Below, piece after piece: positions 1 to 64,000 of a DNA stretch of 64,000 nucleotides; within the stretch, counting starts at the first letter, position 1; the number at the start of each line of letters is the position of its first letter. The DNA is taken from the NCBI GenBank assembly GCA_003209655.1, contig QCPW01000005.1:62001-126000 (forward strand), written 5' to 3'. The position numbers and the translations under genes are program-made. Below the pieces are notes generated by a model. It saw only the letters and a list, made by a program, of their open reading frames with translations, was not told the origin of the DNA and searched no databases. Source of the stretch: Prochlorococcus sp. AG-442-M23 (GTDB taxonomy: Bacteria > Cyanobacteriota > Cyanobacteriia > PCC-6307 > Cyanobiaceae).

Positions 1-540
1 GATAATTGGGAGTCTCCAACTCTTGGGGCATGGGGAGTAGGCTGGGAAGTCTGGTTGGATGGAATGGAGGTAACACAATTTACTTATTTTCAACAATGTG
101 GAGGTCTTGACTGTAACCCAATTCCTATTGAAATAACTTATGGAATTGAGAGAATAGCGACGTTTTTGCAAGATAAAGAAAGTATTTGGGATTTAGCTTG
201 GAATAAATATTTTAATTACAGTGATATTTGGCTTCAATTTGAAAAAAATCAATGTGAATTTAACTTTAGAGAATCAAATCCAGATATTATTAGAAAACTA
301 TTTGCTTTATACCAGGAAGAAGCCAAATCTCTTGTGGATAAAAAACTTACTTTTCCTGCTTTAGATTTTGTATTAAAGTGTAGTCACTGTTTTAATTTGC
401 TTGATGCTAGAGGAGTAATTTCCGTGACTGATCGTGCACAATATATCGAAAAAATTAGAAAATTAGCAAGAGAAGTTGCATTCTCCTGGATGCAAGAACG
501 GGAGTCTTTGAATTTCCCACTATTGAAAAAGGATATTTAG
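1..540 (+). CDS. glyQ: Glycyl-tRNA synthetase alpha subunit, C-terminal part (5' end outside window)
   Basis: Class II synthetase subunit that forms glycyl-adenylate and, with the GlyS beta subunit, charges tRNA-Gly in the cytoplasm. The frame is open from base 1 and continues into an internal ATG at 55, so the gene begins upstream of the window. Visible family hallmarks are the N-terminal half of the catalytic core with [19 protein letters not shown] and [20 protein letters not shown], followed by the helical C-terminal part. About 179 residues are seen of a protein that is usually near 300. It ends in TAG 130 bases before the porin gene. Confidence 0.95.
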
Positions 541-624
541 TGAAAATAAAAAAATAGGAAGACTTTGTAAAATTTGTTACATAGGAATGAATCTATTAAT
601 CCTTCCCAAAAAAGTTACCCTGAA

Positions 625-653
625 TACAATATTAGTACCCATCCGTATGGGTA
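625..653 (+). promoter_or_regulatory. Putative -10 box and leader hairpin of the porin gene
   Basis: TACAAT at 625-630 is a plausible -10 box. A perfect inverted repeat, TACCCAT-CCGT-ATGGGTA, lies at 636-653. A Shine-Dalgarno-like AGGT sits at 665-668, just before the ATG at 672. Without a T-run the hairpin is unlikely to be a terminator and would fall at the 5' end of the transcript. Promoter assignment is inference; no clear -35 box is seen. Confidence 0.4.
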
Positions 654-671
654 ATTTTCGTGTGAGGTAAA

Positions 672-1955
672 ATGAAACTCTTCCAACAAATGTTGGTTGC
701 TAGTGCTTCTATAGGATTGTTAGCTCCTGTAGCCGCACAAGCTTCTGACTCATTAAATCTTGGAGGCATGAATGAATACAAACGTATTTCAAATTCATCT
801 TCTAAAAGATATTTTGATAGTAAATCATTCGTTAATGATGATTTTGCAACATCTAATAATAGTGTGAAGGGAATAGAAGCATCTCAAACTAGTTTTGAAG
901 CTGGTTCTTTCTCAGATACAACAACTCTTGATAGTAAAGTTATTTTTACAGTTGGGGCTCTTAGTACTCCAGTTGATGGAAATGGGGTCAATCGGGTAAG
1001 CGAGGCTACTAAAGCAACTTATATGATGCAAAGTAACCTTAATACAAGCTTTACTGGTGATGATAATCTTTACATAAGGTTGAAAACTGGTAACGCAACT
1101 GACTGGCAAAAAGAATACAAGTATGGAACATATTTGTCTTCATCTAAAGGGAACGGTGACCAAGTTAAAGTAGATAAAATTTGGTACTCCTTCCCAGTTG
1201 GCAATAACACATTTTGGATTGGGCCAAAAATTGAAAACTACTATATGCATGGCACTTCTCCATCAATATACAAACCTGTTCTTAAGCAATTCACTTTAGG
1301 AGGTAATGGAGCTGCTTTTGGCGCAAGTACTAATCCTGGAATTGGTTGGGCTTACAAAGCTGAGAACGGCTTCGCAATAAGTTCAAATGCTGTCAGTCAA
1401 GAAGGTGATGCTACTGGTGGTTGGGGAACAAATGAATCTAAGACCAGTTGGGCAAGTCAAATAGGTTATACAAAGCCTAATTACTCTGCTTCAGTTATCC
1501 TAAACATGAAGTATAATGGCTGGACTGATTCTTATTACACAACTCCATTAGGAAAAGCTAGAGATAACAATGCTAATAGTACAAATATTGGTTTGAGAGG
1601 TTGGTGGAGACCTGATGATACAGGTACCGCAGTTCCCTCAATATCTCTAGGTTATGACACTTCTGAGGTGGACGGACAAGCTGCGGACACATCTGCTTAT
1701 TTCGTTGGTCTAACATGGCAAGATACCTTTACTCTTGACGATAGAATTGGTGTCGCTTTTGGTCAGCCTCAAACCAGATCAGATGAATCAGTTGATCCAT
1801 TTGCTTGGGAAATTTACTACTCATATAAATTGAACGATTCTATGACTATTACTCCTGCTATATTTGGAGCAACAGATAGAAATGGTAGAACTGATGACCC
1901 TGATAAAGCTGAAGAAATGTTAGGTGCAGTTATTGAAACTACCTTTAAGTTCTAA
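672..1955 (+). CDS. Outer-membrane porin of the Prochlorococcus type
   Basis: A 427-residue precursor with a classic Sec signal peptide (MKLFQQM, a hydrophobic run, then AQA cleavage near residue 24). The mature part is rich in Gly, Asn, Thr and Tyr with alternating polar and hydrophobic strands and a C-terminal phenylalanine (TFKF), as expected for an outer-membrane beta barrel. The family is probably the abundant cyanobacterial carbohydrate-selective-type porin (OprB-like, Som), although the N-terminal SLH domain usual in larger Som proteins is not evident. It would pass small solutes across the outer membrane. The gene is monocistronic, with its own leader hairpin and a strong terminator behind it. 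Confidence 0.85.
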   Translation: MKLFQQMLVASASIGLLAPVAAQASDSLNLGGMNEYKRISNSSSKRYFDSKSFVNDDFATSNNSVKGIEASQTSFEAGSFSDTTTLDSKVIFTVGALSTPVDGNGVNRVSEATKATYMMQSNLNTSFTGDDNLYIRLKTGNATDWQKEYKYGTYLSSSKGNGDQVKVDKIWYSFPVGNNTFWIGPKIENYYMHGTSPSIYKPVLKQFTLGGNGAAFGASTNPGIGWAYKAENGFAISSNAVSQEGDATGGWGTNESKTSWASQIGYTKPNYSASVILNMKYNGWTDSYYTTPLGKARDNNANSTNIGLRGWWRPDDTGTAVPSISLGYDTSEVDGQAADTSAYFVGLTWQDTFTLDDRIGVAFGQPQTRSDESVDPFAWEIYYSYKLNDSMTITPAIFGATDRNGRTDDPDKAEEMLGAVIETTFKF

Positions 1956-1997
1956 ACAAAAGATAAAAAACATCATTACAGGTGTTTTTTATATTAC

Positions 1998-2027
1998 AAA
2001 ACCGCTTTAATTAGCGGTTTTTTTGTC
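1998..2027 (+). terminator. Rho-independent terminator after the porin gene
   Basis: Stem AAACCGCT (1999-2006) pairs with AGCGGTTT (2013-2020) across a 6-base loop and runs into seven T residues. A weaker hairpin, AAAAACATC-ATTACA-GGTGTTTTT, sits just upstream, so termination may be doubled. Confidence 0.85.
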
Positions 2028-2044
2028 TTTAAAATTTTTTAATT

Positions 2045-2284
2045 TTACCAACAATTTTCTCCTTCCCCTATAGGTATACATGTGCTAGATTTTGCAGCTT
2101 CATCTGCTAGATCTTGAGCATTTTTATCTAGAATAAAATCAGCGTCAATGCTCATATCAGTATTCCATTCTTTTAATCCGCCTAGATCGTTTTCTCCAGC
2201 TTTAACCGAATTAGATTCTGTGGGAGAAATGGCTAATAAACTTGAAGCAGCAATAAATAATGCTATCGAACTCCTTCTTGGCAT
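2045..2284 (-). CDS. Small secreted protein of unknown function
   Basis: A 79-residue protein that I do not recognise by function. Residues 1-25 resemble a signal peptide (MPRRSS followed by IALFIAASSLLAI). The remainder is acidic, with the pair of cysteines in STCIPIGEGENCW close to the C-terminus that could form a disulfide. It lies alone between the porin terminator and the dioxygenase gene. It looks like one of the short exported proteins common in picocyanobacteria. Confidence 0.55.
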   Translation of the reverse strand: MPRRSSIALFIAASSLLAISPTESNSVKAGENDLGGLKEWNTDMSIDADFILDKNAQDLADEAAKSSTCIPIGEGENCW

Positions 2285-2358
2285 TTAAATATAAAATTTA
2301 CTATTTACATGTTAGTTCTTTGAAAAACACTTTTCTATGTTGTGTATAAAATGTTTCT

Positions 2359-3024
2359 TTAGTTACCAAGTAATCTAAGCAAATTTGAATAAGATTTAAA
2401 GATAAGATCAAGTTCATCAGACCTCCCATGTTGAGCTAATAAACCTTTAGCACCTGCATCAAGATCAAATAAATATTCCCTTTCCGCATGAGATTTAACA
2501 TAACTTTCGATCCATCCTACGCATACTAATCTTTCTCCATCTTTAACTTGTTTAACTGAATGCAAATATGTACTTGGATAGATTATTATCTCTCCTGCAT
2601 CTAGCTTAAACTCTTTCTCTGAATTCATTGTTTCAATAGATAACTCACCTCCCTGATAATCGTCTTTGTTAGTTAACGAAACTGTAAAAGATAAATCTGA
2701 CCTTCCTGAAGACATAAATGGATTGTCAATATGTCTTCCATAATGCATATTTTTTAATGATTTTGTAAACATTATTCCATGTATTAATTTTGGTAATGCA
2801 AAGCTTTTAATTAATGGGTTAGAGATGATCTTTTTTCTGATTAATTGAGAATATTTTTTTGAAATTTCTGAATTTCTATTTAATTGCAAATTTTCTTTAA
2901 CTTTTGAAGCATGACTACCGGCTGTCTTTTTCCCATTTTCCCAAAGTTCATTTTGTTTATTTAAATTACCTTTTAAAACGCTTAATTCTTCTTCAAGAAG
3001 TAACTTGTAAGTAAGAAAATTCAT
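2359..3024 (-). CDS. Fe(II)/2-oxoglutarate dioxygenase, PiuC/PKHD type
   Basis: A 221-residue protein matching the PKHD-type hydroxylase family linked to iron uptake (PiuC, YbiX). The iron-binding triad is visible as H98-x-D100 in MHYGRHID and H155 in STYLHSV; R165 in DGERLVCVGWIES is the likely 2-oxoglutarate-binding arginine. The length is normal for the family. The gene is divergent from the ferric-iron binding protein gene, sharing a 102-base intergenic region, which supports a role in iron acquisition. The substrate is unknown. I saw no unambiguous Fur box in the shared region. Confidence 0.85.
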   Translation of the reverse strand: MNFLTYKLLLEEELSVLKGNLNKQNELWENGKKTAGSHASKVKENLQLNRNSEISKKYSQLIRKKIISNPLIKSFALPKLIHGIMFTKSLKNMHYGRHIDNPFMSSGRSDLSFTVSLTNKDDYQGGELSIETMNSEKEFKLDAGEIIIYPSTYLHSVKQVKDGERLVCVGWIESYVKSHAEREYLFDLDAGAKGLLAQHGRSDELDLIFKSYSNLLRLLGN

Positions 3025-3126
3025 TTCGAATATAAAAAATGATACAAGACTGTGTAAAGAAAATATCTTTCAGAATCCTTATGCCTCGTATATATATAAA
3101 GTAACCATAGATACTTTTAAGGAAAA

Positions 3127-4149
3127 GTGCAGAAATTTAAAAAATTATTCCACACAGTATTGACTTGTTCATTACTTTTTAATCTGAATTTGTCTGCGAA
3201 TTCCACCGAAAAAGAAGTAAGAGTTTATTCTGGAAGACATTACAATACTGATAGAGGAGTTTATAAAAAATTTGCAGAACAAACGGGCATTAAAGTTAGG
3301 CTTATTGAAGCTGCAGGAATATCTCTTATAGAGAGATTAAGAAGAGAAGGGAAAAATTCACAGGCAGATTTAATTCTTCTTGTTGATGCTGCAAGAATAA
3401 CTAATGCTGCTAAGGCAGATTTGCTTCAAAAAATAGAATCGTCAAGTCTAGAAAATGATGTACCTGTTGGATTAAAGGATCCTGGGAAAGAGTGGTATGC
3501 ATTGACAAGAAGAGTCAGGGTTATGGTAGTTAATCCAAAAGTTGTAGACGTTAGTAAAATTAAAGAATATACAGATCTAGCTGATCCAGCCTTAAAAGGT
3601 AAAGTATGTTTAAGGAATAGAAAGAGTCCATATAATCAATCTTTAGTAGCGAATCAAATTGTTAATAAGGGGCAACAGGCTACTAAAGTATGGTTAAAAG
3701 GAATGATTTCCAATGTTTCTCAACCTTATTTCCCTGGTGATATTTCTATAGTTAGAGCAGTTTCGAAACGTAAATGTGGAGTTGGTATAGTTAATCATTA
3801 CTATGTAGCGAGAATGCTTGCGGGTGTCAATGGGAGAAGAGATACTCTATATGCCAGAAGAACATCAGTTGTTACCCCTAAACCAGCACATGTAAATATT
3901 AGTGCGGGAGGAGTGGCTAAATATGCCACAAATAAAGCTGAAGCTATTAAACTTCTTGAGTTTCTTGCTTCTTCTGAGGGCAGTAAGGGATTAGCAGCTC
4001 CTACGTTTGAGCATCCATTAAAAGAGGTTAATCAAAATCAGATTGTAAAAAACTTTGGAGAATTAATTCCAGATGATGTAAGTGTAAATGCGCTTGGAGA
4101 TAATAATTCACTTGCGATAAGAATGATGAAGGAAGCTGGCTGGGATTAG
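3127..4149 (+). CDS. futA: Ferric-iron ABC transporter substrate-binding protein (FutA/IdiA family)
   Basis: A 340-residue periplasmic iron-binding protein that delivers Fe(III) to a FutBC-type permease. The start is GTG at 3127, followed by a signal peptide (KKLFHTVLTCSLLFNLNLSA). The mature protein starts with the family motif EVRVYSGRHYNTDRGVYKKF. The tyrosine pair in GIVNHYYVARML and the upstream YFPGDISIVRAV match the iron-binding tyrosine region of FutA. No permease or ATPase gene is adjacent, as is usual for this dispersed system in cyanobacteria. Iron-regulated expression is expected but not shown here. Confidence 0.9.
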   Translation: MQKFKKLFHTVLTCSLLFNLNLSANSTEKEVRVYSGRHYNTDRGVYKKFAEQTGIKVRLIEAAGISLIERLRREGKNSQADLILLVDAARITNAAKADLLQKIESSSLENDVPVGLKDPGKEWYALTRRVRVMVVNPKVVDVSKIKEYTDLADPALKGKVCLRNRKSPYNQSLVANQIVNKGQQATKVWLKGMISNVSQPYFPGDISIVRAVSKRKCGVGIVNHYYVARMLAGVNGRRDTLYARRTSVVTPKPAHVNISAGGVAKYATNKAEAIKLLEFLASSEGSKGLAAPTFEHPLKEVNQNQIVKNFGELIPDDVSVNALGDNNSLAIRMMKEAGWD

Positions 4150-4202
4150 AGATTAAAATATAAATTAAGTCTATATTTTGATACATATAGATTTTAATTA
4201 AT

Positions 4203-4287
4203 GGAGAGGTGGCTGAGTGGTCGAAAGCGAACGACTCGAAATCGTTTAATAGGTAACTATTCGTGGGTTCGAATCCCACCCTCTCCG
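4203..4287 (+). tRNA. tRNA-Ser (anticodon CGA)
   Basis: An 85-base class II tRNA. Acceptor strand GGAGAGG pairs with CCTCTCC; the anticodon stem AACGA/TCGTT holds loop CTCGAAA with anticodon CGA; a variable arm follows; the T-loop is TTCGAAT. The discriminator base is G. CCA is not encoded. It decodes TCG codons. Its 3' end is a plausible integration site (see the repeat at 6091). Confidence 0.95.
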
Positions 4288-4486
4288 TATTTTCATATAG
4301 ACAGAGTGTAGTCAGGGATAGTCAAATCGTCCAAGATGACTGGTATGACTGAGAAAAATCGTGAATTACTGAAGTCAAACACATCCAAATCTTATCACAA
4401 ATAATCTGGTGGTGTTAGGGTTTTTGTTAGGGTAATTTTATAAATGTGTTAGGGTTCTTAACTAATTTTTTTTACCTTATTAATTT

Positions 4487-5929
4487 TTAATCAGGCATAT
4501 TTCTGCACCAGGCACCTTCTTCTTCCAGTAACCAATTAATCTGATATTCATTGCCTAAAGATGCTGATTTCTTAAAGTCAGTGCAAGCACCTTCTGAGTC
4601 ATTTAAACTTTCTTTTTTAATAAATCCACGCATACTATATGCTTCAGGAAAGTTTGGGTTGATTTCTATCGCCTTTGTGAGATCAGAAACTCCTCCTCTG
4701 AAATCCTGTATTGCAATTTTTGCAAAAGCACGTTCAAAATAGACTAGAAAAGAATCTTCTTTTAATTCTATAGACTTTGTGAGATCAGCAATTGAACCAG
4801 AGTAATCTCCTAATTCTCGTTTAGAACTTCCTCTTAAGTTATATGCCAGGTAATCATCAGGTGTAATTTGTATTGTTTTATCGAAATCAGATATTGCTCC
4901 TTTGTGATTATTTGATTCTGCTTTCCTTGCTCCACGATTCCTATACATAAGAGGATCAGAAGGGTCTATTTCAAGACCTTTTGTATAGTCTTCTATTGCT
5001 CCTTGATTATCACCAAGTTCACTTTTTACAACTGCTCTACTGTTATAAGCATATTTATTTTGAGGATCTAGTTCTATCGCTCTATTTAAATTATTAATTG
5101 CTTCCTCATAATTACCAGACTTAGAATTTCTAACACCTTTCATCCAGAAAGACATTGAGAGTGTAACATTTTCTTCTCCCTTTATTTTTGAAGTAGATTT
5201 TTTACTAGTGCAGTTTTCTTTTGACATCTCAATAGCAACTTGATCCCCGGCGTCTGCTGCTATGTTTAAATCTTTACATGCACCTTGTGTATCACCATAT
5301 ATGTTTTTAATAATCCCTCTAAATCTATACATCGCATAGTTACTATCATCCAGTTCAATTCCTTTATTCATGTCATTTAGCGCCAATTTATAATTTTCTA
5401 AGAGGAAATTTGCTATACCCCTTTGTGCATAATATTCAACTCTATTTGGAGTTATTGATATTGCCTTATTAAAATCAGAAACAGCACTTTTTCTGGTTTT
5501 TACTACACGAGATTGATCATTTATAGCGATGATATTTATCTGATCAATACTATATAGTTTTGCTTCTCCTCGGGAAAAATAATAATCAGCAACATTAGGA
5601 TTAATTCTTATTGCGATTGTGAAATCTAATATTGCTCCTTCAAAATTTTTCAATTCTCTATTTATGATTCCTCTAAGTGCATGTGAAATGTCATTATTTT
5701 TATTTATCTTGATTGCTTTATCTAAGTCTAGAATTGCTTTTTGGAGTTTGTTCTTTTCATACTTTTTAGCAGCACGTTTGATATATATATTTTCAGTATC
5801 TGCATTTGCTTTAGGTATTGAAAGTACCATTCCTGCAGTCGATGAAATCAAATTCCTCATCAGCAGGGGTTGTCCTATCGGCAAAAGGGAAAGTGCTGTA
5901 GTAATTGCAGTAATGCGAAGGGACTTCAA
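4487..5929 (-). CDS. Secreted tetratricopeptide-repeat protein
   Basis: A 480-residue protein. The first ~44 residues form a long hydrophobic leader ending in ANA, so export to the periplasm or membrane is likely. The rest is tandem 34-residue TPR units, recognisable by the repeated core A..DF..AI.I.P....Y..RG. Roughly ten units occur in two blocks separated by a low-complexity stretch (around residues 235-260) containing KSTSKIKGEENVT. TPRs mediate protein-protein contacts; the partner is unknown. It sits directly beside tRNA-Ser between candidate att repeats, which suggests accessory origin. Confidence 0.8.
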   Translation of the reverse strand: MKSLRITAITTALSLLPIGQPLLMRNLISSTAGMVLSIPKANADTENIYIKRAAKKYEKNKLQKAILDLDKAIKINKNNDISHALRGIINRELKNFEGAILDFTIAIRINPNVADYYFSRGEAKLYSIDQINIIAINDQSRVVKTRKSAVSDFNKAISITPNRVEYYAQRGIANFLLENYKLALNDMNKGIELDDSNYAMYRFRGIIKNIYGDTQGACKDLNIAADAGDQVAIEMSKENCTSKKSTSKIKGEENVTLSMSFWMKGVRNSKSGNYEEAINNLNRAIELDPQNKYAYNSRAVVKSELGDNQGAIEDYTKGLEIDPSDPLMYRNRGARKAESNNHKGAISDFDKTIQITPDDYLAYNLRGSSKRELGDYSGSIADLTKSIELKEDSFLVYFERAFAKIAIQDFRGGVSDLTKAIEINPNFPEAYSMRGFIKKESLNDSEGACTDFKKSASLGNEYQINWLLEEEGAWCRNMPD

Positions 5930-6036
5930 AATATGTCTTTTGAGAGTTAATTTATTTTAATTAATTCGTAATCAAATTTTTTTTCTGGTTCAAAAAATTT
6001 ATTATTTTGGTATTAGGGTTTTCGGTATATTTTTGA

Positions 6037-6405
6037 TTTTTATCAGGACAAATCAGGACATTACTGGACAATTGGAGAAGTCCCCATGAACACCCTCTCC
6101 GGATTATTTTTAGAGTCCGACAGTGTCTGAAGTGTTCTGATAGTTTCTCAATCTATGCAAAAAAAAGTGGAATTTATCATGAGAGTAAAAATAATCTAAT
6201 ACTTAGATTTGTAAATGATTATTCCAAGTTTTTAAAATCAGATGGTTTGGCAATGTTAGGTATAAATAATTATTTTATTAGTGATTCACAAATGAATCTT
6301 ATTTTCAAAAATAGTATTATGAATGAGGATTTATTTGGTAGATATTATTCTGAAGAAAATTGTATGCCTAAGGGTGGGTATTCACAAGTGTATATTTCTA
6401 AATAG
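6037..6405 (+). pseudogene. Truncated or frameshifted ORF of unknown function
   Basis: A frame is open from 6037 to TAG at 6405 without an early start codon. The convincing protein-like part starts around 6151 (SIYAKKSGIYHES) and ends GGYSQVYISK. An ATG at 6155 is followed by eight A residues. With nine A residues it would read directly into this frame, so a single-base deletion or slippage is the simplest explanation. The C-terminal text (KFLKSDGLAMLGINNYFI) recalls the end of a SAM-dependent methyltransferase, but this is only a resemblance. It immediately follows the tRNA-Ser 3'-end copy. Confidence 0.4.
6041..6070. repeat. Three tandem 10-base GGACA repeats
   Basis: TATCAGGACA, AATCAGGACA and TTACTGGACA follow each other without gaps. 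The GGACA(N4-5)TGGACAA pattern recurs, degenerate, at 56193-56215 and 57095-57117 near tRNA-Pro copies. They could be arm-type binding sites of a recombinase; this is inference. Confidence 0.4.
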
Positions 6406-6768
6406 TTCTTTTTTTAGCAGAATTAAATGATGTTTTAAATTCTTTTTCTTTGTTAATTTATCTTCAATTAATAATTCAATTTTCAAGATTTAAGTTGTTG
6501 TGATACTTGATTTCATAACTGATTTTGAAATATTTTTCAAATCTTTCCTTTAGAAGAAAATAAGACGCGATGTAGATTATTACAATATCCACTATATTTC
6601 TCTACTGGAGTTGATTTTAAATTTAAAGATCAAATCTAAATTTATCTTATTTTAAAAGATTGTTAGAATGATATTACCAAAAGCTTTTCTATTGGGTTTA
6701 ATATAATTTTCTTTTGGTATTAAATTCAATTACAATTTACAAAATAATGATATGACAGACTGTTTAGG
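6406..6768. other. Intergenic stretch without recognisable content
   Basis: Very AT-rich, with no open frame of convincing length on either strand and no strong hairpin plus T-run. It presumably holds the promoter of the glycosyltransferase gene at 6769. Confidence 0.5.
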
Positions 6769-7710
6769 ATGAAGTTTACAGTTCCAATACTTTTAATGAC
6801 TTGGCGAAGGCCTTTAGAAACTTCAAAAGTCATTAGAGTTTTAAGTTTGATTAAGCCAGAAAATCTTTTTATTTCTAGTGATGGCCCTATAGCTGGTAAT
6901 CCAATAGAGATTCAAAAAGTTGAGGAAACTAGAGCAATAATAGAAAGAGATATTAATTGGAAGTGTAATATCCAGTGGTTGCGACAAGAGGTCAATTTGG
7001 GCTGCAAGCTAGGATGTACAACTGCAATTAATTGGTTTTTTGAAAATGTAGAGGAGGGAATAATTCTTGAAGATGACACCATACCTCATCCTGATTTTTT
7101 TCGTTATTGCCAAGAGTTATTACAGAAATATAGAACAGATGATCGAGTTTGGTGTATTAGCGGAAGTAATTTTCAGAATGGAAACTGGAGAGGAGATGGA
7201 AGTTATTATTTTGGGAGATTTCCCTTGCTTTGGGGTTGGGCAGGGTGGAGAAATATTTGGGAAAAGTATGATTTTGAACTAAAAGAATGGCCTGTTTTAA
7301 AAGATTCTGGAATGCTCGATTTTATTTTTAATGATCCTCTTGAAAAAGAATATTGGAGTGATATATGGGAAAAGTTATTTTCTAAAGGTGAACCTGATAC
7401 ATGGTGCTATCAATGGTGTATGAAATGTGTAATTAATAATGCGCTTATTGCTACTCCAAATAAAAATTTGATAAGTAATATAGGATTTGGACCTGATGCA
7501 GCACATACAAAATGGAAGGAAGAACCCATGCTAATAAATGAAGGTATAGGAGATATTATTCATCCTTCTTTTATGATTAGACATGTTGTTGCTGATCAAT
7601 ATCAATTTGATTACAAGTTTGGAGGATCGGCCATACGCGCTAAACGCAATATTCCAGCCAGAATTAAGAATAAAATTAAAAGATTATTGCAACTAAATAG
7701 TTTTAATTAA
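6769..7710 (+). CDS. GT-A fold glycosyltransferase (family 2-like)
   Basis: A 313-residue cytoplasmic protein. The N-terminus (VPILLMTWRRPLETSKVIRVL) and SSDGP are typical of nucleotide-sugar transferases. The acidic metal-binding motif is EDDT at residues 101-104, within GIILEDDTIPHPDFF. Trp-rich segments follow (FPLLWGWAGWRNIW), a pattern common in cyanobacterial hemolysin-like or methyltransferase-linked glycosyltransferases. The donor and acceptor sugars cannot be read from sequence. The gene stands alone between two AT-rich gaps, consistent with mobile surface-modification cargo. Confidence 0.8.
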   Translation: MKFTVPILLMTWRRPLETSKVIRVLSLIKPENLFISSDGPIAGNPIEIQKVEETRAIIERDINWKCNIQWLRQEVNLGCKLGCTTAINWFFENVEEGIILEDDTIPHPDFFRYCQELLQKYRTDDRVWCISGSNFQNGNWRGDGSYYFGRFPLLWGWAGWRNIWEKYDFELKEWPVLKDSGMLDFIFNDPLEKEYWSDIWEKLFSKGEPDTWCYQWCMKCVINNALIATPNKNLISNIGFGPDAAHTKWKEEPMLINEGIGDIIHPSFMIRHVVADQYQFDYKFGGSAIRAKRNIPARIKNKIKRLLQLNSFN

Positions 7711-8136
7711 TAAGAATTATTTCGCCAAAATATTTTTATTAAATTCATGTGAACATTCAAATCAATTTACATTCCTAGATGCAAATTTAATAAGAGATAT
7801 TTTTTTTACAATTCAATCATTTATTGGTCAACACCATTTCTTTAAATGACCCTCGAATTTCACTCCTTCTATAAAAGTATCTTGATTATAAACTTACTTT
7901 AATTCATGAATATGATGATAGATTAAATCATCAATATAAAATTCAGATATTAATTATTGATGTTTTTCTAACTATTTCTATCAAAAATAAATTTTTAATA
8001 ACAATTTTACTTAAGGAAAGAAATGTTACCTCTCTGTAATTATTAGAAAGTGGAGTTAATATTTTTAAATTGATAGATATAGTTTTTGGGGAGTATTATT
8101 AAAGAGTTAGTTTGGCTAATCGAAGATTTTTTCTAA
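7711..8136. other. Intergenic stretch without recognisable content
   Basis: AT-rich and full of stop codons in all frames. I found no tRNA remnant, terminator or convincing small gene. It separates two accessory-looking genes and may be eroded coding DNA. Confidence 0.5.
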
Positions 8137-9105
8137 ATGAGGTTATTTTTTTTTATATTTGTATTTAGTCAATTGTTAAACTCTCTAAATGTTTTTGCGG
8201 AGAAAGTTAAAAAAGACTTGCGTGAATTCAATACAATTAAATGGGAGAGAGTTCAACAGAAAAATTCAAATAATCTAAAAAAGATTATCTGGAAATCTTA
8301 TAAGAATGATGAAAGTTATTTTCAAAATGAAATTGACATAAGACCTGAGATAAACAAACTTAATGATTATAGAAATAAAAATAAAAATAAGGATACAGAC
8401 ATATATCAATTAACTCACAATAAAATAAATAGGTTACTTGATTATGGCGGTATCACTGTAAGCAATGCTTTAATACCTCAGGCAGGGACTTCACAAATAA
8501 ATTTAGACTATGATTCTAAAGGAAATTTGTTTGGTTTTTATGGTTATTCTTTCTCAGATTTATTTCAATTAGAACTTAGTACTGGATCTTTTAATGATGT
8601 GAATTTAGTAGATAATAAATATTCAAGTTTTCAAAGAGCATATTTAAGTAAGAACAATTTGAACTATAAAATAGGAGGTAAATTGTTAATTACTAATCCT
8701 AAAAATAATGACCTTTTTTGGATGGCAATTAGAACATCCTTAGGTAGTAATGATCAAATTAATCAAGGTTATCTAATCACCGAATTGATAAATACTTTTA
8801 GATTTAATAATAAATTTGTTTTTAATCTTAGTCCTAAATACTTTTATAGTGAGACAAAAAGTTTTGGGGGGGTCGGAGTTTCAAGTTATATAAATTTATT
8901 AGATAATCTACAGCTTATCCCTGAAATGAATATTTCACTTAATAGTGATTCAGATTTCGCCTCTTCATTAGGATTAAGATATTCTTTTCAACCTGGTAAA
9001 TCAATTGATTTATATTATTCTAATTCGGCAGGCGTTCAAGATATTGGACAACTTCTTGAAGATAAAAAATATCGATTTGGTATTAGGTTAAATTTTTTAT
9101 ATTAA
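8137..9105 (+). CDS. Probable outer-membrane beta-barrel protein of unknown function
   Basis: A 322-residue precursor with a signal peptide (MRLFFFIFVFSQLLNSLNVFA). Residues ~24-95 are charged and polar and resemble a periplasmic or linker segment. From GGITVSNALIPQAGTSQINLDY onward the chain alternates Gly/Asn/Ser turns with short amphipathic strands (GFYGYSFSDLFQLELSTGSF, KIGGKLLITNP) and ends in aromatic RLNFLY, the usual C-terminal signature of outer-membrane barrels. I do not recognise the family. It is followed by a convergent ferredoxin gene 19 bases away. Confidence 0.6.
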   Translation: MRLFFFIFVFSQLLNSLNVFAEKVKKDLREFNTIKWERVQQKNSNNLKKIIWKSYKNDESYFQNEIDIRPEINKLNDYRNKNKNKDTDIYQLTHNKINRLLDYGGITVSNALIPQAGTSQINLDYDSKGNLFGFYGYSFSDLFQLELSTGSFNDVNLVDNKYSSFQRAYLSKNNLNYKIGGKLLITNPKNNDLFWMAIRTSLGSNDQINQGYLITELINTFRFNNKFVFNLSPKYFYSETKSFGGVGVSSYINLLDNLQLIPEMNISLNSDSDFASSLGLRYSFQPGKSIDLYYSNSAGVQDIGQLLEDKKYRFGIRLNFLY

Positions 9106-9124
9106 AAAATTAAATAATCTAGTT

Positions 9125-9370
9125 TTACCAAAAAGGGTCTGTAGTAAGTGAAACTTTTAATTCGCCTTTTTCCCCATTTTTAATATTATTTATACAAGCT
9201 CTTACCGTTTCTCCATTAACATCTATTTCACATGCTCCACAACTTCCTGTTAGGCATCCAGTTGGAATATCTATACCTACTTTTTTAGCAATTGAAAACC
9301 AATCATCTCCTTCGTAGGCACATATCTCAATATTATTTTGCCAGATAATTTTAATTTTTGATTTCATCAA
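9125..9370 (-). CDS. Small plant-type 2Fe-2S ferredoxin
   Basis: An 81-residue soluble electron carrier. Cluster ligands are visible in CLTGSCGACEID (C-x4-C-x2-C), and the fourth cysteine is in TVRACINN about 14 residues further, the spacing used in chloroplast-type and related ferredoxins. It is shorter than photosynthetic PetF (about 97 residues), so a specialised partner is likely. Its start overlaps the end of cobQ by 4 bases (ATGA type), indicating translational coupling with cobalamin synthesis. Confidence 0.85.
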   Translation of the reverse strand: MMKSKIKIIWQNNIEICAYEGDDWFSIAKKVGIDIPTGCLTGSCGACEIDVNGETVRACINNIKNGEKGELKVSLTTDPFW

Positions 9371-10896
9371 TTTAATAGTGATGAAATATTAATGTGTTTA
9401 TTAAATTCATTTGAAAGATTATTAATAATAGATTCTCTTTTCATTTTATAAGATCTTGTTTTTTTGTCTGACAATGGTAAATTTTTACTTTTTCTAATTA
9501 AATTTATGTAGCTATCTCTCCATTCATCATTTTCGAAGATTCCATGAATATATGTTCCTGCAATAGTGCCTCCTTCACCATTATCTTTAAACCACCCAAG
9601 ATCTAAATCTTTAAAAATAGGTTTTACACATAAGGTGTTTTGACTAATATCTAATTTAGTTAAACCATTATGAATTTCAAACCCTTTGATTTTTGTTGAA
9701 TTTGGCCAAATTGATTCACAGTTAATTTGTCTTGTTACCTTTTTTTCAAGAAAAGTTGTTTTTAAGGGTAGTAATCCAATCCCCTCAATAGATTGATCTA
9801 AATTAGCATTTGAACCTTCTTTGAAAAAAGGGTCTTCAAGATTTGTTCCTAACATTTGTAGACCTCCACAAATGCCAAAAATATTGCCATGATTATTTGA
9901 ATAATCTTTTATATCTTTTAATAAACCAGACTTTTTAAGAAAGAGTTGATCTTTAATGGTTTGTTTGCTACCAGGAATAATTAGAAAATCAAATTGACTT
10001 AATTTTTGGGATTTCATTATCCACTCTATCAATATAGATTCTTCATTCTCTAAGGGATCAAAATCTGAAAAGTTACTTATAGATGGCAATTTTATAATTC
10101 CTACCTTTATTTCTGGCTTGGTTGTATACGATTTTCTTTCTAATAAATCTAAAGAATCTTCCGGAGGGAATTTATCATCTAACCAAGGAATTATGCCTAA
10201 AATAGGAATTTGAGTTTTATTTTCTATCCATTTTTTCCCTTCTTCAAATAATGAAAGATCCCCCCTAAACCTATTTATTAAGATACCTTTAATAAGTTTT
10301 TTTTCTTCAGGTTTAAGTAATTCTAGAGTACCTATTATTTGAGCAAATACACCTCCTCTTTCAATATCAGTAACCAAAATACAATTCGCTTCTAAATACT
10401 TTGCAATTCTTAAATTGGTAAGGTCCCTATGAATCAAGTTCATCTCAACTGGACTCCCGGCTCCTTCGATAATTAAACGACAATTTGGGCTTTGTGAATA
10501 AATACAATTTAAACTTTTTTTAATAACTTCCCATCCTGGAATAAACCAATCTTGGTAATAATCTTTGGCTGTTGTAATACCTACACTTTTCCCTAAATGA
10601 ATGACTTCACTTTTTGAATTCCCCTGTGGCTTTAACAGAATTGGATTCATCTCTGAAGAAGGGACAATCCCGCAAGCAAATGCTTGCAAGGCTTGCGAAT
10701 ATGCCATCTCTCCACCATTCCAATCAACCCATGCATTATTACTCATATTTTGTCCCTTAAAAGGGATTGGGTTTTCGCCAAGATTTTTAAGTAATCTGCA
10801 AATTGCTGTAACTGTTAATGATTTTCCTGCACCACTAGATGTTCCCAAAACCATAATTGGTTTATTTTTAGGATTATAATTTTCTTTGAATTCCAT
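9367..10896 (-). CDS. cobQ: Cobyric acid synthase (adenosylcobyric acid synthase)
   Basis: A 509-residue amidotransferase that amidates four carboxylates of adenosylcobyrinic a,c-diamide using glutamine and ATP, in the aerobic or anaerobic B12/pseudo-B12 route. The ATP-binding motif is VLGTSSGAGKSLTVTAI at about residues 16-32. The glutaminase domain shows FGICGGLQMLGT with the nucleophile cysteine and YIHGIFEND with the catalytic histidine. Full length for the family. It forms an operon with the downstream ferredoxin and is divergent from maf. Confidence 0.95.
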   Translation of the reverse strand: MEFKENYNPKNKPIMVLGTSSGAGKSLTVTAICRLLKNLGENPIPFKGQNMSNNAWVDWNGGEMAYSQALQAFACGIVPSSEMNPILLKPQGNSKSEVIHLGKSVGITTAKDYYQDWFIPGWEVIKKSLNCIYSQSPNCRLIIEGAGSPVEMNLIHRDLTNLRIAKYLEANCILVTDIERGGVFAQIIGTLELLKPEEKKLIKGILINRFRGDLSLFEEGKKWIENKTQIPILGIIPWLDDKFPPEDSLDLLERKSYTTKPEIKVGIIKLPSISNFSDFDPLENEESILIEWIMKSQKLSQFDFLIIPGSKQTIKDQLFLKKSGLLKDIKDYSNNHGNIFGICGGLQMLGTNLEDPFFKEGSNANLDQSIEGIGLLPLKTTFLEKKVTRQINCESIWPNSTKIKGFEIHNGLTKLDISQNTLCVKPIFKDLDLGWFKDNGEGGTIAGTYIHGIFENDEWRDSYINLIRKSKNLPLSDKKTRSYKMKRESIINNLSNEFNKHINISSLLN

Positions 10897-10963
10897 TAGT
10901 TATTGATATTAAATTTTTAATTTAATAATCTGCAAGTTAAACTATAATTTATTTAAAAATTTA

Positions 10964-11584
10964 GTGTTAATTCTAGCCTCTGCTTCTCAATCTAGAAAGA
11001 AATTACTAGAAAATTCCCAAATAGAATTTTTTCAAATACCAAGTAATTTTGATGAAGAATCTGTAAAAGAGAGAGATATAACTAATAGAGCTCTCGAATT
11101 GTCATATCAAAAGGCTAAAAGTATAACGCATAACATCAAAGAAATAACTCTCCCAAAAGAGTTTAATTGCCGTTCTTTGGAAATCCTTGGATGTGATTCA
11201 ATATTTGAATTTAATGGAATTGCTTTTGGAAAACCATCAAACAAAGAAGAAGCCTTCTCAAGATGGAAAAAGATGTCAGGAGAATTTGGTTTTTTACATA
11301 CGGGGCATACGCTTCTATTAGGAAATTTGGATGAATCTGAAAAAGTAATTAGAGTTTCTAAGCAAATTAAAAAGACAATAAGTTCTAAAGTATATTTTTC
11401 CAAATTACAAGATGAAGAAATAAAAAATTATGTAGATTCTCTTGAACCTTTATACTGTGCTGGGGGGTTTGCATTAGAGGGTAGAGGAGGTAAATATGTC
11501 GAAAAGATAGAGGGTTGTTTTAGTAATGTGATGGGTTTAAGTTTGCCATGGCTTAGAAAAAGTTTAATTAATGAAGGAATTTAA
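10964..11584 (+). CDS. maf: Maf-like nucleotide pyrophosphatase
   Basis: A 206-residue house-cleaning enzyme that hydrolyses non-canonical or modified nucleoside triphosphates to monophosphates. The start is GTG at 10964. Visible motifs are [14 protein letters not shown] (phosphate-binding loop), the conserved acidic [21 protein letters not shown], and [12 protein letters not shown] near the C-terminus. Length is typical. Divergent from cobQ and convergent with psbC, from which it is separated by one terminator. Confidence 0.9.
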
Positions 11585-11586
11585 CA

Positions 11587-11618
11587 TAAAAAAAAGCCCT
11601 ACCGAAGTAGGACTTTAA
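11587..11618 (-). terminator. Rho-independent terminator of psbDC, between convergent genes
   Basis: On the minus strand AGTCCTAC pairs with GTAGGGCT (plus-strand 11595-11602 and 11607-11614) around the stable tetraloop TTCG, followed by eight T residues. A shorter T-run on the other side means it may also serve maf. Confidence 0.85.
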
Positions 11619-11633
11619 AAGCTTGATTTAGAA

Positions 11634-13016
11634 TTAATCTAAATCTGACATTTCTAGAGCTGGCTCACTCTTTCTGTCGATTCCTTTTTCGAAACCAGCA
11701 GCGGCAGCTCTAGCACGACCTGCATGCCAAAGGTGACCAATGAATGTAAACCATCCTAGGAAGAATTGTGCTGCAGCTAACCATTGTCTCAAATTTACAA
11801 AGTTAACAGCATTAGGCTCAGTAATAATTCCACCAACAGAGTTGATAGAAGCATTAGGAGCATGAGTCATATATTCAGCAGCTCTTCTTACTTGCCATGG
11901 CTGAATATCATTTTGGATTTTTTCAAGACTCAATCCGTTAGGTCCTCTAAGTGGTTCTAACCATGGTCCTCTAAAGTCCCAAAATCTCATTGTTTCTCCA
12001 CCAAATATAATTTCACCTGTAGGAGATCTCATGAGATACTTACCAAGACCTGTTGGCCCCATTGTTGAACCTACGTTAGCTCCAATTCTTTGGTCTCTCA
12101 CAAGGAAAGTAAAGCTTTGAGCCTGTGAAGCTTCAGCATTTGTTGGACCATAAAACTCTGAAGGGTAAGCAGTATTGTTAAACCAGATGAAAGTTGAAGC
12201 AATAAAACTTGCTACACAAATTCCACCGAGAGCATAACTTAAAAGTCCTTCTCCATTCCAGATGAAAGCTCTTCTTGCCCATCCAAATGGTTTAGTGAAG
12301 ATATGGAATATTCCTCCAATTATTGCAGTTATACCCACATAGACGTGTCCACCAACAATATCTTCAATGGAGTTAACACCGATAATTGAACCGGCTCCTC
12401 CCCATGGAGATCTAAATAAATAGCCAAGAATAACTCTTGGATCTAATGTTGGATTAACAAGTCTGACTTCACCACCACCAGGTGCCCAGGTGTCATATGC
12501 ACCGCCAATAAAACACCAGTTAACTGACCATGCTAAAGCACCAACACCAAGAACAATCAAATGATATCCAAGAATGTTTGTCATTTGATTCTTATCTCTC
12601 CAGTCAGTAGAGAAGAATGGGAAATCTTCTTCGAGTTTTTCTGGACCTGCTAATGAATGGTAAATACCACCAAAACCAAGAACAGCAGAAGCTATCAAAT
12701 GAACCACACCTGCTTGGAAGAAAGGCATGATATCAGTAACTTCACCACCTGGGCCTATACCGTAACCAAACATAGCAACGTGTGGCATACAGATTAAACC
12801 TTGCTCCCACATTGGTTTATCAAATGTAAAATGATTAACCTCAAAGAGCATCATTGCTCCCGCCCAAAAGACTATAAGTCCAGAGTGAGCAATGTGAGCT
12901 CCTAATAAACGTCCAGATAAATTGATTAGTCTAGCGTTGCCTACATACCAGGCATAACCAGTTTCCTCAATACTTTGGTTTGGAGCTCTTAATAAATTAT
13001 TAAAGGGCGTTTCCAC
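11634..13016 (-). CDS. psbC: Photosystem II core antenna CP43
   Basis: A 460-residue six-helix thylakoid protein that binds chlorophyll and, through its large lumenal loop, supports the oxygen-evolving cluster. Family text includes [28 protein letters not shown], the loop motif [14 protein letters not shown], whose arginine lies near the Mn cluster, and C-terminal [21 protein letters not shown] place the start at GTG 13016, preceded by the strong Shine-Dalgarno GAGGAGG inside psbD. A longer in-frame extension to 13043 exists but lacks such a site. It overlaps psbD by 17 bases, the arrangement conserved in cyanobacteria and chloroplasts. Confidence 0.97.
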
Positions 13017-14076
13017 GTGGAAGAACCTCCTCAGGGAATACAAAGTTTTCGTGTGGTTGATCCACAGAAGACATCCATGCTCGCATACCTTCGTTCAAAA
13101 GTATATTTTTTGTATAGAAAGTTTCAAATTCTGGATCTTCTGCTGCACGTATCTCTTGGCTTACGAAATCATAAGCTCTTAAGTTTAGTGCTAAGCCGAC
13201 AATACCAATTGAAGATGTCCACATACCCATGACAGGTACAAATAACATCAAGAAGTGTAAGAAACGCTTGTTTGAGAAAGCAATACCGAAGATTTGACTC
13301 CAGAATCTATTCGCTGTAATCATTGAATAAGTTTCTTCTTCTTGTGTAGGGTCAAAAGCTCTAAATGTTGAACTTTGAACCTTACCATCTGTGTAAATAC
13401 TTGTATCTTCGTACAAAGTATTTTGAACTGTAGCTCCATGGATAGCGCAAAGAAGAGCACCACCAAGTATTCCAGCTACACCCATCATATGGAATGGATT
13501 TAAAGTAATATTATGAAAACCTTGGATGAACAGGATATAACGGAAAATCGCTGCGACTCCAAATGAAGGAGCGAAAAACCAACTATGCTGTCCTAAAGGA
13601 TAAATAAGGAAAATACTTGTGAAAACTGCAATTACTGCTGAGAAAGCTAAAGCATTGTATGGTCTAATTCCAACAAGGCCAGCAATTTCAAACTGACGAA
13701 GCATAAAACCAATAAGGCCAAATACTCCATGTAATGCAACGAAGTTCCAAAGACCACCAAGTTGTAGCCATCTTACGAAACTTCCCTGGGCTTCAGGGCC
13801 CCATAAAAATAGAAGACTGTGTCCCATGGCATCTCCAGGGGTACTTACAGCTGCTGTTAAAAAGTTACAACCTTCGAGGTAGGAGCTTGCTACTCCATGT
13901 GTATACCAAGAGGTCACAAAAGTTGTTCCGACAAACCATCCACCTATTGCAAGATATGCACAAGGTAGAAGGAGAAGTCCAGACCAACCAATAAATACAA
14001 ACCGGTCGCGCTTTAACCAATCATCAAGGACATCAAACCATCCTCTCTGTGGGGCGCTTCCAACGGCGATCGTCAT
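13000..14076 (-). CDS. psbD: Photosystem II reaction-centre protein D2
   Basis: A 358-residue five-helix protein that with D1 binds P680, pheophytin and the bound quinone QA. Hallmarks include [21 protein letters not shown] at the N-terminus, [19 protein letters not shown], the QA and iron site region [12 protein letters not shown], and the [13 protein letters not shown]-terminus, which retains its carboxylate tail. It is the first gene of the psbDC operon. Its 3' end carries the ribosome-binding site of psbC. An AT-rich 184-base divergent region with ycf4 holds the promoter. Confidence 0.98.
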
Positions 14077-14260
14077 GAGAAATCGTTTTTAGCTTCGGGA
14101 TACGCAGTGACTGTAACAAAGATTGAGAGTAAAGTGGGGAAATATATGTATATATGAAATGCCTTGTAAAGCTTTCCTGACTTTTTGGTTAAAAAATAGG
14201 TAATAATACTCTACATAATTTGTTAAATTGGTTTGAATAGGCCTTTAAAATAAAAATATT

Positions 14261-14818
14261 ATGGAATCTAATCTATCCTCCTTTGATAAAATTGAACAAA
14301 AGATCAATGGATCAAGAAAAATATCAAACTATCTCATTGGAGGAATGCTAACTATTGGTGGTTTAGGATTTATATTAGCTGCCATATCAAGTTATACAGG
14401 AAAAGATTTACTCCCTCTAGGGAATCCTTCATCCTTACTTTTTATTCCTCAAGGAATAATAATGGGAGCTTATGGTGTAATAGCCAATTTATTAAATATT
14501 TATCTGTGGTATTTGGTATTCATCAATTTCGGTTCAGGTTACAATTATTTTGATAAAAATTCCAAATCAGTAGAAATTATACGAAAAGGGCTATTCAAAG
14601 ACGTTGAAGTAAAATTAAGTTTCGATGAAATTAAATCTGTAAAATTGGATATAAGTGAGGGATTTAACCCAAGAAGGAGAATAGCGTTAGTCCTTAAAGG
14701 TAGAAAAAAAGCACTTCCTCTTAGTGGGGCAGGTGAACTCAAACCATTACTTCAAGTTGAAGAGGAAGGTGCAAAACTAGCTAAATTTCTTAATGTAAAT
14801 TTGGAGGGTCTAAAATAA
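14261..14818 (+). CDS. ycf4: Photosystem I assembly protein Ycf4
   Basis: A 185-residue thylakoid membrane protein needed for assembly of photosystem I. Two transmembrane helices are visible near residues 25-45 (YLIGGMLTIGGLGFILAAI) and 65-90 (QGIIMGAYGVIANLLNIYLW), followed by the soluble domain with FNPRRRIALVLKGRKKALPL. Length and layout fit the family. It is divergent from psbD and is followed closely by a cyclophilin-like gene, which may be co-transcribed. Confidence 0.95.
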   Translation: MESNLSSFDKIEQKINGSRKISNYLIGGMLTIGGLGFILAAISSYTGKDLLPLGNPSSLLFIPQGIIMGAYGVIANLLNIYLWYLVFINFGSGYNYFDKNSKSVEIIRKGLFKDVEVKLSFDEIKSVKLDISEGFNPRRRIALVLKGRKKALPLSGAGELKPLLQVEEEGAKLAKFLNVNLEGLK

Positions 14819-14862
14819 AGAGATTTTATTTTTCAAAAACATTTTTACTTTTTGAAGTATTT

Positions 14863-15474
14863 TTGTTTTTGATTACAGGTTGTAGTTACAAAAATGTTAT
14901 AGATTCAAATTATTATTGTGAAAAGCTTAATCTTAATTGTTTAAAAAAGAATAGAGAAGTATCTTTCAAGACCTCAAAAGGTGATTTTGACGTAGAACTA
15001 TATGGTGAGAATAATCCAGTAACAACTAATAATTTCATCAAAAATATTAAAAAAAATATTTATAAAAATAAAAGGTTTTATAAAATTATTAATTTTCCTC
15101 AAGTCCAAATCATTTATTCAGGTATTTACTCAGTAAATAATTATCACAAAAAAGAAAATCAAAATCTAAATAAATTTAGAAGAAGTATCCCTCTGGAAAT
15201 AAAGTTTAAAAAAGAAATAGAACCAAAATATAGATACCAAATCATAGATACCTCTGAGACTTTTAAGCTAGCAAATAATTTTGAAAAGGGCTCACTAGCA
15301 ATGGTAAAAAGTGGAAGTAGGGATTCATCCTCTACTGAGTTTTTTTTTGTAACTAATAAATTTCCAGAGTTAGATGGAAGGTATTCAATATTTGGAAAGG
15401 TTGTTAAAGGAATTGAAATTTTAGAAAAATTAGAGAAAGAAGATTTAATCTATGAAATCATAATTTCTAATTAA
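14863..15474 (+). CDS. Cyclophilin-type peptidyl-prolyl isomerase, probable lipoprotein
   Basis: A cyclophilin-like domain ([27 protein letters not shown], then [20 protein letters not shown] and [20 protein letters not shown]) preceded by a lipobox (LITGC). Several catalytic residues of canonical cyclophilins are altered, so isomerase activity is uncertain. TTG 14863 is the only standard start codon but would leave a signal peptide of just 5-6 residues before the cysteine. The frame is open upstream to ATA 14815, which overlaps the ycf4 stop and would give [20 protein letters not shown], a full lipoprotein signal. The 3' end overlaps convergent ilvH by 4 bases. Confidence 0.75.
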
Positions 15475-15995
15475 ATTTCTAAAGAATATTTGTTTATTTT
15501 TAACATTTCGGTATTTACTCCCGAGGATCGCTTTAGAGCAACTTTTCCTGTTCTTGCGATCTCAAGAATTCCATATGGTTCAAGAAGCTTTTCCAAAGCA
15601 ACTAATTTTCCAGGATCTCCTACTACTTCGAGAGTTAATGCAATGTCAGAGACATCTACAACTTTTGCTCTAAAAATTTGAACGATATCTAAAATATTAC
15701 TTCTTGTATCTTCTTTAGAAGAGACTTTAAGAAGCATTAATTCTCTCTCAACAGCAGCAAGATTAGTGAAGTCAACAACTCCAAGAACGTTAAATAATTT
15801 ATTAAGTTGTTTTGTCATTTGTTGAAGAGTTTCATGATCTCCTTCAACCACCATTGTTAATCTGGAGATTCCTTTAGATTCTGCGGGTCCTACAGCAAGA
15901 CTATCAATATTAAAACCTCTTCTGGCAAAAAGTCCTGAGATTCTACTCAACGCGCCTGATTCGTCTTCAACAAGTACTGATAAAGTGTGTTTCAT
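15471..15995 (-). CDS. ilvH: Acetolactate synthase small (regulatory) subunit
   Basis: A 174-residue regulatory partner of IlvB that confers valine feedback control on the first step of branched-chain amino acid synthesis. The N-terminal ACT domain is clear ([33 protein letters not shown]), and the C-terminal half carries the usual ERELMLLKV and VVGDPGKL segments. Normal length. It lies 4 bases after the upstream alpha/beta-hydrolase gene on the same strand, so the two are probably an operon. Confidence 0.95.
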
Positions 15996-15999
15996 ATTT

Positions 16000-16944
16000 T
16001 TAAAAGGTTTTTAAGTCTCTAATCCATTCATCAGAAATTTTATTAAATAATGAAGGATCTTCATCATGTACACAATGGCCTGAATTAGGTATTATTTTCA
16101 ATTCTACCCATCTGTAGAAATTTGCAATCTTTTTACCAACAAATAAAGGAATAAAATTATCTTTTTCGCCCCATAACAATAAAAAAGGGACTTTTTTTGA
16201 ATTACTAAGCTGTTCTAAAAGATAAGAAGCTTTTAACTTTTCTCCCCTTGTTGTCATGCCAATACACATAGCTCTTAATGATCTTGCCGCAGTCTTTCTT
16301 AAAACTGGCTTTCTTACAATATCAATTAATTCTTTATCTACATTATCTCTTTTGAAATATGCGGAATTAAGTCCCAATTTTATGATTCCTAATTTATTAA
16401 TTAAAAATAGAATTATTTCTAAGGGGGAAATTTTAAAAAAAATATATATGATTTTTTTTTTGAAACTTTCTAGATTAGAGTTGAGATTTGAATTCTTTTT
16501 TTTTAATACGACTTGATCTGGCAGAGGTGATGCAATAACTGATAATATTTCTTTTTTAAAGTAAACTGCACATGTTAATGCTACTAAGGAACCTAAAGAA
16601 TTTCCTATTAAAATTATTTTTTTTGAAGTCTTAGGTCTTATAAGTTGTTGAATAAAATCATTGACCTGATTACACCAAACTCCATTATCTAATTTACCAA
16701 TCTCTCTTATTCCTGGTTGAGCTGAATTGCCAAAACCAATTAAATCTAAAGAGTAAACACAATATCCTCTTTGGGCAAAATAGTTAGAGTTCTTTCTCCA
16801 ATGTTTACTACTTGCTCCGAACCCGTGAAGCAAGATCATAGGATGTTTATTCTCTTTTCCTTTTAAACTCCAAAAGATTTTGAATCCCTTCCAATTCCAG
16901 TAATTAGAATCGTCTTTATCTTCTGATTTGTAATTCGAGTTCAT
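16000..16944 (-). CDS. Alpha/beta-hydrolase fold protein
   Basis: A 314-residue hydrolase. The oxyanion-hole region is [10 protein letters not shown], the nucleophile elbow is IGNSLGSL, the acid is likely in [12 protein letters not shown], and the histidine in [11 protein letters not shown]. The overall pattern resembles cyanobacterial hydrolases related to haloperoxidases or chlorophyll-metabolism esterases, but the substrate is unknown. The upstream gene of the probable ilvH operon. Confidence 0.85.
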
Positions 16945-17054
16945 GTGAATTATTTTTAACTCCCTATTTAAAATTTAAAGATATTTGCATTACTTGTTTT
17001 TTTAACAAAAAAATGCACTTTAACGTTAAATTATAATAATTGATTACGATTCCT

Positions 17055-17153
17055 ATGGCTAAAGAAATTTTTAGTATCGCAGCTGTTTTTTGGATATTGA
17101 TACCAATAGGTTTGATTGGTGGAGCATTGTTATTAAAATTCCAAGGAGATTGA
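17055..17153 (+). CDS. petM: Cytochrome b6f complex subunit 7
   Basis: A 32-residue single-helix thylakoid protein: [20 protein letters not shown] followed by [12 protein letters not shown]. It matches PetM in length, in the N-terminal amphipathic start and in the single membrane segment. It is a peripheral small subunit of the b6f complex. It is monocistronic-looking, 59 bases before the NmrA-like gene. Confidence 0.9.
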
Positions 17154-17211
17154 TTCTCACGAATACTATATAAAGTGAGTTAATCTCGAAAAGTTAAGTA
17201 CGTCCTTAGGT

Positions 17212-18174
17212 ATGAAGATTCTCTTAATAGGTGCAACCGGAACTCTTGGAAGACAGATAGCAAAAAATGCTATTGAAAAAGGTCATGAAGTAAGATGTTT
17301 TGTTAGAAATCCAAGAAAAGCATCATTCCTACAAGAATGGGGTTGTGAACTAACAAAGGGAAATTTATTAATACCTGGGGATATAGATTATGCTTTACAA
17401 GATATTGAAGTTGTTATTGACAGTGCTACTGGTAGACCTGAAGATTCAAAAAGTGTATATGAAACCGATTGGGATGGAAAACTTAACCTTTTTAATGCTT
17501 GTGAATCTAAAAAAATAAAAAGGGTTATTTTTCTGTCTATTTTACTAACGGAAAAGTTTAGAAACGTACCATTGATGGATATTAAATACTGTACTGAAAA
17601 ACTTTTAGAAAAATCTAATTTTGATTATACAATTTTTAAGTGCGCTGCTTTTATGCAAGGAGTAATTAGTCAATTTGCTATTCCTGTATTAGATAGTCAA
17701 GCTGTTTGGATGAGCGGTACTCCAACTAAAATCGCTTACATGAATACTCAAGATATGGCAAAAATTATTGTTTCCTCAATAAATAATCCAAAATCTTACA
17801 AGCTTTCACTACCTTTAGTTGGACCAAAAGCTTGGGATTCTAATGAAGTTATTTCTATATGTGAAAAATATAGTAACAAGAAAGCAAAGATTTTTAGAGT
17901 CTCACCTTTTTTGATAAAAGTCACTCAGAGTTTAGTCTCTTTTTTCCAAGATGCATTAAATGTCTCTGAGAGGTTATCCTTTGCTGAAGTTACTAGTAGT
18001 GGTATCGCTTTAGATTCTGATATGAGCGATACCTATGACTTGTTTGATCTTAAGGAAGAGAATATGACTTCTCTGGAAAACTATATAAAAGAATATTACC
18101 AGCAGATTTTAAAAAGACTAAAAGAGATGGAAGCTGATCTAAATATTGAAGAAAAAAAGAGACTCCCATTTTAA
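17212..18174 (+). CDS. ycf39: NmrA-like NAD(P)-binding protein (Ycf39-type)
   Basis: A 320-residue atypical short-chain dehydrogenase. The dinucleotide-binding motif is ILLIGATGTLGRQIAKNA at residues 3-20, followed by the NADP-type basic region VRCFVRNPRKASFL. The SDR catalytic Tyr-x3-Lys is replaced around YCTEKLLEKSNFDYTIFK. The family includes Ycf39, which acts with Hlips in delivering chlorophyll to newly made D1. Placing it as Ycf39 is supported by length and neighbourhood of photosynthesis genes, but not proved. Confidence 0.85.
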   Translation: MKILLIGATGTLGRQIAKNAIEKGHEVRCFVRNPRKASFLQEWGCELTKGNLLIPGDIDYALQDIEVVIDSATGRPEDSKSVYETDWDGKLNLFNACESKKIKRVIFLSILLTEKFRNVPLMDIKYCTEKLLEKSNFDYTIFKCAAFMQGVISQFAIPVLDSQAVWMSGTPTKIAYMNTQDMAKIIVSSINNPKSYKLSLPLVGPKAWDSNEVISICEKYSNKKAKIFRVSPFLIKVTQSLVSFFQDALNVSERLSFAEVTSSGIALDSDMSDTYDLFDLKEENMTSLENYIKEYYQQILKRLKEMEADLNIEEKKRLPF

Positions 18175-18227
18175 TATTGCAGAAAAATCTATTTATAGTA
18201 TATTTGTACTATCTATTTAAATTTTTA

Positions 18228-18440
18228 ATGTCTATCTCTAAATCAAAAAATCTGGAACGTAAGTTGAATAACATTTCTAAAGAGGCTACTGATCAACTAA
18301 ATAATGTTTGTGGAACTACTCTTTGGGAGAGTTTAGGATTTATGATCTTTGACCAACTTAAGGATCCTGAAAAAATTGCAAAGGCTAATTTTTATTATGG
18401 TCAGCTACAAATAATTAATGAAATTAAATTTTTTATATAA
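18228..18440 (+). CDS. Small conserved protein of unknown function
   Basis: A 70-residue soluble protein (MSISKSKNLERKLN..., then TLWESLGFMIFDQLKDPEKIAKANFYYGQLQ). I choose ATG 18228; a longer reading from TTG 18177 only adds an implausible hydrophobic leader. No motif is recognised. Two amphipathic helices are likely. It follows the NmrA-like gene by about 50 bases on the same strand. Confidence 0.55.
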   Translation: MSISKSKNLERKLNNISKEATDQLNNVCGTTLWESLGFMIFDQLKDPEKIAKANFYYGQLQIINEIKFFI

Positions 18441-18542
18441 ATCCTAACTTTTGAAGTTTTCTATTCACATGATTGATTTTATCTTAAGGTAAATTTAGTT
18501 TATTCTTTTCTGATAATATGAATTCAGAAAACATATTATTTA

Positions 18543-18806
18543 ATGATTGAAACATCTGGTGTAATTGAAAAAGAACAGGGGAACGGTTTTTACTTGGTTA
18601 CTTTAGAGCAACCGGAAGGCCATCAATGTTTATGTAGAGCAGCCGGTAAATTAACTAAATTTAGAATTAAGTTGTTAGCTGGAGACAAAGTACTAGTAGA
18701 AATAAGCCCTTATGATTTAACGAGAGGGAGGATTACTTATCGTGAGAGAAATGTAGGGGGAGGACCCAAATCTGGTAACCAGAAAAATAATGTAAGAAAT
18801 AAATAA
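18543..18806 (+). CDS. infA: Translation initiation factor IF-1
   Basis: An 87-residue S1/OB-fold protein that binds the 30S A site during initiation. Recognised from MIETSGVIEKEQGNGFYLV, HQCLCRAAGKLTKFRIKLL and the C-terminal DLTRGRITYRER. The ~15-residue basic, Asn-rich tail after the core (VGGGPKSGNQKNNVRNK) is an extension beyond most bacterial IF-1 (about 72 residues). It stands outside the ribosomal-protein operon. Confidence 0.9.
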   Translation: MIETSGVIEKEQGNGFYLVTLEQPEGHQCLCRAAGKLTKFRIKLLAGDKVLVEISPYDLTRGRITYRERNVGGGPKSGNQKNNVRNK

Positions 18807-18830
18807 ATAAATAAATTAGTAAATATTTAT

Positions 18831-20207
18831 TTAGATAATATTTTGTATTGCTTCTTTAAATTCACTACGTTGTTTCACTCCTTGCCACTGTTTTTTTAGC
18901 AATTTGTCTTTAAATAATTGCACTGTAGGAGTGCCATTTATTCCTGCTTGTTTTGCGATTTCTTGATCTTTATCAATATCAATTTCTATGCCTTGTACGG
19001 CCCCATCTAGTTCATTGATCACTCTTTTAAGTTGTGGTTTTAAAACATGACATGGGCCGCAGCTTGGGGAACTAAAAATTACTAAGATAGGTTTTTTACT
19101 CTCGTGATAAAGTTTCCTCAATGCATAGCTGCCTTTTTGCCATTCAGAATTTGAATCGAAAGTATCTTCATTAACTTCTTCTTCATTAAAATCTGATGAA
19201 TTAAGTTTTTTTTCTGGTTCGGGAGTTTCTCTGACTATAGTTTTTGCTAAGTTTTTCTCGGCCAACCATCTCTCAGTAGCTAATGCTGCCATGCATCCAG
19301 TTCCTGCAGCGGTAACTCCTTGTCTCCACTCAGAATCAACAACATCACCTGCTGCAAATATGCCTTCAATTGATGTTTCTGGCCTTCCTGATTTGCAAGC
19401 GATATAGCCTTTATTATCTAAATCAATTTTATTGCCTAAGAACTTCGTATTAGGTGTGTGTCCTATTGCGTAAAAAAGACCTTTTATATTGATTTCCCCT
19501 TTACCTTTTTGAGAGTGAATAGTTTCTATTCTCTCAAGCCATTCAGAACCATCCGCTTTATCAACTTTTGTGTTCCAATGGATTTCTATCTTTGGATTAG
19601 CTTTTACTCTATCAACCATTGCTGCGCTAGCCCTTAATTTTTCTGATCGAACAATCAAATGCACTTTGCTTCCATACTTTGTGAGATATGCTGCTTCTTC
19701 ACATGCAGAGTCGCCCCCTCCAATAACAGCTAATTCTTCATCTCTGAATTGTGGGGTGGCTCCATCACATATCGCACAAGCACTTATTCCTTTACTCCAG
19801 AATTTATCTTCATTTATCACTCCTAATCTATTTGCACTTGCTCCAGTTGCAATAATAATTGAGTTAGATTTTATGGTTCCTTCTAAAGTTTTTAATTCAA
19901 AGGGATGTGAATCAGTATTAATTGAGACTACATCACTTTCGTATAAATTAGTGCCCCATCTTTCTGCTTGAGCCTTCATTAGATCCATTAATTCAGGACC
20001 TAGTACTCCATCTGGGAAACCTGGATAGTTTTCGACAAATGTTGTAGTCATTAATTGCCCACCAGGAATTCCACCAGAATTAAATCCTGTTACAAGTAAT
20101 GGTTGAAGATTTGCTCGTGCGGCATATATTGCAGCAGTGTAACCTGCAGGTCCAGAGCCTATAATTACAACATTTTCTACGTTTGAAATCTTCTCTTTAT
20201 TTTCCAT
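18831..20207 (-). CDS. trxB: NADPH thioredoxin reductase with C-terminal thioredoxin domain (NTRC)
   Basis: A 458-residue fusion. Residues ~10-320 are the flavoprotein reductase: FAD motif [22 protein letters not shown] motif [15 protein letters not shown], redox CAIC in [12 protein letters not shown] ~35-residue acidic linker follows ([20 protein letters not shown]). The C-terminal thioredoxin domain has active site [17 protein letters not shown] reduces 2-Cys peroxiredoxin and balances redox control in oxygenic phototrophs. The fusion is intact, with both CxxC pairs present. Confidence 0.95.
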
Positions 20208-20282
20208 TTATTTTCTAATTTCACTACTTATAATAATAAACAAACCCAAATAATGTAGGGCGGATTTCACTCGATAGATTTA

Positions 20283-20510
20283 TTACTCAATCGTTGACTT
20301 TTGGTCTAATAAATCTTTTAATTCCTTAGGGAAGTTTAAAACAGAATCTTTTAAATTTTCGTTCTTTTCTCCAATATGTAATATCCACTCTCTAAATTCT
20401 TCTGCGATTGCGTAACTGTCTTCATACTTTTCTAAAGTGTCCATTGCAGAAATTCTGTTGGTAGCCCAACAGGTCGCTATGTCTATCCTTTTTCTGATGA
20501 AGTTGTCCAT
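20283..20510 (-). CDS. Small conserved protein of unknown function
   Basis: A 75-residue soluble, helical, mildly acidic protein (MDNFIRKRIDIATCWATNRI, then YAIAEEFREWILHIGEKNEN). No family recognised. It lies 75 bases upstream of trxB on the same strand and could be co-transcribed with it. Composition and start (ATG, sequence beginning MDNFIRKR) look like a genuine picocyanobacterial gene. Confidence 0.6.
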   Translation of the reverse strand: MDNFIRKRIDIATCWATNRISAMDTLEKYEDSYAIAEEFREWILHIGEKNENLKDSVLNFPKELKDLLDQKSTIE

Positions 20511-20664
20511 TTAAACTTTTAAGTTGTATATAGATAAACACATCAGAGAACGTATGTATTGTCTAAAAAGTTACAACTTTGTACTTCCAAACAATAATTT
20601 AATCTTTAATTTATATTTGAGCCAATTTTTGGATAAATTATAAAGAAAATATAAAGAAATAGAG

Positions 20665-21243
20665 TTAGACCGCCTCGCTGTGATTTGCAAGTAGCCTTTC
20701 AACTTCCTCAAAACCCTCTTTGGCTGAATTTATTGCAAGTTCCTCGCTAACTTTTTCTTCTGATATTAATTTTGTGGATATTTTCTTTAAAAGAGTTTCT
20801 TTCTTTTCTCTTAGTGAACTAACAATTTCTTCTTCAATGATGGATTTTATTGCTTTAGAAATTATTTTTTTGTCATTTGCTTCCTCGAATGTGCCCTGAA
20901 CTAATTCTTGAATAAATAATCGATGAACCTCACTACTCCTTAGAAAACTTTCTGTGGCATTAATAATTCCTTCAACAAGAGCTTCATCAGGTTCAGAATC
21001 ATTTTCTGCCAGCTTAAATTCCCAATCTAAATGTCTTCTTTGCCAACCTGCCGAGTGGAGACTGGGCATGACTGTCTGTGAATAAGTATCAACAGACATT
21101 TCATAAATTCTCTCTGCTAATTTCTCGCACCAGTCTTTGCCATGCTTTTCTAGATTTTTCTGCATAGCTTGCCTTGGAACAGCATGACCACCATGATGAC
21201 TGTGGCACACTCCATCCGGACATTCGATTGCTTTTAAACTCAT
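20665..21243 (-). CDS. Conserved cyanobacterial protein of unknown function
   Basis: A 192-residue protein with a His/Cys-rich N-terminus (CPDGVCHSHHGGHAVPRQ), which could bind a metal ion. The remainder is predicted all-helical and acidic with WQRRHLDWEFKLAENDSEPDEALVEG and a long charged helix near the C-terminus. No catalytic motif recognised. Divergent from pntA with 127 bases between them. Confidence 0.7.
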   Translation of the reverse strand: MSLKAIECPDGVCHSHHGGHAVPRQAMQKNLEKHGKDWCEKLAERIYEMSVDTYSQTVMPSLHSAGWQRRHLDWEFKLAENDSEPDEALVEGIINATESFLRSSEVHRLFIQELVQGTFEEANDKKIISKAIKSIIEEEIVSSLREKKETLLKKISTKLISEEKVSEELAINSAKEGFEEVERLLANHSEAV

Positions 21244-21370
21244 TGGATTATTTAGTACTTATATATTCTAGATAGCTATTTTTTATAGAAAAGAAAATAT
21301 ATTTTTAACAAAAATCCAAGACTTTTGACTTTCTTCAATTTATATTTAGTATGTTAAAAAAATAAATAAA

Positions 21371-22501
21371 TTGACAAAGATACTTATTCCTTCCGAAACA
21401 AGCTCTGGTGAAAGGAGAGTTTCAGCTACGCCAGAAGCGGTAAAGAAATTAAAAAACCTTGGATGTGATGTTTATATTGAAAGTTCAGCAGGAAAATTAT
21501 CAGGATTTAGTGACTTATCATATGAAGAATCGGGCGGAACAATAATAAACAACGTAGATCAAAAAATTTGGAGTGAAGCTGATTTAATATTTTGTGTTCA
21601 AACTCCATCAGAGGATAATTTAACTAAATTAAAGAAAGGCGCTGTGCTACTTGGTCTTCTTAACCCATATGGTAATAAGGAGCTTCTTAAGATTATAAAT
21701 AGTAATAAGATTTCAGCTTTATCACTAGAGTTGCTTCCAAGAATTAGTAGAGCTCAATCTTCTGATGTTCTTTCTTCACAGGCCAATATCGCTGGATATA
21801 AAGCAGTTCTTTTGGCGGCAAGTGAATTAGATAGATATTTCCCAATGCTTATGACTGCAGCAGGCACAGTCCAACCTGCCAAAGTAGTGGTTCTTGGTGG
21901 AGGCGTTGCAGGATTGCAGGCAGTTGCTACAGCAAAAAGACTTGGTGCAATAGTATTTGTATCTGATATTAGACCTGCTGTTAAAGAACAAGTAGAGTCC
22001 CTCGGAGCAAGATTTATAGAACTTCCTGAAGTAGAGGAAAAACCAGGAGAAGCTGGAGGTTATGCAAAAGCTGTAACACCCGAATTCCTTTCAAAACAGA
22101 AGGCTACTTTAACTAAATATTTATCTGAAGCTGATGTTGCTATATGTACTGCGCAAGTTCTAGGTAAAAAGGCCCCTGTTTTAATTGACTCTCCCATGAT
22201 TGAAAAAATGAGACCTGGCGCGGTAGTTATTGACTTAGCAGTTTCTCAGGGAGGAAACTGCGAGGGAACAAAATCAAATGAAACTATTATCAAAGATGGG
22301 GTAAAACTTATAGGAGCGGGCGAATTACCCTCATCAGTTCCTTATGATGCAAGTTCACTTTATGCTAAGAACTTAACATCTTTGATTACACCATTTATAA
22401 AAGATGGTCTAATTAAATTAGATAAAGAAGATGAACTCATTGCTGGATGTTTATTAAGTGATGAAGGAGTTGTTCTTCAAAATAAAGTTTTTGAAAATTG
22501 A
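21371..22501 (+). CDS. pntA: NAD(P) transhydrogenase alpha subunit, NAD(H)-binding domain I
   Basis: A 376-residue soluble domain of proton-translocating transhydrogenase, which couples the proton gradient to hydride transfer between NADH and NADP. The start is TTG 21371 (TKILIPSETSSGERRVSATPE). The NAD-binding Rossmann motif is VVLGGGVAGLQAVATAKRLGA, and the mobile loop YAKAVTPEFL is present. The membrane part is encoded separately by the next gene, the usual split-alpha layout in cyanobacteria. First gene of pntA-pntA2-pntB, 12 bases before the second. Confidence 0.95.
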   Translation: MTKILIPSETSSGERRVSATPEAVKKLKNLGCDVYIESSAGKLSGFSDLSYEESGGTIINNVDQKIWSEADLIFCVQTPSEDNLTKLKKGAVLLGLLNPYGNKELLKIINSNKISALSLELLPRISRAQSSDVLSSQANIAGYKAVLLAASELDRYFPMLMTAAGTVQPAKVVVLGGGVAGLQAVATAKRLGAIVFVSDIRPAVKEQVESLGARFIELPEVEEKPGEAGGYAKAVTPEFLSKQKATLTKYLSEADVAICTAQVLGKKAPVLIDSPMIEKMRPGAVVIDLAVSQGGNCEGTKSNETIIKDGVKLIGAGELPSSVPYDASSLYAKNLTSLITPFIKDGLIKLDKEDELIAGCLLSDEGVVLQNKVFEN

Positions 22502-22513
22502 GGTTTTAAAATT

Positions 22514-22807
22514 ATGACTTTTATAAATCTTCTTTGGGTTCTTCTACTTGGTAGTTTATTAGGCCTCGAGTTAATTGGAAAAGTTCCTCCTACTCTTCAC
22601 ACACCCCTAATGAGTGGAGCAAATGCAATTTCAGGAATAACAATGCTGGCAGCATTAACTTGTATCGTAAAAGCAGAAGGTAACCTCCCACTTTTAATCA
22701 TTGGTTCAGTTTCTCTTGGATTTGCTCTTTTCAACGTTGTAGGCGGTTTCTTTGTGACTGATCGAATGCTCGCAATGTTTAGTCGTAAACCATCAAATAA
22801 GAAGTAA
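22514..22807 (+). CDS. pntA2: NAD(P) transhydrogenase alpha subunit, membrane part
   Basis: A 97-residue integral membrane segment of domain II. Three or four helices are visible: FINLLWVLLLGSLLGLELI, ISGITMLAALTCIV and LLIIGSVSLGFALFNVVGGF. The motif PPTLHTPLMSGANAISG is highly characteristic of PntA. It lies between pntA and pntB with gaps of 12 and 8 bases, clearly one operon. Confidence 0.95.
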   Translation: MTFINLLWVLLLGSLLGLELIGKVPPTLHTPLMSGANAISGITMLAALTCIVKAEGNLPLLIIGSVSLGFALFNVVGGFFVTDRMLAMFSRKPSNKK

Positions 22808-22815
22808 TTTTTAAC

Positions 22816-24231
22816 ATGACTCTACCTGAAATCATTCAATTCGTAATTGATCTTCTAGCTGTACTTTTGCTGGCTTTGGGAATAAAAGGATTGTCAAAAG
22901 TAAAATCAGCTAGGGATGCCAATAGATTAGCTGCATTTGCAATGTCCCTATCAGTAGTAGGATTACTTTCTTATTACTTGGGAACATCTGGAATCGCTAT
23001 TCAGTCTTGGATTTGGATAATAATCGGATCAATCATAGGAAGTTTATTCGGAGCAATACTTGCAAAAAAAGTACCTATGACCTCTATGCCTGAAACAGTG
23101 GCATTGTTCAATGGTTGTGGAGGAATGTCATCACTTTTGGTGGCCTTGGGAGTAGCTATTTTCCCTATATCCAGTAGTTCACTTATTAATCAAGTTTCTA
23201 TATCTGTTTCAATATTTGTTGGAGCCATAACTTTCACGGGTTCAATTGTAGCAATGGCAAAGTTACAGGGTTGGTTGTCAACTCCAGGATGGACGCAGAG
23301 CAAAGTTAGACATTTTGTAAATATTGTTTTTGCAGTTGCTTCCTTGATAGCCTTTTTTGATTTGATAAACGGTAATATCAGTTCTATTTGGCTTTTAGTT
23401 ATAGTTTCTTCTTTATTAGGTATTGGAGTTACTTTGCCAATTGGTGGAGCTGATATGCCAGTTGTTATTTCTTTATTAAATAGTTATTCAGGGATTGCAG
23501 CAGCAGCGGCAGGTTTCGTTGTAAATAGTCAGCTTTTGATAATAGCAGGAGCAATGGTTGGAGCGGCAGGTCTAATACTTACTCAAGTAATGTGCAAGGG
23601 CATGAATAGATCATTGGTTTCAGTTCTTTTTGGAGGATCTTTATCTGCTCAAAGTACGGCCTCTTCTAGCTCAGGAGAATATACAAATATAACTTCTTGC
23701 AGTGTTGAAGAATGTGCATTGACTTTAGAGGCAGCCAACAAGGTAATTATTGTTCCTGGTTATGGTCTAGCGGTAGCTCAAGCTCAACATACTTTAAGAG
23801 AAGTAACAAAAAAACTAGAGCAAAATGGTATTGAAGTTGTTTACGCAATTCATCCTGTAGCAGGGAGGATGCCTGGACATATGAATGTACTTTTAGCAGA
23901 AGCAGATGTTCCTTACGAACAACTTAAAGAGATGGACATTGTAAATCCTGATTTTCCAGCAACGGATGTTGTTTTAGTTTTAGGAGCAAATGATGTTGTT
24001 AATCCTCAAGCTAAAAATGATAGCTCTTCTCCTTTATATGGCATGCCAGTTCTTGATGTGCAGGAAGCAAGAACAGTATTTGTAATTAAACGTGGTATGA
24101 GTGCAGGTTACTCCGGAATAAAAAATGATTTATTTGATTTGCCAAATACCTCAATGGTATTTGGTGATGCCAAAAAGGTACTTAATGATTTGATTGGAGA
24201 ATTAAAGGATCTTGGAGTTGGGGAGAAATAA
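22816..24231 (+). CDS. pntB: NAD(P) transhydrogenase beta subunit
   Basis: A 471-residue protein with about eight membrane helices forming the rest of the proton channel, followed by the NADP(H)-binding domain III. Channel motifs include TSMPETVALFNGCGGMSSLLVA and PIGGADMPVVISLLNSYSG. The NADP fold motif is IVPGYGLAVAQAQHTL, with IHPVAGRMPGHMNVLLAEA and the KRGMSAGYSGIKN loop near the end. Full length. Its 3' end overlaps the next gene by 20 bases. Confidence 0.97.
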   Translation: MTLPEIIQFVIDLLAVLLLALGIKGLSKVKSARDANRLAAFAMSLSVVGLLSYYLGTSGIAIQSWIWIIIGSIIGSLFGAILAKKVPMTSMPETVALFNGCGGMSSLLVALGVAIFPISSSSLINQVSISVSIFVGAITFTGSIVAMAKLQGWLSTPGWTQSKVRHFVNIVFAVASLIAFFDLINGNISSIWLLVIVSSLLGIGVTLPIGGADMPVVISLLNSYSGIAAAAAGFVVNSQLLIIAGAMVGAAGLILTQVMCKGMNRSLVSVLFGGSLSAQSTASSSSGEYTNITSCSVEECALTLEAANKVIIVPGYGLAVAQAQHTLREVTKKLEQNGIEVVYAIHPVAGRMPGHMNVLLAEADVPYEQLKEMDIVNPDFPATDVVLVLGANDVVNPQAKNDSSSPLYGMPVLDVQEARTVFVIKRGMSAGYSGIKNDLFDLPNTSMVFGDAKKVLNDLIGELKDLGVGEK

Positions 24232-25297
24232 AAGTATATCTTCTAGGTTTTCAGATTATATAAAAAATAAGCCATTTCGAGAAGTTTTACCTTGGATAGG
24301 TGGCGACTTACAAACTTTGAGAGATACTTTTGTTATTGATTTTGGCAAATCAAAAAAAAATAAAAAAATATTCTTTCCGATTAATAAAATTCTTTCTAAA
24401 AAATTTGAATGTGATTATCTTCTAGGGTTTTTAGAATTACCTGAAAACTTAGACTCGCTTAGGGGTTTTGTAGTCGTTACACATGGTTTAGGGGGCTCAA
24501 CTAAACGGTTTGGTTTAAGAAGAATCTCTTGGAAATTAGCAAATAATGGTTTTGGAGTTCTTAAATTAAATCTAAGAGGATCTGGATCTGCGAGATATTT
24601 AGCTAAAGGAAATTATTGTGCTAGATGCTCCAGTGATGTTATTTCAGCAATTAATTATTTTAAAAAATTCATTAATTTAGAGTTTAAAGATCTCATTAAG
24701 ATGAATAATCTTCCAATTTACGGAGTTGGATTATCTTTAGGCGGAACAATTCTTTTAAATGCCTGCTTAGATTACGATGAAAACAAAGGAGAAAAACTTT
24801 TAGACGGCCTAGCCTGTGTGAGTAGCCCTTTAGATTTATCATCATGCAGTCTCTGTATTGAAAAATCTAGAAATTATATCTACCAAAAATGGTTACTTCA
24901 CCGCTTAAAAAATCAGTTATGGGACGGATTTAATGATGAAGGCAAAATTCTTAATAATGAGAAATTAAGAAAAAAAATTAGAGCTTTGAAAAGTATAAGG
25001 GAATTTGATCAGAAATTTACAGCTCCAAGTTGGGGATTTAATTCTTTAGAAGATTATTATATTAAAGCTTCCCCAATATTTAGAGTCAAAAACTCAATAA
25101 AAAAATTACCTAAAATGCTTTTTATTCATGCCAAGGATGATCCTTGGGTTCCATATAAGGATACTTTGAATTTAAGAAAAGAACTTTTTGATAAATTTAC
25201 TATTCTTATAACTGAAAAAGGAGGTCATAATGGTTTTCACTCGATTAATGGCTGTTGGTCAGACGAAGTCGTAAAGAACTGGCTTATAAGTATCTAG
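24212..25297 (+). CDS. Alpha/beta-hydrolase, YheT family
   Basis: A 361-residue hydrolase. Recognised by VVTHGLGGSTKRFG, KLNLRGSGSARY (the family's NLRGxG), the nucleophile elbow GVGLSLGGTILL, the acid HAKDDPWVP and the histidine GGHNGFH. Members are carboxylesterases with unknown physiological substrate. The start is a TTG (24212) inside pntB; a 20-base overlap suggests translational coupling to the pnt operon. The 3' end overlaps the convergent ferredoxin-like gene by 14 bases. Confidence 0.85.
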   Translation: MELGRNKSISSRFSDYIKNKPFREVLPWIGGDLQTLRDTFVIDFGKSKKNKKIFFPINKILSKKFECDYLLGFLELPENLDSLRGFVVVTHGLGGSTKRFGLRRISWKLANNGFGVLKLNLRGSGSARYLAKGNYCARCSSDVISAINYFKKFINLEFKDLIKMNNLPIYGVGLSLGGTILLNACLDYDENKGEKLLDGLACVSSPLDLSSCSLCIEKSRNYIYQKWLLHRLKNQLWDGFNDEGKILNNEKLRKKIRALKSIREFDQKFTAPSWGFNSLEDYYIKASPIFRVKNSIKKLPKMLFIHAKDDPWVPYKDTLNLRKELFDKFTILITEKGGHNGFHSINGCWSDEVVKNWLISI

Positions 25298-25628
25298 GAC
25301 TATCTAAAAATGGTGTTTTTTTAAAAATCCATTTTTCTATTGGCTTGTCGTTAATAATATGTGAGGTAAAAATTTCTGAAATTTTTTCTGGAGAAACTTT
25401 CTCGTACCAAATACCATCAGGCCAAACAAGAAGAATTGGACCGTTCTTGCATATCCTTAGACAGTCAGCTTTTGATCTCAGTATATGAACGTTTTTTGTG
25501 GAGGGATCATTCTCGAATTTTTTTAAAGTCTTTTTCAGACATTCCCATGTTTTTTGACCTTCATTGCCTTTAAAGCATTTCTGTTTTGTGGGTGTTGCGC
25601 ATAGTAGAAGGTGTTTTTTAATATTCAC
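25284..25628 (-). CDS. Thioredoxin-like 2Fe-2S ferredoxin
   Basis: A 114-residue protein of the (2Fe-2S) ferredoxin family with thioredoxin fold. Candidate ligands are C10 and C18 in LLLCATPTKQKCF, and two more in ADCLRICKNGPILLVWPDGIWY, the characteristic C-x3-C followed by GP.L.VYP.G. It presumably transfers electrons to an unknown partner. It lies 2 bases after dxr on the same strand, suggesting a dxr operon and a possible link with the iron-sulfur steps of isoprenoid synthesis. Confidence 0.85.
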   Translation of the reverse strand: MNIKKHLLLCATPTKQKCFKGNEGQKTWECLKKTLKKFENDPSTKNVHILRSKADCLRICKNGPILLVWPDGIWYEKVSPEKISEIFTSHIINDKPIEKWIFKKTPFLDSPRYL

Positions 25629-25630
25629 TT

Positions 25631-26860
25631 TTATCCAATACTTATGTATTTTTTACCCTTTTTAATTTCTTGATTGACAAAAAGTCTGGCCCAATTATCT
25701 ACTTCAAGAATGTCCTCCAATTCGGGACTCAAATTCAAATTCTCCATATGTGATTCACAAGCTTTACTTATAAATGTTGGAATTTCTTGAAAAGAAATTT
25801 TTTCTTTAAGGAATTGTTCAACAGCCATTTCATTAGCAGCATTTAAGACTGCAGGCATAGTCCCAGAAGATTTTCCTGCGGCATAGGCAAGTCCCATGCA
25901 TGGATATTTAAACTCGTCTGGCTCTTTAAAAGTTAATTTCCCAATTTCACTTAGGTTTAATCTTTTCCAATTTGTTTTAAATCTTTCAGGCCAACTCATC
26001 GCATATAAAATGGGTAGTTTCATATCTGGCCAACCTAATTGAGCTAATACTGAAGAATCTTCCATCTCAATCATTGAATGAATAATACTTTGAGGGTGGA
26101 TAACTATTTCGATATTTTCGTAAGAGGTCCCAAATAAATAATGCGCTTCTATAACTTCTAATCCTTTATTCATAAGAGTTGCAGAATCTACAGTTATTTT
26201 TTTCCCCATATCCCAATTAGGATGTGAAGTTGCATCTTCCACTGTGACATGTTTTAAATCCTCAACGGCCCAATCTCTGAAAGCACCACCAGAAGCTGTT
26301 AAATGTATGGCTTTTAAACCTTTAGGTATCTCTCCTGTTGAAAAATCTGCATTTTCATAATTGGGTAATCCTTGTAAACATTGAAAGATAGCGGAGTGTT
26401 CTGAATCAGCAGGTAAAAGCCTACTATTATTTTTCTTTAATGCAGGAATAACAATTGGCCCTGCCGCAATTAAAGTTTCTTTGTTAGCAAGTGCAATATT
26501 TTTCCCCGCATTAATTGCTGACATTGTTGGAATTAAGCCTGCACATCCTACTATCCCTGTAACCACAGTATCTGCCTTATCCCATGCTGCAACTGCGTTA
26601 ATCCCGTCCTTTCCACTCAAAACCAAGGGAGCACTATCCAAATCTAAGTTATTAATATTATCTTTTAGATCTTCTATAAGATTTTCATCCTCAATAGCAA
26701 CTACTTCTGGTTTATGTGTTTTAACTTGTTCGGTTAATAAATTAATATTTCTTCCTGCCGAAAGAGCTACGGCTTTAAACTTATCAGGCCGCTCACTAGC
26801 TATTTCGAGAGTTTGAGTCCCAATTGAACCAGTAGAACCGAGCACAGTAATGTATTTCAA
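25631..26860 (-). CDS. dxr: 1-deoxy-D-xylulose 5-phosphate reductoisomerase
   Basis: A 409-residue NADPH- and metal-dependent enzyme making MEP in the non-mevalonate isoprenoid pathway, the source of carotenoids and phytol. Motifs: [17 protein letters not shown] (NADPH), [41 protein letters not shown] and [20 protein letters not shown], which include the metal and substrate ligands. Full length. Downstream of cysS on the same strand after an 82-base gap. Confidence 0.97.
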
Positions 26861-26942
26861 TTTTCTCTGATATTTCTAATATCTTCCCATTTAAAGGTGT
26901 ATTTAAAAAACAAAAATTTCAAATTGGTTTTTTTCTTAAAAT

Positions 26943-28412
26943 TTAGACCCTTATCCACGTTGTTATTTCCTTTGATTGATCAATAAGTTCAATACCTTTT
27001 TCTTTTAACAAATTCCTAATTTCATCGGCCTTTGCATAATTCCTTTCCTTTTTTGCTTTCAATCTTTCATTAATAAATGATGATATTTCTTCTTCTGTTA
27101 TTTCACTTTCTTTTACTAAAACCTCTTTTTTAAGACCAAGTACCTCTGTTAACTTTTCAAGAGTTTTAAAATTCTCAAGTAGAAAGAACTTTTCATTTAG
27201 GTCTATTTTGAAACCTTCGATCCTTTGGAATTGGTTTAAAAAGTTTTTTAATGGTTTTGCTAAATCGTAAATAATTGCAATAGCACCCGCTGTATTAAGG
27301 TCATTTCCCAGAGCTTCAGAAAATTTAAGCTTTTTTTGAGATAATTCAATACTTATTTTCTCTTTATATTCTTCTTCGATAGATTCATTTTTATCAATAG
27401 ATCTAAAAGCACCTTTTGTAAGATCCATAAAGGAAAGGGCTATATTAATGTTTTTCCAAGCTTCTGAAGCACTACTTAAAGCTTCTTCAGTAAAATCAAG
27501 TGGTTTTCTATAATTCACAGTCATAACAAAATATCGCAAAGTCATAGGACTTATACCTGACTGAATTAGCTCTCTGATAGTTTTAAAATTTTTCAGGGAT
27601 TTACTCATCTTTTGTCCATTTACATTGACCATCCCATTGTGTAACCAATAGTTCGCTAGCTTTTTGCCATTGGCTGCTTCCGATTGGGCGATTTCATTTT
27701 CATGATGTGGAAAAATCAAATCAGAACCACCTAAATGGATATCAATAGTATCTCCTAATTCATCTTTAACCATCGCCGAACATTCAATATGCCATCCTGG
27801 CCTACCTTTACCCCATGGCGAATCAAAAAATGGTTCATCATCTTTAGCTTTTTTCCATAGAGCAAAATCTTGCGGATTTAGTTTTTTACTATTTTCCTCA
27901 TTAGCCATTCTTCCTTGTTGATTGATATTTTGTTCTTGTATATTTTGATTACTTAGCTTTCCATAATTTTTATTTTTAAAAACAGAGTAATAAACATCTC
28001 CATCCCTAGAGTAGGCATAACCTTTATCCTCAAGGATTGTAATGAAGGAGCAGATATTGCATATATGATTCGTTGCTCTTGGCATACTATCCGGACGCAG
28101 TATCCCTAAAGAATCCATATCTTTATGAAATTCAATAATATTCTTTTCAGATACTTCCTTCATTGAACTGCTTTTTTCTTTAGCTCTTTTTAAGATCTTG
28201 TCATCAATATCTGTAAAATTTTGAACATACTTTACTTTGAAATCACTATAAATTAAAAATCTTCTCAAGATATCCCAAGCTATATAACTTCTGGCATGAC
28301 CAAGATGACATAAATCATAAACAGTTACTCCACAACAATAAATTTTTACTACATCATCAATAGGTTTAAAAACCTCAACTCTTTTGCTTAAAGTATTAAA
28401 AAGTTTGATCAT
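26943..28412 (-). CDS. cysS: Cysteinyl-tRNA synthetase
   Basis: A 489-residue class I synthetase. The zinc-binding and HIGH regions are YCCGVTVYDLCHLGHARSY, the further zinc ligands are in WHIECSAM and FPHHENEIAQSE, and KMSKS is intact in GQKMSKSLKNF. The C-terminal DALR and anticodon-binding region ends in the typical A..IR..L...GI.L.D. Full length. It follows polA by 24 bases on the same strand. Confidence 0.97.
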   Translation of the reverse strand: MIKLFNTLSKRVEVFKPIDDVVKIYCCGVTVYDLCHLGHARSYIAWDILRRFLIYSDFKVKYVQNFTDIDDKILKRAKEKSSSMKEVSEKNIIEFHKDMDSLGILRPDSMPRATNHICNICSFITILEDKGYAYSRDGDVYYSVFKNKNYGKLSNQNIQEQNINQQGRMANEENSKKLNPQDFALWKKAKDDEPFFDSPWGKGRPGWHIECSAMVKDELGDTIDIHLGGSDLIFPHHENEIAQSEAANGKKLANYWLHNGMVNVNGQKMSKSLKNFKTIRELIQSGISPMTLRYFVMTVNYRKPLDFTEEALSSASEAWKNINIALSFMDLTKGAFRSIDKNESIEEEYKEKISIELSQKKLKFSEALGNDLNTAGAIAIIYDLAKPLKNFLNQFQRIEGFKIDLNEKFFLLENFKTLEKLTEVLGLKKEVLVKESEITEEEISSFINERLKAKKERNYAKADEIRNLLKEKGIELIDQSKEITTWIRV

Positions 28413-28436
28413 CTTAAATTAAGTATTTCATGAGGT

Positions 28437-31400
28437 TTATTTTGTCTCCATCCAATTATCTCCAATACCAATATCAACTAAAAGAGGCACATTCAATTTT
28501 ACACAATCTTCCATAGTCTTCTTCACTAATTTCGTCGTAATTTCCAGAGAATCTGGTTCAACTTCAAACAATAATTCATCATGTACTTGTAAAAGCATTT
28601 TTGCGGGGACATTCGTTTCTATGAATTTCTTATTAAGTTGAACCATTGCAATTTTAATAATGTCTGCACTTGAGCCCTGAATTGGTGCATTAGCTGCGGC
28701 TCTTAATGACTGTGCTTCCATGCCAGCTCTTCTTGCAGATTGCAGGTCAATTTCGTAAGGATCTTTCCCTATTAATCTTCCAAGTCCATTTTTGTCAAAC
28801 TTAAATTCTCTTTTTCGACCAAAAATTGTTTTTACATAACCTTTTGATAAGGCAAGCCTTTCTTGAAGTTCTAGAAATTTGAAAATTTTTGAATATCTTT
28901 CTTTGTATTTTATTAGGAATTCTTTTGCCTCTGGAGTACTTACTCCTGTTGAACGGGCAAACTTTTTTATACCCATACCATAGATAACTCCAAAGTTTAT
29001 TGTTTTCCCAACTCTCCTTTCGTCGGATGATATTTCTTCTTTCTCGAAAATTAATCTTGCAGTCAAAGAATGAATGTCATCATTTTTATGAAACGCATTA
29101 ATTAGTATTTCTTCATCCGCTAAGTGAGCAAGTATTCTTAATTCGATCTGAGAATAATCAGCTGATAAAAGTTTCCAATTTTTTTCAGGCAAGAATGCTT
29201 TTCTGATTCTCCTACTAAATTCAGTCCTAACTGGGATATTTTGAAGATTGGGATTGCTACTACTTAGTCTCCCAGTCGCTGTAGCAGCTTGATTAAAGTT
29301 TGTATGAACTCTACCTGTCTTTTCGTTAATAAGATTTGGAAGAGCATCAATATAGGTGCTAAGCAATTTGCTAAGAGTTCTGTGTTTTATCAAATGTTGG
29401 ATTATTTCATGTTCGTCAACTAATCTTTCAAGAACAACTGCATCTGTACTCCATCCTGTTTTTGTTTTCCGTGATTTTTTCTTATCCAAATTTAATTTTT
29501 CAAACAAGATCTCACCAAGTTGTTTTGGTGAAGATAGATTAAAAGTCTCCTCTGCTAATCCATAAACTTTACTTTCAATATTTTCTAAGGTGCTTTTTAG
29601 TTCTTTTGAGAGTTTATCTAAATAAGGGATGTCAATGGTTATTCCATTCATTTCCATTTGAGACAATACTGGCTCTAAGGGTAGCTCGATTTCTTCGAAC
29701 AATTTGATTAATTCATTTTTTTCTGTTGAAAATCTTTCTTTTAAAATTTTGACAATCTTAAAAGTTAGAAATACATCATAACCGCAGTAAATACTAGCTT
29801 CATCAATATCAACAAATGAAAAGTCTTTATTTTTCCCAACTGTTTCCTTAAATGAAGGAGGCTTAAATCCAAATAATCTAAAACTAATTTCACTTAACCC
29901 ATGCTTCTCCTGATTATTTAGAAGATAGTCTGCTAACAAGGTGTCAAAGGTTACTCCTTTAAGATCCAGTCCGTGATTAAAAAATATTTGCCTGTCAAAT
30001 TTAGAATTTTGGAGTGCCTTTTCTTTTTTTGGATCCTCTATCCAAGTTCTTAGTTTTGAGAAAACATTATCAATCGATAATTGATTGGGGGTCTCTTTTT
30101 TTGTTTGATGACCAAGAGGTATATAAAATAAATCATCACTTTCTTCTCCAAGACATAGTCCTATCCCGACAAGTTCCGCATCGATTGGATTTAAACTATT
30201 AGTCTCTGTATCTAAAGAAACTATCTCATTGGTCTTTTCTAATCTTTGAATTAATTTATCAAGTAATTCAAAATCATTTACAACAGTTACTATAATTTTA
30301 GGGATTTTATTTTCACTATTTTTTAATTCACTTTTACTAGAAACCTTTGGATCTTTCTCCTCCTCTTTAGCGACGTTATTTTTGTCAAAACCACCTTTAC
30401 TAAAAGTTGAATTGAAAATATCAATTTGCCTTACTAGAGTTGATAGTTCTAGTTTTTGCAGAGACTCTGAAAGAAGTTCTCTATTTATATCTTTTAATTC
30501 ATAACCTTCACTTAATGTCAAAGGTACTTCAGTGTTGATTTTTGCTAAATCCCTTGATAGATAAGCATTATGCTTATCATTTTTAAGCTTTTCTATAACT
30601 GAACCTTTTATGTATCCTTTATATTTTTTATCTTTGTCTTGCTGAATCTTTTCCAAGGACTGATAGATCCCATCAAGCGTATCGTTTTCTTTTAGTAGAT
30701 TAATCGCAGTTTTTGGACCTACCCCTTTAATCCCAGGAATATTATCAGAACTATCTCCTGTTAAAGCTTTTAAATCAACGACTCTTTCTGGAGTAACACC
30801 TAATTTTTCTTTTACTCCATTTTCATTCATTAGGGTTGGATTACCACTTTTCGCATATGGACCACCACCCATGTAAAGGACATAAATATCTTTTTGATCA
30901 TCAACTAATTGAAATAAATCGCGATCACCAGAAAGAATATTTACACACCAACCTTTAGAAGATGCATCATTTGCAATTGTGCCCAATAGATCATCAGCTT
31001 CAAATGCAGTAATTTGAGCAATTTCAAAATCACTATTAACAACTTGCCCATCTTCGACAAATAAAATAGACTTCTCCGTAACTTTAATAGTTTGTACTTG
31101 ATCTGAACTATTGGTATTAGGAATTATCTTTAAGAAAAAATCATTTTCAGCTTGAGTTACTACAGGTGCAAAGGGAACTTTATAAAATTTGGTTTTGGCT
31201 TCAGGACTAAATTCTACTTTCCCATTAATATTTGAAGATACAATTCCTCCTGGAGATTTAAGAATTGGAAGGTTAAGGCTATCTTTCAAGATTAGTTCTA
31301 ATTGTTCAACATCTTTAAAAAACTCATCAGGTGCAACTCCTCTATTAGCTTTATAACTAAAGTCCTCAACATGCCTGAAAGTAGGTTTTTCTGTATCAAA

Positions 31401-31610
31401 TGTAATACAAACCCCCTCAGGACTAATATTTTTGCAATTATCCAAAAGGCTTTTTAGAAAACCATAGGTAACACTTGTTGGAAATCCCTCTTTGGTAGTT
31501 AAACCTCCATCAATACCTTTGCTAAATGCATAGAAACTTCTAAAAGCAAGTGAATGACCATCTACTAAAAGTAAAATTGGTTTTTTAGAGTTTTCAGATT
31601 TTAAACTCAT
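28437..31610 (-). CDS. polA: DNA polymerase I with an insertion in the 5'-nuclease domain
   Basis: A 1057-residue polymerase with 5'-nuclease (residues ~10-380; LLLVDGHSLAFRSFYAF, GDSSDNIPGIKGVGPKTA), 3'-5' exonuclease (VSLDTETNSLNP, LADYLLNNQEKHGL) and polymerase domains (LLSADYSQIELRILAH, KTINFGVIYGMG, LLQVHDELLFEV). The exonuclease DxE is retained, so proofreading is expected. It is about 100 residues longer than typical homologues. An extra ~80 residues sit between SLNLPIL (about 111-117) and FEADDLLGT (about 203). It overlaps the upstream membrane-fusion gene by 4 bases. Confidence 0.95.
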   Translation of the reverse strand: MSLKSENSKKPILLLVDGHSLAFRSFYAFSKGIDGGLTTKEGFPTSVTYGFLKSLLDNCKNISPEGVCITFDTEKPTFRHVEDFSYKANRGVAPDEFFKDVEQLELILKDSLNLPILKSPGGIVSSNINGKVEFSPEAKTKFYKVPFAPVVTQAENDFFLKIIPNTNSSDQVQTIKVTEKSILFVEDGQVVNSDFEIAQITAFEADDLLGTIANDASSKGWCVNILSGDRDLFQLVDDQKDIYVLYMGGGPYAKSGNPTLMNENGVKEKLGVTPERVVDLKALTGDSSDNIPGIKGVGPKTAINLLKENDTLDGIYQSLEKIQQDKDKKYKGYIKGSVIEKLKNDKHNAYLSRDLAKINTEVPLTLSEGYELKDINRELLSESLQKLELSTLVRQIDIFNSTFSKGGFDKNNVAKEEEKDPKVSSKSELKNSENKIPKIIVTVVNDFELLDKLIQRLEKTNEIVSLDTETNSLNPIDAELVGIGLCLGEESDDLFYIPLGHQTKKETPNQLSIDNVFSKLRTWIEDPKKEKALQNSKFDRQIFFNHGLDLKGVTFDTLLADYLLNNQEKHGLSEISFRLFGFKPPSFKETVGKNKDFSFVDIDEASIYCGYDVFLTFKIVKILKERFSTEKNELIKLFEEIELPLEPVLSQMEMNGITIDIPYLDKLSKELKSTLENIESKVYGLAEETFNLSSPKQLGEILFEKLNLDKKKSRKTKTGWSTDAVVLERLVDEHEIIQHLIKHRTLSKLLSTYIDALPNLINEKTGRVHTNFNQAATATGRLSSSNPNLQNIPVRTEFSRRIRKAFLPEKNWKLLSADYSQIELRILAHLADEEILINAFHKNDDIHSLTARLIFEKEEISSDERRVGKTINFGVIYGMGIKKFARSTGVSTPEAKEFLIKYKERYSKIFKFLELQERLALSKGYVKTIFGRKREFKFDKNGLGRLIGKDPYEIDLQSARRAGMEAQSLRAAANAPIQGSSADIIKIAMVQLNKKFIETNVPAKMLLQVHDELLFEVEPDSLEITTKLVKKTMEDCVKLNVPLLVDIGIGDNWMETK

Positions 31611-32668
31611 TTTCTTTTCTTAGACCAAGGTGGAATATCAATAAAGATTTGCTCTCCAGGTTCTAGTCCATCAATTACTGAAGTTTTATTTCCACTACTG
31701 ATACCAATTTCGATTTTTTCAAATTTGGGAGAGTTATTTTTATCTACTTTTAAGACACCTTTTTCACCTTTTTCAGTAACAATCGAAACTGTTGGTACCA
31801 AGATTTTTTCTTCATTACTTTTAACTTTAAATTCAAGATCAGCAGTCATTCCAATTTTAATTTCTTCAGAAATGTCTTTAAATTTTAAAGTCACTTCAAA
31901 TGAGGTGACATTATTATCTTTAACTGCTCTTTCAGCTATTTTTTTTACAGTTGCACTGTATTTATTTGAGGGATAAGCTTCTATTCTTACAGATGCTTTT
32001 TGACCTATTTTTATTCTTCCAATATCGCTCTCTGGAACTTTAGCAATAATTTCAATACCCTCTGATAATTCAAAAATAAAGTTTTTGGCTTTAGAGTCTG
32101 AACTTAAATTTGAACTAGGAGTAACGTATGAGCCTATTTCTGCATATACAGCTGTTATTTTCCCTGGATATGGAGCTTTTATTAAATAAAAATTTTTTTC
32201 AGCTTTCGCATCACTAAATTTTGCTTCGCTTGTATTGTATTTGGTTTTGTAGCTTTCATAATCTTCTTTACTAACTGCTCCCTCTTTAAATAAAAATTCT
32301 CTTCTTAAATATTCAGATTTTTGTTTTTTGAAATTTAACTCAAGTTCTTCAAGCTTATAGATGAAATCCTCATCATCGAGAGTAGCCAAAATTTGACCTT
32401 TTTCTACGAGATCTCCTTCTATCACTTTGATTTCTTCTATTATTCCTTGTTTCCTTGGACCAATATTACTTGTTCTAGAGGCTTTAACTTCTCCACTAGT
32501 ATTTATTGATTCAGAAAGAATTCCCTTCTCAACGGAAACGACAAAATTGGAGATGTCTTTTGATTTACTTTTCTTAAAGGAATTACTTAAAAAAACAAAA
32601 AATGTCGCAAGTACAATTAATAAAATTCCACTTTTTATATTTAAAAATTTTTTTATCAAATTAAGCAT
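31607..32668 (-). CDS. Membrane fusion protein of a tripartite or MacA-like exporter (HlyD family)
   Basis: A 353-residue periplasmic adaptor. An N-terminal membrane anchor (GILLIVLATFFVFL) is followed by a lipoyl-like half (ARTSNIGPRKQGIIEEIKVI, EGDLVEKGQILATLDDEDF), a short coiled-coil hairpin, the second lipoyl half (IKAPYPGKITAVYAEIGSYV) and the beta-barrel and membrane-proximal domains. No ABC or RND partner is adjacent; the next gene is polA, with which it overlaps by 4 bases (ATGA type). Confidence 0.85.
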   Translation of the reverse strand: MLNLIKKFLNIKSGILLIVLATFFVFLSNSFKKSKSKDISNFVVSVEKGILSESINTSGEVKASRTSNIGPRKQGIIEEIKVIEGDLVEKGQILATLDDEDFIYKLEELELNFKKQKSEYLRREFLFKEGAVSKEDYESYKTKYNTSEAKFSDAKAEKNFYLIKAPYPGKITAVYAEIGSYVTPSSNLSSDSKAKNFIFELSEGIEIIAKVPESDIGRIKIGQKASVRIEAYPSNKYSATVKKIAERAVKDNNVTSFEVTLKFKDISEEIKIGMTADLEFKVKSNEEKILVPTVSIVTEKGEKGVLKVDKNNSPKFEKIEIGISSGNKTSVIDGLEPGEQIFIDIPPWSKKRK

Positions 32669-32816
32669 ATTTTTTTAGTAAGCAAGCTATTAAGGATACT
32701 TAAAAACTATAGTGAATAATCGAAACGATTATGATTAACTTATCCATGAATGGTTAAGTAAACTATATATTACTAGAGGATGATTCTTTGACTAATTTAT
32801 CTATAAATTTTTTCAA

Positions 32817-33908
32817 ATGTTAAAAGCCGGTATTATTGGATTACCAAATGTTGGTAAATCAACTTTATTTAATGCACTTGTTGAAAATGCAAAAGCTCAA
32901 GCTGCAAACTTTCCCTTTTGTACAATTGAGCCTAATAAAGGTATTGTTTCAGTCCCTGATCCAAGGCTTGAAGAATTGGCAACTTTAAGTGATAGTGAAA
33001 ATATTATCCCCACGAAGATTGAATTTGTCGATATTGCAGGCCTTGTAAAAGGTGCAAGTAAAGGAGAAGGTTTAGGAAATAAGTTCCTATCTAATATTAG
33101 AGAAGTTGATGCAATTGTGCACGTCGTAAGATGTTTTGAGGATACTGAAGTAATTCATGTTTCAGGGAAGATTGATCCTTTAGATGATATTGAAATTATT
33201 AATTTGGAGCTAAATTTGGCTGATTTATCTCAGTTACAAAAAAGAAGAGAAAGAATAAAAAAACAAGTTAAAACCAGTAAAGAGGCATCTCAAGAAGATT
33301 CTTTATTAGAAAAAATTGAGGATGAGTTACAGAAAGGTCTTTCAGTTAGATCAATACCTTTGAGCGATGAAGAAAATTTAATGATTAAACAATTAGGATT
33401 CCTCACTGCAAAACCAATTGTATATGCGACGAATTTAAATGAAAATGATTTAGCTGAAGGTAATGATTTCTCTTCAAAAGTTCAGTGTTTTGCAAAAAAT
33501 GAAAATACGGAATGTATTAAAATTTCAGCACAAGTTGAATCAGAATTAATTGAGTTAGAACCTGAGGATAAAAAAGATTATCTTATTGGTTTAGGTGTAG
33601 AGGAAGGCGGATTGAAGTCTTTAATAAAATCTACCTATAAATTGTTAGGACTAAAAACTTATTTTACAACTGGAGAAAAAGAGACTAAAGCTTGGACGAT
33701 AAAAGATGGGATGACTGCGCCCCAAGCTGCAGGAGTCATACACACAGATTTTGAAAAAGGATTTATTAGAGCTCAGACGATTTCATATCAAAACCTAATA
33801 GATTCAGGATCGATTCTTAATGCAAAGAATAAAGGTTTACTAAGAAGTGAAGGTAAGGAATATGTTGTAAATGAGGGTGATGTTATGGAGTTTTTGTTTA
33901 ATGTTTAG
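32817..33908 (+). CDS. ychF: Redox-regulated ATPase/GTPase YchF (OLA1 family)
   Basis: A 363-residue Obg-related NTPase. G1 motif GLPNVGKSTLFNALVENAKAQ, the switch text FCTIEPNKGIVSVPDPRL, G3 FVDIAGLVKGASKGEGLGNKFL, G4-equivalent YATNLNEND (the NxxE variant that favours ATP), and a C-terminal TGS domain ending GDVMEFLFNV. Full length. It binds ribosomes and has roles in stress response. Divergent from the membrane-fusion gene. Confidence 0.97.
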   Translation: MLKAGIIGLPNVGKSTLFNALVENAKAQAANFPFCTIEPNKGIVSVPDPRLEELATLSDSENIIPTKIEFVDIAGLVKGASKGEGLGNKFLSNIREVDAIVHVVRCFEDTEVIHVSGKIDPLDDIEIINLELNLADLSQLQKRRERIKKQVKTSKEASQEDSLLEKIEDELQKGLSVRSIPLSDEENLMIKQLGFLTAKPIVYATNLNENDLAEGNDFSSKVQCFAKNENTECIKISAQVESELIELEPEDKKDYLIGLGVEEGGLKSLIKSTYKLLGLKTYFTTGEKETKAWTIKDGMTAPQAAGVIHTDFEKGFIRAQTISYQNLIDSGSILNAKNKGLLRSEGKEYVVNEGDVMEFLFNV

Positions 33909-34027
33909 TTTGTCTTTCAATTTTGATGTTTTTATTATTTTAATTAATATTTAATTTAAAGTGATTTTCAATTGGACAAACAAAAAATATAGTACAAAAC
34001 TTTTTAATAAAAACTATGATTAAAAAC

Positions 34028-34978
34028 TTATTCTTCTTGCAAAAGATTTTCAATTTTTTCAAGTAAGCTAACTACATTTAATCCTAAATTTAAATCTCTT
34101 AAATTTAAATTTTTAGAATATATGTCCTCTACAAATTCATCAATTAAAATGTCCAGTGCATTATTGCCGTAATTTCTATCATAGATTGTTTTATTTTTGT
34201 TAATTTCCTTTCTTTGAAAGGTTTTATTTTCTTGAAGATTTTTGTATTTTATTGGATCAAAAATATATGAATGATTTTCATAATTTAATCTAAGAATTCT
34301 TTTTTTATTTTCCATTAGATTACCAATATTAATTTCTGCATACTTTTGGTTTTTAAAATTAAGAGTTATCCCAAGGTTTGAAGCTTCTATTCCATTTATC
34401 AATTCTTTTTTAATAATTTGTGCTTTTATATTTGTTGGATATTCACCAATAATATCAAGACACATAGATAAATCATGTGGTCCCCAATCCCATAGAGAAG
34501 ATACATCTTCCCTAAATGGTCCATAATTTCCCCCTGTAGAAAAAATTGATTTTAAGTTCGTTTCATTAAGGATTTGTTTTTTTAATAATCTGTATAAAGG
34601 ATGATAAAGATATACATGATTAACTTTTACGTTGACTTTATGTTTTTTTGAAAGTTCCAAAAATGATCTAGCATCTTCTAAATTTAATGTAATTGGTTTC
34701 TCTATAATCACTGGTTTACCATTTTTAATTGCTTCTGATGCAATTTCAAAATGCGTTTTAGGAGGCGTAGCGATAATTATTCCATCAATCTCAGACGAAA
34801 GTGTTATGTCATGCCAATTATCAGTGACTTCATAATCTTTTAACAAATTTCTCTTATCTTTTAAATTTTGGCATGCAATTTTTTTTAAAGAAACTCCCTT
34901 TTTTTTCTTTAGGGTATTTATGTAATTCTTACCCCATTTCCCAGCTCCTATAAGTCCAATTCTTATCTCATTGGACAC
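34028..34978 (-). CDS. Gfo/Idh/MocA family NAD(P)-dependent sugar oxidoreductase
   Basis: A 316-residue enzyme when started at GTG 34978, one base after the stop of the upstream epimerase. A longer reading frame up to 35047 would overlap that gene and add residues before the Rossmann motif, so I prefer the GTG. Motifs: IRIGLIGAGKWGKNYINTL (NAD), IIATPPKTHFEIASEAIKNG, the family EKPI signature VIIEKPITLNL, and WDWGPHDLSMCLDIIG with the likely catalytic histidine. Last gene of the surface-sugar operon, probably acting on a nucleotide sugar. Confidence 0.85.
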   Translation of the reverse strand: MSNEIRIGLIGAGKWGKNYINTLKKKKGVSLKKIACQNLKDKRNLLKDYEVTDNWHDITLSSEIDGIIIATPPKTHFEIASEAIKNGKPVIIEKPITLNLEDARSFLELSKKHKVNVKVNHVYLYHPLYRLLKKQILNETNLKSIFSTGGNYGPFREDVSSLWDWGPHDLSMCLDIIGEYPTNIKAQIIKKELINGIEASNLGITLNFKNQKYAEINIGNLMENKKRILRLNYENHSYIFDPIKYKNLQENKTFQRKEINKNKTIYDRNYGNNALDILIDEFVEDIYSKNLNLRDLNLGLNVVSLLEKIENLLQEE

Positions 34979-34979
34979 C

Positions 34980-36041
34980 TTATTGTTTTCCCGTATATAC
35001 TCTGTCAGACCATTGGATAAATCTTTTAAGACCATCATTAATATCAATCTTAGGACTATATTTAACTTGGATTTTTGCTTTTAGTATGTCGGGACATCTT
35101 CTGTTCGGTTCATCTGCAGGATAACTATCTGGATAAGCAACTTTATTACATTGAACTTTCTTACCTAAAATAAGTTCAATTTTTTCAATTAACTCGGTAA
35201 CAGAAAGTTCTGGTTCAGGATTTCCGATATTATATGCTTCACCAGGGACTCCATTTAAAATTACGCGAATGAATCCCTCCATAGCATCAGTGATATAACA
35301 GAAAGTTCTTGTTTGATTCCCTGTACCATATATTTGCAGTGGTATATTCCCTTTAATTCTACTAGTGAAATTCGGCAAAACTCTATAGTCAGTTTCTTGC
35401 ATCCCAGGACCAAAAACGTTAAATGGACGTATAGTATTAGTACATATACCTTTTAAATTGTGATAAATATTGCATAGTGTTTCACCTACTCTTTTACTCT
35501 CGTCGTAACATGCTCTTGGACCATTACAAGATACATTACCTCTGTAGCTTTCTTTTGTAGGAATGTTTTTTGGATCGGGGTCTCCGTAAATCTCTGAAGA
35601 TGAAAAAAATGTTAATCTTGCAGCGTTTGCTTCAGCTAATTCGAGCATATTTTGTGTTCCTTTTATAGCAACTTCTAAGGTTTCTAATGGATAGGCACGA
35701 TAATAGTATGGACTTGCAATTCCAGCAGCATGAATTATAAAATCAACTGGTTTATTCAATGTAAATTTTTTAATAACATTATGGTTTATAAATTCTATAT
35801 TTTTATAAACAGGTATTTCAGCACCCTCTCTCCCTGCGGTAATTAAATTATCTAAGACTATTACTTTAACTTTATCTTTAAGAACTTTTTCATTTAAAAA
35901 ATTAAAAATTTCCATAAAATATCTTCCTAGGAAACCTCTCCCACCAGTGAGTAATACAGTTTTACCTGCGAATTGATTTGAAACATCGCTTAAATTAGCT
36001 ACAATTTGTTCAATATCATTTAACAGTAAGAATTCACTCAT
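34980..36041 (-). CDS. NAD-dependent nucleotide-sugar epimerase/decarboxylase (extended SDR)
   Basis: A 353-residue protein started at ATG 36041, one base after the preceding methyltransferase gene. NAD motif TVLLTGGRGFLGRYF, catalytic Ser-Ser and Tyr-x3-Lys in FFSSSEIYGDP and CYDESKRVGETLC, and the substrate loop RPFNVFGPGMQETDYRVLP. The sequence is closest in style to UDP-glucuronate decarboxylase and dTDP-glucose-type enzymes. The exact sugar is undetermined. Part of a five-gene operon with gaps of 1-13 bases. Confidence 0.9.
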   Translation of the reverse strand: MSEFLLLNDIEQIVANLSDVSNQFAGKTVLLTGGRGFLGRYFMEIFNFLNEKVLKDKVKVIVLDNLITAGREGAEIPVYKNIEFINHNVIKKFTLNKPVDFIIHAAGIASPYYYRAYPLETLEVAIKGTQNMLELAEANAARLTFFSSSEIYGDPDPKNIPTKESYRGNVSCNGPRACYDESKRVGETLCNIYHNLKGICTNTIRPFNVFGPGMQETDYRVLPNFTSRIKGNIPLQIYGTGNQTRTFCYITDAMEGFIRVILNGVPGEAYNIGNPEPELSVTELIEKIELILGKKVQCNKVAYPDSYPADEPNRRCPDILKAKIQVKYSPKIDINDGLKRFIQWSDRVYTGKQ

Positions 36042-36042
36042 T

Positions 36043-37281
36043 TTAAATAATTTGTAAATTTGGAAGGGGAACAATAAATTTACCTCCTGACTCAGCAAAT
36101 TCGCGATTCTTTTTGATAATAGAATCTGCGAAGTTCCAAGCAAGAATTAATAAATAGTCAGGCTTTAGTTCATTTATTGAAGAGGATGCAAGAATTGGTA
36201 TATTCAATCCAGGGCTATAAAGCCCCTGCTTTAATGGACTATCATCAACGATAAAATCCAAAACATTTTCTTCAAGCTCAAACTCATACATTAATGTTGT
36301 TGCCTTAGCTGGAGCTCCAAATCCAGCGATTGATTTATTTTGAGCTTTTATCTTTTTGATAAAATTTCTGAGTTCTTTTTTTCTTTCCCTGATATTATTT
36401 GCAAAATTCATAAATGTCTTTTTGTCATGTAAGGCAAGTGATTTTTCCAAATCTAAGAGATTTTTAACCGAACTATTAATTGGTCTTTTATCTCCACTAT
36501 TCTTAACTACGCATCTAATTGATCCACCATGGGTATTTACTCTTGAAGCATCAATTAATTCCATATTATTTCTTTGAAAAAATTTAACTAAGGGTAATAC
36601 AGAATGATACGATAGATGCTCGTGATAAATAGTATCGAATAAGGTTTTTTGATAAACATCTACTAAATATGAAACTTCAAAAATAAATAAACCTTCTTTA
36701 GATAGTAAATTTTTTACTGCTTTCGTTATACCTATTAAATCATCAGAATGTGCAAAGACATTATTTGCAGTTATTAAGGAAGCAGTTGAATATTGTTCCT
36801 TGATTTTGATTGATGTATTTAAGTTAAAAAATTCATTAATTGTATGTATTCCATCTTCTTGTGCTTTTTTCGAAATATCAATTGCAGGATCAACTCCAAT
36901 CGTTGAGTAACCCATTTTCTGAAAAAATTTAAGAAAAGTTCCATCATTTGAACCAATATCTAGTATGTAACTTTTAATTGAAGGTCTATATGTTTCTATT
37001 ATGGATTTGGCATAATTTGAAAAATGTTCAACAAAAACTGGAGAAGTACCTGAAACATAAACATAATTTTCGAAAAGCTCTACTGGATTAACCACTTCTA
37101 CAAGTTGAACATGAGTGCAATTTTCACAGAAAAACAACTCTAATGGGTATTTTGGTTGTTCATATTTCGTATTTTCTTTTGATACAAAAGCATTAGCAGG
37201 AGGAGTTGAAGCTAATTTGAGTATGGAAGCAAGTTTTGAAGATCCACATAATCTACAAACTGCCTTATTTTTTATTTTCAT
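36043..37281 (-). CDS. Sugar C-methyltransferase (zinc-binding, NovU/TylC3 type)
   Basis: A 412-residue SAM-dependent methyltransferase. The N-terminal zinc module is CRLCGSSKLASILKL with CENCTHVQLVEVV. The SAM motif is ILDIGSNDGTFLKFFQKMG. The central EVSYLVDVYQKTLFDTIYHEHLSYH and the C-terminal GFGAPAKATTLMYEF match sugar C-3/C-5 methyltransferases that make branched deoxysugars. With the neighbouring epimerase and oxidoreductase it suggests synthesis of a methyl-branched sugar for the cell surface. Confidence 0.9.
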   Translation of the reverse strand: MKIKNKAVCRLCGSSKLASILKLASTPPANAFVSKENTKYEQPKYPLELFFCENCTHVQLVEVVNPVELFENYVYVSGTSPVFVEHFSNYAKSIIETYRPSIKSYILDIGSNDGTFLKFFQKMGYSTIGVDPAIDISKKAQEDGIHTINEFFNLNTSIKIKEQYSTASLITANNVFAHSDDLIGITKAVKNLLSKEGLFIFEVSYLVDVYQKTLFDTIYHEHLSYHSVLPLVKFFQRNNMELIDASRVNTHGGSIRCVVKNSGDKRPINSSVKNLLDLEKSLALHDKKTFMNFANNIRERKKELRNFIKKIKAQNKSIAGFGAPAKATTLMYEFELEENVLDFIVDDSPLKQGLYSPGLNIPILASSSINELKPDYLLILAWNFADSIIKKNREFAESGGKFIVPLPNLQII

Positions 37282-37282
37282 T

Positions 37283-37747
37283 TTAATCGCCTGGCTTCCA
37301 AGAAATTGAATTGCTAGGGTCTATTAAGTTTGTTCTAATAACATCTAATTCATATGTTTCTTGATCTCGAGGATTTCTTGAAAGAGTTAAAAATAATGTG
37401 TCTTCAGGAAACTTCATACAATGTTCAACTAAAGGAGGAGTGAAGACCATATTACCTTTTTCTACGATAAGTAGTTCTGGTGTTTTATCTGAATTTAAAT
37501 CTTTATGGTAATATTCTATCTTTCCTGAGATTACATAACAGTAATGCCAGTCAGTTTTGTGGTAATGGTTAGCTCTTAAAGAACCTGCTTTTGAATGAAT
37601 CATAACAGCGCTTTTCATTATTGAATCAACCAAAGGCTGAATTGATCCTCTTAAATCCACAAAAGGTTTTTCTAAATTGACTAATGGATTTTTTGGCCAA
37701 CCCTTCATTTCTTCTTCTGTTAAAGGTGGGATTTTGGAGGGGTTCAT
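37283..37747 (-). CDS. Cupin protein of a sugar-modification operon
   Basis: A 154-residue single-domain cupin. The metal-binding motif is in RANHYHKTDWHYCYVISGKIEYY (HxH and later residues), and the second motif is FTPPLVEHCMKF. Similar cupins act as dTDP-sugar isomerases or epimerases next to sugar-biosynthesis genes. No catalytic assignment is possible by eye. It is one base from the methyltransferase gene and 13 from the glycosyltransferase. Confidence 0.8.
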   Translation of the reverse strand: MNPSKIPPLTEEEMKGWPKNPLVNLEKPFVDLRGSIQPLVDSIMKSAVMIHSKAGSLRANHYHKTDWHYCYVISGKIEYYHKDLNSDKTPELLIVEKGNMVFTPPLVEHCMKFPEDTLFLTLSRNPRDQETYELDVIRTNLIDPSNSISWKPGD

Positions 37748-37760
37748 AAAATATTTTTAA

Positions 37761-38456
37761 TTAACGAAAAATTCTTTTTAAGATTATTGTCAATAAAACA
37801 GTTATAGCATTATGAGGTCTTATTTTCTTTCCTTCTTCATATGTTCTTCCATAATAATTAATTGGAACTTCATAATAAGAACTACTTTTTGATACTACTG
37901 TTGAAAGGATTTCCGCGTGCTGTTCCCACCCTCTTGTCAATAAGCTATTTGGATTTACTAAATCTCTTTTGAAAACTACGTAACAACTATAAATATCAGT
38001 AAAAGTAGTATTGTTCATTATGTTAAATAAAAGAGTTATAAATTTATTTCCTACTTTATGCCAAAAATAATAAACTCTAGTTAATTGGGAGGCCGATAAT
38101 CTACTCCCTATTACTAAATCAGCATCGAAAAGCAAAACTGGTTCAAGGAGTTTCTTATAATCTTTAGGGTCATATTCAAGGTCTGCATCTTGAAATAATA
38201 TATATTTCCCCGAGGCTTTTATAAGACCTTTTTTTACTGCTTCCCCTTTTCCGCTATTTTGGGGGAGTTTAATCAGTTTGTCGAATAAATCTTTATTTTT
38301 TTCTAATAAATTTAATGTTTTATCAGTTGAACAATCATCTATTACTATGACCTCTTTATTTACTCCTTCAATTTCAACATCAGCAACTTTTTCTAAGATT
38401 TTTATTATGGTATTTTCTTCATTATAGGCAGGTATAATTATTGAAAGTTTTATCAT
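37761..38456 (-). CDS. Family 2 glycosyltransferase, dolichol-phosphate-mannose-synthase-like
   Basis: A 231-residue cytoplasmic transferase. KLSIIIPAYNEENTIIKILE and EVIVIDDCSTDKTL are the family N-terminus; the metal-binding motif is FQDADLEYDP; NSGKGEAVKKGLIKASG matches the DPM1-like subgroup. It probably loads a sugar on a polyprenyl phosphate or onto a glycan. First gene of the operon running to 34028. Confidence 0.9.
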   Translation of the reverse strand: MIKLSIIIPAYNEENTIIKILEKVADVEIEGVNKEVIVIDDCSTDKTLNLLEKNKDLFDKLIKLPQNSGKGEAVKKGLIKASGKYILFQDADLEYDPKDYKKLLEPVLLFDADLVIGSRLSASQLTRVYYFWHKVGNKFITLLFNIMNNTTFTDIYSCYVVFKRDLVNPNSLLTRGWEQHAEILSTVVSKSSSYYEVPINYYGRTYEEGKKIRPHNAITVLLTIILKRIFR

Positions 38457-38726
38457 TTAAGAAGTTAAAAATTTTAATGAATAAAATATAAATTTATTTA
38501 TGTATTAAGCTTATAATATAAAAATTTAAAAAGAAATTAATTTATTTATCACAAAATAGTTCTTTATTAATTTATACAATCTAAGAATCTTTTTTAAGAA
38601 ATATAGTACATTAGCCTAAAATTTTTGAGTATTAGTAAAGATATTAGTTTCAAGATAAATTTAGTATCTTTTTTTATTTTTGTAATGATTAAGTAATTTG
38701 CTAATAAAGTTCATCGGTAGTTTTTA

Positions 38727-39023
38727 ATGTCAAGATTATTATTAGTTCTTCTCTATATACTTTTATTTCTCATACCGATTTTTCTCCTATTGATTTGCAG
38801 GAAAAAATATAATCGATCAAAAAAAACAAGAAGTCTTCCATGTTTAAAACCCTCTCTAAAGGAACTTGAATATAATCCTGATATTAATACTAATGATTGG
38901 GATTTACATAAGAATAGATTATTAAAATTTGGCAGATCACAATATAAAGGTTTAACTTTTTTCTTAAGTTCAGAAGATAGGATTTACTACCTTTCTGATA
39001 CAGGAACTAAAATTTATTGCTAA
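38727..39023 (+). CDS. Small membrane-anchored protein of unknown function
   Basis: A 98-residue protein. One N-terminal helix (LLLVLLYILLFLIPIFLLLI) is followed by a basic stretch (CRKKYNRSKKTRS) and a soluble tail (KFGRSQYKGLTFFLSSEDRIYYLS). The basic residues after the helix suggest the tail stays cytoplasmic. No family recognised. It marks the left end of the accessory region. Confidence 0.5.
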   Translation: MSRLLLVLLYILLFLIPIFLLLICRKKYNRSKKTRSLPCLKPSLKELEYNPDINTNDWDLHKNRLLKFGRSQYKGLTFFLSSEDRIYYLSDTGTKIYC

Positions 39024-39254
39024 ATATTAGAAATTAAATTATTAAATATTAAAAAACGAGGAATAATAAGTGAATAGTTTTATTTCTATAAATAATTAAC
39101 CTCGGAAAATTATTAAAGAAATATAAATTAACATCTATAGGCAAGTAAGAAATTATAAAAGGTGTTCAAAAAAGAGTTAAAATTAGTTTTGTTTGTTTTG
39201 ACTTGCTAGGAAAATTTAGTTTAAAGACTTAATTACAAATCTAAATAAGTAGTT

Positions 39255-39506
39255 ATGAAATATTTATTTGTATTTTCTGAAAAGTTCTATAGTTTAATTG
39301 AATTGGAGTGGAATTTTTTAAAACATTTAAAGAGGAAGCGAAGAAAAAATATTTTTCTTAGATTCTCTTTTGCTCTTTTTAGTTTGCTTTCAATTTTTTT
39401 TATTTACTTTTTCCCACCTTTTGTTTTTGGAATTTTATCAGGCGAAGGAATAAGATTTAGTATATTTTTTCTTTGGATATGGATTTTAAATTTGAAGTTT
39501 TTTTGA
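39255..39506 (+). CDS. Possible small membrane protein
   Basis: An 83-residue frame with a basic middle (KHLKRKRRKNIFLRF) and two hydrophobic segments (FALFSLLSIFFIYFFPPFVF, FSIFFLWIWILNLKFF). It starts with ATG. No homology is recognised and the DNA is very AT-rich, so translation is uncertain. Confidence 0.35.
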   Translation: MKYLFVFSEKFYSLIELEWNFLKHLKRKRRKNIFLRFSFALFSLLSIFFIYFFPPFVFGILSGEGIRFSIFFLWIWILNLKFF

Positions 39507-39563
39507 AAAAATATTTTATATTTTTAATTTCTACTTAAAATTAGAATTATAGTTATTTATCTT

Positions 39564-39779
39564 ATGCCAAAAATATTTAAGGAAAATAAGTTCGCTTTAT
39601 TGGGAGCAAATATTTTAATTATTGTGATTTGGGTATCTTTATCATCATTTGCTATTAATTTTTTTATTGTTGATGATGCACCTTTTTACATATATAAGAT
39701 TGGATTTTTAATAAAGTTTCTTCCTCCCATTTGGGTGATTTGGTTTCTATGGATTAAGAGAGGTGGATTAAAAAGGTAG
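39564..39779 (+). CDS. Small membrane protein of unknown function
   Basis: A 71-residue protein with two hydrophobic helices (FALLGANILIIVIWVSLSS and FLIKFLPPIWVIWFLWI) separated by an acidic turn (VDDAP) and ending in basic residues. A hairpin with terminator character lies 95 bases downstream. Unknown function. Confidence 0.45.
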   Translation: MPKIFKENKFALLGANILIIVIWVSLSSFAINFFIVDDAPFYIYKIGFLIKFLPPIWVIWFLWIKRGGLKR

Positions 39780-39873
39780 AAATAAATCGGCATATTTACG
39801 GGTTTACACTTAATCAGAATAACTTAAGCTTTGTAAGCTTACTTGAATTTATTCTTGTGAGAATTAGGTAATT
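39780..39873 (+). ncRNA. Candidate non-coding transcript preceding a strong terminator
   Basis: The 95 bases between the small membrane gene and the terminator lack an open frame and contain AAGCTT-based inverted words (around 39827-39840). It may be only a 3' UTR; assignment as an RNA gene is speculative. Confidence 0.2.
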
Positions 39874-39911
39874 AGAGATCGTTTTCAGCTAAAAAACGAT
39901 CTCTTTTTTTA
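39874..39911 (+). terminator. Strong rho-independent terminator
   Basis: A perfect 12-base stem, AGAGATCGTTTT (39874-39885) with AAAACGATCTCT (39893-39904), across a 7-base loop, followed by seven T residues. It is the strongest hairpin of the accessory region and closes plus-strand transcription in front of the minus-strand hli cluster. Confidence 0.9.
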
Positions 39912-39999
39912 TTAATAACTTTTAATCAAACTTAAAAAGTGTTTATCAGTATCCCTATTGGTAAACACTCATGACAATTGAAATTAAATTTAAGAAATA

Positions 40000-40179
40000 T
40001 TAAACAGGTAATCTACTATCTATTTCTACGACACCTGAATCCATTAGACGACCAATCTTTATAACTAATGACATGTCTAATCTCGAGAATTCTGATTGAT
40101 TTTCAGTAATCCAATCTAATTCTGATAAAGTTATTACTCCAATTGTATTAACTTTAAGAAAGAGTAAGCCTAAATTCAT
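40000..40179 (-). CDS. Small conserved protein at the end of an hli cluster
   Basis: A 59-residue protein started at ATG 40179 (MNLGLLFLKVNTIGVITLSE). A longer frame to 40212 overlaps the preceding small gene and adds only basic residues. It looks like a soluble helical protein (ITENQSEFSRLDMSLVIKIG, then DSGVVEIDSRLPV). Unknown function. The preceding gene ends 4 bases upstream, so it belongs to the hli operon. Confidence 0.55.
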   Translation of the reverse strand: MNLGLLFLKVNTIGVITLSELDWITENQSEFSRLDMSLVIKIGRLMDSGVVEIDSRLPV

Positions 40180-40183
40180 TTTT

Positions 40184-40273
40184 CTAGTTAACTGCTTTTT
40201 TACCTTTCGCAATCATTACTACTGGAACCAGTAGATATGCGAAGAAAGAAATGAGGAAAAAATCTAAGTTCAT
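40184..40273 (-). CDS. 29-residue single-helix membrane peptide
   Basis: MNLDFFLISFFAYLLVPVVM followed by IAKGKKAVN: one membrane helix and a basic tail. Its ATG lies one base after the hli stop at 40275, and it ends 4 bases before the next start. The tight spacing supports a real gene, perhaps a small thylakoid subunit. Not recognised as a known photosystem peptide. Confidence 0.5.
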   Translation of the reverse strand: MNLDFFLISFFAYLLVPVVMIAKGKKAVN

Positions 40274-40274
40274 C

Positions 40275-40418
40275 TTAAAAAATTCCTGGTATTATCCAGC
40301 CAAATAAGCCATAATTTACAACTAATGCAAATAAACCCATCATTGCCATTCTTCCATTAGTTCTTTCAGCATTTTGCCAGTAGGTTGGTTTTGAGTTTTC
40401 CATTGTATTTGTAGTCAT
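40275..40418 (-). CDS. hli: High-light-inducible protein (Hlip)
   Basis: A 47-residue one-helix chlorophyll-binding protein. The Hlip core is AERTNGRMAMMGLFALVVNY ending FGWIIPGIF; the E..NGR.AM.G motif supplies chlorophyll and carotenoid ligands. Hlips protect photosystem II assembly and dissipate excess energy. It is nearly identical to the copy at 53977. It sits in a five- or six-gene minus-strand cluster probably transcribed from the promoter at 40972-41001. Confidence 0.9.
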   Translation of the reverse strand: MTTNTMENSKPTYWQNAERTNGRMAMMGLFALVVNYGLFGWIIPGIF

Positions 40419-40433
40419 TTTTTGAAGTAAGTT

Positions 40434-40580
40434 TTAAACGAAACCTGGAATTATTTGTCCAGTTGTTAGATATGCACCAATTGCAGCTATGAGACCAATC
40501 ATTGCAAACCTTCCGTTAAGTGTTTCTGCAACAACTTTTTCTTTTTCGATTGTTTTTGTTTTAGTGTTTGTTTCAGTCAT
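40434..40580 (-). CDS. hli: High-light-inducible protein (Hlip)
   Basis: A 48-residue Hlip: a charged N-terminus (MTETNTKTKTIEKEKVVAET) followed by LNGRFAMIGLIAAIGAYLTT and GQIIPGFV. Its C-terminal domain is almost the same as that of the fused protein at 54137-54397. It begins 17 bases after the 31-residue membrane peptide gene. Confidence 0.9.
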   Translation of the reverse strand: MTETNTKTKTIEKEKVVAETLNGRFAMIGLIAAIGAYLTTGQIIPGFV

Positions 40581-40597
40581 TTTTTTGGTAAATTGAT

Positions 40598-40693
40598 TTA
40601 GTTTTTGAAGTCTTGTAATTGCTTATAGCTATATAAGATAATTATTACAGTGAAAGAAATTACAAAAAATAGAAATTCATCTAGTGGACTCAT
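40598..40693 (-). CDS. 31-residue membrane peptide (split form of a TM-Hlip)
   Basis: MSPLDEFLFFVISFTVIIIL then YSYKQLQDFKN: one helix with a basic end. It is clearly related to the N-terminal segment MSPLLVFLVVIVFFTAILVA of the fused gene at 54137-54397, but here a stop and a new ATG separate it from the Hlip domain. It lies 48 bases downstream of the first hli of the cluster. Confidence 0.55.
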   Translation of the reverse strand: MSPLDEFLFFVISFTVIIILYSYKQLQDFKN

Positions 40694-40741
40694 AAGCTTT
40701 GACCAGCTTTTTATAGAGTTCAAGAGAGAGTGGTTCCATTT

Positions 40742-40948
40742 CTAGAAGATTCCAGGAATGATCTGACCTGTTGTTACATATGCGCCTAGCAATGCAACAA
40801 AACCGATCATTGCCCAACGACCGTTAACCTTCTCGGCATTTTGAGGATAACCGTCATATGAGACAGACTCATCGATATATGGACGAGTTTCAGAAGGGAA
40901 CATATTCTGCCTTCCACCTGATTCTGTTGTTACTTGTGAATTAGCCAT
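40742..40948 (-). CDS. hli: High-light-inducible protein with N-terminal extension
   Basis: A 68-residue Hlip. I start at ATG 40948 (MANSQVTTESGGRQNMFPSE); an in-frame upstream ATG at 40981 lies before the predicted transcription start. The extension DESVSYDGYPQNAEKVNGRW is followed by the core AMIGFVALLGAYVTTGQIIP. The strongest promoter candidate of the cluster sits just upstream. Near-duplicate at 54397-54606. Confidence 0.9.
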   Translation of the reverse strand: MANSQVTTESGGRQNMFPSETRPYIDESVSYDGYPQNAEKVNGRWAMIGFVALLGAYVTTGQIIPGIF

Positions 40949-40971
40949 TGCTAGTTGTGTAATTGTTAATA

Positions 40972-41001
40972 AATGTAACACAAGTATTAATCAATGTAAA
41001 G
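40972..41001 (-). promoter_or_regulatory. Predicted promoter of hli cluster 1
   Basis: On the minus strand TTTACA (plus-strand 40996-41001) and TACATT (40972-40977) are 18 bases apart, about 24 bases before the ATG. The matching position of the second hli cluster has TTTACA-17-TACGAT, so the pair is conserved between duplicates. Confidence 0.55.
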
Positions 41002-41244
41002 AAAAGTGTGAGAATATTCTAAATTAAGTGTTATGTGTTTCATTTAAGATACATAATTGTCACAATCTTAGATAAACTTATAGATTTTGTTTTGATACTT
41101 AAAAATATTTGGATATTTTTTAGGTGATCCTTTTTTAATGTTAATTATTTCTTGATGAATCTTTCGGTTTAATGCATTAGTGGTTGATAGGTTATGTTTT
41201 ATCTCCTAGTAAGATTAAATCGCATATTTTTAGGATCGTTCTGG

Positions 41245-41535
41245 CTAGCCAAAATTATGGGATACTTCTGTCCAGCCATATTGTTGCAGCTCGTTCCATT
41301 TTTCCCAAGCTGTGTCTAGCGGGATTTTGCTAGAGGATTTTAGCCCTGCTGGCTCTCCTAGGTGATCTGTGTAAAACAGATGAGTGTAAATCATGATATT
41401 GTTCTTTTGTGATTTTGTGCATATTACGAAGAAAATTAGTCTGCTACCCTCAGCGTTAAGAAGGCAGCCGCTGGGTGTATCAATACTACTGCCGTAAGAA
41501 TAGTTAGACCAAATATTAGCCCCTCCAAGTGCCAT
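41245..41535 (-). CDS. DUF1651-type small protein
   Basis: A 96-residue soluble protein whose C-terminal half (GEPAGLKSSSKIPLDTAWEK, then WNELQQYGWTEV) matches the picocyanobacterial DUF1651 pattern of a Trp-rich helix ending in GW. Function unknown. A paralogue occurs at 55039, in the same place relative to hli genes. Confidence 0.65.
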   Translation of the reverse strand: MALGGANIWSNYSYGSSIDTPSGCLLNAEGSRLIFFVICTKSQKNNIMIYTHLFYTDHLGEPAGLKSSSKIPLDTAWEKWNELQQYGWTEVSHNFG

Positions 41536-41667
41536 TTAATATACAGTACACGTGTACTATTTATTGATATATTCTATTAACCTATTTGTCAATAGTTTTA
41601 TTGGATTAAATACTTATTTACTAATTAAAAATTTCTACTTTAATTAAGGAAATATTTATATTTATCA

Positions 41668-41850
41668 ATGAACCATAGAGAAGACTTAGAGTTTGAGCTT
41701 CAGAAAGTTACTCTGGCAATACAAGAAGTTATTGAGGATGTCTACATTACTGATGAGGAAAGGCAAGAAAGAATAAAAACACTAATTAATTTCAAAGAAG
41801 CAATAATCTGCAAGGGAAGGGAACTTCGTATTGAATTAGAGGCAGCATAA
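41668..41850 (+). CDS. Small helical protein of unknown function
   Basis: A 60-residue acidic protein (MNHREDLEFELQKVTLAIQE, then DVYITDEERQERIKTLINFK) predicted as two charged helices, possibly a coiled-coil hairpin. An AAGG ribosome-binding-like site is about 20 bases upstream. Unknown function. Confidence 0.55.
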   Translation: MNHREDLEFELQKVTLAIQEVIEDVYITDEERQERIKTLINFKEAIICKGRELRIELEAA

Positions 41851-41932
41851 AATTATCTATTTTATTTTTGATAGCTAAAAGCAATAAAGGATTGCTATTA
41901 TCATTTAATTAAATAAATCATGATCGATCTTA

Positions 41933-42094
41933 ATGTCGCCTGGAACAACTGATTTGATACTTCTTATATTGTTTTTTGTGGGTCTACAAGCTTGGTGGAT
42001 TATTCCAATAATTAAAAAGAATAATATGATCAATAAAAGAGGTGAAGAATTAAAAGAAGAAATTAAGCAGCTAGAAAAACTATACAAAAAATGA
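41933..42094 (+). CDS. Small membrane-anchored protein with coiled tail
   Basis: A 53-residue protein. One helix (LILLILFFVGLQAWWIIPII) is followed by a charged tail (KRGEELKEEIKQLEKLYKK) that looks helical. This sense is favoured over the overlapping minus-strand frame because it shows a coherent membrane-plus-coil architecture common in picocyanobacteria. Convergent with selO. Confidence 0.55.
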   Translation: MSPGTTDLILLILFFVGLQAWWIIPIIKKNNMINKRGEELKEEIKQLEKLYKK

Positions 42095-42103
42095 ATTCAG
42101 CGT

Positions 42104-43807
42104 TTAAGAAGAACAGCTATAATGTGATATTCCTCCATTATTAAAGAATTCTCTCGGTTTAAGTTGATTGTATTTTTGAGATATTTCAATAGATTGCTCT
42201 TCATATGGATTACTTAAGATTGATTGTAATTCATGAATTAAGTTGTAATTACCCTCCTCAGCCTCTTCATATGCAGGAACTATCATCCATTCACGCCAAG
42301 TATATTTTGGGTTTACCTTTTTCATTGATTGAGATATTTTTTTCGGATCATTATGTGTCTTTATACAACCTTGCCATTTCTTGAGCCAAATATTCCACTT
42401 TTCATCAAGCTCTTCATTAAGAGGTAAGTAGAAGCTTTCTTTTAAAAGAGATATATCATCAGGAATATTAGAAAGCTTTCTGAAGAAAATAGTGAAGTCA
42501 GTCTTAGAAATAATCATAAGATTGAAAAGCTCGTTAGTAAGAGTGTCATTGTATTTTTCTGTGCCAAGCTTCTTTGCCCACATTAATTGCATTTCTTTTT
42601 CCATTAATTTAGAAAAATCATTTTTGATTTTTTCAAGTTTCTCTATATTTTCCTTATTGTCTAAAAGTAATGGTCGGAGTGATTTACAAAACATCTTAAA
42701 ATTTATTTCGGCTGCAAAGGGTTGATTGAAAAATGAAAAATGTTCTCCACCTCCTGTCCAGGGTTGAAATCTTGGGTCAAATAATTCACAAAAACCAAAA
42801 GGACCATAGTCCAGAGTAAATCCTCCTGCAGCACAGTTATCGCTGTTGAAATTACCTTGGCAATAACCAACTCTCATCCAGTTAACTACTAGTGATATGA
42901 GTCTTTCTCGAAATAAATAAGCTAACTTAATAACCTTTTGACTAAATGAGTTACTATGATCAATTTGCCCTTTATAGTTTCTATATATAAGATGTTGCAC
43001 AATGATTTTGAGTTCATTAAAAGCATCATTATGTGAATTACTTCGAACTCTACGAGCAAATAGTTCGAGCTGACCTACTCGCAAAAATGATGGTGCTACA
43101 CGCGTAGTAATTGCGGCATGATTATCAACCATAACATCAGGTTCAAAATACTTAGAGCCCTTCTTGTACCATGGCCTTCTAACTATTTCTGTTCCCGATA
43201 CATATAGTGTCAGAGATCTTGATGTGGGAATTCCTAAGGCATGCATCAATTCTTGTGCGAGAAATTCACGAACGCTTGATCGTAGGACAGCTCGACCATC
43301 CGCACCACGACAATAAGGTGTAGGTCCTCCTCCCTTAAGTTGCATCTCCATTCTTTTCCCATTAAATAAACCTTCAAATATAGAAATTGCTCTACCATCT
43401 CCATATCCATCACCTGTACCAAAAGGACACTGCTGTGTATATTCAGTTCCATAAATAGACAATGCATACCCTGTGGCCCAGCCAAATGGTTTTATTACGG
43501 AATCAGCCACTTCGATATCCCCTGAAAAAAAACTTGAAAAATTTGGATCTTTTGTGAGGTCAGAACTTAATCCTAATTCTTCAAATAATGTTGAGCTATG
43601 CGCAATATATTTTGGTTCGGGAATTGGTGTTGGAGTTACAGGAACATAATGGCCTGAATATACTGGTCTAGGCTTGTGATCATTGCCATCATTTGTTGAC
43701 TGGGGATCAGCTTTTAGAGAATTTATTAAAGAAAAATCTGCTAATTGTAAAAGCTCAGAAAAATTTTTTGTTTCTTTATATTTTAATGATTCAGATTTTC
43801 GTAACAT
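42104..43807 (-). CDS. selO: SelO/YdiU family pseudokinase-fold protein AMPylase
   Basis: A 567-residue protein of the UPF0061 family, which transfers AMP to protein Ser/Thr/Tyr residues during oxidative stress. Family text: [35 protein letters not shown] (written here in part: [15 protein letters not shown]), [20 protein letters not shown] in variant form, [26 protein letters not shown] in part, and the metal/catalytic region [20 protein letters not shown]. Longer than many bacterial SelO by an N-terminal ~40 residues. An isolated gene inside the accessory region. Confidence 0.93.
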   Translation of the reverse strand: [567 protein letters not shown]

Positions 43808-44052
43808 TAATTTCAGCCTTCATTCTTTGGGTAAGCTTTAATTGCCTGAAAGTAAACAATAATAATCATTTTATATCGAATTTTTTCGATTTGAATTTAA
43901 AGCGATTTACTTTTGTATGATAATTGCCAGATGCGAAGAAAAGTTCTGCAGAAAAATCAGGAAATATAATAAATTCTTTTTATAACACCTTATTTCATCA
44001 TTATATTTCACCGATTAATTTATATAAAGTTACGATAAACACCCTATTGATA

Positions 44053-45396
44053 CTAAGATGCCCAGCCTTTAACTAAGTCAAAAATACTTATGATTAATCC
44101 AAAAGCAATAATTGGAGGAGAAACCCATCTCATCATAAATTTTAAATATCTAGTCGTTTTAACCCCTACTTTAGAAGTATTAAGTTCTTTATCAAACTTA
44201 CCAGGAATTACCCATCCCATAAAGAATGAAGCGAGGAATCCTCCAAATATAAGCAGTACTCCTCCAAAAATTGAATCCACTGTTCCAAGTATATTCAAAT
44301 TCAATGCTGAAGGAATTCCTGCTAAAAATAGAAATAAAGTGATAATCCAGACAGATTTATTTCTTTGAAATCCAAATTTATCCATTAACGAGGAAACTGG
44401 TACTTCCAATAAAGAAACTGAAGATGTAATAGCAGCTATATAAGCTAAAGAAAAGAAAGCAACAGCCACTATCCTCCCTGCAGTGCCATAGGAACCTAAT
44501 CCTGTTGGAATAGAAATAAATAATGCGCCAACTGTTGATTCGGAAATAGCGTCGCTCAATCCAAAGGTTAGAACTATAGGAAAAGTAATAAAGCCTGCCA
44601 TTAGTCCAACTAGGGTATCTAATGAAGCAACTCCAATACTTAATTTAGGTAAATTACTTTTTTTATTTAAGTAGGAAGCGTATGTCACCATTATTCCAAT
44701 CCCTAAACTCAAAGAAAAGAATGCTTGAGTAAATGCGTTTCTTATTGTTTGAGGGTTTCTAAATTCTGCAAAGTCAAACTTCAATAAGAATGTCTTGTAT
44801 CCATCCCATGCCCCTGAAAGGGTAGAGGCCCAAATTGCGAGAACCACAAGAATTATGAAAAGTATGGGCATAAAGAATCTCGTAACTTTTTCAATACCTT
44901 TTTTTATTCCCGATGAAACTATGAGAGCAGTAAGGACAAGACTTAGTAAATGTCCTAATAAAACACTGCTCCCACTACTTATAGAACCAAAAAAACTCTC
45001 AGCTTCCCCTAGATTTTTGGGTAATCCAAAAAATAAAGAGTGAAATAAAGTATCTGCCGTCCACCCCATTATCACTGAATAATACGAGGCTATACCTAAA
45101 GGTGCAATGAAGAAAAGTATGCCTAGTGGGTACCAATTCTTTCCTCCTAGCTTGACTGGAGCAAGTAATGAACTTGCCATTGCACTTCTTCCTAAAGCCA
45201 TTTCAGCTACAAAAACTGGAAGACAAACTATCAATACAATCAATATGTATAAAACCACAAAAGAAGCTCCTCCTCCTTGTGATGCTCTGTAAGCGAAGCC
45301 CCATAAATTGCCAAGTCCAACAGCACTACCAGCTGCGGCAAGAATAAATCCTAGCTTACTTGTCCATTGTTCCCTTTGAGAAATTTTTGAGTCCAA
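44053..45396 (-). CDS. Sodium-dependent transporter, neurotransmitter:sodium symporter family
   Basis: A 447-residue membrane protein with about 11 helices. The family start is QWTSKLGFILAAAGSAVGLG followed by NLWGFAYRASQGGGASFV, which forms the sodium and substrate site of LeuT-type carriers. GSYGTAGRIVAVAFFSLAYI lies in helix 7-8. Bacterial members carry amino acids with sodium; the substrate here is unknown. Not part of an operon. Confidence 0.92.
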   Translation of the reverse strand: MDSKISQREQWTSKLGFILAAAGSAVGLGNLWGFAYRASQGGGASFVVLYILIVLIVCLPVFVAEMALGRSAMASSLLAPVKLGGKNWYPLGILFFIAPLGIASYYSVIMGWTADTLFHSLFFGLPKNLGEAESFFGSISSGSSVLLGHLLSLVLTALIVSSGIKKGIEKVTRFFMPILFIILVVLAIWASTLSGAWDGYKTFLLKFDFAEFRNPQTIRNAFTQAFFSLSLGIGIMVTYASYLNKKSNLPKLSIGVASLDTLVGLMAGFITFPIVLTFGLSDAISESTVGALFISIPTGLGSYGTAGRIVAVAFFSLAYIAAITSSVSLLEVPVSSLMDKFGFQRNKSVWIITLFLFLAGIPSALNLNILGTVDSIFGGVLLIFGGFLASFFMGWVIPGKFDKELNTSKVGVKTTRYLKFMMRWVSPPIIAFGLIISIFDLVKGWAS

Positions 45397-45555
45397 AATA
45401 AAAAATCTATTTCTATATTTGTTTTATAACCGATCTGTAAAAATAATTTATAATTTTTTTGAATAAAAATATTTTTTAATAATATTTCTTTGACAATAGA
45501 TTTAAAATTGTAAGAAGAATTATTTAAATTTTATAAGTCTAAATTTGATTTAATT

Positions 45556-45693
45556 AATGATCACAAGTTGAGAATTGATGCATCAAAAAAAGAAGATTGT
45601 TGAGTTATTAGAATAAAAAGTAATGATAAATATCTTAAAGGAGATTTCAAAGTAGCCATTCGAGCATTGAGGAGGTCAGAAAAATACTTATAA
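45556..45693 (+). pseudogene. Possible degraded small gene
   Basis: One frame reads NDHKLRIDASKKEDC, TGA, then VIRIKSNDKYLKGDFKVAIR and ALRRSEKYL before TAA. The second part looks like a helical repeat unit. An in-frame stop and missing start suggest decay. Low certainty. Confidence 0.25.
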
Positions 45694-45770
45694 TAATAAA
45701 AATAAATCTGTTTGATTTTTTTATAAAGTTCGTTTACATAGATATATATTAATTTTCTTCTACTAAATTT

Positions 45771-45884
45771 ATGCTAATGCCTCAATCTACTTTGGAAAGT
45801 TTATTATTTTTTTTGGTGCTATCTTTATTAGCTACTTATTTAGTAAAGATTAAATATGGTTCAAATTTAAAAGTACAAAAATAG
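45771..45884 (+). CDS. 37-residue membrane peptide
   Basis: MLMPQSTLESLLFFLVLSLL then ATYLVKIKYGSNLKVQK: one helix and a basic tail. ATG start, in an otherwise stop-rich gap between the symporter and the HWLQ-type gene. Short frames of this shape can arise by chance in AT-rich DNA. Confidence 0.35.
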   Translation: MLMPQSTLESLLFFLVLSLLATYLVKIKYGSNLKVQK

Positions 45885-46196
45885 TAAATGGGATTGTTTT
45901 TTTTTGCAATAAGTTTATGTTTTTTCTTAGAAAACATTATTCTTATAAATTTCTTGCAGAATTGTTAATTCAGCAATCTACATAAAGGTTGGCAATAAGT
46001 CAAAAAACCTTGTATTATTCAAAACCTGAATTTGTTATTTTTTCTTTCCCCCAAAAGTTTGCTAATTAATTTAAAAGATCTAAAACTACTGAATTGGAGA
46101 ATCAAGAATCACCTTATAATTGTTAATAAATTTAATTTATATATTATGAAACATGCTCTATTAAAATTGTCTTATTTTACAGAATTGCGATGAGAT

Positions 46197-46394
46197 TTAG
46201 TAAACACCATTACAGTTGAAGCCACTGCATTCTAAAATTCTTAGAATATTTACTATGAAATTATGAAATTTATAATCAAAGAAGAATGCCCAAGTTGTAA
46301 AGATTGCAAAAGCAGAAAAAGCAAAAGCAACATATTGTAGCCAATGCGTTCCTGTGCTATCTATTCCCTTGTTTTTAGAATTAGAATTATTCAA
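46197..46394 (-). CDS. Small membrane protein, 'HWLQ' family, copy 1
   Basis: A 65-residue protein with TTG start: Asn/Ser-rich N-terminus, HWLQYVAFAFSAFAIFTTWA as the membrane helix, FFFDYKFHNFIVNILRILEC and a two-cysteine end. The copy at 55303 shows the same architecture and many identical residues. Function unknown; both copies lie downstream of a DUF1651 gene and hli genes. Confidence 0.55.
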   Translation of the reverse strand: MNNSNSKNKGIDSTGTHWLQYVAFAFSAFAIFTTWAFFFDYKFHNFIVNILRILECSGFNCNGVY

Positions 46395-46816
46395 TTTTTT
46401 TAATTTTTCTTTTATATTAAAAAGTTTTTTCTACTAATGTTGAGAGGGTTCTAATTCTTGATAAGTTTTTAAAGTCTCTATTTTTATAAGTTTTTTATTA
46501 CAGGTTAGTAATACCATAAATCTTTATGAAGCCAGCTTAAGAAAACAAGTTTAAGTTATTGTTAAACGAATAGTTGAGTCCTCAAAAGGGACTATATAAA
46601 TTTGCAATTATATTTTAAAATATTAGATAATATTGGATTAGCTATAAGTAATTTTTAAAAATTTTTAAAGAATTATTAATTTAAATTTTTAAGATATTTT
46701 TAATTAGATATACAATCTAAATCAAATGATTTTTAGGATTTTTCAAAATCAAGATTATACAAAGTTAAATTATTTTTTATAGAAATTAGGAATATTTAGG
46801 AATCAAGTTTTAAATA
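46395..46816. other. Intergenic stretch without recognisable genes
   Basis: A very AT-rich 420 bases. The only structure noted is a small hairpin (AGTCC-TCAAAAG-GGACT region near 46565-46585) without a T-run. No ORF of interest. Confidence 0.4.
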
Positions 46817-47074
46817 TCATTTTAAGCAATTTTTATAACCTTCTATTTTTGCTAATTGCGAAATAGTTAAGCCAGTTTCTTTAAGAAGTTTTTCTCCTAT
46901 ATTATCCACATTAAATTTTTTAAAAGCACCTTTTTCAGAGAGCTTAATGCAGTCGTTTTTATATTTTGCTTCTTTAATAACTGGAGAAACGAAAAAACCA
47001 AATAAGATTAAAAATCCGCCAAAAGTTATTAATCTTCTATGATTTTTCCACCATTCATAAAATTTATAAGTCAT
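46817..47074 (-). CDS. Small membrane-anchored protein of unknown function
   Basis: An 85-residue protein. A basic start (YEWWKNHRR) precedes one helix (LITFGGFLILFGFFVSPVI), then a soluble domain with two cysteines (KNDCIKLSEKGAFKKF and IEGYKNCLK). The second half with GLTISQLAKIEGYKNC resembles a short helical pair. Unknown function. Confidence 0.55.
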   Translation of the reverse strand: MTYKFYEWWKNHRRLITFGGFLILFGFFVSPVIKEAKYKNDCIKLSEKGAFKKFNVDNIGEKLLKETGLTISQLAKIEGYKNCLK

Positions 47075-47216
47075 AGATAAAAGAGATTTTTTTATTTTTT
47101 AAATTTAGATCGTTATTTAAAAAAAATCTGCAGTATATGTTCATTTAAAAAATAAGAATAGTTAGACAACTGAAGAAAGAGACTGAGAAAAAATTACGCC
47201 TTGGATTTTTTGAGAA

Positions 47217-47251
47217 AGTGCCAAAGGCTTCGAACCTTCGTTTTGGTTAGT
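47217..47251 (-). repeat. Possible sixth tRNA 3'-end remnant
   Basis: AGGCTTCGAACCTTCG at about 47225-47240 matches the T-arm of the tRNA-Pro copies (AGGATTCGAACCTGCG) in 14 of 16 positions. A gap-free 29-base alignment from GAG onward gives 21 matches. Since TTCGAA is common to most tRNAs, the parent tRNA cannot be fixed. The surrounding 47075-47434 otherwise holds no convincing gene. Confidence 0.4.
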
Positions 47252-47434
47252 TTCAAATGCAAAGTACTACTGATGTAATTGATCGTGAAATAAAGAAGTG
47301 TGGCTTAAGCTTATTATTTTTCTCTAAGTTAACTTTAGGATCTTTAAAAAAGTAAAAAAAGAATTTAAATATAGATTACAAGCAAAAAAACAATCGCCAA
47401 GTTAACTCGTTATGAAGAGAAACATCTATCTATA

Positions 47435-48193
47435 TTAATAATATATAATTCTTCCAATAATTTCTCTAATCGCTGCTGAGCTTTTATTTAGACTAGTGGC
47501 ACTAGGTATCCATTTAAGTGGATTACGTAGTGATGAAATCATATTTCCATTACTTTTAAAATCTACAGGATAAGTTAAAACTTTCATTCCTTCTCTCTCA
47601 AAAACTTTTTTTGCTCTTTTCATATGGAACGCACTAGTTACCAAAATTATTCTCTTTTGATTTGCATTTCTATCATTAAATAGTAATTTTTTTATAGCTT
47701 TAGCTTCTTCAAATGTATTATAAACAGGATAAGTAGTAAAAAGATCTTTTCTAGGGATACCCATTGAAATTGCTTCTTCAATATAAACATTTCCTTCAGG
47801 AGGTAAATTTGATTTAAAAGGATTTACTCCTCCAGTAAATACCAATTTGTTCGATTTCTTTTCTTTATAAAGTTTTATCCCAGCAAAAAATCTATCTGGA
47901 TCTCCCCATTCAATTATTTTTGTTTTACCTGGGGGTAAATGTCTCCCACCACTTAATACCACGATGGCCTCTGCAGAATTAAGGGTGGAATAATTCAACC
48001 TTTTCCATGGGTATTCTAATAAATGCCATAAGGTATCAGATACAAACCCATTACTAAAAACAAATAAAAAAATAATTGCTGAATAAATAAACTTTATTTT
48101 TTTTCTAATAACAAAAGCAAGCAAAAGGAGCAGGATAATTCCTAATGGAGAAAAAATTAAAGGAAGCACTTTACTTAGTAAATATGTATTCAA
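47435..48193 (-). CDS. YdcF/SanA-like DUF218 membrane protein
   Basis: A 252-residue protein. Two N-terminal hydrophobic segments (LIFSPLGIILLLLLAFVI and FIYSAIIFLFVFSNGFV) precede the DUF218 domain: AIVVLSGGRHLPPGKTKI, LVFTGGVNP, then VTSAFHMKRAKKVFEREG. In related proteins this domain affects envelope properties such as vancomycin sensitivity and cell-wall synthesis at high temperature. Single gene, divergent from gloA. Confidence 0.88.
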   Translation of the reverse strand: MNTYLLSKVLPLIFSPLGIILLLLLAFVIRKKIKFIYSAIIFLFVFSNGFVSDTLWHLLEYPWKRLNYSTLNSAEAIVVLSGGRHLPPGKTKIIEWGDPDRFFAGIKLYKEKKSNKLVFTGGVNPFKSNLPPEGNVYIEEAISMGIPRKDLFTTYPVYNTFEEAKAIKKLLFNDRNANQKRIILVTSAFHMKRAKKVFEREGMKVLTYPVDFKSNGNMISSLRNPLKWIPSATSLNKSSAAIREIIGRIIYY

Positions 48194-48343
48194 CTTTTTA
48201 TCTATAAAAATCTATTTCAATTAATAATAATCAATTTTAAAAAATGTATTTTTTATATATTCAAATACAAATTATGAAAGTTCTTTTTGTTTTGGCAAAT
48301 GTTAATTAAATATTAGATAATTAATTTAGATTCATATTTTGAT

Positions 48344-48733
48344 ATGCGTATTCTTCATACAATGTTGAGAGTAGGGGATTTGGATAAATCTATAGATTTT
48401 TATGTAAATAGGTTAGGAATGAATTTAATTAGAAGAAAAGATTATCCTCATGGAGAATTCACTTTAGCTTTTGTAGGGTATGGTTCAGAGAAAGAAAATA
48501 CAGTAATTGAGTTAACCCATAATTGGAGTAAAAAATCAAATGACTATCAGCTTGGAGATAAATATGGTCATATTGCTATTGGTGTAAAAGATATTCATGA
48601 CATTTGTCAGGAGCTTGAAGATAACGGCTGTAATGTTACGACTAAACCAAAAACTATGAAAAATAGCACAACTATTTTGGCTTTTGTTGAAGATCCTGAT
48701 GGCTATAAGATAGAGCTAATAGAAAGAGATTAG
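48344..48733 (+). CDS. gloA: Lactoylglutathione lyase (glyoxalase I)
   Basis: A 129-residue metalloenzyme that converts the hemithioacetal of methylglyoxal and glutathione to lactoylglutathione. Metal ligands by position: H5 (ILHTMLRV), E56 (TVIELTHNW), H76 (KYGHIAIGV) and E124 (YKIELIER). One complete two-module domain of normal length. It is followed 2 bases later by a small gene on the same strand. Confidence 0.95.
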   Translation: MRILHTMLRVGDLDKSIDFYVNRLGMNLIRRKDYPHGEFTLAFVGYGSEKENTVIELTHNWSKKSNDYQLGDKYGHIAIGVKDIHDICQELEDNGCNVTTKPKTMKNSTTILAFVEDPDGYKIELIERD

Positions 48734-48735
48734 TT

Positions 48736-48888
48736 ATGGCAGTTTCAGAACTTAATAGAGACATACAGTATCAAATTTATAATCTTCTTAAGTCTTTGCA
48801 GCAAGCAGAGAAACTTAAAAATAAAGATATACGTATTTTGTTAGACAAAGTAGTTCGAAAGTATGGAGGAAAAGTAGTAAACAAGTAG
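48736..48888 (+). CDS. Small helical protein co-transcribed with gloA
   Basis: A 50-residue basic, helical protein (MAVSELNRDIQYQIYNLLKS, then LQQAEKLKNKDIRILLDKVV). No motif recognised. The start codon lies two bases after the gloA stop, so co-translation is likely. Unknown function. Confidence 0.6.
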   Translation: MAVSELNRDIQYQIYNLLKSLQQAEKLKNKDIRILLDKVVRKYGGKVVNK

Positions 48889-48913
48889 GTTTATTTTTAA
48901 TTAATTTTTTAAA

Positions 48914-49020
48914 AATTAATTGAGGTCAAACTTCAAGAGAAATATATTAATTACTCTTATTTTATTTTTTTCAATAAAAAATCATTCAGAAGTTTGTGTG
49001 TTTGGAGGGGTTCTATTTTC
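48914..49020. repeat. Non-coding block shared with 59898-60027
   Basis: AATTAATTGAGGTCAAACTTC at 48914-48934 matches 59898-59918 in 19 of 21 positions (given here by position; the core is TTGAGGYCAAACYTC). A second short match, TGGAGGGGTTC, follows 70-110 bases later in both places. Each block is downstream of a plus-strand small gene. Could be a remnant or a common UTR. Confidence 0.35.
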
Positions 49021-49142
49021 TAATTTTCTTTTTTTCTAACTTTAAGATCTAATGCAACAAAGACACTTGAAAATATAAGTTATACTTAAGAAAAATTATA
49101 ATTATAAAAGTATAAGGCTAAAAATTAACTAAAACTGATGAA

Positions 49143-49655
49143 ATGAGAATAAGTAAAGGTTATTGGGTTTGGGGACTATTCCCTTCTGGGGAGACAAAAA
49201 TTTTAAATGAAATAAAAGCTAAAGTTCAAAGTAAATTAAAAAGTCCTTTTTTTGAAACTCATATAACTCTTACAGGTCCTTACTCAAATATTAGTGAAAC
49301 TTTTTTAAGTAAATTAAAAACTTTTGTAGAAACTAGTTCCGAAGTTATGTTGTACGTTGATAAATATGATTTTAATCAAGAAATGTTCAAATCATTTTAT
49401 ATTTCAATTAAAAATTCAAGACATCTAAAAGAACTAAGAAAAAATATATACGAGTTAAATAAATTTGATTTGGAAAATAATTATTCGCCCCATATTAGTT
49501 TGTGTTATGGAAATCATAAAATAAAAGAAAAAAAAATATTGCTGTCAAAATTACCTAAAATAAATAAACCAATCAAAATGTCAAAAATTGTATTGGTTGA
49601 GGTAGATGAGGATATAAATCTTTGGAAAATATTAGAAAGTTTTGAATTAAATTAA
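49143..49655 (+). CDS. 2H-phosphoesterase (cyclic phosphodiesterase-like)
   Basis: A 170-residue protein with the two signature H-x-T/S motifs: H40-I-T in FETHITLTGPY and H117-I-S in YSPHISLCYGN, spaced as in LigT and CPDase enzymes that open 2',3'- or 1'',2''-cyclic phosphates in RNA or ADP-ribose derivatives. The start (MRISKGYWVWGLFPSGE) fits plant/cyanobacterial CPDase. Isolated gene in the accessory region. Confidence 0.8.
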   Translation: MRISKGYWVWGLFPSGETKILNEIKAKVQSKLKSPFFETHITLTGPYSNISETFLSKLKTFVETSSEVMLYVDKYDFNQEMFKSFYISIKNSRHLKELRKNIYELNKFDLENNYSPHISLCYGNHKIKEKKILLSKLPKINKPIKMSKIVLVEVDEDINLWKILESFELN

Positions 49656-49817
49656 TTTAATTTAAGGATAATGATAGTAAAAATAATTAAGATGGATTAG
49701 GCATTTTTAAAATTCCTATTTTTTACTCTGATCATTAATAGTTCTAGTGTTAAAAGTTATTAACCATGGTCAAACTTTGAATATTTGCTAGCTTTTAAAT
49801 AAGAGTTGGTATTCATT

Positions 49818-49964
49818 ATGTTTACAAATTATCTTCCTAGTGAGATGGTCACAGTTTTAGAGGTTACATCAATGTTTACAGTTCTATTTGGAATTATATT
49901 AGCTCTGTTGTTTACATCAGATCAGGCAAATAAAAAGAATCTTTATTTAAAGAAAGCTAAATAA
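49818..49964 (+). CDS. 48-residue membrane protein
   Basis: MFTNYLPSEMVTVLEVTSMF then TVLFGIILALLFTSDQANKK: a short amphipathic start, one helix and a basic tail. The ATG and coherent topology support a real gene. Unknown function, typical of the many single-helix proteins of this genus. Confidence 0.5.
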   Translation: MFTNYLPSEMVTVLEVTSMFTVLFGIILALLFTSDQANKKNLYLKKAK

Positions 49965-50233
49965 TTAATTACAGGGAAAAATAAGTTTTCTAAAATTTAT
50001 TTTTACTTTTTTGGGTGTTTTATTTTATTAGAGGAGACTGATCGCTATAATTCAAATTTACCAAGTAGATAATAACCTTTAATCAAGTGATCCTGGAAAA
50101 ACTAAATAAACTTAATGAAGTATAACTTTTTTAAGTTATAGTTATTATTTTTTTAATTTTGCCCAGTATTTCATAACAAATAAAGCAATATTTGTTTGCA
50201 TATTTAAAATAAACAAAAGGCAACTTTGACAAA

Positions 50234-50956
50234 ATGGCTACAAGAATAAATAAATATTTAAGTGAACTGGGTTACTGTTCTAGGAGAGTAGCAGATAAAT
50301 TAATTGAAGAAGGGAAGGTAACTATTAATGGAAAAATCACAGAAAAGGGTACCAAGGTAGAGAAGGGTGATCAGGTAGAAGTTGGAGGTAAAAGAATAAA
50401 AAAATCAACCAAACAAAAAGACATCTATCTAGTCTTTAATAAACCTGTTGGAATTGTTTGTACAACAGATAGAAGAGCAGATCCAAACAATATCATAGAT
50501 TTCATTAAATATCCTACAAGAATTTTTCCTATTGGAAGATTGGATAAGCTCAGTGAGGGATTAATATTTTTAACTAATGATGGAGATATCGTAAATAAAA
50601 TACTAAGAGCAAGAAATAATCATGAAAAAGAATACATCGTAAGCGTTAATCGTCTAATTAATAGAGACTTTATTCAAAACATGAGTAATGGAGTTCAAAT
50701 ATTAGATACCATAACTAAGAATTGTTTCGTAAAACAATTGGGGCCAAAAAAATTTAAAATCGTACTCACTCAAGGACTTAACCGTCAGATTAGAAGAATG
50801 TGTGAGTTTTTAGGCTACAAAGTACAATCATTAAAGCGTGTAAGAATTATGAATATTAAATTAGACGTGCCAACAGGAAAATATCGCGAATTTACCAAAG
50901 AAGAACTCTTAAAGTTAAATGGATTACTAGAAAATTCCTCAAAAACATTTGATTAA
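50234..50956 (+). CDS. rluF: 23S rRNA pseudouridine synthase RluF
   Basis: A 240-residue enzyme. N-terminal S4 RNA-binding domain (RINKYLSELGYCSRRVADKL), then the RsuA/RluE-type catalytic domain: VFNKPVGIVCTTD, catalytic Asp in IGRLDKLSEGLIFLTNDGD, KEYIVSVNR, and QGLNRQIRRMCEFLGYKV. The stretches GRLDK..GLIFLTN.GD and NKILRA.N.HEKEY are strikingly close to the enterobacterial RluF protein as I remember it, which modifies U2604 of 23S rRNA and tRNA-Tyr. This suggests acquisition from another phylum. Confidence 0.88.
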   Translation: MATRINKYLSELGYCSRRVADKLIEEGKVTINGKITEKGTKVEKGDQVEVGGKRIKKSTKQKDIYLVFNKPVGIVCTTDRRADPNNIIDFIKYPTRIFPIGRLDKLSEGLIFLTNDGDIVNKILRARNNHEKEYIVSVNRLINRDFIQNMSNGVQILDTITKNCFVKQLGPKKFKIVLTQGLNRQIRRMCEFLGYKVQSLKRVRIMNIKLDVPTGKYREFTKEELLKLNGLLENSSKTFD

Positions 50957-51023
50957 TAAAAATCTATTTTCCAGCTTACATAAGTTTAATTTTGATCGCT
51001 TTCGCGGCGAAAATAATTTAGCC

Positions 51024-51106
51024 AATAAAAAAATATAAGCTAGATAACCTCTTTGATAAGGATTATTTGAGTCGGGGCTATTAGTTATAACCTTCTACCT
51101 AATGCT
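51024..51106 (-). repeat. tRNA-Pro 3'-end unit, copy A (degenerate)
   Basis: AGTCGGGGC at 51070-51078 (reverse of the tRNA-Pro acceptor end) followed by degraded T-arm text; from TTATAACC onward 16 of 22 bases match copy E. Upstream on the plus strand AATAAAAAAATATAAGC resembles the AATAAAAAAGAG.. flank of copies B-D, so the repeat unit includes tRNA-downstream DNA. Confidence 0.65.
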
Positions 51107-51247
51107 TAAATGTAATAGTCCAAACTTTAAAGAAAACCATAAGAATTTAAATATGGCTTAATAAGTAGAAATTTAATGGAATATGATCTAGAGAAATAAT
51201 TAAGCTTCTAGTAATTCTCAAAAAACTTACCTCTATTTATGAAATAT

Positions 51248-52156
51248 TTAAAATATTTTGAAGTCTTTTAATCTTTTTTTTGTAATAACTTTAATTCCTC
51301 GTATAAGCCACTTTAGATAAATTTTTGAGAAATAAATAAAATTAGAAAATGTAAAGCTCATTGCAAATATACCATTCCTAGAAATGTAAAGAGGAGAAAA
51401 CATTTTTTCTGCTACTGGGTCAATAGGATTTGGGGATGTAATTTTCAAAGGTGTAGAAAATACATTAATTCTTTCTCGAACCTTTTTTGATAGATGGATT
51501 GATGGAATTGAATAAGAATATATTCTTTTTTCATGATTCTTGGAATAAAACTCAAAAGTAATATCTCTGTTGATTTTACTTGTGATGTTAGGTGATCTAC
51601 CATGAATTAACCTGCTATCAAATACAAGTAAATCTCCTTTTTTTACCTCACAATATTTTTTGTTATTAGCCAATTTTCTCTCAATATTTGGATTTATAAA
51701 ATGCGGTACGTTTTCTTCGTTTGCCCAAATGTGAGATTTCGGGAAAACGAATAAAGGGCCATTTTTTATGTTCACCTCGTTGCAATATAAAATTGCTCTA
51801 TAGTGCTTAGCTGAATAATTAATACAGTCATTATGTTCATTTAGCTTAGAGTTTATCAAAAATGATTCAGCCCAAATTTCACTTAACTGAAGATCTTCAG
51901 AGTTAATTGAAGAGTTCTCAGCAATTTTGTTTATTATTTCTAAAGCCATCTCGTAAAAATTTACAGTCAAAAAGGAGGAACCAGGATCTCCTATAAATTT
52001 CGCATAATTTCTTTTGGAATTATTATCTGTATAACCTGTTCTTGGGCTGAAATTTTTTAAACTTAGAAGATAATCAAATTCATTGTTAATAAGATCAATA
52101 TTTGATTTAGAAAATTCTTTAGTTATAAAATAACCTTCTTCATCTAAAGCTTTCAT
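51248..52156 (-). CDS. Phytanoyl-CoA dioxygenase (PhyH) family protein
   Basis: A 302-residue Fe(II)/2-oxoglutarate oxygenase. Iron triad: H108-N-D110 in NEHNDCINY and H185 in DSRLIHGRSPN; the 2-oxoglutarate arginine is probably R197 in NRDITFEFY. PLFVFPKSH and KKGDLLVFD are typical PhyH text. Members hydroxylate diverse small molecules; the substrate is unknown. It is the first gene of the module between tRNA-Pro copies A and B. Confidence 0.85.
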   Translation of the reverse strand: MKALDEEGYFITKEFSKSNIDLINNEFDYLLSLKNFSPRTGYTDNNSKRNYAKFIGDPGSSFLTVNFYEMALEIINKIAENSSINSEDLQLSEIWAESFLINSKLNEHNDCINYSAKHYRAILYCNEVNIKNGPLFVFPKSHIWANEENVPHFINPNIERKLANNKKYCEVKKGDLLVFDSRLIHGRSPNITSKINRDITFEFYSKNHEKRIYSYSIPSIHLSKKVRERINVFSTPLKITSPNPIDPVAEKMFSPLYISRNGIFAMSFTFSNFIYFSKIYLKWLIRGIKVITKKRLKDFKIF

Positions 52157-52325
52157 ATTTTTAAAATTGTTTTTTTAATAACTTCTATCATTAAAAGGTT
52201 AACTTTGAATCTTTAAATTATCAAATTTTCAAAAAATCTTAAAATTAATAAAAATCTATTGATTACTAGATTGAGATTTCATCAAGTATTAAAATATCTT
52301 AAGCTTGAATTGTATTTTTTTTATT

Positions 52326-52445
52326 TTAATCTTCTGGATCTTTATAAGATTCAATTTCAGCTTGAACTCTTCTCTTATAAATTTCTCTGATATACTCCAT
52401 TTGGCACTTCTCTTTGTTGAGAATAGTGATATTTTTTAAATTCAT
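52326..52445 (-). CDS. 39-residue basic peptide
   Basis: MNLKNITILNKEKCQMEYIR then EIYKRRVQAEIESYKDPED: charged, probably one helix. ATG start, 20 bases after the following listed gene's stop on the same strand. Function unknown; conservation across strains would decide whether it is real. Confidence 0.45.
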   Translation of the reverse strand: MNLKNITILNKEKCQMEYIREIYKRRVQAEIESYKDPED

Positions 52446-52465
52446 AACTAACTAGTTGTCACAGA

Positions 52466-52630
52466 TTAACTAAGAGAATCTAAATCTCTTCTGTGATGGA
52501 CTGTTTTTACATCATTGTTTGAGACTTTCTGTTCTTTCATTAAATCAGAAATAGTTGGATAATCTTTGCAATTATCAAGATCTTTTGCATTTTTATCCTG
52601 AATAGCGAATGGGGACCTTTTCAAGTTCAT
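52466..52630 (-). CDS. 54-residue soluble protein of unknown function
   Basis: MNLKRSPFAIQDKNAKDLDN then CKDYPTISDLMKEQKVSNND and HHRRDLDSLS at the end. Polar and without membrane segment. It starts 11 bases after the end of the next upstream gene (52642), suggesting an operon of three small genes. Confidence 0.5.
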   Translation of the reverse strand: MNLKRSPFAIQDKNAKDLDNCKDYPTISDLMKEQKVSNNDVKTVHHRRDLDSLS

Positions 52631-52641
52631 AAATAATTACC

Positions 52642-52827
52642 TCAAAATTTTTGTTGGATTTTGATTACTGAGCTGGGATGATCATGCACATAAGAGTTGA
52701 ATTCTCTTGCAAGCAACAGGCAATCGTAGGCATCGCGAGCATAGAAGCCAACTTGATGTGTATTATTGGATGAATCTTTGTAACTCAATACATATTTATT
52801 ACAAGATTTAATTGGTGTTGAAGACAT
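52642..52827 (-). CDS. Small conserved protein of unknown function
   Basis: A 61-residue protein (SCNKYVLSYKDSSNNTHQVG, then FYARDAYDCLLLAREFNSYV and HDHPSSVIKIQQKF). The alternating strand-helix-strand pattern suggests a compact alpha-beta fold. No family recognised. First gene of a small-gene operon. Confidence 0.55.
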   Translation of the reverse strand: MSSTPIKSCNKYVLSYKDSSNNTHQVGFYARDAYDCLLLAREFNSYVHDHPSSVIKIQQKF

Positions 52828-53154
52828 TTGAAAACTTGACCATTACCACTACGTTCTAACCAAATAAATTGAGCAATTGACTTATAAAAATGTACGGTTT
52901 GAGGTATAAACATATACGGATAGAGGACCAACAACTAAATCTGAAAATTGATAAAATGCATTAAGTTTTTGGAATAATTTAGATTAATAGTTTGTTCTTT
53001 ATTCTTTTTAACTTTGAGAAATTGACTTGCTACTATATGATGAAAAATTATTTTTTAATTTTTGCCTTACCCACCATATACTTTATTTATAAAAAAAATA
53101 TTATTTATTTATCTCACAATGTTCATAATAAACTTTTTAATATTTTTTTAAGTA
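52828..53154. other. Intergenic stretch, probably decayed coding DNA
   Basis: No open frame or RNA gene seen. Because it runs into a recognisable cupin fragment at 53155, part of it may be the eroded 5' part of that gene. Confidence 0.35.
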
Positions 53155-53259
53155 AAAATCGATGAACATTTCTTTAAAAACAAAGGAAATAAATTTGCTA
53201 CCCTTATGTATTTGAGGCATCTGCTTTAGGACTCCCTAAAACTATTAATAAATAAAACC
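53155..53259 (+). pseudogene. 3' fragment of a cupin gene, frameshifted copy of 60503-60803
   Basis: ATCGATGAACATTT, GGAAATAAATTTGC and TATGTATTTGAG..ATCTGCT..GGACT.CCT align with the end of the cupin gene at 60711-60800. The last 19 codons read CYPYVFEASALGLPKTINK, against AVLYVFESSAVGLPSTINK in the better copy. A one-base deletion near 53200 breaks the frame, and the 5' part is missing. Confidence 0.7.
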
Positions 53260-53323
53260 TCAATACTTTTATTATTGAAAGTCGATCTAGAATTAGAGTA
53301 ATTAAATCTTCTTTATATGAATT

Positions 53324-53533
53324 ATGGGAGAAGCCAAAAGAAGAAAAGAGTTAGGTTTTTCGCCCAGAGAAAAACCTATTGAGTTACCAAAATTTGATAA
53401 AGAGTCTGTACAAAAAAAAGTAAGGGCTGCATTATATAAATATCCAATTATCCCAATTCTTTTTTATGGGGCGGTAATATTAATCTTCGTTGGAGGCTTA
53501 GTTTATGTGGTTAAATTCTACAAATTGATTTGA
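53324..53533 (+). CDS. DUF2839-type small membrane protein
   Basis: A 69-residue protein: MGEAKRRKELGFSPREK start, basic linker, and one or two helices (YPIIPILFYGAVILIFVGGL). The MGEAKRRK opening is typical of cyanobacterial DUF2839. The function is unknown; thylakoid or plasma membrane location is likely. Confidence 0.7.
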   Translation: MGEAKRRKELGFSPREKPIELPKFDKESVQKKVRAALYKYPIIPILFYGAVILIFVGGLVYVVKFYKLI

Positions 53534-53748
53534 TTAGGGATGAAACATTTTCAAACTTCTTTTAAAAAGTCCTTTTTACCCTATTGAGCATTATTAATCT
53601 TTAAAAGTTTTTTTTTTGAGTTTTAATTCTTATTTTGGGAATCTAAATCCTTTTTATTTTGTTGCTTTCTGACAAAGCATTTATTACTATCCTTAATAAA
53701 AGGTTGGAAAGAAAGATTTTAAGAAAATGTCTATATAAATGAATTTAT

Positions 53749-53976
53749 TTATAGATTTTTTAAATCTTGCTCTATTTTCTTGAGTTTATTATTAAGTTCT
53801 GTTTTTTCCTTCAATAAAACTTTTTTCTTTAATCTAAGTTCTTTGTTAAATGGGGAATTAAAGTACTTTTGGTAAGCGAGAAAAAATACGGCCAAGGCTA
53901 CAACAATTCCTATCGCCCCAATAATAAGAATAGGCGAAGATGGAAAATCATAAAATGGTACAGAGAGTAAAAACAT
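53749..53976 (-). CDS. Membrane-anchored coiled-coil protein
   Basis: A 75-residue protein with one helix (PILIIGAIGIVVALAVFFLA) and a C-terminal coiled coil (RLKKKVLLKEKTELNNKLKK). Its ATG at 53976 is immediately adjacent to the hli stop at 53977, so it is the last gene of hli cluster 2, in the position of the 29-residue peptide in cluster 1. Confidence 0.6.
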   Translation of the reverse strand: MFLLSVPFYDFPSSPILIIGAIGIVVALAVFFLAYQKYFNSPFNKELRLKKKVLLKEKTELNNKLKKIEQDLKNL

Positions 53977-54105
53977 TTAAAAAATACCTGGAACTATCCA
54001 GCCAAATAAGCCATAATTTACAACTAATACAAATAAACCCATCATTGCCATTCTTCCGTTAGTTCTTTCGGCGTTTTGCCAATAAGTTAGTTTTGAATTT
54101 TCCAT
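53977..54105 (-). CDS. hli: High-light-inducible protein (Hlip), duplicate of 40275
   Basis: A 42-residue Hlip: MENSKLTYWQNAERTNGRMA then MMGLFVLVVNYGLFGWIVPG. It differs from the 40275 copy at only a few residues and lacks its five N-terminal residues. It contains the complete pigment-binding helix. Confidence 0.9.
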   Translation of the reverse strand: MENSKLTYWQNAERTNGRMAMMGLFVLVVNYGLFGWIVPGIF

Positions 54106-54136
54106 TTTTTTGTTCGGGGATAATTTTTGATAATTT

Positions 54137-54397
54137 TTAAACGAAACCAGGAATTATTTGTCCTGTTGTTAGATATGCACCAAAAGCTGCAATTAACCCA
54201 AGCATTGCGAATCTGCCATTAAGAGTTTCAGCTAAGACTTTTTCTTTTTCGATTGTTTTAACTTTTTTGTTTAAGCTTTTCATTTGATAAGAAGATGAAT
54301 AGATTGAATTTTCTTTTTGAAATTGTTTGGTTAAATAAGCAACTAGTATGGCCGTAAAAAACACAATTACAACTAGAAATACTAAAAGAGGACTCAT
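54137..54397 (-). CDS. hli: Fused transmembrane-Hlip protein
   Basis: An 86-residue protein started at ATG 54397, which shares its first base with the stop of the preceding hli (TAATG), a translational-coupling arrangement. Residues 1-25 form a membrane helix (LLVFLVVIVFFTAILVAYL), followed by a Ser/Lys linker and an Hlip domain (VKTIEKEKVLAETLNGRFAM, then TTGQIIPGFV). In cluster 1 the same two parts are separate genes (40598 and 40434). An internal ATG (MKSLNKK) could still yield the short Hlip. Confidence 0.75.
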   Translation of the reverse strand: MSPLLVFLVVIVFFTAILVAYLTKQFQKENSIYSSSYQMKSLNKKVKTIEKEKVLAETLNGRFAMLGLIAAFGAYLTTGQIIPGFV

Positions 54398-54606
54398 TAA
54401 AAAACACCAGGAATTATATGGCCTGTAGTTGCATAAGCTCCCATTAGTGCAACTAAACCAATCATGGCCCAACGACCATTAATTTTTTCTGCGTTTTGGG
54501 GATATCCATCGTAAGAAACAGATTGATCAACATAAGGGCGAGGTTCAGTTGGAAAGATATTTTGCCTTCCTCCTGATTCTGTAGTTATGTATGAAGAATT
54601 AGTCAT
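54397..54606 (-). CDS. hli: High-light-inducible protein with N-terminal extension, duplicate of 40742
   Basis: A 69-residue Hlip (TTESGGRQNIFPTEPRPYVD, QSVSYDGYPQNAEKINGRWA, then AMIGLVALMGAYATTGHIIP in part). Its closest relative in the window is 40742-40948, with which it shares its promoter pattern. First gene of cluster 2. Confidence 0.9.
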   Translation of the reverse strand: MTNSSYITTESGGRQNIFPTEPRPYVDQSVSYDGYPQNAEKINGRWAMIGLVALMGAYATTGHIIPGVF

Positions 54607-54628
54607 TAGTTAAATTTAATTATTAACT

Positions 54629-54657
54629 ATCGTAACATTATTATTAATAAATGTAAA
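54629..54657 (-). promoter_or_regulatory. Predicted promoter of hli cluster 2
   Basis: Minus strand TTTACA (plus 54652-54657) and TACGAT (54629-54634) separated by 17 bases, 23 bases before the ATG. It corresponds to the promoter of cluster 1; the flanking AATGTAAAGAAAA is also shared. Confidence 0.6.
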
Positions 54658-54819
54658 GAAAAAGAAGATAATTATGCTAATTCCAGCATTTAATAAGCAG
54701 TATTGATACATATACGTAACAAAATGAAATTATATTTTACGTTGAACTTAATAGTAAAAAGATCATTTAGATATAGAAAATCTGCCTCAGATTTGTATTG
54801 GATTGACCATAATTAATAC

Positions 54820-54969
54820 ATGACAGATCCTATTCTCTACTTATCAATGATTCTTGGGCTGGGAGGAGTTTTTGTATTGATTACCTCCTTCAATGATGAT
54901 GACGATGACAGTGGTAATGATGGCGAAAAGTATTTATTTAAACTCGAATATGTAAAGGCGGAAAGATAA
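54820..54969 (+). CDS. Small membrane protein with acidic patch
   Basis: A 49-residue protein: MTDPILYLSMILGLGGVFVL forms the helix, then an Asp run (DDDDDSGNDG) and a mixed tail (KYLFKLEYVKAER). ATG start. The acidic patch might bind cations. Opposite in strand to the hli genes around it. Confidence 0.5.
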   Translation: MTDPILYLSMILGLGGVFVLITSFNDDDDDSGNDGEKYLFKLEYVKAER

Positions 54970-55038
54970 CTTTACTAATTTCAATAGCTCCAACTTACTA
55001 TAAGTAACGAAAGACAAATTTCAAAATCAAGTGCAGCT

Positions 55039-55296
55039 TTACCCCTTTTTTTTTATCCAAATTTCCTCAGTTCTTCTCCAACCCTGAGCAATTAATTTTT
55101 CCCATTCTTCTCTAGCTTCTTCTCTCTTTAATTCTTCTCTAGTCGTCATAAGAGGTGGTTCTTTACCCCATGTAGATGTTACCTTTCCAGAATCAATAAA
55201 CATATAATTAAAAAATTGGTCCTTATTATTTGTATTCTCAATAAACCTTTTTACCCTTGATCTATTTGAATTAACCAACCAGTAAGATCTAGCCAT
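55039..55296 (-). CDS. DUF1651-type small protein, copy 2
   Basis: An 85-residue protein with the DUF1651 arrangement: SYWLVNSNRSRVKRF start, and LKREEAREEWEKLIAQGWRR near the end. Paralogue of 41245-41535. It lies 6 bases after the HWLQ-type gene, so they are co-transcribed. Confidence 0.7.
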   Translation of the reverse strand: MARSYWLVNSNRSRVKRFIENTNNKDQFFNYMFIDSGKVTSTWGKEPPLMTTREELKREEAREEWEKLIAQGWRRTEEIWIKKKG

Positions 55297-55302
55297 TTTT
55301 TT

Positions 55303-55485
55303 TTAAGGATAAAAGTGAACTTTATAACGCATTATGCAATTAATAAGAAGGTTATATCCATTGCAATTCCAGAATTTGAATGTTTTTACAGCGAAATGGT
55401 GAAAACTAGAATCATGGAAAAATGCCCAACCAAAAGAAATAGAAAATGCAGTTAAAACAAACGCAGCATGTTGAAGCCAATGCAT
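55303..55485 (-). CDS. Small membrane protein, 'HWLQ' family, copy 2
   Basis: At least 60 residues from ATG 55485: HWLQHAAFVLTAFSISFGWA helix then FFHDSSFHHFAVKTFKFWNC. The frame is open upstream to ATT 55530, directly after the preceding hli stop. Those extra 15 residues (SNSNFDNNNIDNSG) align with the Asn/Ser-rich N-terminus of the paralogue at 46197, so the true start may be that ATT. Confidence 0.6.
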   Translation of the reverse strand: MHWLQHAAFVLTAFSISFGWAFFHDSSFHHFAVKTFKFWNCNGYNLLINCIMRYKVHFYP

Positions 55486-55530
55486 TCCGGAGTTATCTAT
55501 ATTATTGTTATCAAAATTAGAATTACTAAT

Positions 55531-55788
55531 TTAAAGGATTGGATATGCTATCCATCCAAATAAGGTGTAGTTTATAATGACAGCCATGAAACCTATCATT
55601 GCCAACCTTCCATTTGTTCTTTCCGCAATAAACCAATAGCTATTTGGCCATTCAAAAATACCCTCCATATTGGATATTTGATCTTTTGAAACTGGAGACT
55701 TTTTAGGAGTATTGTCCTGATCAAGATAATAATTACTATCTGGGTAATAGCTTTCGCTTCGAATATTCTCTTCTTTTTTTTCAATCAT
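55531..55788 (-). CDS. hli: High-light-inducible protein with long N-terminal extension
   Basis: An 85-residue Hlip. The N-terminal ~50 residues are polar (ESYYPDSNYYLDQDNTPKK), then YWFIAERTNGRLAMIGFMAV and INYTLFGWIAYPIL form the pigment-binding helix. The extension is not shared with other Hlips here. First gene of a three-gene run hli-HWLQ-DUF1651. Confidence 0.85.
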   Translation of the reverse strand: MIEKKEENIRSESYYPDSNYYLDQDNTPKKSPVSKDQISNMEGIFEWPNSYWFIAERTNGRLAMIGFMAVIINYTLFGWIAYPIL

Positions 55789-55931
55789 TTTATTAAAAAT
55801 TTGAACTTTATATATCTTAAAAACTAAAAAGGTTAAATAGGTTAAAAAGTCGCTTATTCTTTAGGTCATTTATGAGGAACTAAACCTCCAAGTGACGCTT
55901 TATTTCTTTCAGTATTTTAAAAAATGCTGAG

Positions 55932-55991
55932 TCATATTCTAGGCAGCCCAAAGAAGCCTAGTAACTGAGCAGTTGTAAATAATTTATCCAT
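55932..55991 (-). CDS. Possible 19-residue peptide or gene tail
   Basis: MDKLFTTAQLLGFFGLPRI ends in TGA. The frame is open upstream until it meets tRNA-Pro copy B, so it may be the cut-off C-terminus of a larger gene rather than a gene on its own. Very low certainty. Confidence 0.2.
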   Translation of the reverse strand: MDKLFTTAQLLGFFGLPRI

Positions 55992-56014
55992 CTTGCTTAG
56001 GGACAGATTTAGGC

Positions 56015-56113
56015 AATAAAAAAGAGAGTCTGGGTAACTTTCTAGTATTAATTGGTTTTGATTGAGTCGGGGCGACAGGATTCGAAACTTCGACTAAGTG
56101 TTCCAAAAAACCA
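56015..56113 (-). repeat. tRNA-Pro 3'-half unit, copy B
   Basis: Plus-strand AGTCGGGGCGACAGGATTCG begins at 56065 and continues with a slightly altered T-arm and CCAAAAAA (anticodon TGG region, degraded). The tRNA-downstream flank (AATAAAAAAGAGAGTCTGGG at 56015) is shared with copies C and D. It contains a short stem followed by T residues, as expected of the parental tRNA terminator. Confidence 0.85.
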
Positions 56114-56192
56114 CAAACCCCATTAGCATTAGTAGGTTTTTAAGTTATAGTTAATTTTTGGCTTAGTTCTGTGTGGGTTGTCCTAAAAATTT

Positions 56193-56215
56193 AAACAAAA
56201 ATTTGTCCACTATCT
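56193..56215 (-). repeat. GGACA direct repeats near copy B
   Basis: Minus strand: TGGACAGATAGTGGACAAAT. A closely related degenerate sequence lies at 57095-57117, and GGACATTACTGGACAATT near the tRNA-Ser copy at 6055. Candidate recombinase arm sites (inference). Confidence 0.35.
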
Positions 56216-56271
56216 GTCCATTGTTCAAAATTAGGTGTACCTTTAACCCTCTTTTTCTCTATTATTAATTT

Positions 56272-56400
56272 ATGAATAAATTTTTTATAGATTATTTTCA
56301 GGAGCTTTGGCATCATCAACAAAGTACAGTTATTGGCATAGGTTTTGCAATATTAGTATTGTTAGGAATTTATATGAAATTACTCGACATATATAAGTAG
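56272..56400 (+). CDS. 42-residue membrane peptide
   Basis: MNKFFIDYFQELWHHQQSTV then IGIGFAILVLLGIYMKLLDI: short amphipathic start and one helix. ATG start. It is in the module between tRNA-Pro copies B and C, convergent with the next gene. Unknown function. Confidence 0.5.
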   Translation: MNKFFIDYFQELWHHQQSTVIGIGFAILVLLGIYMKLLDIYK

Positions 56401-56412
56401 ATAGCGTTTCAT

Positions 56413-56676
56413 TCATTCAATAAGTTTAAGATTATAAACCACGTCAAAACAGTTGTTATCCTTATCCCATTGTTTTAATTCTGGTTGTTCGAGCATGGCT
56501 CCAAACTTTTTTAAGTCAGAACAATTCATCAGGATCATTGCTTTATATTCGTATACTTTGACGATCTCCAGCTCAGAACAAAAAACATATCCTTGTTCTT
56601 TAGCTACTTTTTTGCCAATGGCTTTAAATTCTGAAAAAGAACAATCAAATGTTGAGATAACTAATGTATTAGGCAT
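56413..56676 (-). CDS. Small dimeric alpha-beta-barrel-like protein
   Basis: An 87-residue protein with strand-helix-strand-strand-helix-strand pattern: TLVISTFDCSFSEFKAIGKK, then GYVFCSELEIVKVYEYKAMI, LKKFGAMLEQPELKQW, CFDVVYNLKLIE. This order, and SELEIVKVYEYKAMILM, resemble the DUF3764 and antibiotic-monooxygenase-like (ferredoxin-fold) small proteins. Function unknown. Preceded by the shared TTGACAGT leader. Confidence 0.6.
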   Translation of the reverse strand: MPNTLVISTFDCSFSEFKAIGKKVAKEQGYVFCSELEIVKVYEYKAMILMNCSDLKKFGAMLEQPELKQWDKDNNCFDVVYNLKLIE

Positions 56677-56690
56677 TAAAAAAAGGAGCT

Positions 56691-56720
56691 TATTGCCCCT
56701 TATTGAAAATTTACTGTCAA
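56691..56720 (-). promoter_or_regulatory. Shared promoter-like leader, instance 1
   Basis: Minus strand TTGACAGT ... CAATAAGGGGCAATAAGCTCC-type text (position 56720 down to 56685), 15-44 bases before ATG 56676. Same layout as at 57093, 59314, 60054 and 60822. Confidence 0.5.
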
Positions 56721-56727
56721 CCTCTTT

Positions 56728-57000
56728 CTATGAGTAGACTTTGGCAACTATTGGACCAGCTTCTTCATCAGTAAATACAGGTGTGGTTTCCCAATTTAGA
56801 AATTCACCCCATTCAGCGGCATGTTGATATATTGCTTTTGGATCATCAGTCTTTAAAACTATCCACCCCTCTAAAGAACCAGGTGCGTGATATCTTCCTA
56901 TCATTTCAACTCCTGGATAATCTCCCCCACCACTAAGAAATTTTTCTGCACCCTTTTGATGATATCCAGTTTTAAATGACCAATGTTGAACAAAAAGCAT
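56728..57000 (-). CDS. DUF3303 small protein (dimeric alpha-beta-barrel type)
   Basis: A 90-residue protein matching DUF3303: MLFVQHWSFKTGYHQKGAEK, GVEMIGRYHAPGSLEGWIVL, DDPKAIYQHAAEWGEFLNWE, then PVFTDEEAGPIVAKVYS. It has no known enzymatic function; the fold class often binds small ligands or acts in stress responses. Preceded by the shared TTGACA leader at 57064-57093. Confidence 0.8.
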   Translation of the reverse strand: MLFVQHWSFKTGYHQKGAEKFLSGGGDYPGVEMIGRYHAPGSLEGWIVLKTDDPKAIYQHAAEWGEFLNWETTPVFTDEEAGPIVAKVYS

Positions 57001-57063
57001 GTTTTTTTTTTTAATTTGCTTCCTATTAGTAGCAAGAAAAATAATTCCTGAAAATGAAAATGG

Positions 57064-57093
57064 TTAATTGCCTTTTTATAAATACAATGTCAA
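57064..57093 (-). promoter_or_regulatory. Shared promoter-like leader, instance 2
   Basis: Minus strand TTGACATTGTATTTATAAAA then AGGCAATTAACC, upstream of ATG 57000. It keeps TTGACA and GGCAATTA, but the middle part is different. Confidence 0.45.
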
Positions 57094-57140
57094 CAAATTT
57101 GTCTACTATCTTTCCAATTTAGATTTGGAAAAATTTTCCC

Positions 57141-57231
57141 AATAAAAAAAGAGTCTGGGTAACTCTCCAGTATGAAATAGTTTTGATTTAGTCGGGGTGA
57201 CAGGATACCTGCCACCTAGTAATCCAAAAGC
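57141..57231 (-). repeat. tRNA-Pro 3'-half unit, copy C
   Basis: Flank AATAAAAAAAGAGTCTGGGT at 57141, TTTTGATTTAGTCGGGGTGA and CAGGATACCTGCCACC, then TCCAAAAG, whose reverse gives the anticodon loop with TGG. The flank is the closest match to copy B. In tRNA orientation AGAGT-TACCCAG-ACTCT plus T residues is a terminator hairpin. Confidence 0.85.
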
Positions 57232-57355
57232 GCTTAACAACTTCAATAGGGCACAATTTCTACAGACTATGAGTGATTATATTGCGTGGTATTGCTTATT
57301 AGACATGAAAATATGAGTTATATTCGACGGCAAATTGAAGGCTTTTAAGGTGATT

Positions 57356-57616
57356 TTAAGCATTTTTTTGTAATAATTTAACTCCAGATATGAGAGAGAT
57401 TATTGATGATATACCAAGAAATATCGAATAAAAGGGCTGTAAATTAAAAATACCAAAATTACCCGTATGCCATTTGATTAACCAAAAAGCGTCTACCCCT
57501 AAGGGCTGAAGAATACTGTATGCAGTCCCAGATATAAGAGTAATTAGTAAAGGGATTGCAGAAAGTGCAGCAACTTTTCTATGTATTTTTCTTTTGTTAA
57601 TTTTAGATTTTTGCAT
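57356..57616 (-). CDS. Small membrane protein, PepSY-associated helix type
   Basis: An 86-residue protein with three hydrophobic segments. The N-terminal RKIHRKVAALSAIPLLITLI, then SGTAYSILQPLGVDAFWLIK, WHTGNFGIFNLQPFYSIFLG fit PepSY-associated membrane proteins, which start with a His-Arg/Lys before helix one and have a second histidine loop. It is last in an operon of three, directly touching the DUF3721 gene. Confidence 0.65.
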   Translation of the reverse strand: MQKSKINKRKIHRKVAALSAIPLLITLISGTAYSILQPLGVDAFWLIKWHTGNFGIFNLQPFYSIFLGISSIISLISGVKLLQKNA

Positions 57617-57838
57617 TTACTTTCTTAGGTGTTTATGTAATTCTTTTTCATTTTTGCAAGGAAGCCATTTATTTTGATTCTTATGTATCCCAACGCAACC
57701 AAGTGCTAATGATTTTTTTTCGGCTTCTTTTCTCGAAGAAAATGTACCCTTCATATGGGCATAAGAAGAAAAATTTAAATTTATAAATATGAAAAATAAA
57801 AAAGTGAGTGTTTTTATTTTTTTAAAAACAAAATTCAT
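57617..57838 (-). CDS. Secreted DUF3721-type protein
   Basis: A 73-residue precursor. Signal-like segment TLTFLFFIFINLNFSSYA, then HMKGTFSSRKEAEKKSLALG, CVGIHKNQNKWLPCKNEKEL, HKHLRK. The F.S..EAEKKS..LGC.G.H....W.PC..E..LH pattern matches DUF3721, with two cysteines. In picocyanobacteria this domain often accompanies DUF411; the same is seen here 20 bases upstream. Confidence 0.75.
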   Translation of the reverse strand: MNFVFKKIKTLTFLFFIFINLNFSSYAHMKGTFSSRKEAEKKSLALGCVGIHKNQNKWLPCKNEKELHKHLRK

Positions 57839-57858
57839 AATTTATTGATCAATAATTT

Positions 57859-58377
57859 TTAGGGTGAAATTTGTTCGAATATTTTTGTCTCGCCAGTTTT
57901 ACTGAATGAAACTACTTTGTAGTTCTCGTGATCATGAGAGTGCGAGTCATGAAAATTCATTTCCATGCCGGGAGAGCCAAGTGGCATACCTGGTACAGCT
58001 ATTCCTTTGATGCTCGTTTTTTCTCTAAAAAGTTTGTTGATTGATTCAATTGGGACATGTCCTTCAATCGTATAGTTAGCTATTTGAGCGGAGTGACATG
58101 ATCTTAAATTATTGGGAATTTGATATTGGTTTTTTATTACTGAGACATCTTTAACTATATAATCAACAACTTCTAATCCATTATCTCGTAAATGATTTAC
58201 CCATTTCTTGCAACAACCGCATGATTCTGATCTATAAGAAAGGACTTTAGGGATATCTATATTTTCTTGATTTTTAGCAGTACTTTCTTGAGCATTAAAT
58301 GTATTTACGATGAGAATACCAGAAAATAAAAGAGAGTTAAGCAAATTCCTTTTAAAAATTGATTTACTAAATTCCAT
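57859..58377 (-). CDS. DUF411 family metal-binding exported protein
   Basis: A 172-residue precursor with signal segment LLNSLLFSGILIVNTFNAQE. The DUF411 core shows YRSESCGCCKKWVNHLRDNG, RSCHSAQIANYTIEGHVP and the C-terminal GIAVPGMPLGSPGMEM. A His-rich tail (FHDSHSHDHENYK) follows. Members are linked with copper or other metal handling. Cys and His placement supports metal binding; the ion is unknown. First gene of a three-gene operon. Confidence 0.88.
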   Translation of the reverse strand: MEFSKSIFKRNLLNSLLFSGILIVNTFNAQESTAKNQENIDIPKVLSYRSESCGCCKKWVNHLRDNGLEVVDYIVKDVSVIKNQYQIPNNLRSCHSAQIANYTIEGHVPIESINKLFREKTSIKGIAVPGMPLGSPGMEMNFHDSHSHDHENYKVVSFSKTGETKIFEQISP

Positions 58378-58457
58378 TGTTTAAGAAACTATTATCCTAA
58401 AAATAAGTTAATTCATTTTTTATAAATTTGCTATCGAATAAGAATTTAAATCAGATA

Positions 58458-58474
58458 GATATCAAATTGATATC
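58458..58474. promoter_or_regulatory. Near-palindrome upstream of the DUF411 operon
   Basis: GATATCAAATTGATATC, an inverted repeat with a one-base centre. It is 81 bases upstream of ATG 58377. A related copy, GATATCAAACTGACATC, is at 59360-59376. Possible operator; inference only. Confidence 0.4.
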
Positions 58475-58525
58475 TTGAATTTTTTAATGTTCAGAAGTTA
58501 AATTTTCAGACCAAGCCCTCTCTTT

Positions 58526-58891
58526 TTATCTATTTCTCTCAACTATTCTAAAATTCATATCTATAGCTCCTTTTCTTAATGGAATAATTTCTTGATAATC
58601 CCCTTCATAGCAATCTTGAGCTGCTTTTTTGCTTGGGAATTGTGCGAGTACAGTAAACGGTCCGTCATATCCTTCCTTTACATCTGTTTCATAATCAACT
58701 GTTAATGTTTTTGCTCCGCAACCTTTAACAACCACATCATTTACTGCTGCAAAGTATTTACCTGCTTGTTCTGGATTTGTAATCCTGCCAGAAATCATTA
58801 CATAACCAGCATTCTTGTCTTTTGGAACTTTATAACCAATTGCAAGCCCAGCAATGCCAGCAATTAAACCAATTAAAATAGTTTTTTTCAT
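58526..58891 (-). CDS. DUF1330 family protein with N-terminal anchor
   Basis: A 121-residue protein. N-terminal helix TILIGLIAGIAGLAIGYKV (signal anchor), then the DUF1330 dimeric alpha-beta-barrel fold: AGYVMISGRITNPEQAGKYF, FTVLAQFPSKKAAQDCYEGD, YQEIIPLRKGAIDMNFRIVE. DUF1330 proteins lack an established enzymatic role. The membrane anchor is unusual for the family. Confidence 0.85.
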   Translation of the reverse strand: MKKTILIGLIAGIAGLAIGYKVPKDKNAGYVMISGRITNPEQAGKYFAAVNDVVVKGCGAKTLTVDYETDVKEGYDGPFTVLAQFPSKKAAQDCYEGDYQEIIPLRKGAIDMNFRIVERNR

Positions 58892-58984
58892 TTAAAACTT
58901 GATTTTTATAAATGATAAACGAATCTCTATAAGTTGGATGTAAATTATTAACTATTAGCGGTGGGAGTAGTAAGCTTTTAAAAA

Positions 58985-59269
58985 TTATTCAGAAATCCAG
59001 CGATTAATTATTGTCCCTTCATAAATATGACCTGATGCTTCAACAATTGGTTTTGTTTGTGGGTTAATAAAGATGTCGTAACAAGTATTTAATGGTCCTT
59101 GAAACATTACTGTTGCTCTTTTAGGGTCTTCTAATGATTTACCAATATAGAAGGTTTTAACTCCCATCTCTTTAAACATGGCTTGTTGCTCAGGAGTATT
59201 CATGTGAGCCTCATATTCCTCAAAAGTATTGCTTAATTTGAAATCTAATACAGTTGTTTCAATTGACAT
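58985..59269 (-). CDS. DUF3764-type small protein
   Basis: A 94-residue soluble protein: TTVLDFKLSNTFEEYEAHMN, TPEQQAMFKEMGVKTFYIGK, DPKRATVMFQGPLNTCYDIF, IVEASGHIYEGTIINRWISE. This follows the picocyanobacterial DUF3764 pattern with the ferredoxin-like fold. Function unknown. The shared TTGACAGT leader lies immediately upstream and a GATATC near-palindrome further upstream. Confidence 0.75.
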   Translation of the reverse strand: MSIETTVLDFKLSNTFEEYEAHMNTPEQQAMFKEMGVKTFYIGKSLEDPKRATVMFQGPLNTCYDIFINPQTKPIVEASGHIYEGTIINRWISE

Positions 59270-59283
59270 GAATAAAATAAACT

Positions 59284-59315
59284 AATTGCCCCTTATTTTA
59301 GATCGACTGTCAATC
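59284..59315 (-). promoter_or_regulatory. Shared promoter-like leader, instance 3
   Basis: Minus strand TTGACAGTCGATCTAAAATA then AGGGGCAATTAG, 15-45 bases before ATG 59269. Together with instance 5 it defines the best consensus. Confidence 0.55.
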
Positions 59316-59359
59316 AAAAATAAATTTTGAAGAACTAAATCTTCAGAAAATTTAGAATT

Positions 59360-59376
59360 GATATCAAACTGACATC
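59360..59376. promoter_or_regulatory. Second copy of the GATATC near-palindrome
   Basis: GATATCAAACTGACATC; 15 of 17 bases match 58458-58474. It sits about 90 bases upstream of the DUF3764 gene and 26 bases before tRNA-Pro copy D. Confidence 0.4.
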
Positions 59377-59401
59377 AAGAGAGTTATGTCAGTTTTTACC
59401 A

Positions 59402-59500
59402 AATAAAAAGACAGGCTGGGAAACCTTTCTTTAACTTGGATTATTAGAGTCGGGGCGAAAGTATTAGAAGCTGCGACCTAGTTCTCCCAAAGCACTGGGC
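59402..59500 (-). repeat. tRNA-Pro 3'-half unit, copy D
   Basis: Flank AATAAAAAGACAGGCTGGGA, then AGAGTCGGGGCGAAAG (59446 on), a damaged T-arm, CTGCGACCTAG and TCTCCCAAAGCACTG. The reverse of the last part is the anticodon loop TTTGGGA, which identifies the parent as tRNA-Pro(TGG). It extends further into the anticodon arm than the other copies. Confidence 0.85.
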
Positions 59501-59631
59501 TTTATTTTTAAGAATATGCTGAGGCTTTTGTTATAGCTTAGATAAATCATAAATAGTGGAACGAGTTTGAGAAGGCTTATTGCATAATTTTTTACCTCTG
59601 TTAATTTTAGTGGACTAGGATTTAAGTACAA

Positions 59632-59856
59632 ATGCAAGATCAAAGAATTGAAAAGATAACAGCTGTTGTAATAAACATAACTAAGGTGCTGTTAATAATT
59701 TATCTAGGAGTTGAAGAAGTATTTAAAATAATCAAATCACTTCAAAAAGATTTAGATGCTGAATTTGATATTTCTCGAAAATGGGCTTCACAAAATTATT
59801 CAATTCTAAAAAAAAGACTAGTTGAACGAAAAGTAGCGGGTGTTATAGAAAATTAG
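59632..59856 (+). CDS. Small helical protein of unknown function
   Basis: A 74-residue protein. QRIEKITAVVINITKVLLII gives a hydrophobic helix, followed by charged helices (FKIIKSLQKDLDAEFDISRK, NYSILKKRLVERKV). ATG start. First gene in the module between tRNA-Pro copies D and E. Unknown function. Confidence 0.5.
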   Translation: MQDQRIEKITAVVINITKVLLIIYLGVEEVFKIIKSLQKDLDAEFDISRKWASQNYSILKKRLVERKVAGVIEN

Positions 59857-59897
59857 TTATTAATCTTTAAAAGTTATTTTTAAATTTTTTTGCTATG

Positions 59898-60027
59898 AAT
59901 TAATTGAGGCCAAACCTCGTCAGCAAGCTCTAAGTTTGCTGCAAGACATAGATTGATTCTATATAGTTGCGAATCGATTTAATAACCCTTTCAGTAGTTG
60001 GAATTTCTGGAGGGGTTTCTTGTCTTT
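59898..60027. repeat. Non-coding block shared with 48914-49020
   Basis: TTGAGGCCAAACCTC (a small self-complementary stretch) and TGGAGGGGTTTC recur in order with the block after the gloA pair. Here it separates the 74-residue gene from the 55-residue gene. Confidence 0.35.
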
Positions 60028-60052
60028 ATTATCGACCCATATTTAATTAAAG

Positions 60053-60080
60053 ATTGACAGTCGATCTAACATAGAGGGAT
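60053..60080 (+). promoter_or_regulatory. Shared promoter-like leader, instance 4
   Basis: TTGACAGTCGATCTAACATA (60054 on) then GAGGGATAAACC, 15-41 bases before ATG 60095. The first half is identical to instance 3; the second half has diverged. Confidence 0.5.
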
Positions 60081-60094
60081 AAACCCTTTGTTTC

Positions 60095-60262
60095 ATGGGA
60101 AAATTTTCTTCACAAGAAATAGAAAGACAATACAATTTGATCAAAAGGCTTTTAGCTGAACCTGAAAAGTATAAAGATGCCATTGATGCAATTAAGAAAG
60201 ATATTGCTTATATGCCTATAGAGCTTAAGAAAAAACTTGAAGAAGAAAATATTACCTTCTAA
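60095..60262 (+). CDS. 55-residue helical protein of unknown function
   Basis: MGKFSSQEIERQYNLIKRLL, then AEPEKYKDAIDAIKKDIAYM, PIELKKKLEEENITF. Charged, all-helical, no membrane segment. The start is preceded by the shared TTGACAGT leader. Its stop overlaps by 0 and directly abuts the ATG of the following lipoprotein pseudogene. Confidence 0.6.
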   Translation: MGKFSSQEIERQYNLIKRLLAEPEKYKDAIDAIKKDIAYMPIELKKKLEEENITF

Positions 60263-60406
60263 ATGAAACATTTACTATTTGCATCGCTTTTAATTTCTTT
60301 AGTTAGTTGCTCCTCCCAATCAAGTTTTGAAGCTAAGTAAGCTTGTGATAAATGTTGTGATAAATGGGCTGCAAAAGGAAAAGTTTATAATATGGAAAAA
60401 AGATAA
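60263..60406 (+). pseudogene. Small lipoprotein gene with in-frame stop
   Basis: ATG 60263 gives MKHLLFASLLISLVSCSSQS with a clear lipobox (LVSC), then SFEAK, TAA (60338), and in the same frame ACDKCCDKWAAKGKVYNMEK R to TAA 60406. The reading across the stop (FEAK.ACDKC..WAAKG) is coherent, so this is a recent nonsense mutation or suppressed stop. Confidence 0.55.
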
Positions 60407-60502
60407 AGATATTGAGGAGGTTTCCAAAATGTATGATTTAAGTTTAGTTAAAGACTCTGGCAATAATTAAAAAGAAGAATTAGTAGAAGGTGTAACTAGA
60501 TA

Positions 60503-60803
60503 ATGAAAAAAGATTTCTTACCCTAGGTGGAAGCAAGCTGAGCTTAGATTTTTCAAGGTAGTTATCCCTGTTGGTGGGAGGACTCCAATTCACACGCACC
60601 CAGCATCAATGGTTGTTTATCTTGCTCAAGGAGAATTGAAGCATACGAGAGAAGATGTTATTAATTACTTTTCATCAAAGCAATCATTAATAGAGAGTAA
60701 TAATGACGATGAACATTTTGTTGAAAATATAGGAAATGAACCAGCAGTACTTTATGTATTTGAGTCATCTGCTGTTGGACTTCCTTCAACTATAAATAAG
60801 TAA
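60503..60803 (+). pseudogene. Cupin-domain protein, frameshifted near the start
   Basis: The frame ending at TAA 60803 encodes a cupin: KISYPRWKQAELRFFKVVIP, VGGRTPIHTHPASMVVYLAQ (HTH metal-binding motif) and GELKHTREDVINYFSSKQS. ATG 60503 is followed by six A residues; with five it would read MKKISYPRWKQ directly into this frame, giving 99 residues. As it stands translation stops after 7 codons; the first in-frame ATG (60609) lies past the metal motif. A related broken copy is at 53155. Confidence 0.6.
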
Positions 60804-60820
60804 AATTTCAAATCTTTTAT

Positions 60821-60856
60821 ATTGACAGTCAATCTAAAATAAGAGGCAATTAGCTC
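60821..60856 (+). promoter_or_regulatory. Shared promoter-like leader, instance 5 (orphan)
   Basis: TTGACAGTCAATCTAAAATA (60822 on) then AGAGGCAATTAGCTCC and T-rich DNA, the best match to instance 3. No gene follows on the plus strand; the next gene converges. It appears to be left over from a lost gene. Confidence 0.5.
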
Positions 60857-60879
60857 CTTTTTGCTCTTTTTCTGTCATT

Positions 60880-61035
60880 TTATTTTGCTTTTCTTGTTCC
60901 GCCATAAGTATATTGACTTTCTTTAGAAACTATATCCCAACATTGTTTACAACAAAAAATCCAACTTTTATAGTTTATAGATTTTACTCGGTAATGAATT
61001 ATATCTTCCTTATTGCATAAATCACACTTTCTCAT
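60880..61035 (-). CDS. Small zinc-ribbon-like protein
   Basis: A 51-residue protein with two CxxC pairs: MRKCDLCNKEDIIHYRVKSI and SWIFCCKQCWDIVSKESQYT, then YGGTRKAK. The C-x2-C ... C-x2-C spacing suits a zinc ribbon that could bind nucleic acid or protein. Its ATG at 61035 is adjacent to the ligase-like gene stop at 61036, so it is third in the integrase-remnant operon. Confidence 0.7.
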   Translation of the reverse strand: MRKCDLCNKEDIIHYRVKSINYKSWIFCCKQCWDIVSKESQYTYGGTRKAK

Positions 61036-61791
61036 TTAATACTTAATAGCAATCTGCCAAAAAGGATATTGCCCGACAGATTTTTCTCTAATTAATTGAA
61101 ATTTTCTAGAATTTATTTTGGCTACGATTCCGTCTGTTGGGTAGTTATTAAAAAGTTTTTTGTCTGTCCATTGTTTTCTGTAGACTTGAATCTGGCTTGT
61201 AAAATTACAGCTTTTATATTCTGGAATAGTAAAACCTAATTTCTTTAAATACACCAAAGAATCATGTTGATTTAATCTGCCATTAATTATCTGGAAAGAA
61301 CAAAAACTAATATGATCGCTTTCACTACAAGCTGACCTTAGATAACCTCCCGCTTGACTTTGAGAGTAAGTAGGTCTTTCATATTCTGATGGTGCGAATA
61401 GCTCTCCTCTAACTTGGAATAAACCTTGAATATTAATCTTGTTTGGAATATCTAGAACAGCTTTAATCTTTTCGGTGCAATCTTTTCCTTTTCGAGAAAT
61501 TGCTTTTACTAACTCTCCATCAATATATTGAATAGCGATAGCACAACCATCAATTTTTGGTTCAATAATTATTCTTGTATCGGGCAATAATCCTTCAATA
61601 AATTCCTCTATTTGATCTTTTGGTAGAGAAGGTAATGGCAATAATTTTTTATTAGTAAAATAATTTGCTTTTGGATTTACTCTAAATAAATTGGCTTCTA
61701 ATTGGTCGAATTGGTCATCAGTAATTAATGAAGTCCCCATTCTGTAATTATGGTCATACCATTCAATTCTTTCTTCTAAATATTTACTCAT
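61036..61791 (-). CDS. Minimal NAD-dependent DNA ligase-like protein (adenylation domain only)
   Basis: A 251-residue protein with a short Ia-like NMN-binding start (LEERIEWYDHNYRMGTSLIT, DDQFDQLEANL) and an adenylation domain: RIIIEPKIDGCAIAIQY with nucleophile lysine K79, LVKAISRKGKD, LFQVRGELFAPS, GIVAKIN. The OB-fold, zinc finger, HhH and BRCT domains of LigA (about 670 residues) are absent. Start ATG 61791 overlaps the recombinase remnant stop by ATGA. It may be a small phage/element ligase or an accessory nucleotidyltransferase. Confidence 0.8.
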   Translation of the reverse strand: MSKYLEERIEWYDHNYRMGTSLITDDQFDQLEANLFRVNPKANYFTNKKLLPLPSLPKDQIEEFIEGLLPDTRIIIEPKIDGCAIAIQYIDGELVKAISRKGKDCTEKIKAVLDIPNKINIQGLFQVRGELFAPSEYERPTYSQSQAGGYLRSACSESDHISFCSFQIINGRLNQHDSLVYLKKLGFTIPEYKSCNFTSQIQVYRKQWTDKKLFNNYPTDGIVAKINSRKFQLIREKSVGQYPFWQIAIKY

Positions 61792-62165
61792 AATTTTGCC
61801 TTATTTGTATTGTTGTATATCTCAGAAGTTCCATTTGGAATAAATTTAGAGTATTTCTGCAAGTGAACTCCTTGGGAATGACCCATTGCTTTGCAGATAT
61901 TAGCCATTGGGAACCCTTCTGCATGAGAAGCTTTCGAATATCTAAGTCTAAAGCTATATGGAACTGAAACTTCTCCAATATCTTTGGTTTCTACTCTGTA
62001 TAAGTTCCAAAGCTTATTTCTTCTTAGTTTTGTTCTAAGAGTCATAGAAGCATATTCTCCTAAAGCTGGAAGTTCTTCACCTAATTCAATTCTAGTTTGC
62101 AAGTTATAGTCCATTGCTTCTCCTTTTGCATTAACCAAATAAAGAGGTCTTAACTTTCTTGGCTT
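61788..62165 (-). pseudogene. C-terminal remnant of a tyrosine recombinase (integrase)
   Basis: Open from a stop at 62166-62168, inside the tRNA-Pro repeat unit, to TGA 61788. The catalytic end is recognisable: VPYSFRLRYSKASHAEGFPM (Arg box II), ANICKAMGHSQGVHLQKYSK (the H of GHS and the final nucleophile Y in QKYSKF). The N-terminal and core domains with Arg I are missing, cut where copy E begins. Codon-level overlap with the ligase-like gene indicates they were an operon. Confidence 0.75.
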
Positions 62166-62212
62166 TTAAGAGTCGGGGCGACAGGATTCGAACCTGCGAC
62201 TTAGTGCTAAGG
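62136..62212 (-). repeat. tRNA-Pro 3'-end unit, copy E (best conserved)
   Basis: AGTCGGGGCGACAGGATTCG at 62171-62190 then AACCTGCGAC: an undamaged acceptor and T-arm of tRNA-Pro in reverse orientation. After CTTAGTGCTAAGG the match ends, so only the 3' ~40 bases remain. The recombinase remnant abuts it on the left. Confidence 0.9.
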
Positions 62213-62352
62213 GTGGGGTAGGTCAAACAAAATTAATTATTTAAATTTTCAATAGTATATCTACTAAAACATTTCATTTTATTTTTGAATCATAAAAATT
62301 TTTCCCAACAAAAAAAATATAAGTTAAGTTTGTAAAAATGTTTTATTAAAAA

Positions 62353-63798
62353 TTGAAAATCAGCAAGAAGTTAATATTAATATTTGGATTACTTGCAGCA
62401 ATCATTTCTGTACCAAGTGCTCTTTTTTTAACTGGAACTATTGGCAATGCCAAATCCGCTGCTTATAAAAGAGCTAAAAAAATAATGAATCCTGATCTTT
62501 ATTTGACTTATAGGATTACAGAAAGGATTGTAGAGGCCAACAATATAAAAAGACCAATAAGAATAGCGGTAAGGAAAGGAGTAGATTGTTCTGGAGCACT
62601 TGGACTTGATCCATCAAGTAGTAAGTGTCAAGCTGCCCAGTTGTTGCCTGATATAGATAAATCAACAAACTTTGATATTTGGGCTTCTCAGGTAATTAAC
62701 ACTATGTCTGGTCAAGCTAATGCTTTTGCAAGTAGCGATAGTGGCGTTTTATTAGTTAATAAACCGTTATTAAAAGAACTTATGGGCCGACCTGAACAAC
62801 TAGCTTGTGTGATTTCTCATGAGTTAGCTCATATTACTCAAAACCATAATGACGAAAAAAGAAAAGCAAGAATGAAATATGATTCAATAGCTGCATCAAG
62901 AATCTCTGAAAGAATAGTTAAATTAAAAAATGCACAAGGAAGGGGTTATTTCATGGCAGCTATGATAGGAGGGCTTTCAGATAGTTACTCAGGGACTAAT
63001 ACTTCGCTTAATCAATTATCAAATCAAATCGCTTTCAATAATCTTGCATCTCAAATGCTCGCTCCACAGATAAGTGAAAAAGCAATGGAATACTCTCCAG
63101 TAATAGCTGAATCAATTAATGAAATACAAGGATTAAGTCCACAGTATATTAAGCAAGGATTTAGCTATATTGATAACTATCTTAGAGATGCGGCACTTTC
63201 GCTCACCGCTTTTGGAAGAGGTCTTGAATATGAGGCAGATTTATTAGGAACACAATATGCAGCAACCGCAGGTTTCGATGAAAAAGCTTGCTTAAAATTA
63301 TGGACAGAAACCATGCCCCATGACACTGATAAAATAGTAGCAAGATTGTTGCCACAAGGAGTTCCAGATCCAGGTAAAAAGAAACCTGAAATATTCATAA
63401 ATAAAAAAAAATCTGAAGTATTAGAGGATATAGATTGTAAAAATAAGATAAAAGTAAGAAAGGACAAAGGTCTTAAGCAAAAATGTAAATTAATTTCTAA
63501 AAAAAGAAAAGCTAAAGATAAAAAGCAAATAAGTGAACAGACTTTAGAAATACTTAGTACTCATCCAAGTGATGAGAGGAGAGCTAAATCTATAAGTGAG
63601 CACATAAAAAATAAAGAGCTATTTAATAAATTTAGAGCAACTGGAAAGAAAAATAAATTAAAAAACACTATGAGAGATTGGAGTTATGATAAAGAATCAG
63701 ATAGTCTTGTTATATCTGATATCGAAAAAGATCCTAAACTAATCGGATTAGAGGAAACTGGCACAAGTGGGATTAATATTGATAATTTTTTAGAATAG
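62353..63798 (+). CDS. M48-family zinc metalloprotease, exported
   Basis: A 481-residue protein with TTG start and N-terminal anchor (ILIFGLLAAIISVPSALFLT). The zinc site is H156-E-L-A-H160 in ISHELAHITQNH, and the third ligand is in GLEYEADLLG (E292, with D296). The C-terminal ~120 residues are very basic (KSEVLEDIDCKNKIKVRKDK), followed by the family's TLEILSTHPSDERRAKSI. It resembles BepA/Oma1-like proteases in envelope quality control, without the TPR domain. Confidence 0.9.
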   Translation: MKISKKLILIFGLLAAIISVPSALFLTGTIGNAKSAAYKRAKKIMNPDLYLTYRITERIVEANNIKRPIRIAVRKGVDCSGALGLDPSSSKCQAAQLLPDIDKSTNFDIWASQVINTMSGQANAFASSDSGVLLVNKPLLKELMGRPEQLACVISHELAHITQNHNDEKRKARMKYDSIAASRISERIVKLKNAQGRGYFMAAMIGGLSDSYSGTNTSLNQLSNQIAFNNLASQMLAPQISEKAMEYSPVIAESINEIQGLSPQYIKQGFSYIDNYLRDAALSLTAFGRGLEYEADLLGTQYAATAGFDEKACLKLWTETMPHDTDKIVARLLPQGVPDPGKKKPEIFINKKKSEVLEDIDCKNKIKVRKDKGLKQKCKLISKKRKAKDKKQISEQTLEILSTHPSDERRAKSISEHIKNKELFNKFRATGKKNKLKNTMRDWSYDKESDSLVISDIEKDPKLIGLEETGTSGINIDNFLE

Positions 63799-63812
63799 AA
63801 GTTATGTATTAA

Positions 63813-64000
63813 ATGAAAAAATTTTTAATATTCACCCTAATAATCGCATCAAATGCATTAATTTTTGAACCTTTAATTTCTAAAGAAATTTTGGAGGATA
63901 AAAATTTAATACAAAAAGTTTCATTTAATATTTGGTGGGAAGATAAATATAATGATTCCATCATCACTCTCAGAACTTATCCTGAAGATGTCAAAACAAT
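63813..64000 (+). CDS. Secreted protein of unknown function (3' end outside window)
   Basis: ATG 63813 starts a signal peptide (KKFLIFTLIIASNALIF) followed by EPLISKEILEDKNLIQKVSF and NIWWEDKYNDSIITLRTYPE. At least 62 residues; no motif recognised. It follows the M48 protease gene by 14 bases, so co-expression is likely. Confidence 0.6.
   Translation, partial: MKKFLIFTLIIASNALIFEPLISKEILEDKNLIQKVSFNIWWEDKYNDSIITLRTYPEDVKT

Follow-up and report, generated by a model that had tools for sequence, protein, structure and literature searches.

A truncated tyrosine recombinase abutting a tRNA-Pro repeat in a Prochlorococcus island as a probable relic of short-homology deletion

The last third of a tyrosine recombinase and an intact ligase-like partner gene lie, in the 64,000-nucleotide stretch of DNA analysed here (the window), on the strand opposite to that expected from the comparable loci examined. 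They adjoin a tRNA-Pro repeat with its flank, both of which accompany the neighbouring peptidase segment elsewhere. The arrangement is probably what is left of a tycheposon-like element associated with tRNA-Pro, whose integrase-ligase module was cut by a short-homology deletion; the integrase relic is most likely dead. The window comprises bases 62001-126000 of contig C5 from a 1.63-Mb genome in 27 contigs (97.8% complete), and positions below are those of the window unless a contig is named.

The integrase remnant (61788..62165, minus strand) is an open frame of 125 codons plus a stop, without internal stops, that corresponds to positions 276-402 of the 405 in the family HMM. Alignment to full-length relatives identifies it as the C-terminal third of a ~400-aa tyrosine recombinase, with the alignment beginning at residue 266-315 of the relatives (18 full-length among 20 loci) when their frames are numbered from stop to stop. 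The initial annotation had described a truncated recombinase C-terminus that is open to 62165 and abuts copy E of a tRNA-Pro repeat, and the frame, the alignment and a repeat match at 62173-62208 all agree with this description. Its alternative that homologues might naturally begin at this point does not hold, given that full-length relatives begin about 265-315 residues earlier. The six nearest matches share 46-54% identity with the tail (one of the six is itself truncated), and matches at E<=0.001 were found in 70/200 genomes of the genus, the window's own included. In a tree with 31 leaves, the nearest relatives of the tail are L043, L012 and L013 (supports 0.74 and 0.80), and its terminal branch, at 0.75, is the longest.

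As the initial annotation had read it, the tail carries family residues at the box II Arg (YxFR), at the GH of GHS and at the Tyr; its length of 126 residues in that annotation is to be corrected to 125. Neither the hairpin Lys nor Arg I (GLRPEEL) remains in the tail, as both lie upstream of the break in the alignment. The tail therefore would not be expected to recombine DNA by itself, and it does not carry the complete active site of a tyrosine recombinase (Arg I, Lys, H/YxxR, H and Tyr, which we take to be the roles of these residues in the family). The His that follows the box II Arg, invariant in 29 full-length sequences, is replaced by Leu (FRHRY to FRLRY). Of 14 columns that do not vary in the other sequences, three are broken in the tail (D to N, W to Y and H to L), whereas 27 of the 29 full-length relatives break none of them and two break one, a count that favours sequences having close relatives in the set. 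The contrast is weaker when all columns with 90% or higher conservation are counted, of which 4/22 are broken in the tail and 0-3/22 in the other sequences, with two full-length relatives at 3/22. Differences by codon position resemble those of functional genes and do not set the tail apart from them. Judged from the absent catalytic residues and the broken invariant columns, the tail is most likely a dead relic, a remnant rather than a working recombinase.

The tail alone matched no Pfam family and no PHROG. Three full-length relatives score 32.0, 27.9 and 26.7 against PF00589, so that two pass its gathering score of 27.1 and one falls just below, and one full-length integrase (L011) matches PHROG integrase profiles (best 2.7e-17). 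Relatives of the tail were absent from the phage records and viral contigs searched; likewise, the L011 integrase had no relatives in phage records at 1e-5, nor in viral contigs searched by short conserved patterns. The missing N-terminal part of the integrase was not found elsewhere in the 97.8%-complete assembly, and neither was a full-length integrase close to the family. The sole other integrase match in the assembly is a 394-aa frame on contig C3 with 29% identity.

The repeat beside the remnant (copy E; 62173..62208, minus strand) is an attachment-type partial 3' end of tRNA-Pro(TGG), with a 36-nt match that includes 1 mismatch. A 32-nt piece of it has one match in the window at <=3 mismatches, with 0 expected from 100 shuffles. 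We assign the repeat to tRNA-Pro(TGG) because L045, L046 and L049 hold intact genes for this tRNA that share its 3' part. Downstream of the repeat lies a conserved 15-nt flank (CTCTTAAAAGCCAAG; 62158..62172, minus strand), the last 5-8 nt of which double as the first codons of the integrase homology. This flank follows its consensus to 62158 and departs from it at 62157, and the same 15 nt are found exactly in 2/40 CTC-type flanks. After the CGA of the tRNA, 84 distinct 3' flanks were distinguished (40 CTC, 13 TCA, 12 TTG, 8 CCA and 11 others). Other CTC-type flanks continue with a terminator-like hairpin that the window flank does not have, and this hairpin suggests that elements may carry their own tRNA terminator with them.

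Copy E belongs to an array in the right part of contig C5 in which every repeat is on the minus strand. Within the window, the preceding repeat (59450..59485) and a further one (56067..56102) each carry 5 mismatches in 36, and a more degenerate repeat is located at about 57144-57206. Beyond the window, repeats occur at C5:126346, 137021, 138505, 139928, 141558 and 142408, and another is present on contig C24; the array probably continues across a contig break. A 54-nt stretch of the intact tRNA-Pro(TGG) gene has no match in the assembly at <=3 mismatches. Two tRNA-Pro calls made by ARAGORN in L041 are taken as partial repeats with unrelated 5' parts.

The native setting of the integrase was established from 27 full-length loci of L009-L038 (the best matches plus L038), which encode proteins of 398-447 aa and include near-identical copies from four genomes (L028-L031); L038 and its fellow relative L039 come from records named Prochlorococcus. 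In 26 of the 27 loci, a tRNA-Pro repeat closely precedes the integrase and lies on the other strand, 17-293 nt outside the 5' boundary of the open frame. Two of these 26 repeats have 8-9 mismatches in 46, and the remaining locus (L032) offers only 48 nt up to the contig end. Controls yielded no matches: the pattern read backwards gave 0 versus 40 matches in 60 loci, and the 36-nt pattern reversed gave 0 versus 49 matches in 25 loci. These comparisons of sequence indicate that the integrase family goes with tRNA-Pro repeat arrays. The check proposed in the initial annotation, namely which tRNA lies next to full-length relatives, thus returned tRNA-Pro almost throughout. That annotation had also regarded the junction as direct evidence for the recombinase type that built the array; the association of type and array is upheld by the family comparison, but the junction itself does not supply such evidence. 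Likewise, its suggestion that the parent gene spanned or adjoined the attachment site is retained for adjoining, and is not supported for spanning, as the repeats sit outside the relatives' frames.

The window shares with this family its tail identity, a ligase-like neighbour and the association with tRNA-Pro. It differs in that the tail is without the N-terminal two thirds and without its own repeat, and in that the strand relation is reversed. The repeat in the window is on the same strand as the remnant rather than upstream on the opposite strand, and is not evidently the gene's own. Integrase and/or ligase and the adjoining repeat lie on opposite strands in 14/14 longer loci that hold both (L044-L051, L121, L126, L129, L130, L132 and L133). 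Among the loci examined that carry a repeat, the window is the sole same-strand case of repeat plus tail. One of the longer loci (L047) has, besides its opposite-strand repeat, two more repeats further on in the other orientation.

The break falls in the middle of the gene and 15 nt past the tRNA end, with the tRNA part and the 15-nt flank both complete. On the other side of the repeat is an M48-type peptidase gene (62353..63798, plus strand), whose 5' flank is conserved together with copy E in two other loci. The first of these (L074) aligns at 88% over 62159-64000 and the second (L077) at 84% over 62164-64000; in each of them the usual flank, with its hairpin-like stretch, comes after the repeat. 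Homology to the peptidase-plus-repeat unit of L074 ends at 62159, and integrase homology begins at 62162-62165. The adjacency of repeat and peptidase is not universal because four further peptidase loci start to align only at 62196 (L075), 62201 (L076), 62271 (L078) and 62265 (L079). None of the six peptidase loci (L074-L079) has a family integrase or ligase at E<=0.01 / 1e-5.

A 35-nt junction pattern allowing <=3 mismatches was found in 1/266 genomes, the window's own, and was absent from the 265 others. Among the matches listed in a longer DNA search, for which two candidates per genome were scored, no other genome spans the junction, and the exact pattern was absent from the viral contigs searched. 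Further short frames occur among the matches to the tail; of the six other broken integrase copies examined (L043, L051, L121, L125, L132 and L133), none has a repeat abutting its break; the copy in L133 is broken by stops and retains the usual upstream repeat.

The partner gene (61036..61791, minus strand) encodes an intact 251-aa protein like the adenylation domain of NAD-dependent DNA ligases. The TGA stop of the remnant overlaps the ligase start codon (ATGA), and this overlap is present in the window and in 11/12 intact modules checked. A ligase-like neighbour with 62-80% identity occurs in 8 of the 27 full-length family loci. Among the best 25 ligase loci (L081-L105, the window included), a full-length family integrase is directly upstream in 11, a remnant is upstream in 3 (the window, L084 and L093), and none was detected in the available flank in 11. 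The ligase matches at E<=1e-10 in 243/266 genomes, and many of the matches listed belong to a ~249-aa class with about 61-64% identity. The pairing of integrase and ligase is recurrent, and may deserve separate study.

The same type of ligase was also observed 3' of a different, 384-aa recombinase-like protein near tRNA-Ser(TGA) at two loci (L090:1076-2230 and L131). This protein matches PF00589 weakly (E=0.088), and ligase pairing may cross integrase families. The second locus (L131; G095:C15) is an 18.4-kb contig whose two ends, each with ligase and tRNA-Ser, mirror one another, and is a probable palindromic amplification or assembly artefact.

We propose that the peptidase segment once had an integrase-ligase element as its head-to-head neighbour. 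Short matches of CCAAG type, one in the repeat flank and the other in integrase codons, would then have been joined by a deletion of one to a few kb, through which the integrase lost its initial two thirds and the repeat belonging to it, and the flank lost its terminator. The GCCAAG of the flank resembles the integrase codons at the break, which specify E/K/Q-P-R in most relatives. Flank and integrase codons share 5-7 nt at the break in 7/19 relatives and 2-3 nt in 12/19, and the overlap in the nearest tree relatives L043, L012 and L013 is 3, 5 and 5 nt, respectively. Among simulated random junctions, 0.8% share 5 nt or more and 0.06% share 7 nt or more; because the codons compared are those of relatives rather than of the parent itself, sharing of 5-7 nt is only suggestive.

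One locus offers a topology that fits this deletion model. In L047 (genome G013), an AACCAAG repeat flank on the minus strand is followed ~3.1 kb on, in the same direction, by integrase codons GAACCAAG, and a deletion between such short matches would yield the architecture of the window. The integrase of this locus (L012) belongs to the clade adjoining the tail (supports 0.80 and 0.74). Contig C6 of genome G052 likewise bears repeats in both orientations, separated by 9 kb; this genome and G013 are represented by fragmentary assemblies that are 70% and 50% complete, respectively. Among 11 single-contig genomes, 10 have repeats and 9 have two or more, with mixed orientation within one local array in 0/9, which counts against the model, and one genome (G049) has two arrays of opposite orientation about 185 kb apart. 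Deletion is the likeliest course, as inferred from other loci rather than from the pre-deletion state of this one.

Several other explanations were weighed against this deletion. The initial annotation had proposed that recombinase-driven exchange between attachment repeats cut the gene and stranded its cargo. A truncated gene that abuts a repeat, from an integrase family that normally adjoins such a repeat, speaks for this proposal, but exchange of this kind should place the junction within the repeat, whereas the window has its break in mid-gene, beyond a complete tRNA part and a complete 15 nt of flank. The strand relation of repeat and gene is furthermore the reverse of the native one, and the absence of an abutting repeat from all six other broken copies argues in the same direction. 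With the repeat also common to the peptidase side in two genomes, we consider such exchange very improbable and have rejected repeat-to-repeat recombination on grounds of strand, position and this shared repeat. Insertion at a secondary attachment site in the gene is unlikely as well: the flanks fall into several classes immediately beyond the CGA, so a crossover should fall inside the tRNA part and not in the CCAAG flank. A different proposal accepts the truncation and holds that the 108-125-aa C-terminal piece is kept for use, either carrying coupled translation of the ligase or interfering with other integrases. The 125 codons free of stops, the ATGA overlap shared with intact modules, and a putative new translation start (62112..62126, minus strand), where AAAGGAG and a spacer of five nt precede an in-frame ATG at 62114 that would open 108 codons, are consistent with such use, as are the C-terminal remnants directly before the ligase in L084 and L093. 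However, the remnant in L093 is a weak, partial match, and the loss of three invariant residues along with the longest terminal branch makes retention for use quite unlikely. Of similarly low probability, and a shade lower, is a reading of these sequences in which the mobile ligase, consisting of an adenylation domain alone, would help the incoming element to integrate or to be repaired. Selection would then have kept it after the death of the integrase, whose 3' end would survive as a translation leader for the ligase.

The main rival to deletion is an amplification chimera or assembly artefact. Had the genome been amplified from one cell, two segments might have been fused by a displaced strand that jumped between them at a short match. 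Inverted joins at short matches typify multiple displacement amplification (MDA): in an E. coli MDA study, 406/475 chimeras (85%) were inverted and 76.8% had 2 or more complementary bases, with a maximum of 21, where the segments met (PMC1855051). The window junction is much like these when seen as an inversion. The 27-contig assembly, the absence of the junction from 265 other genomes (<=3 mismatches in 35 nt), and the resemblance of L131, a contig of another genome, to an artefactual palindrome also favour an artefact. However, if the window arose by deletion within a head-to-head array, its junction is a direct join, and direct chimeras of <10 kb number 11/475 in that same study (PMC1855051). 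A fresh chimera would moreover hold functional integrase sequence, whereas the tail breaks three invariant residues, and the missing part of the integrase should then be present in the same cell, whereas it was not found in the 97.8%-complete assembly. On balance, the broken invariant columns, the longest branch and the lack of an N-terminus elsewhere favour an old, real truncation, and a chimera seems rather unlikely.

Integrases of the SSV type are split by their own attachment site, and like the window they leave an integrase fragment against a tRNA-derived repeat. An attachment site inside the gene was rejected here given the repeats 17-293 nt outside the frame in 26 relatives and a genome in which no complementary N-terminal fragment was found. 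The integrases of Prochlorococcus tycheposons and cryptic elements were reportedly treated by Hackl and colleagues in 2023. With these the window has in common a tyrosine recombinase that is located among cargo and tRNA repeats in an island flanked by tRNA, but it keeps the last third of the recombinase alone and in the wrong orientation for the array. Tycheposons are described as large cargo-carrying Prochlorococcus elements that are bordered by one of seven tRNA genes and have a tyrosine recombinase (PMC10872708). The window presents a repeat array and a recombinase remnant, while neither an intact tRNA-Pro(TGG) nor a full-length integrase close to the family was found in its assembly. They are also listed among proposed phage satellites (PMC11389934), and a distinct picocyanobacterial integrase has been described at tRNA-Phe or tRNA-Cys (PMC10187409). 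With the terms used, our literature search returned no paper on tRNA-Pro repeats in Prochlorococcus islands.

Through comparison, a defined integrase family is now tied to the tRNA-Pro repeat arrays of Prochlorococcus. The locus itself represents mostly ordinary island decay in which the ligase gene is the part that stayed intact, and it suggests a possible route by which arrays decay, with an imprecise join losing the integrase while cargo and repeats stay. A gene that abuts an attachment repeat is, alone, no evidence of site-specific recombination.

The minus-strand piece made up of ligase and tail starts right of a dispersed 42-bp terminator-like repeat (60821..60862, plus strand) that lies 3' of plus-strand cargo genes. 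Copies of this ~42-bp repeat (GACAGTCAATCTAAAATAAG...) occur at 60821-60862, 59274-59320, 56674-56720 and 60038-60078, and in several genomes the GACAGTCAATCTAAAATAAG... repeat follows island genes, resembling a shared terminator. Elsewhere in the window, similar short coding repeats that are 60-90% alike form two clusters (40275-40837 and 53977-54492) located 13.7 kb apart, which we presume may be high-light-inducible-type genes.
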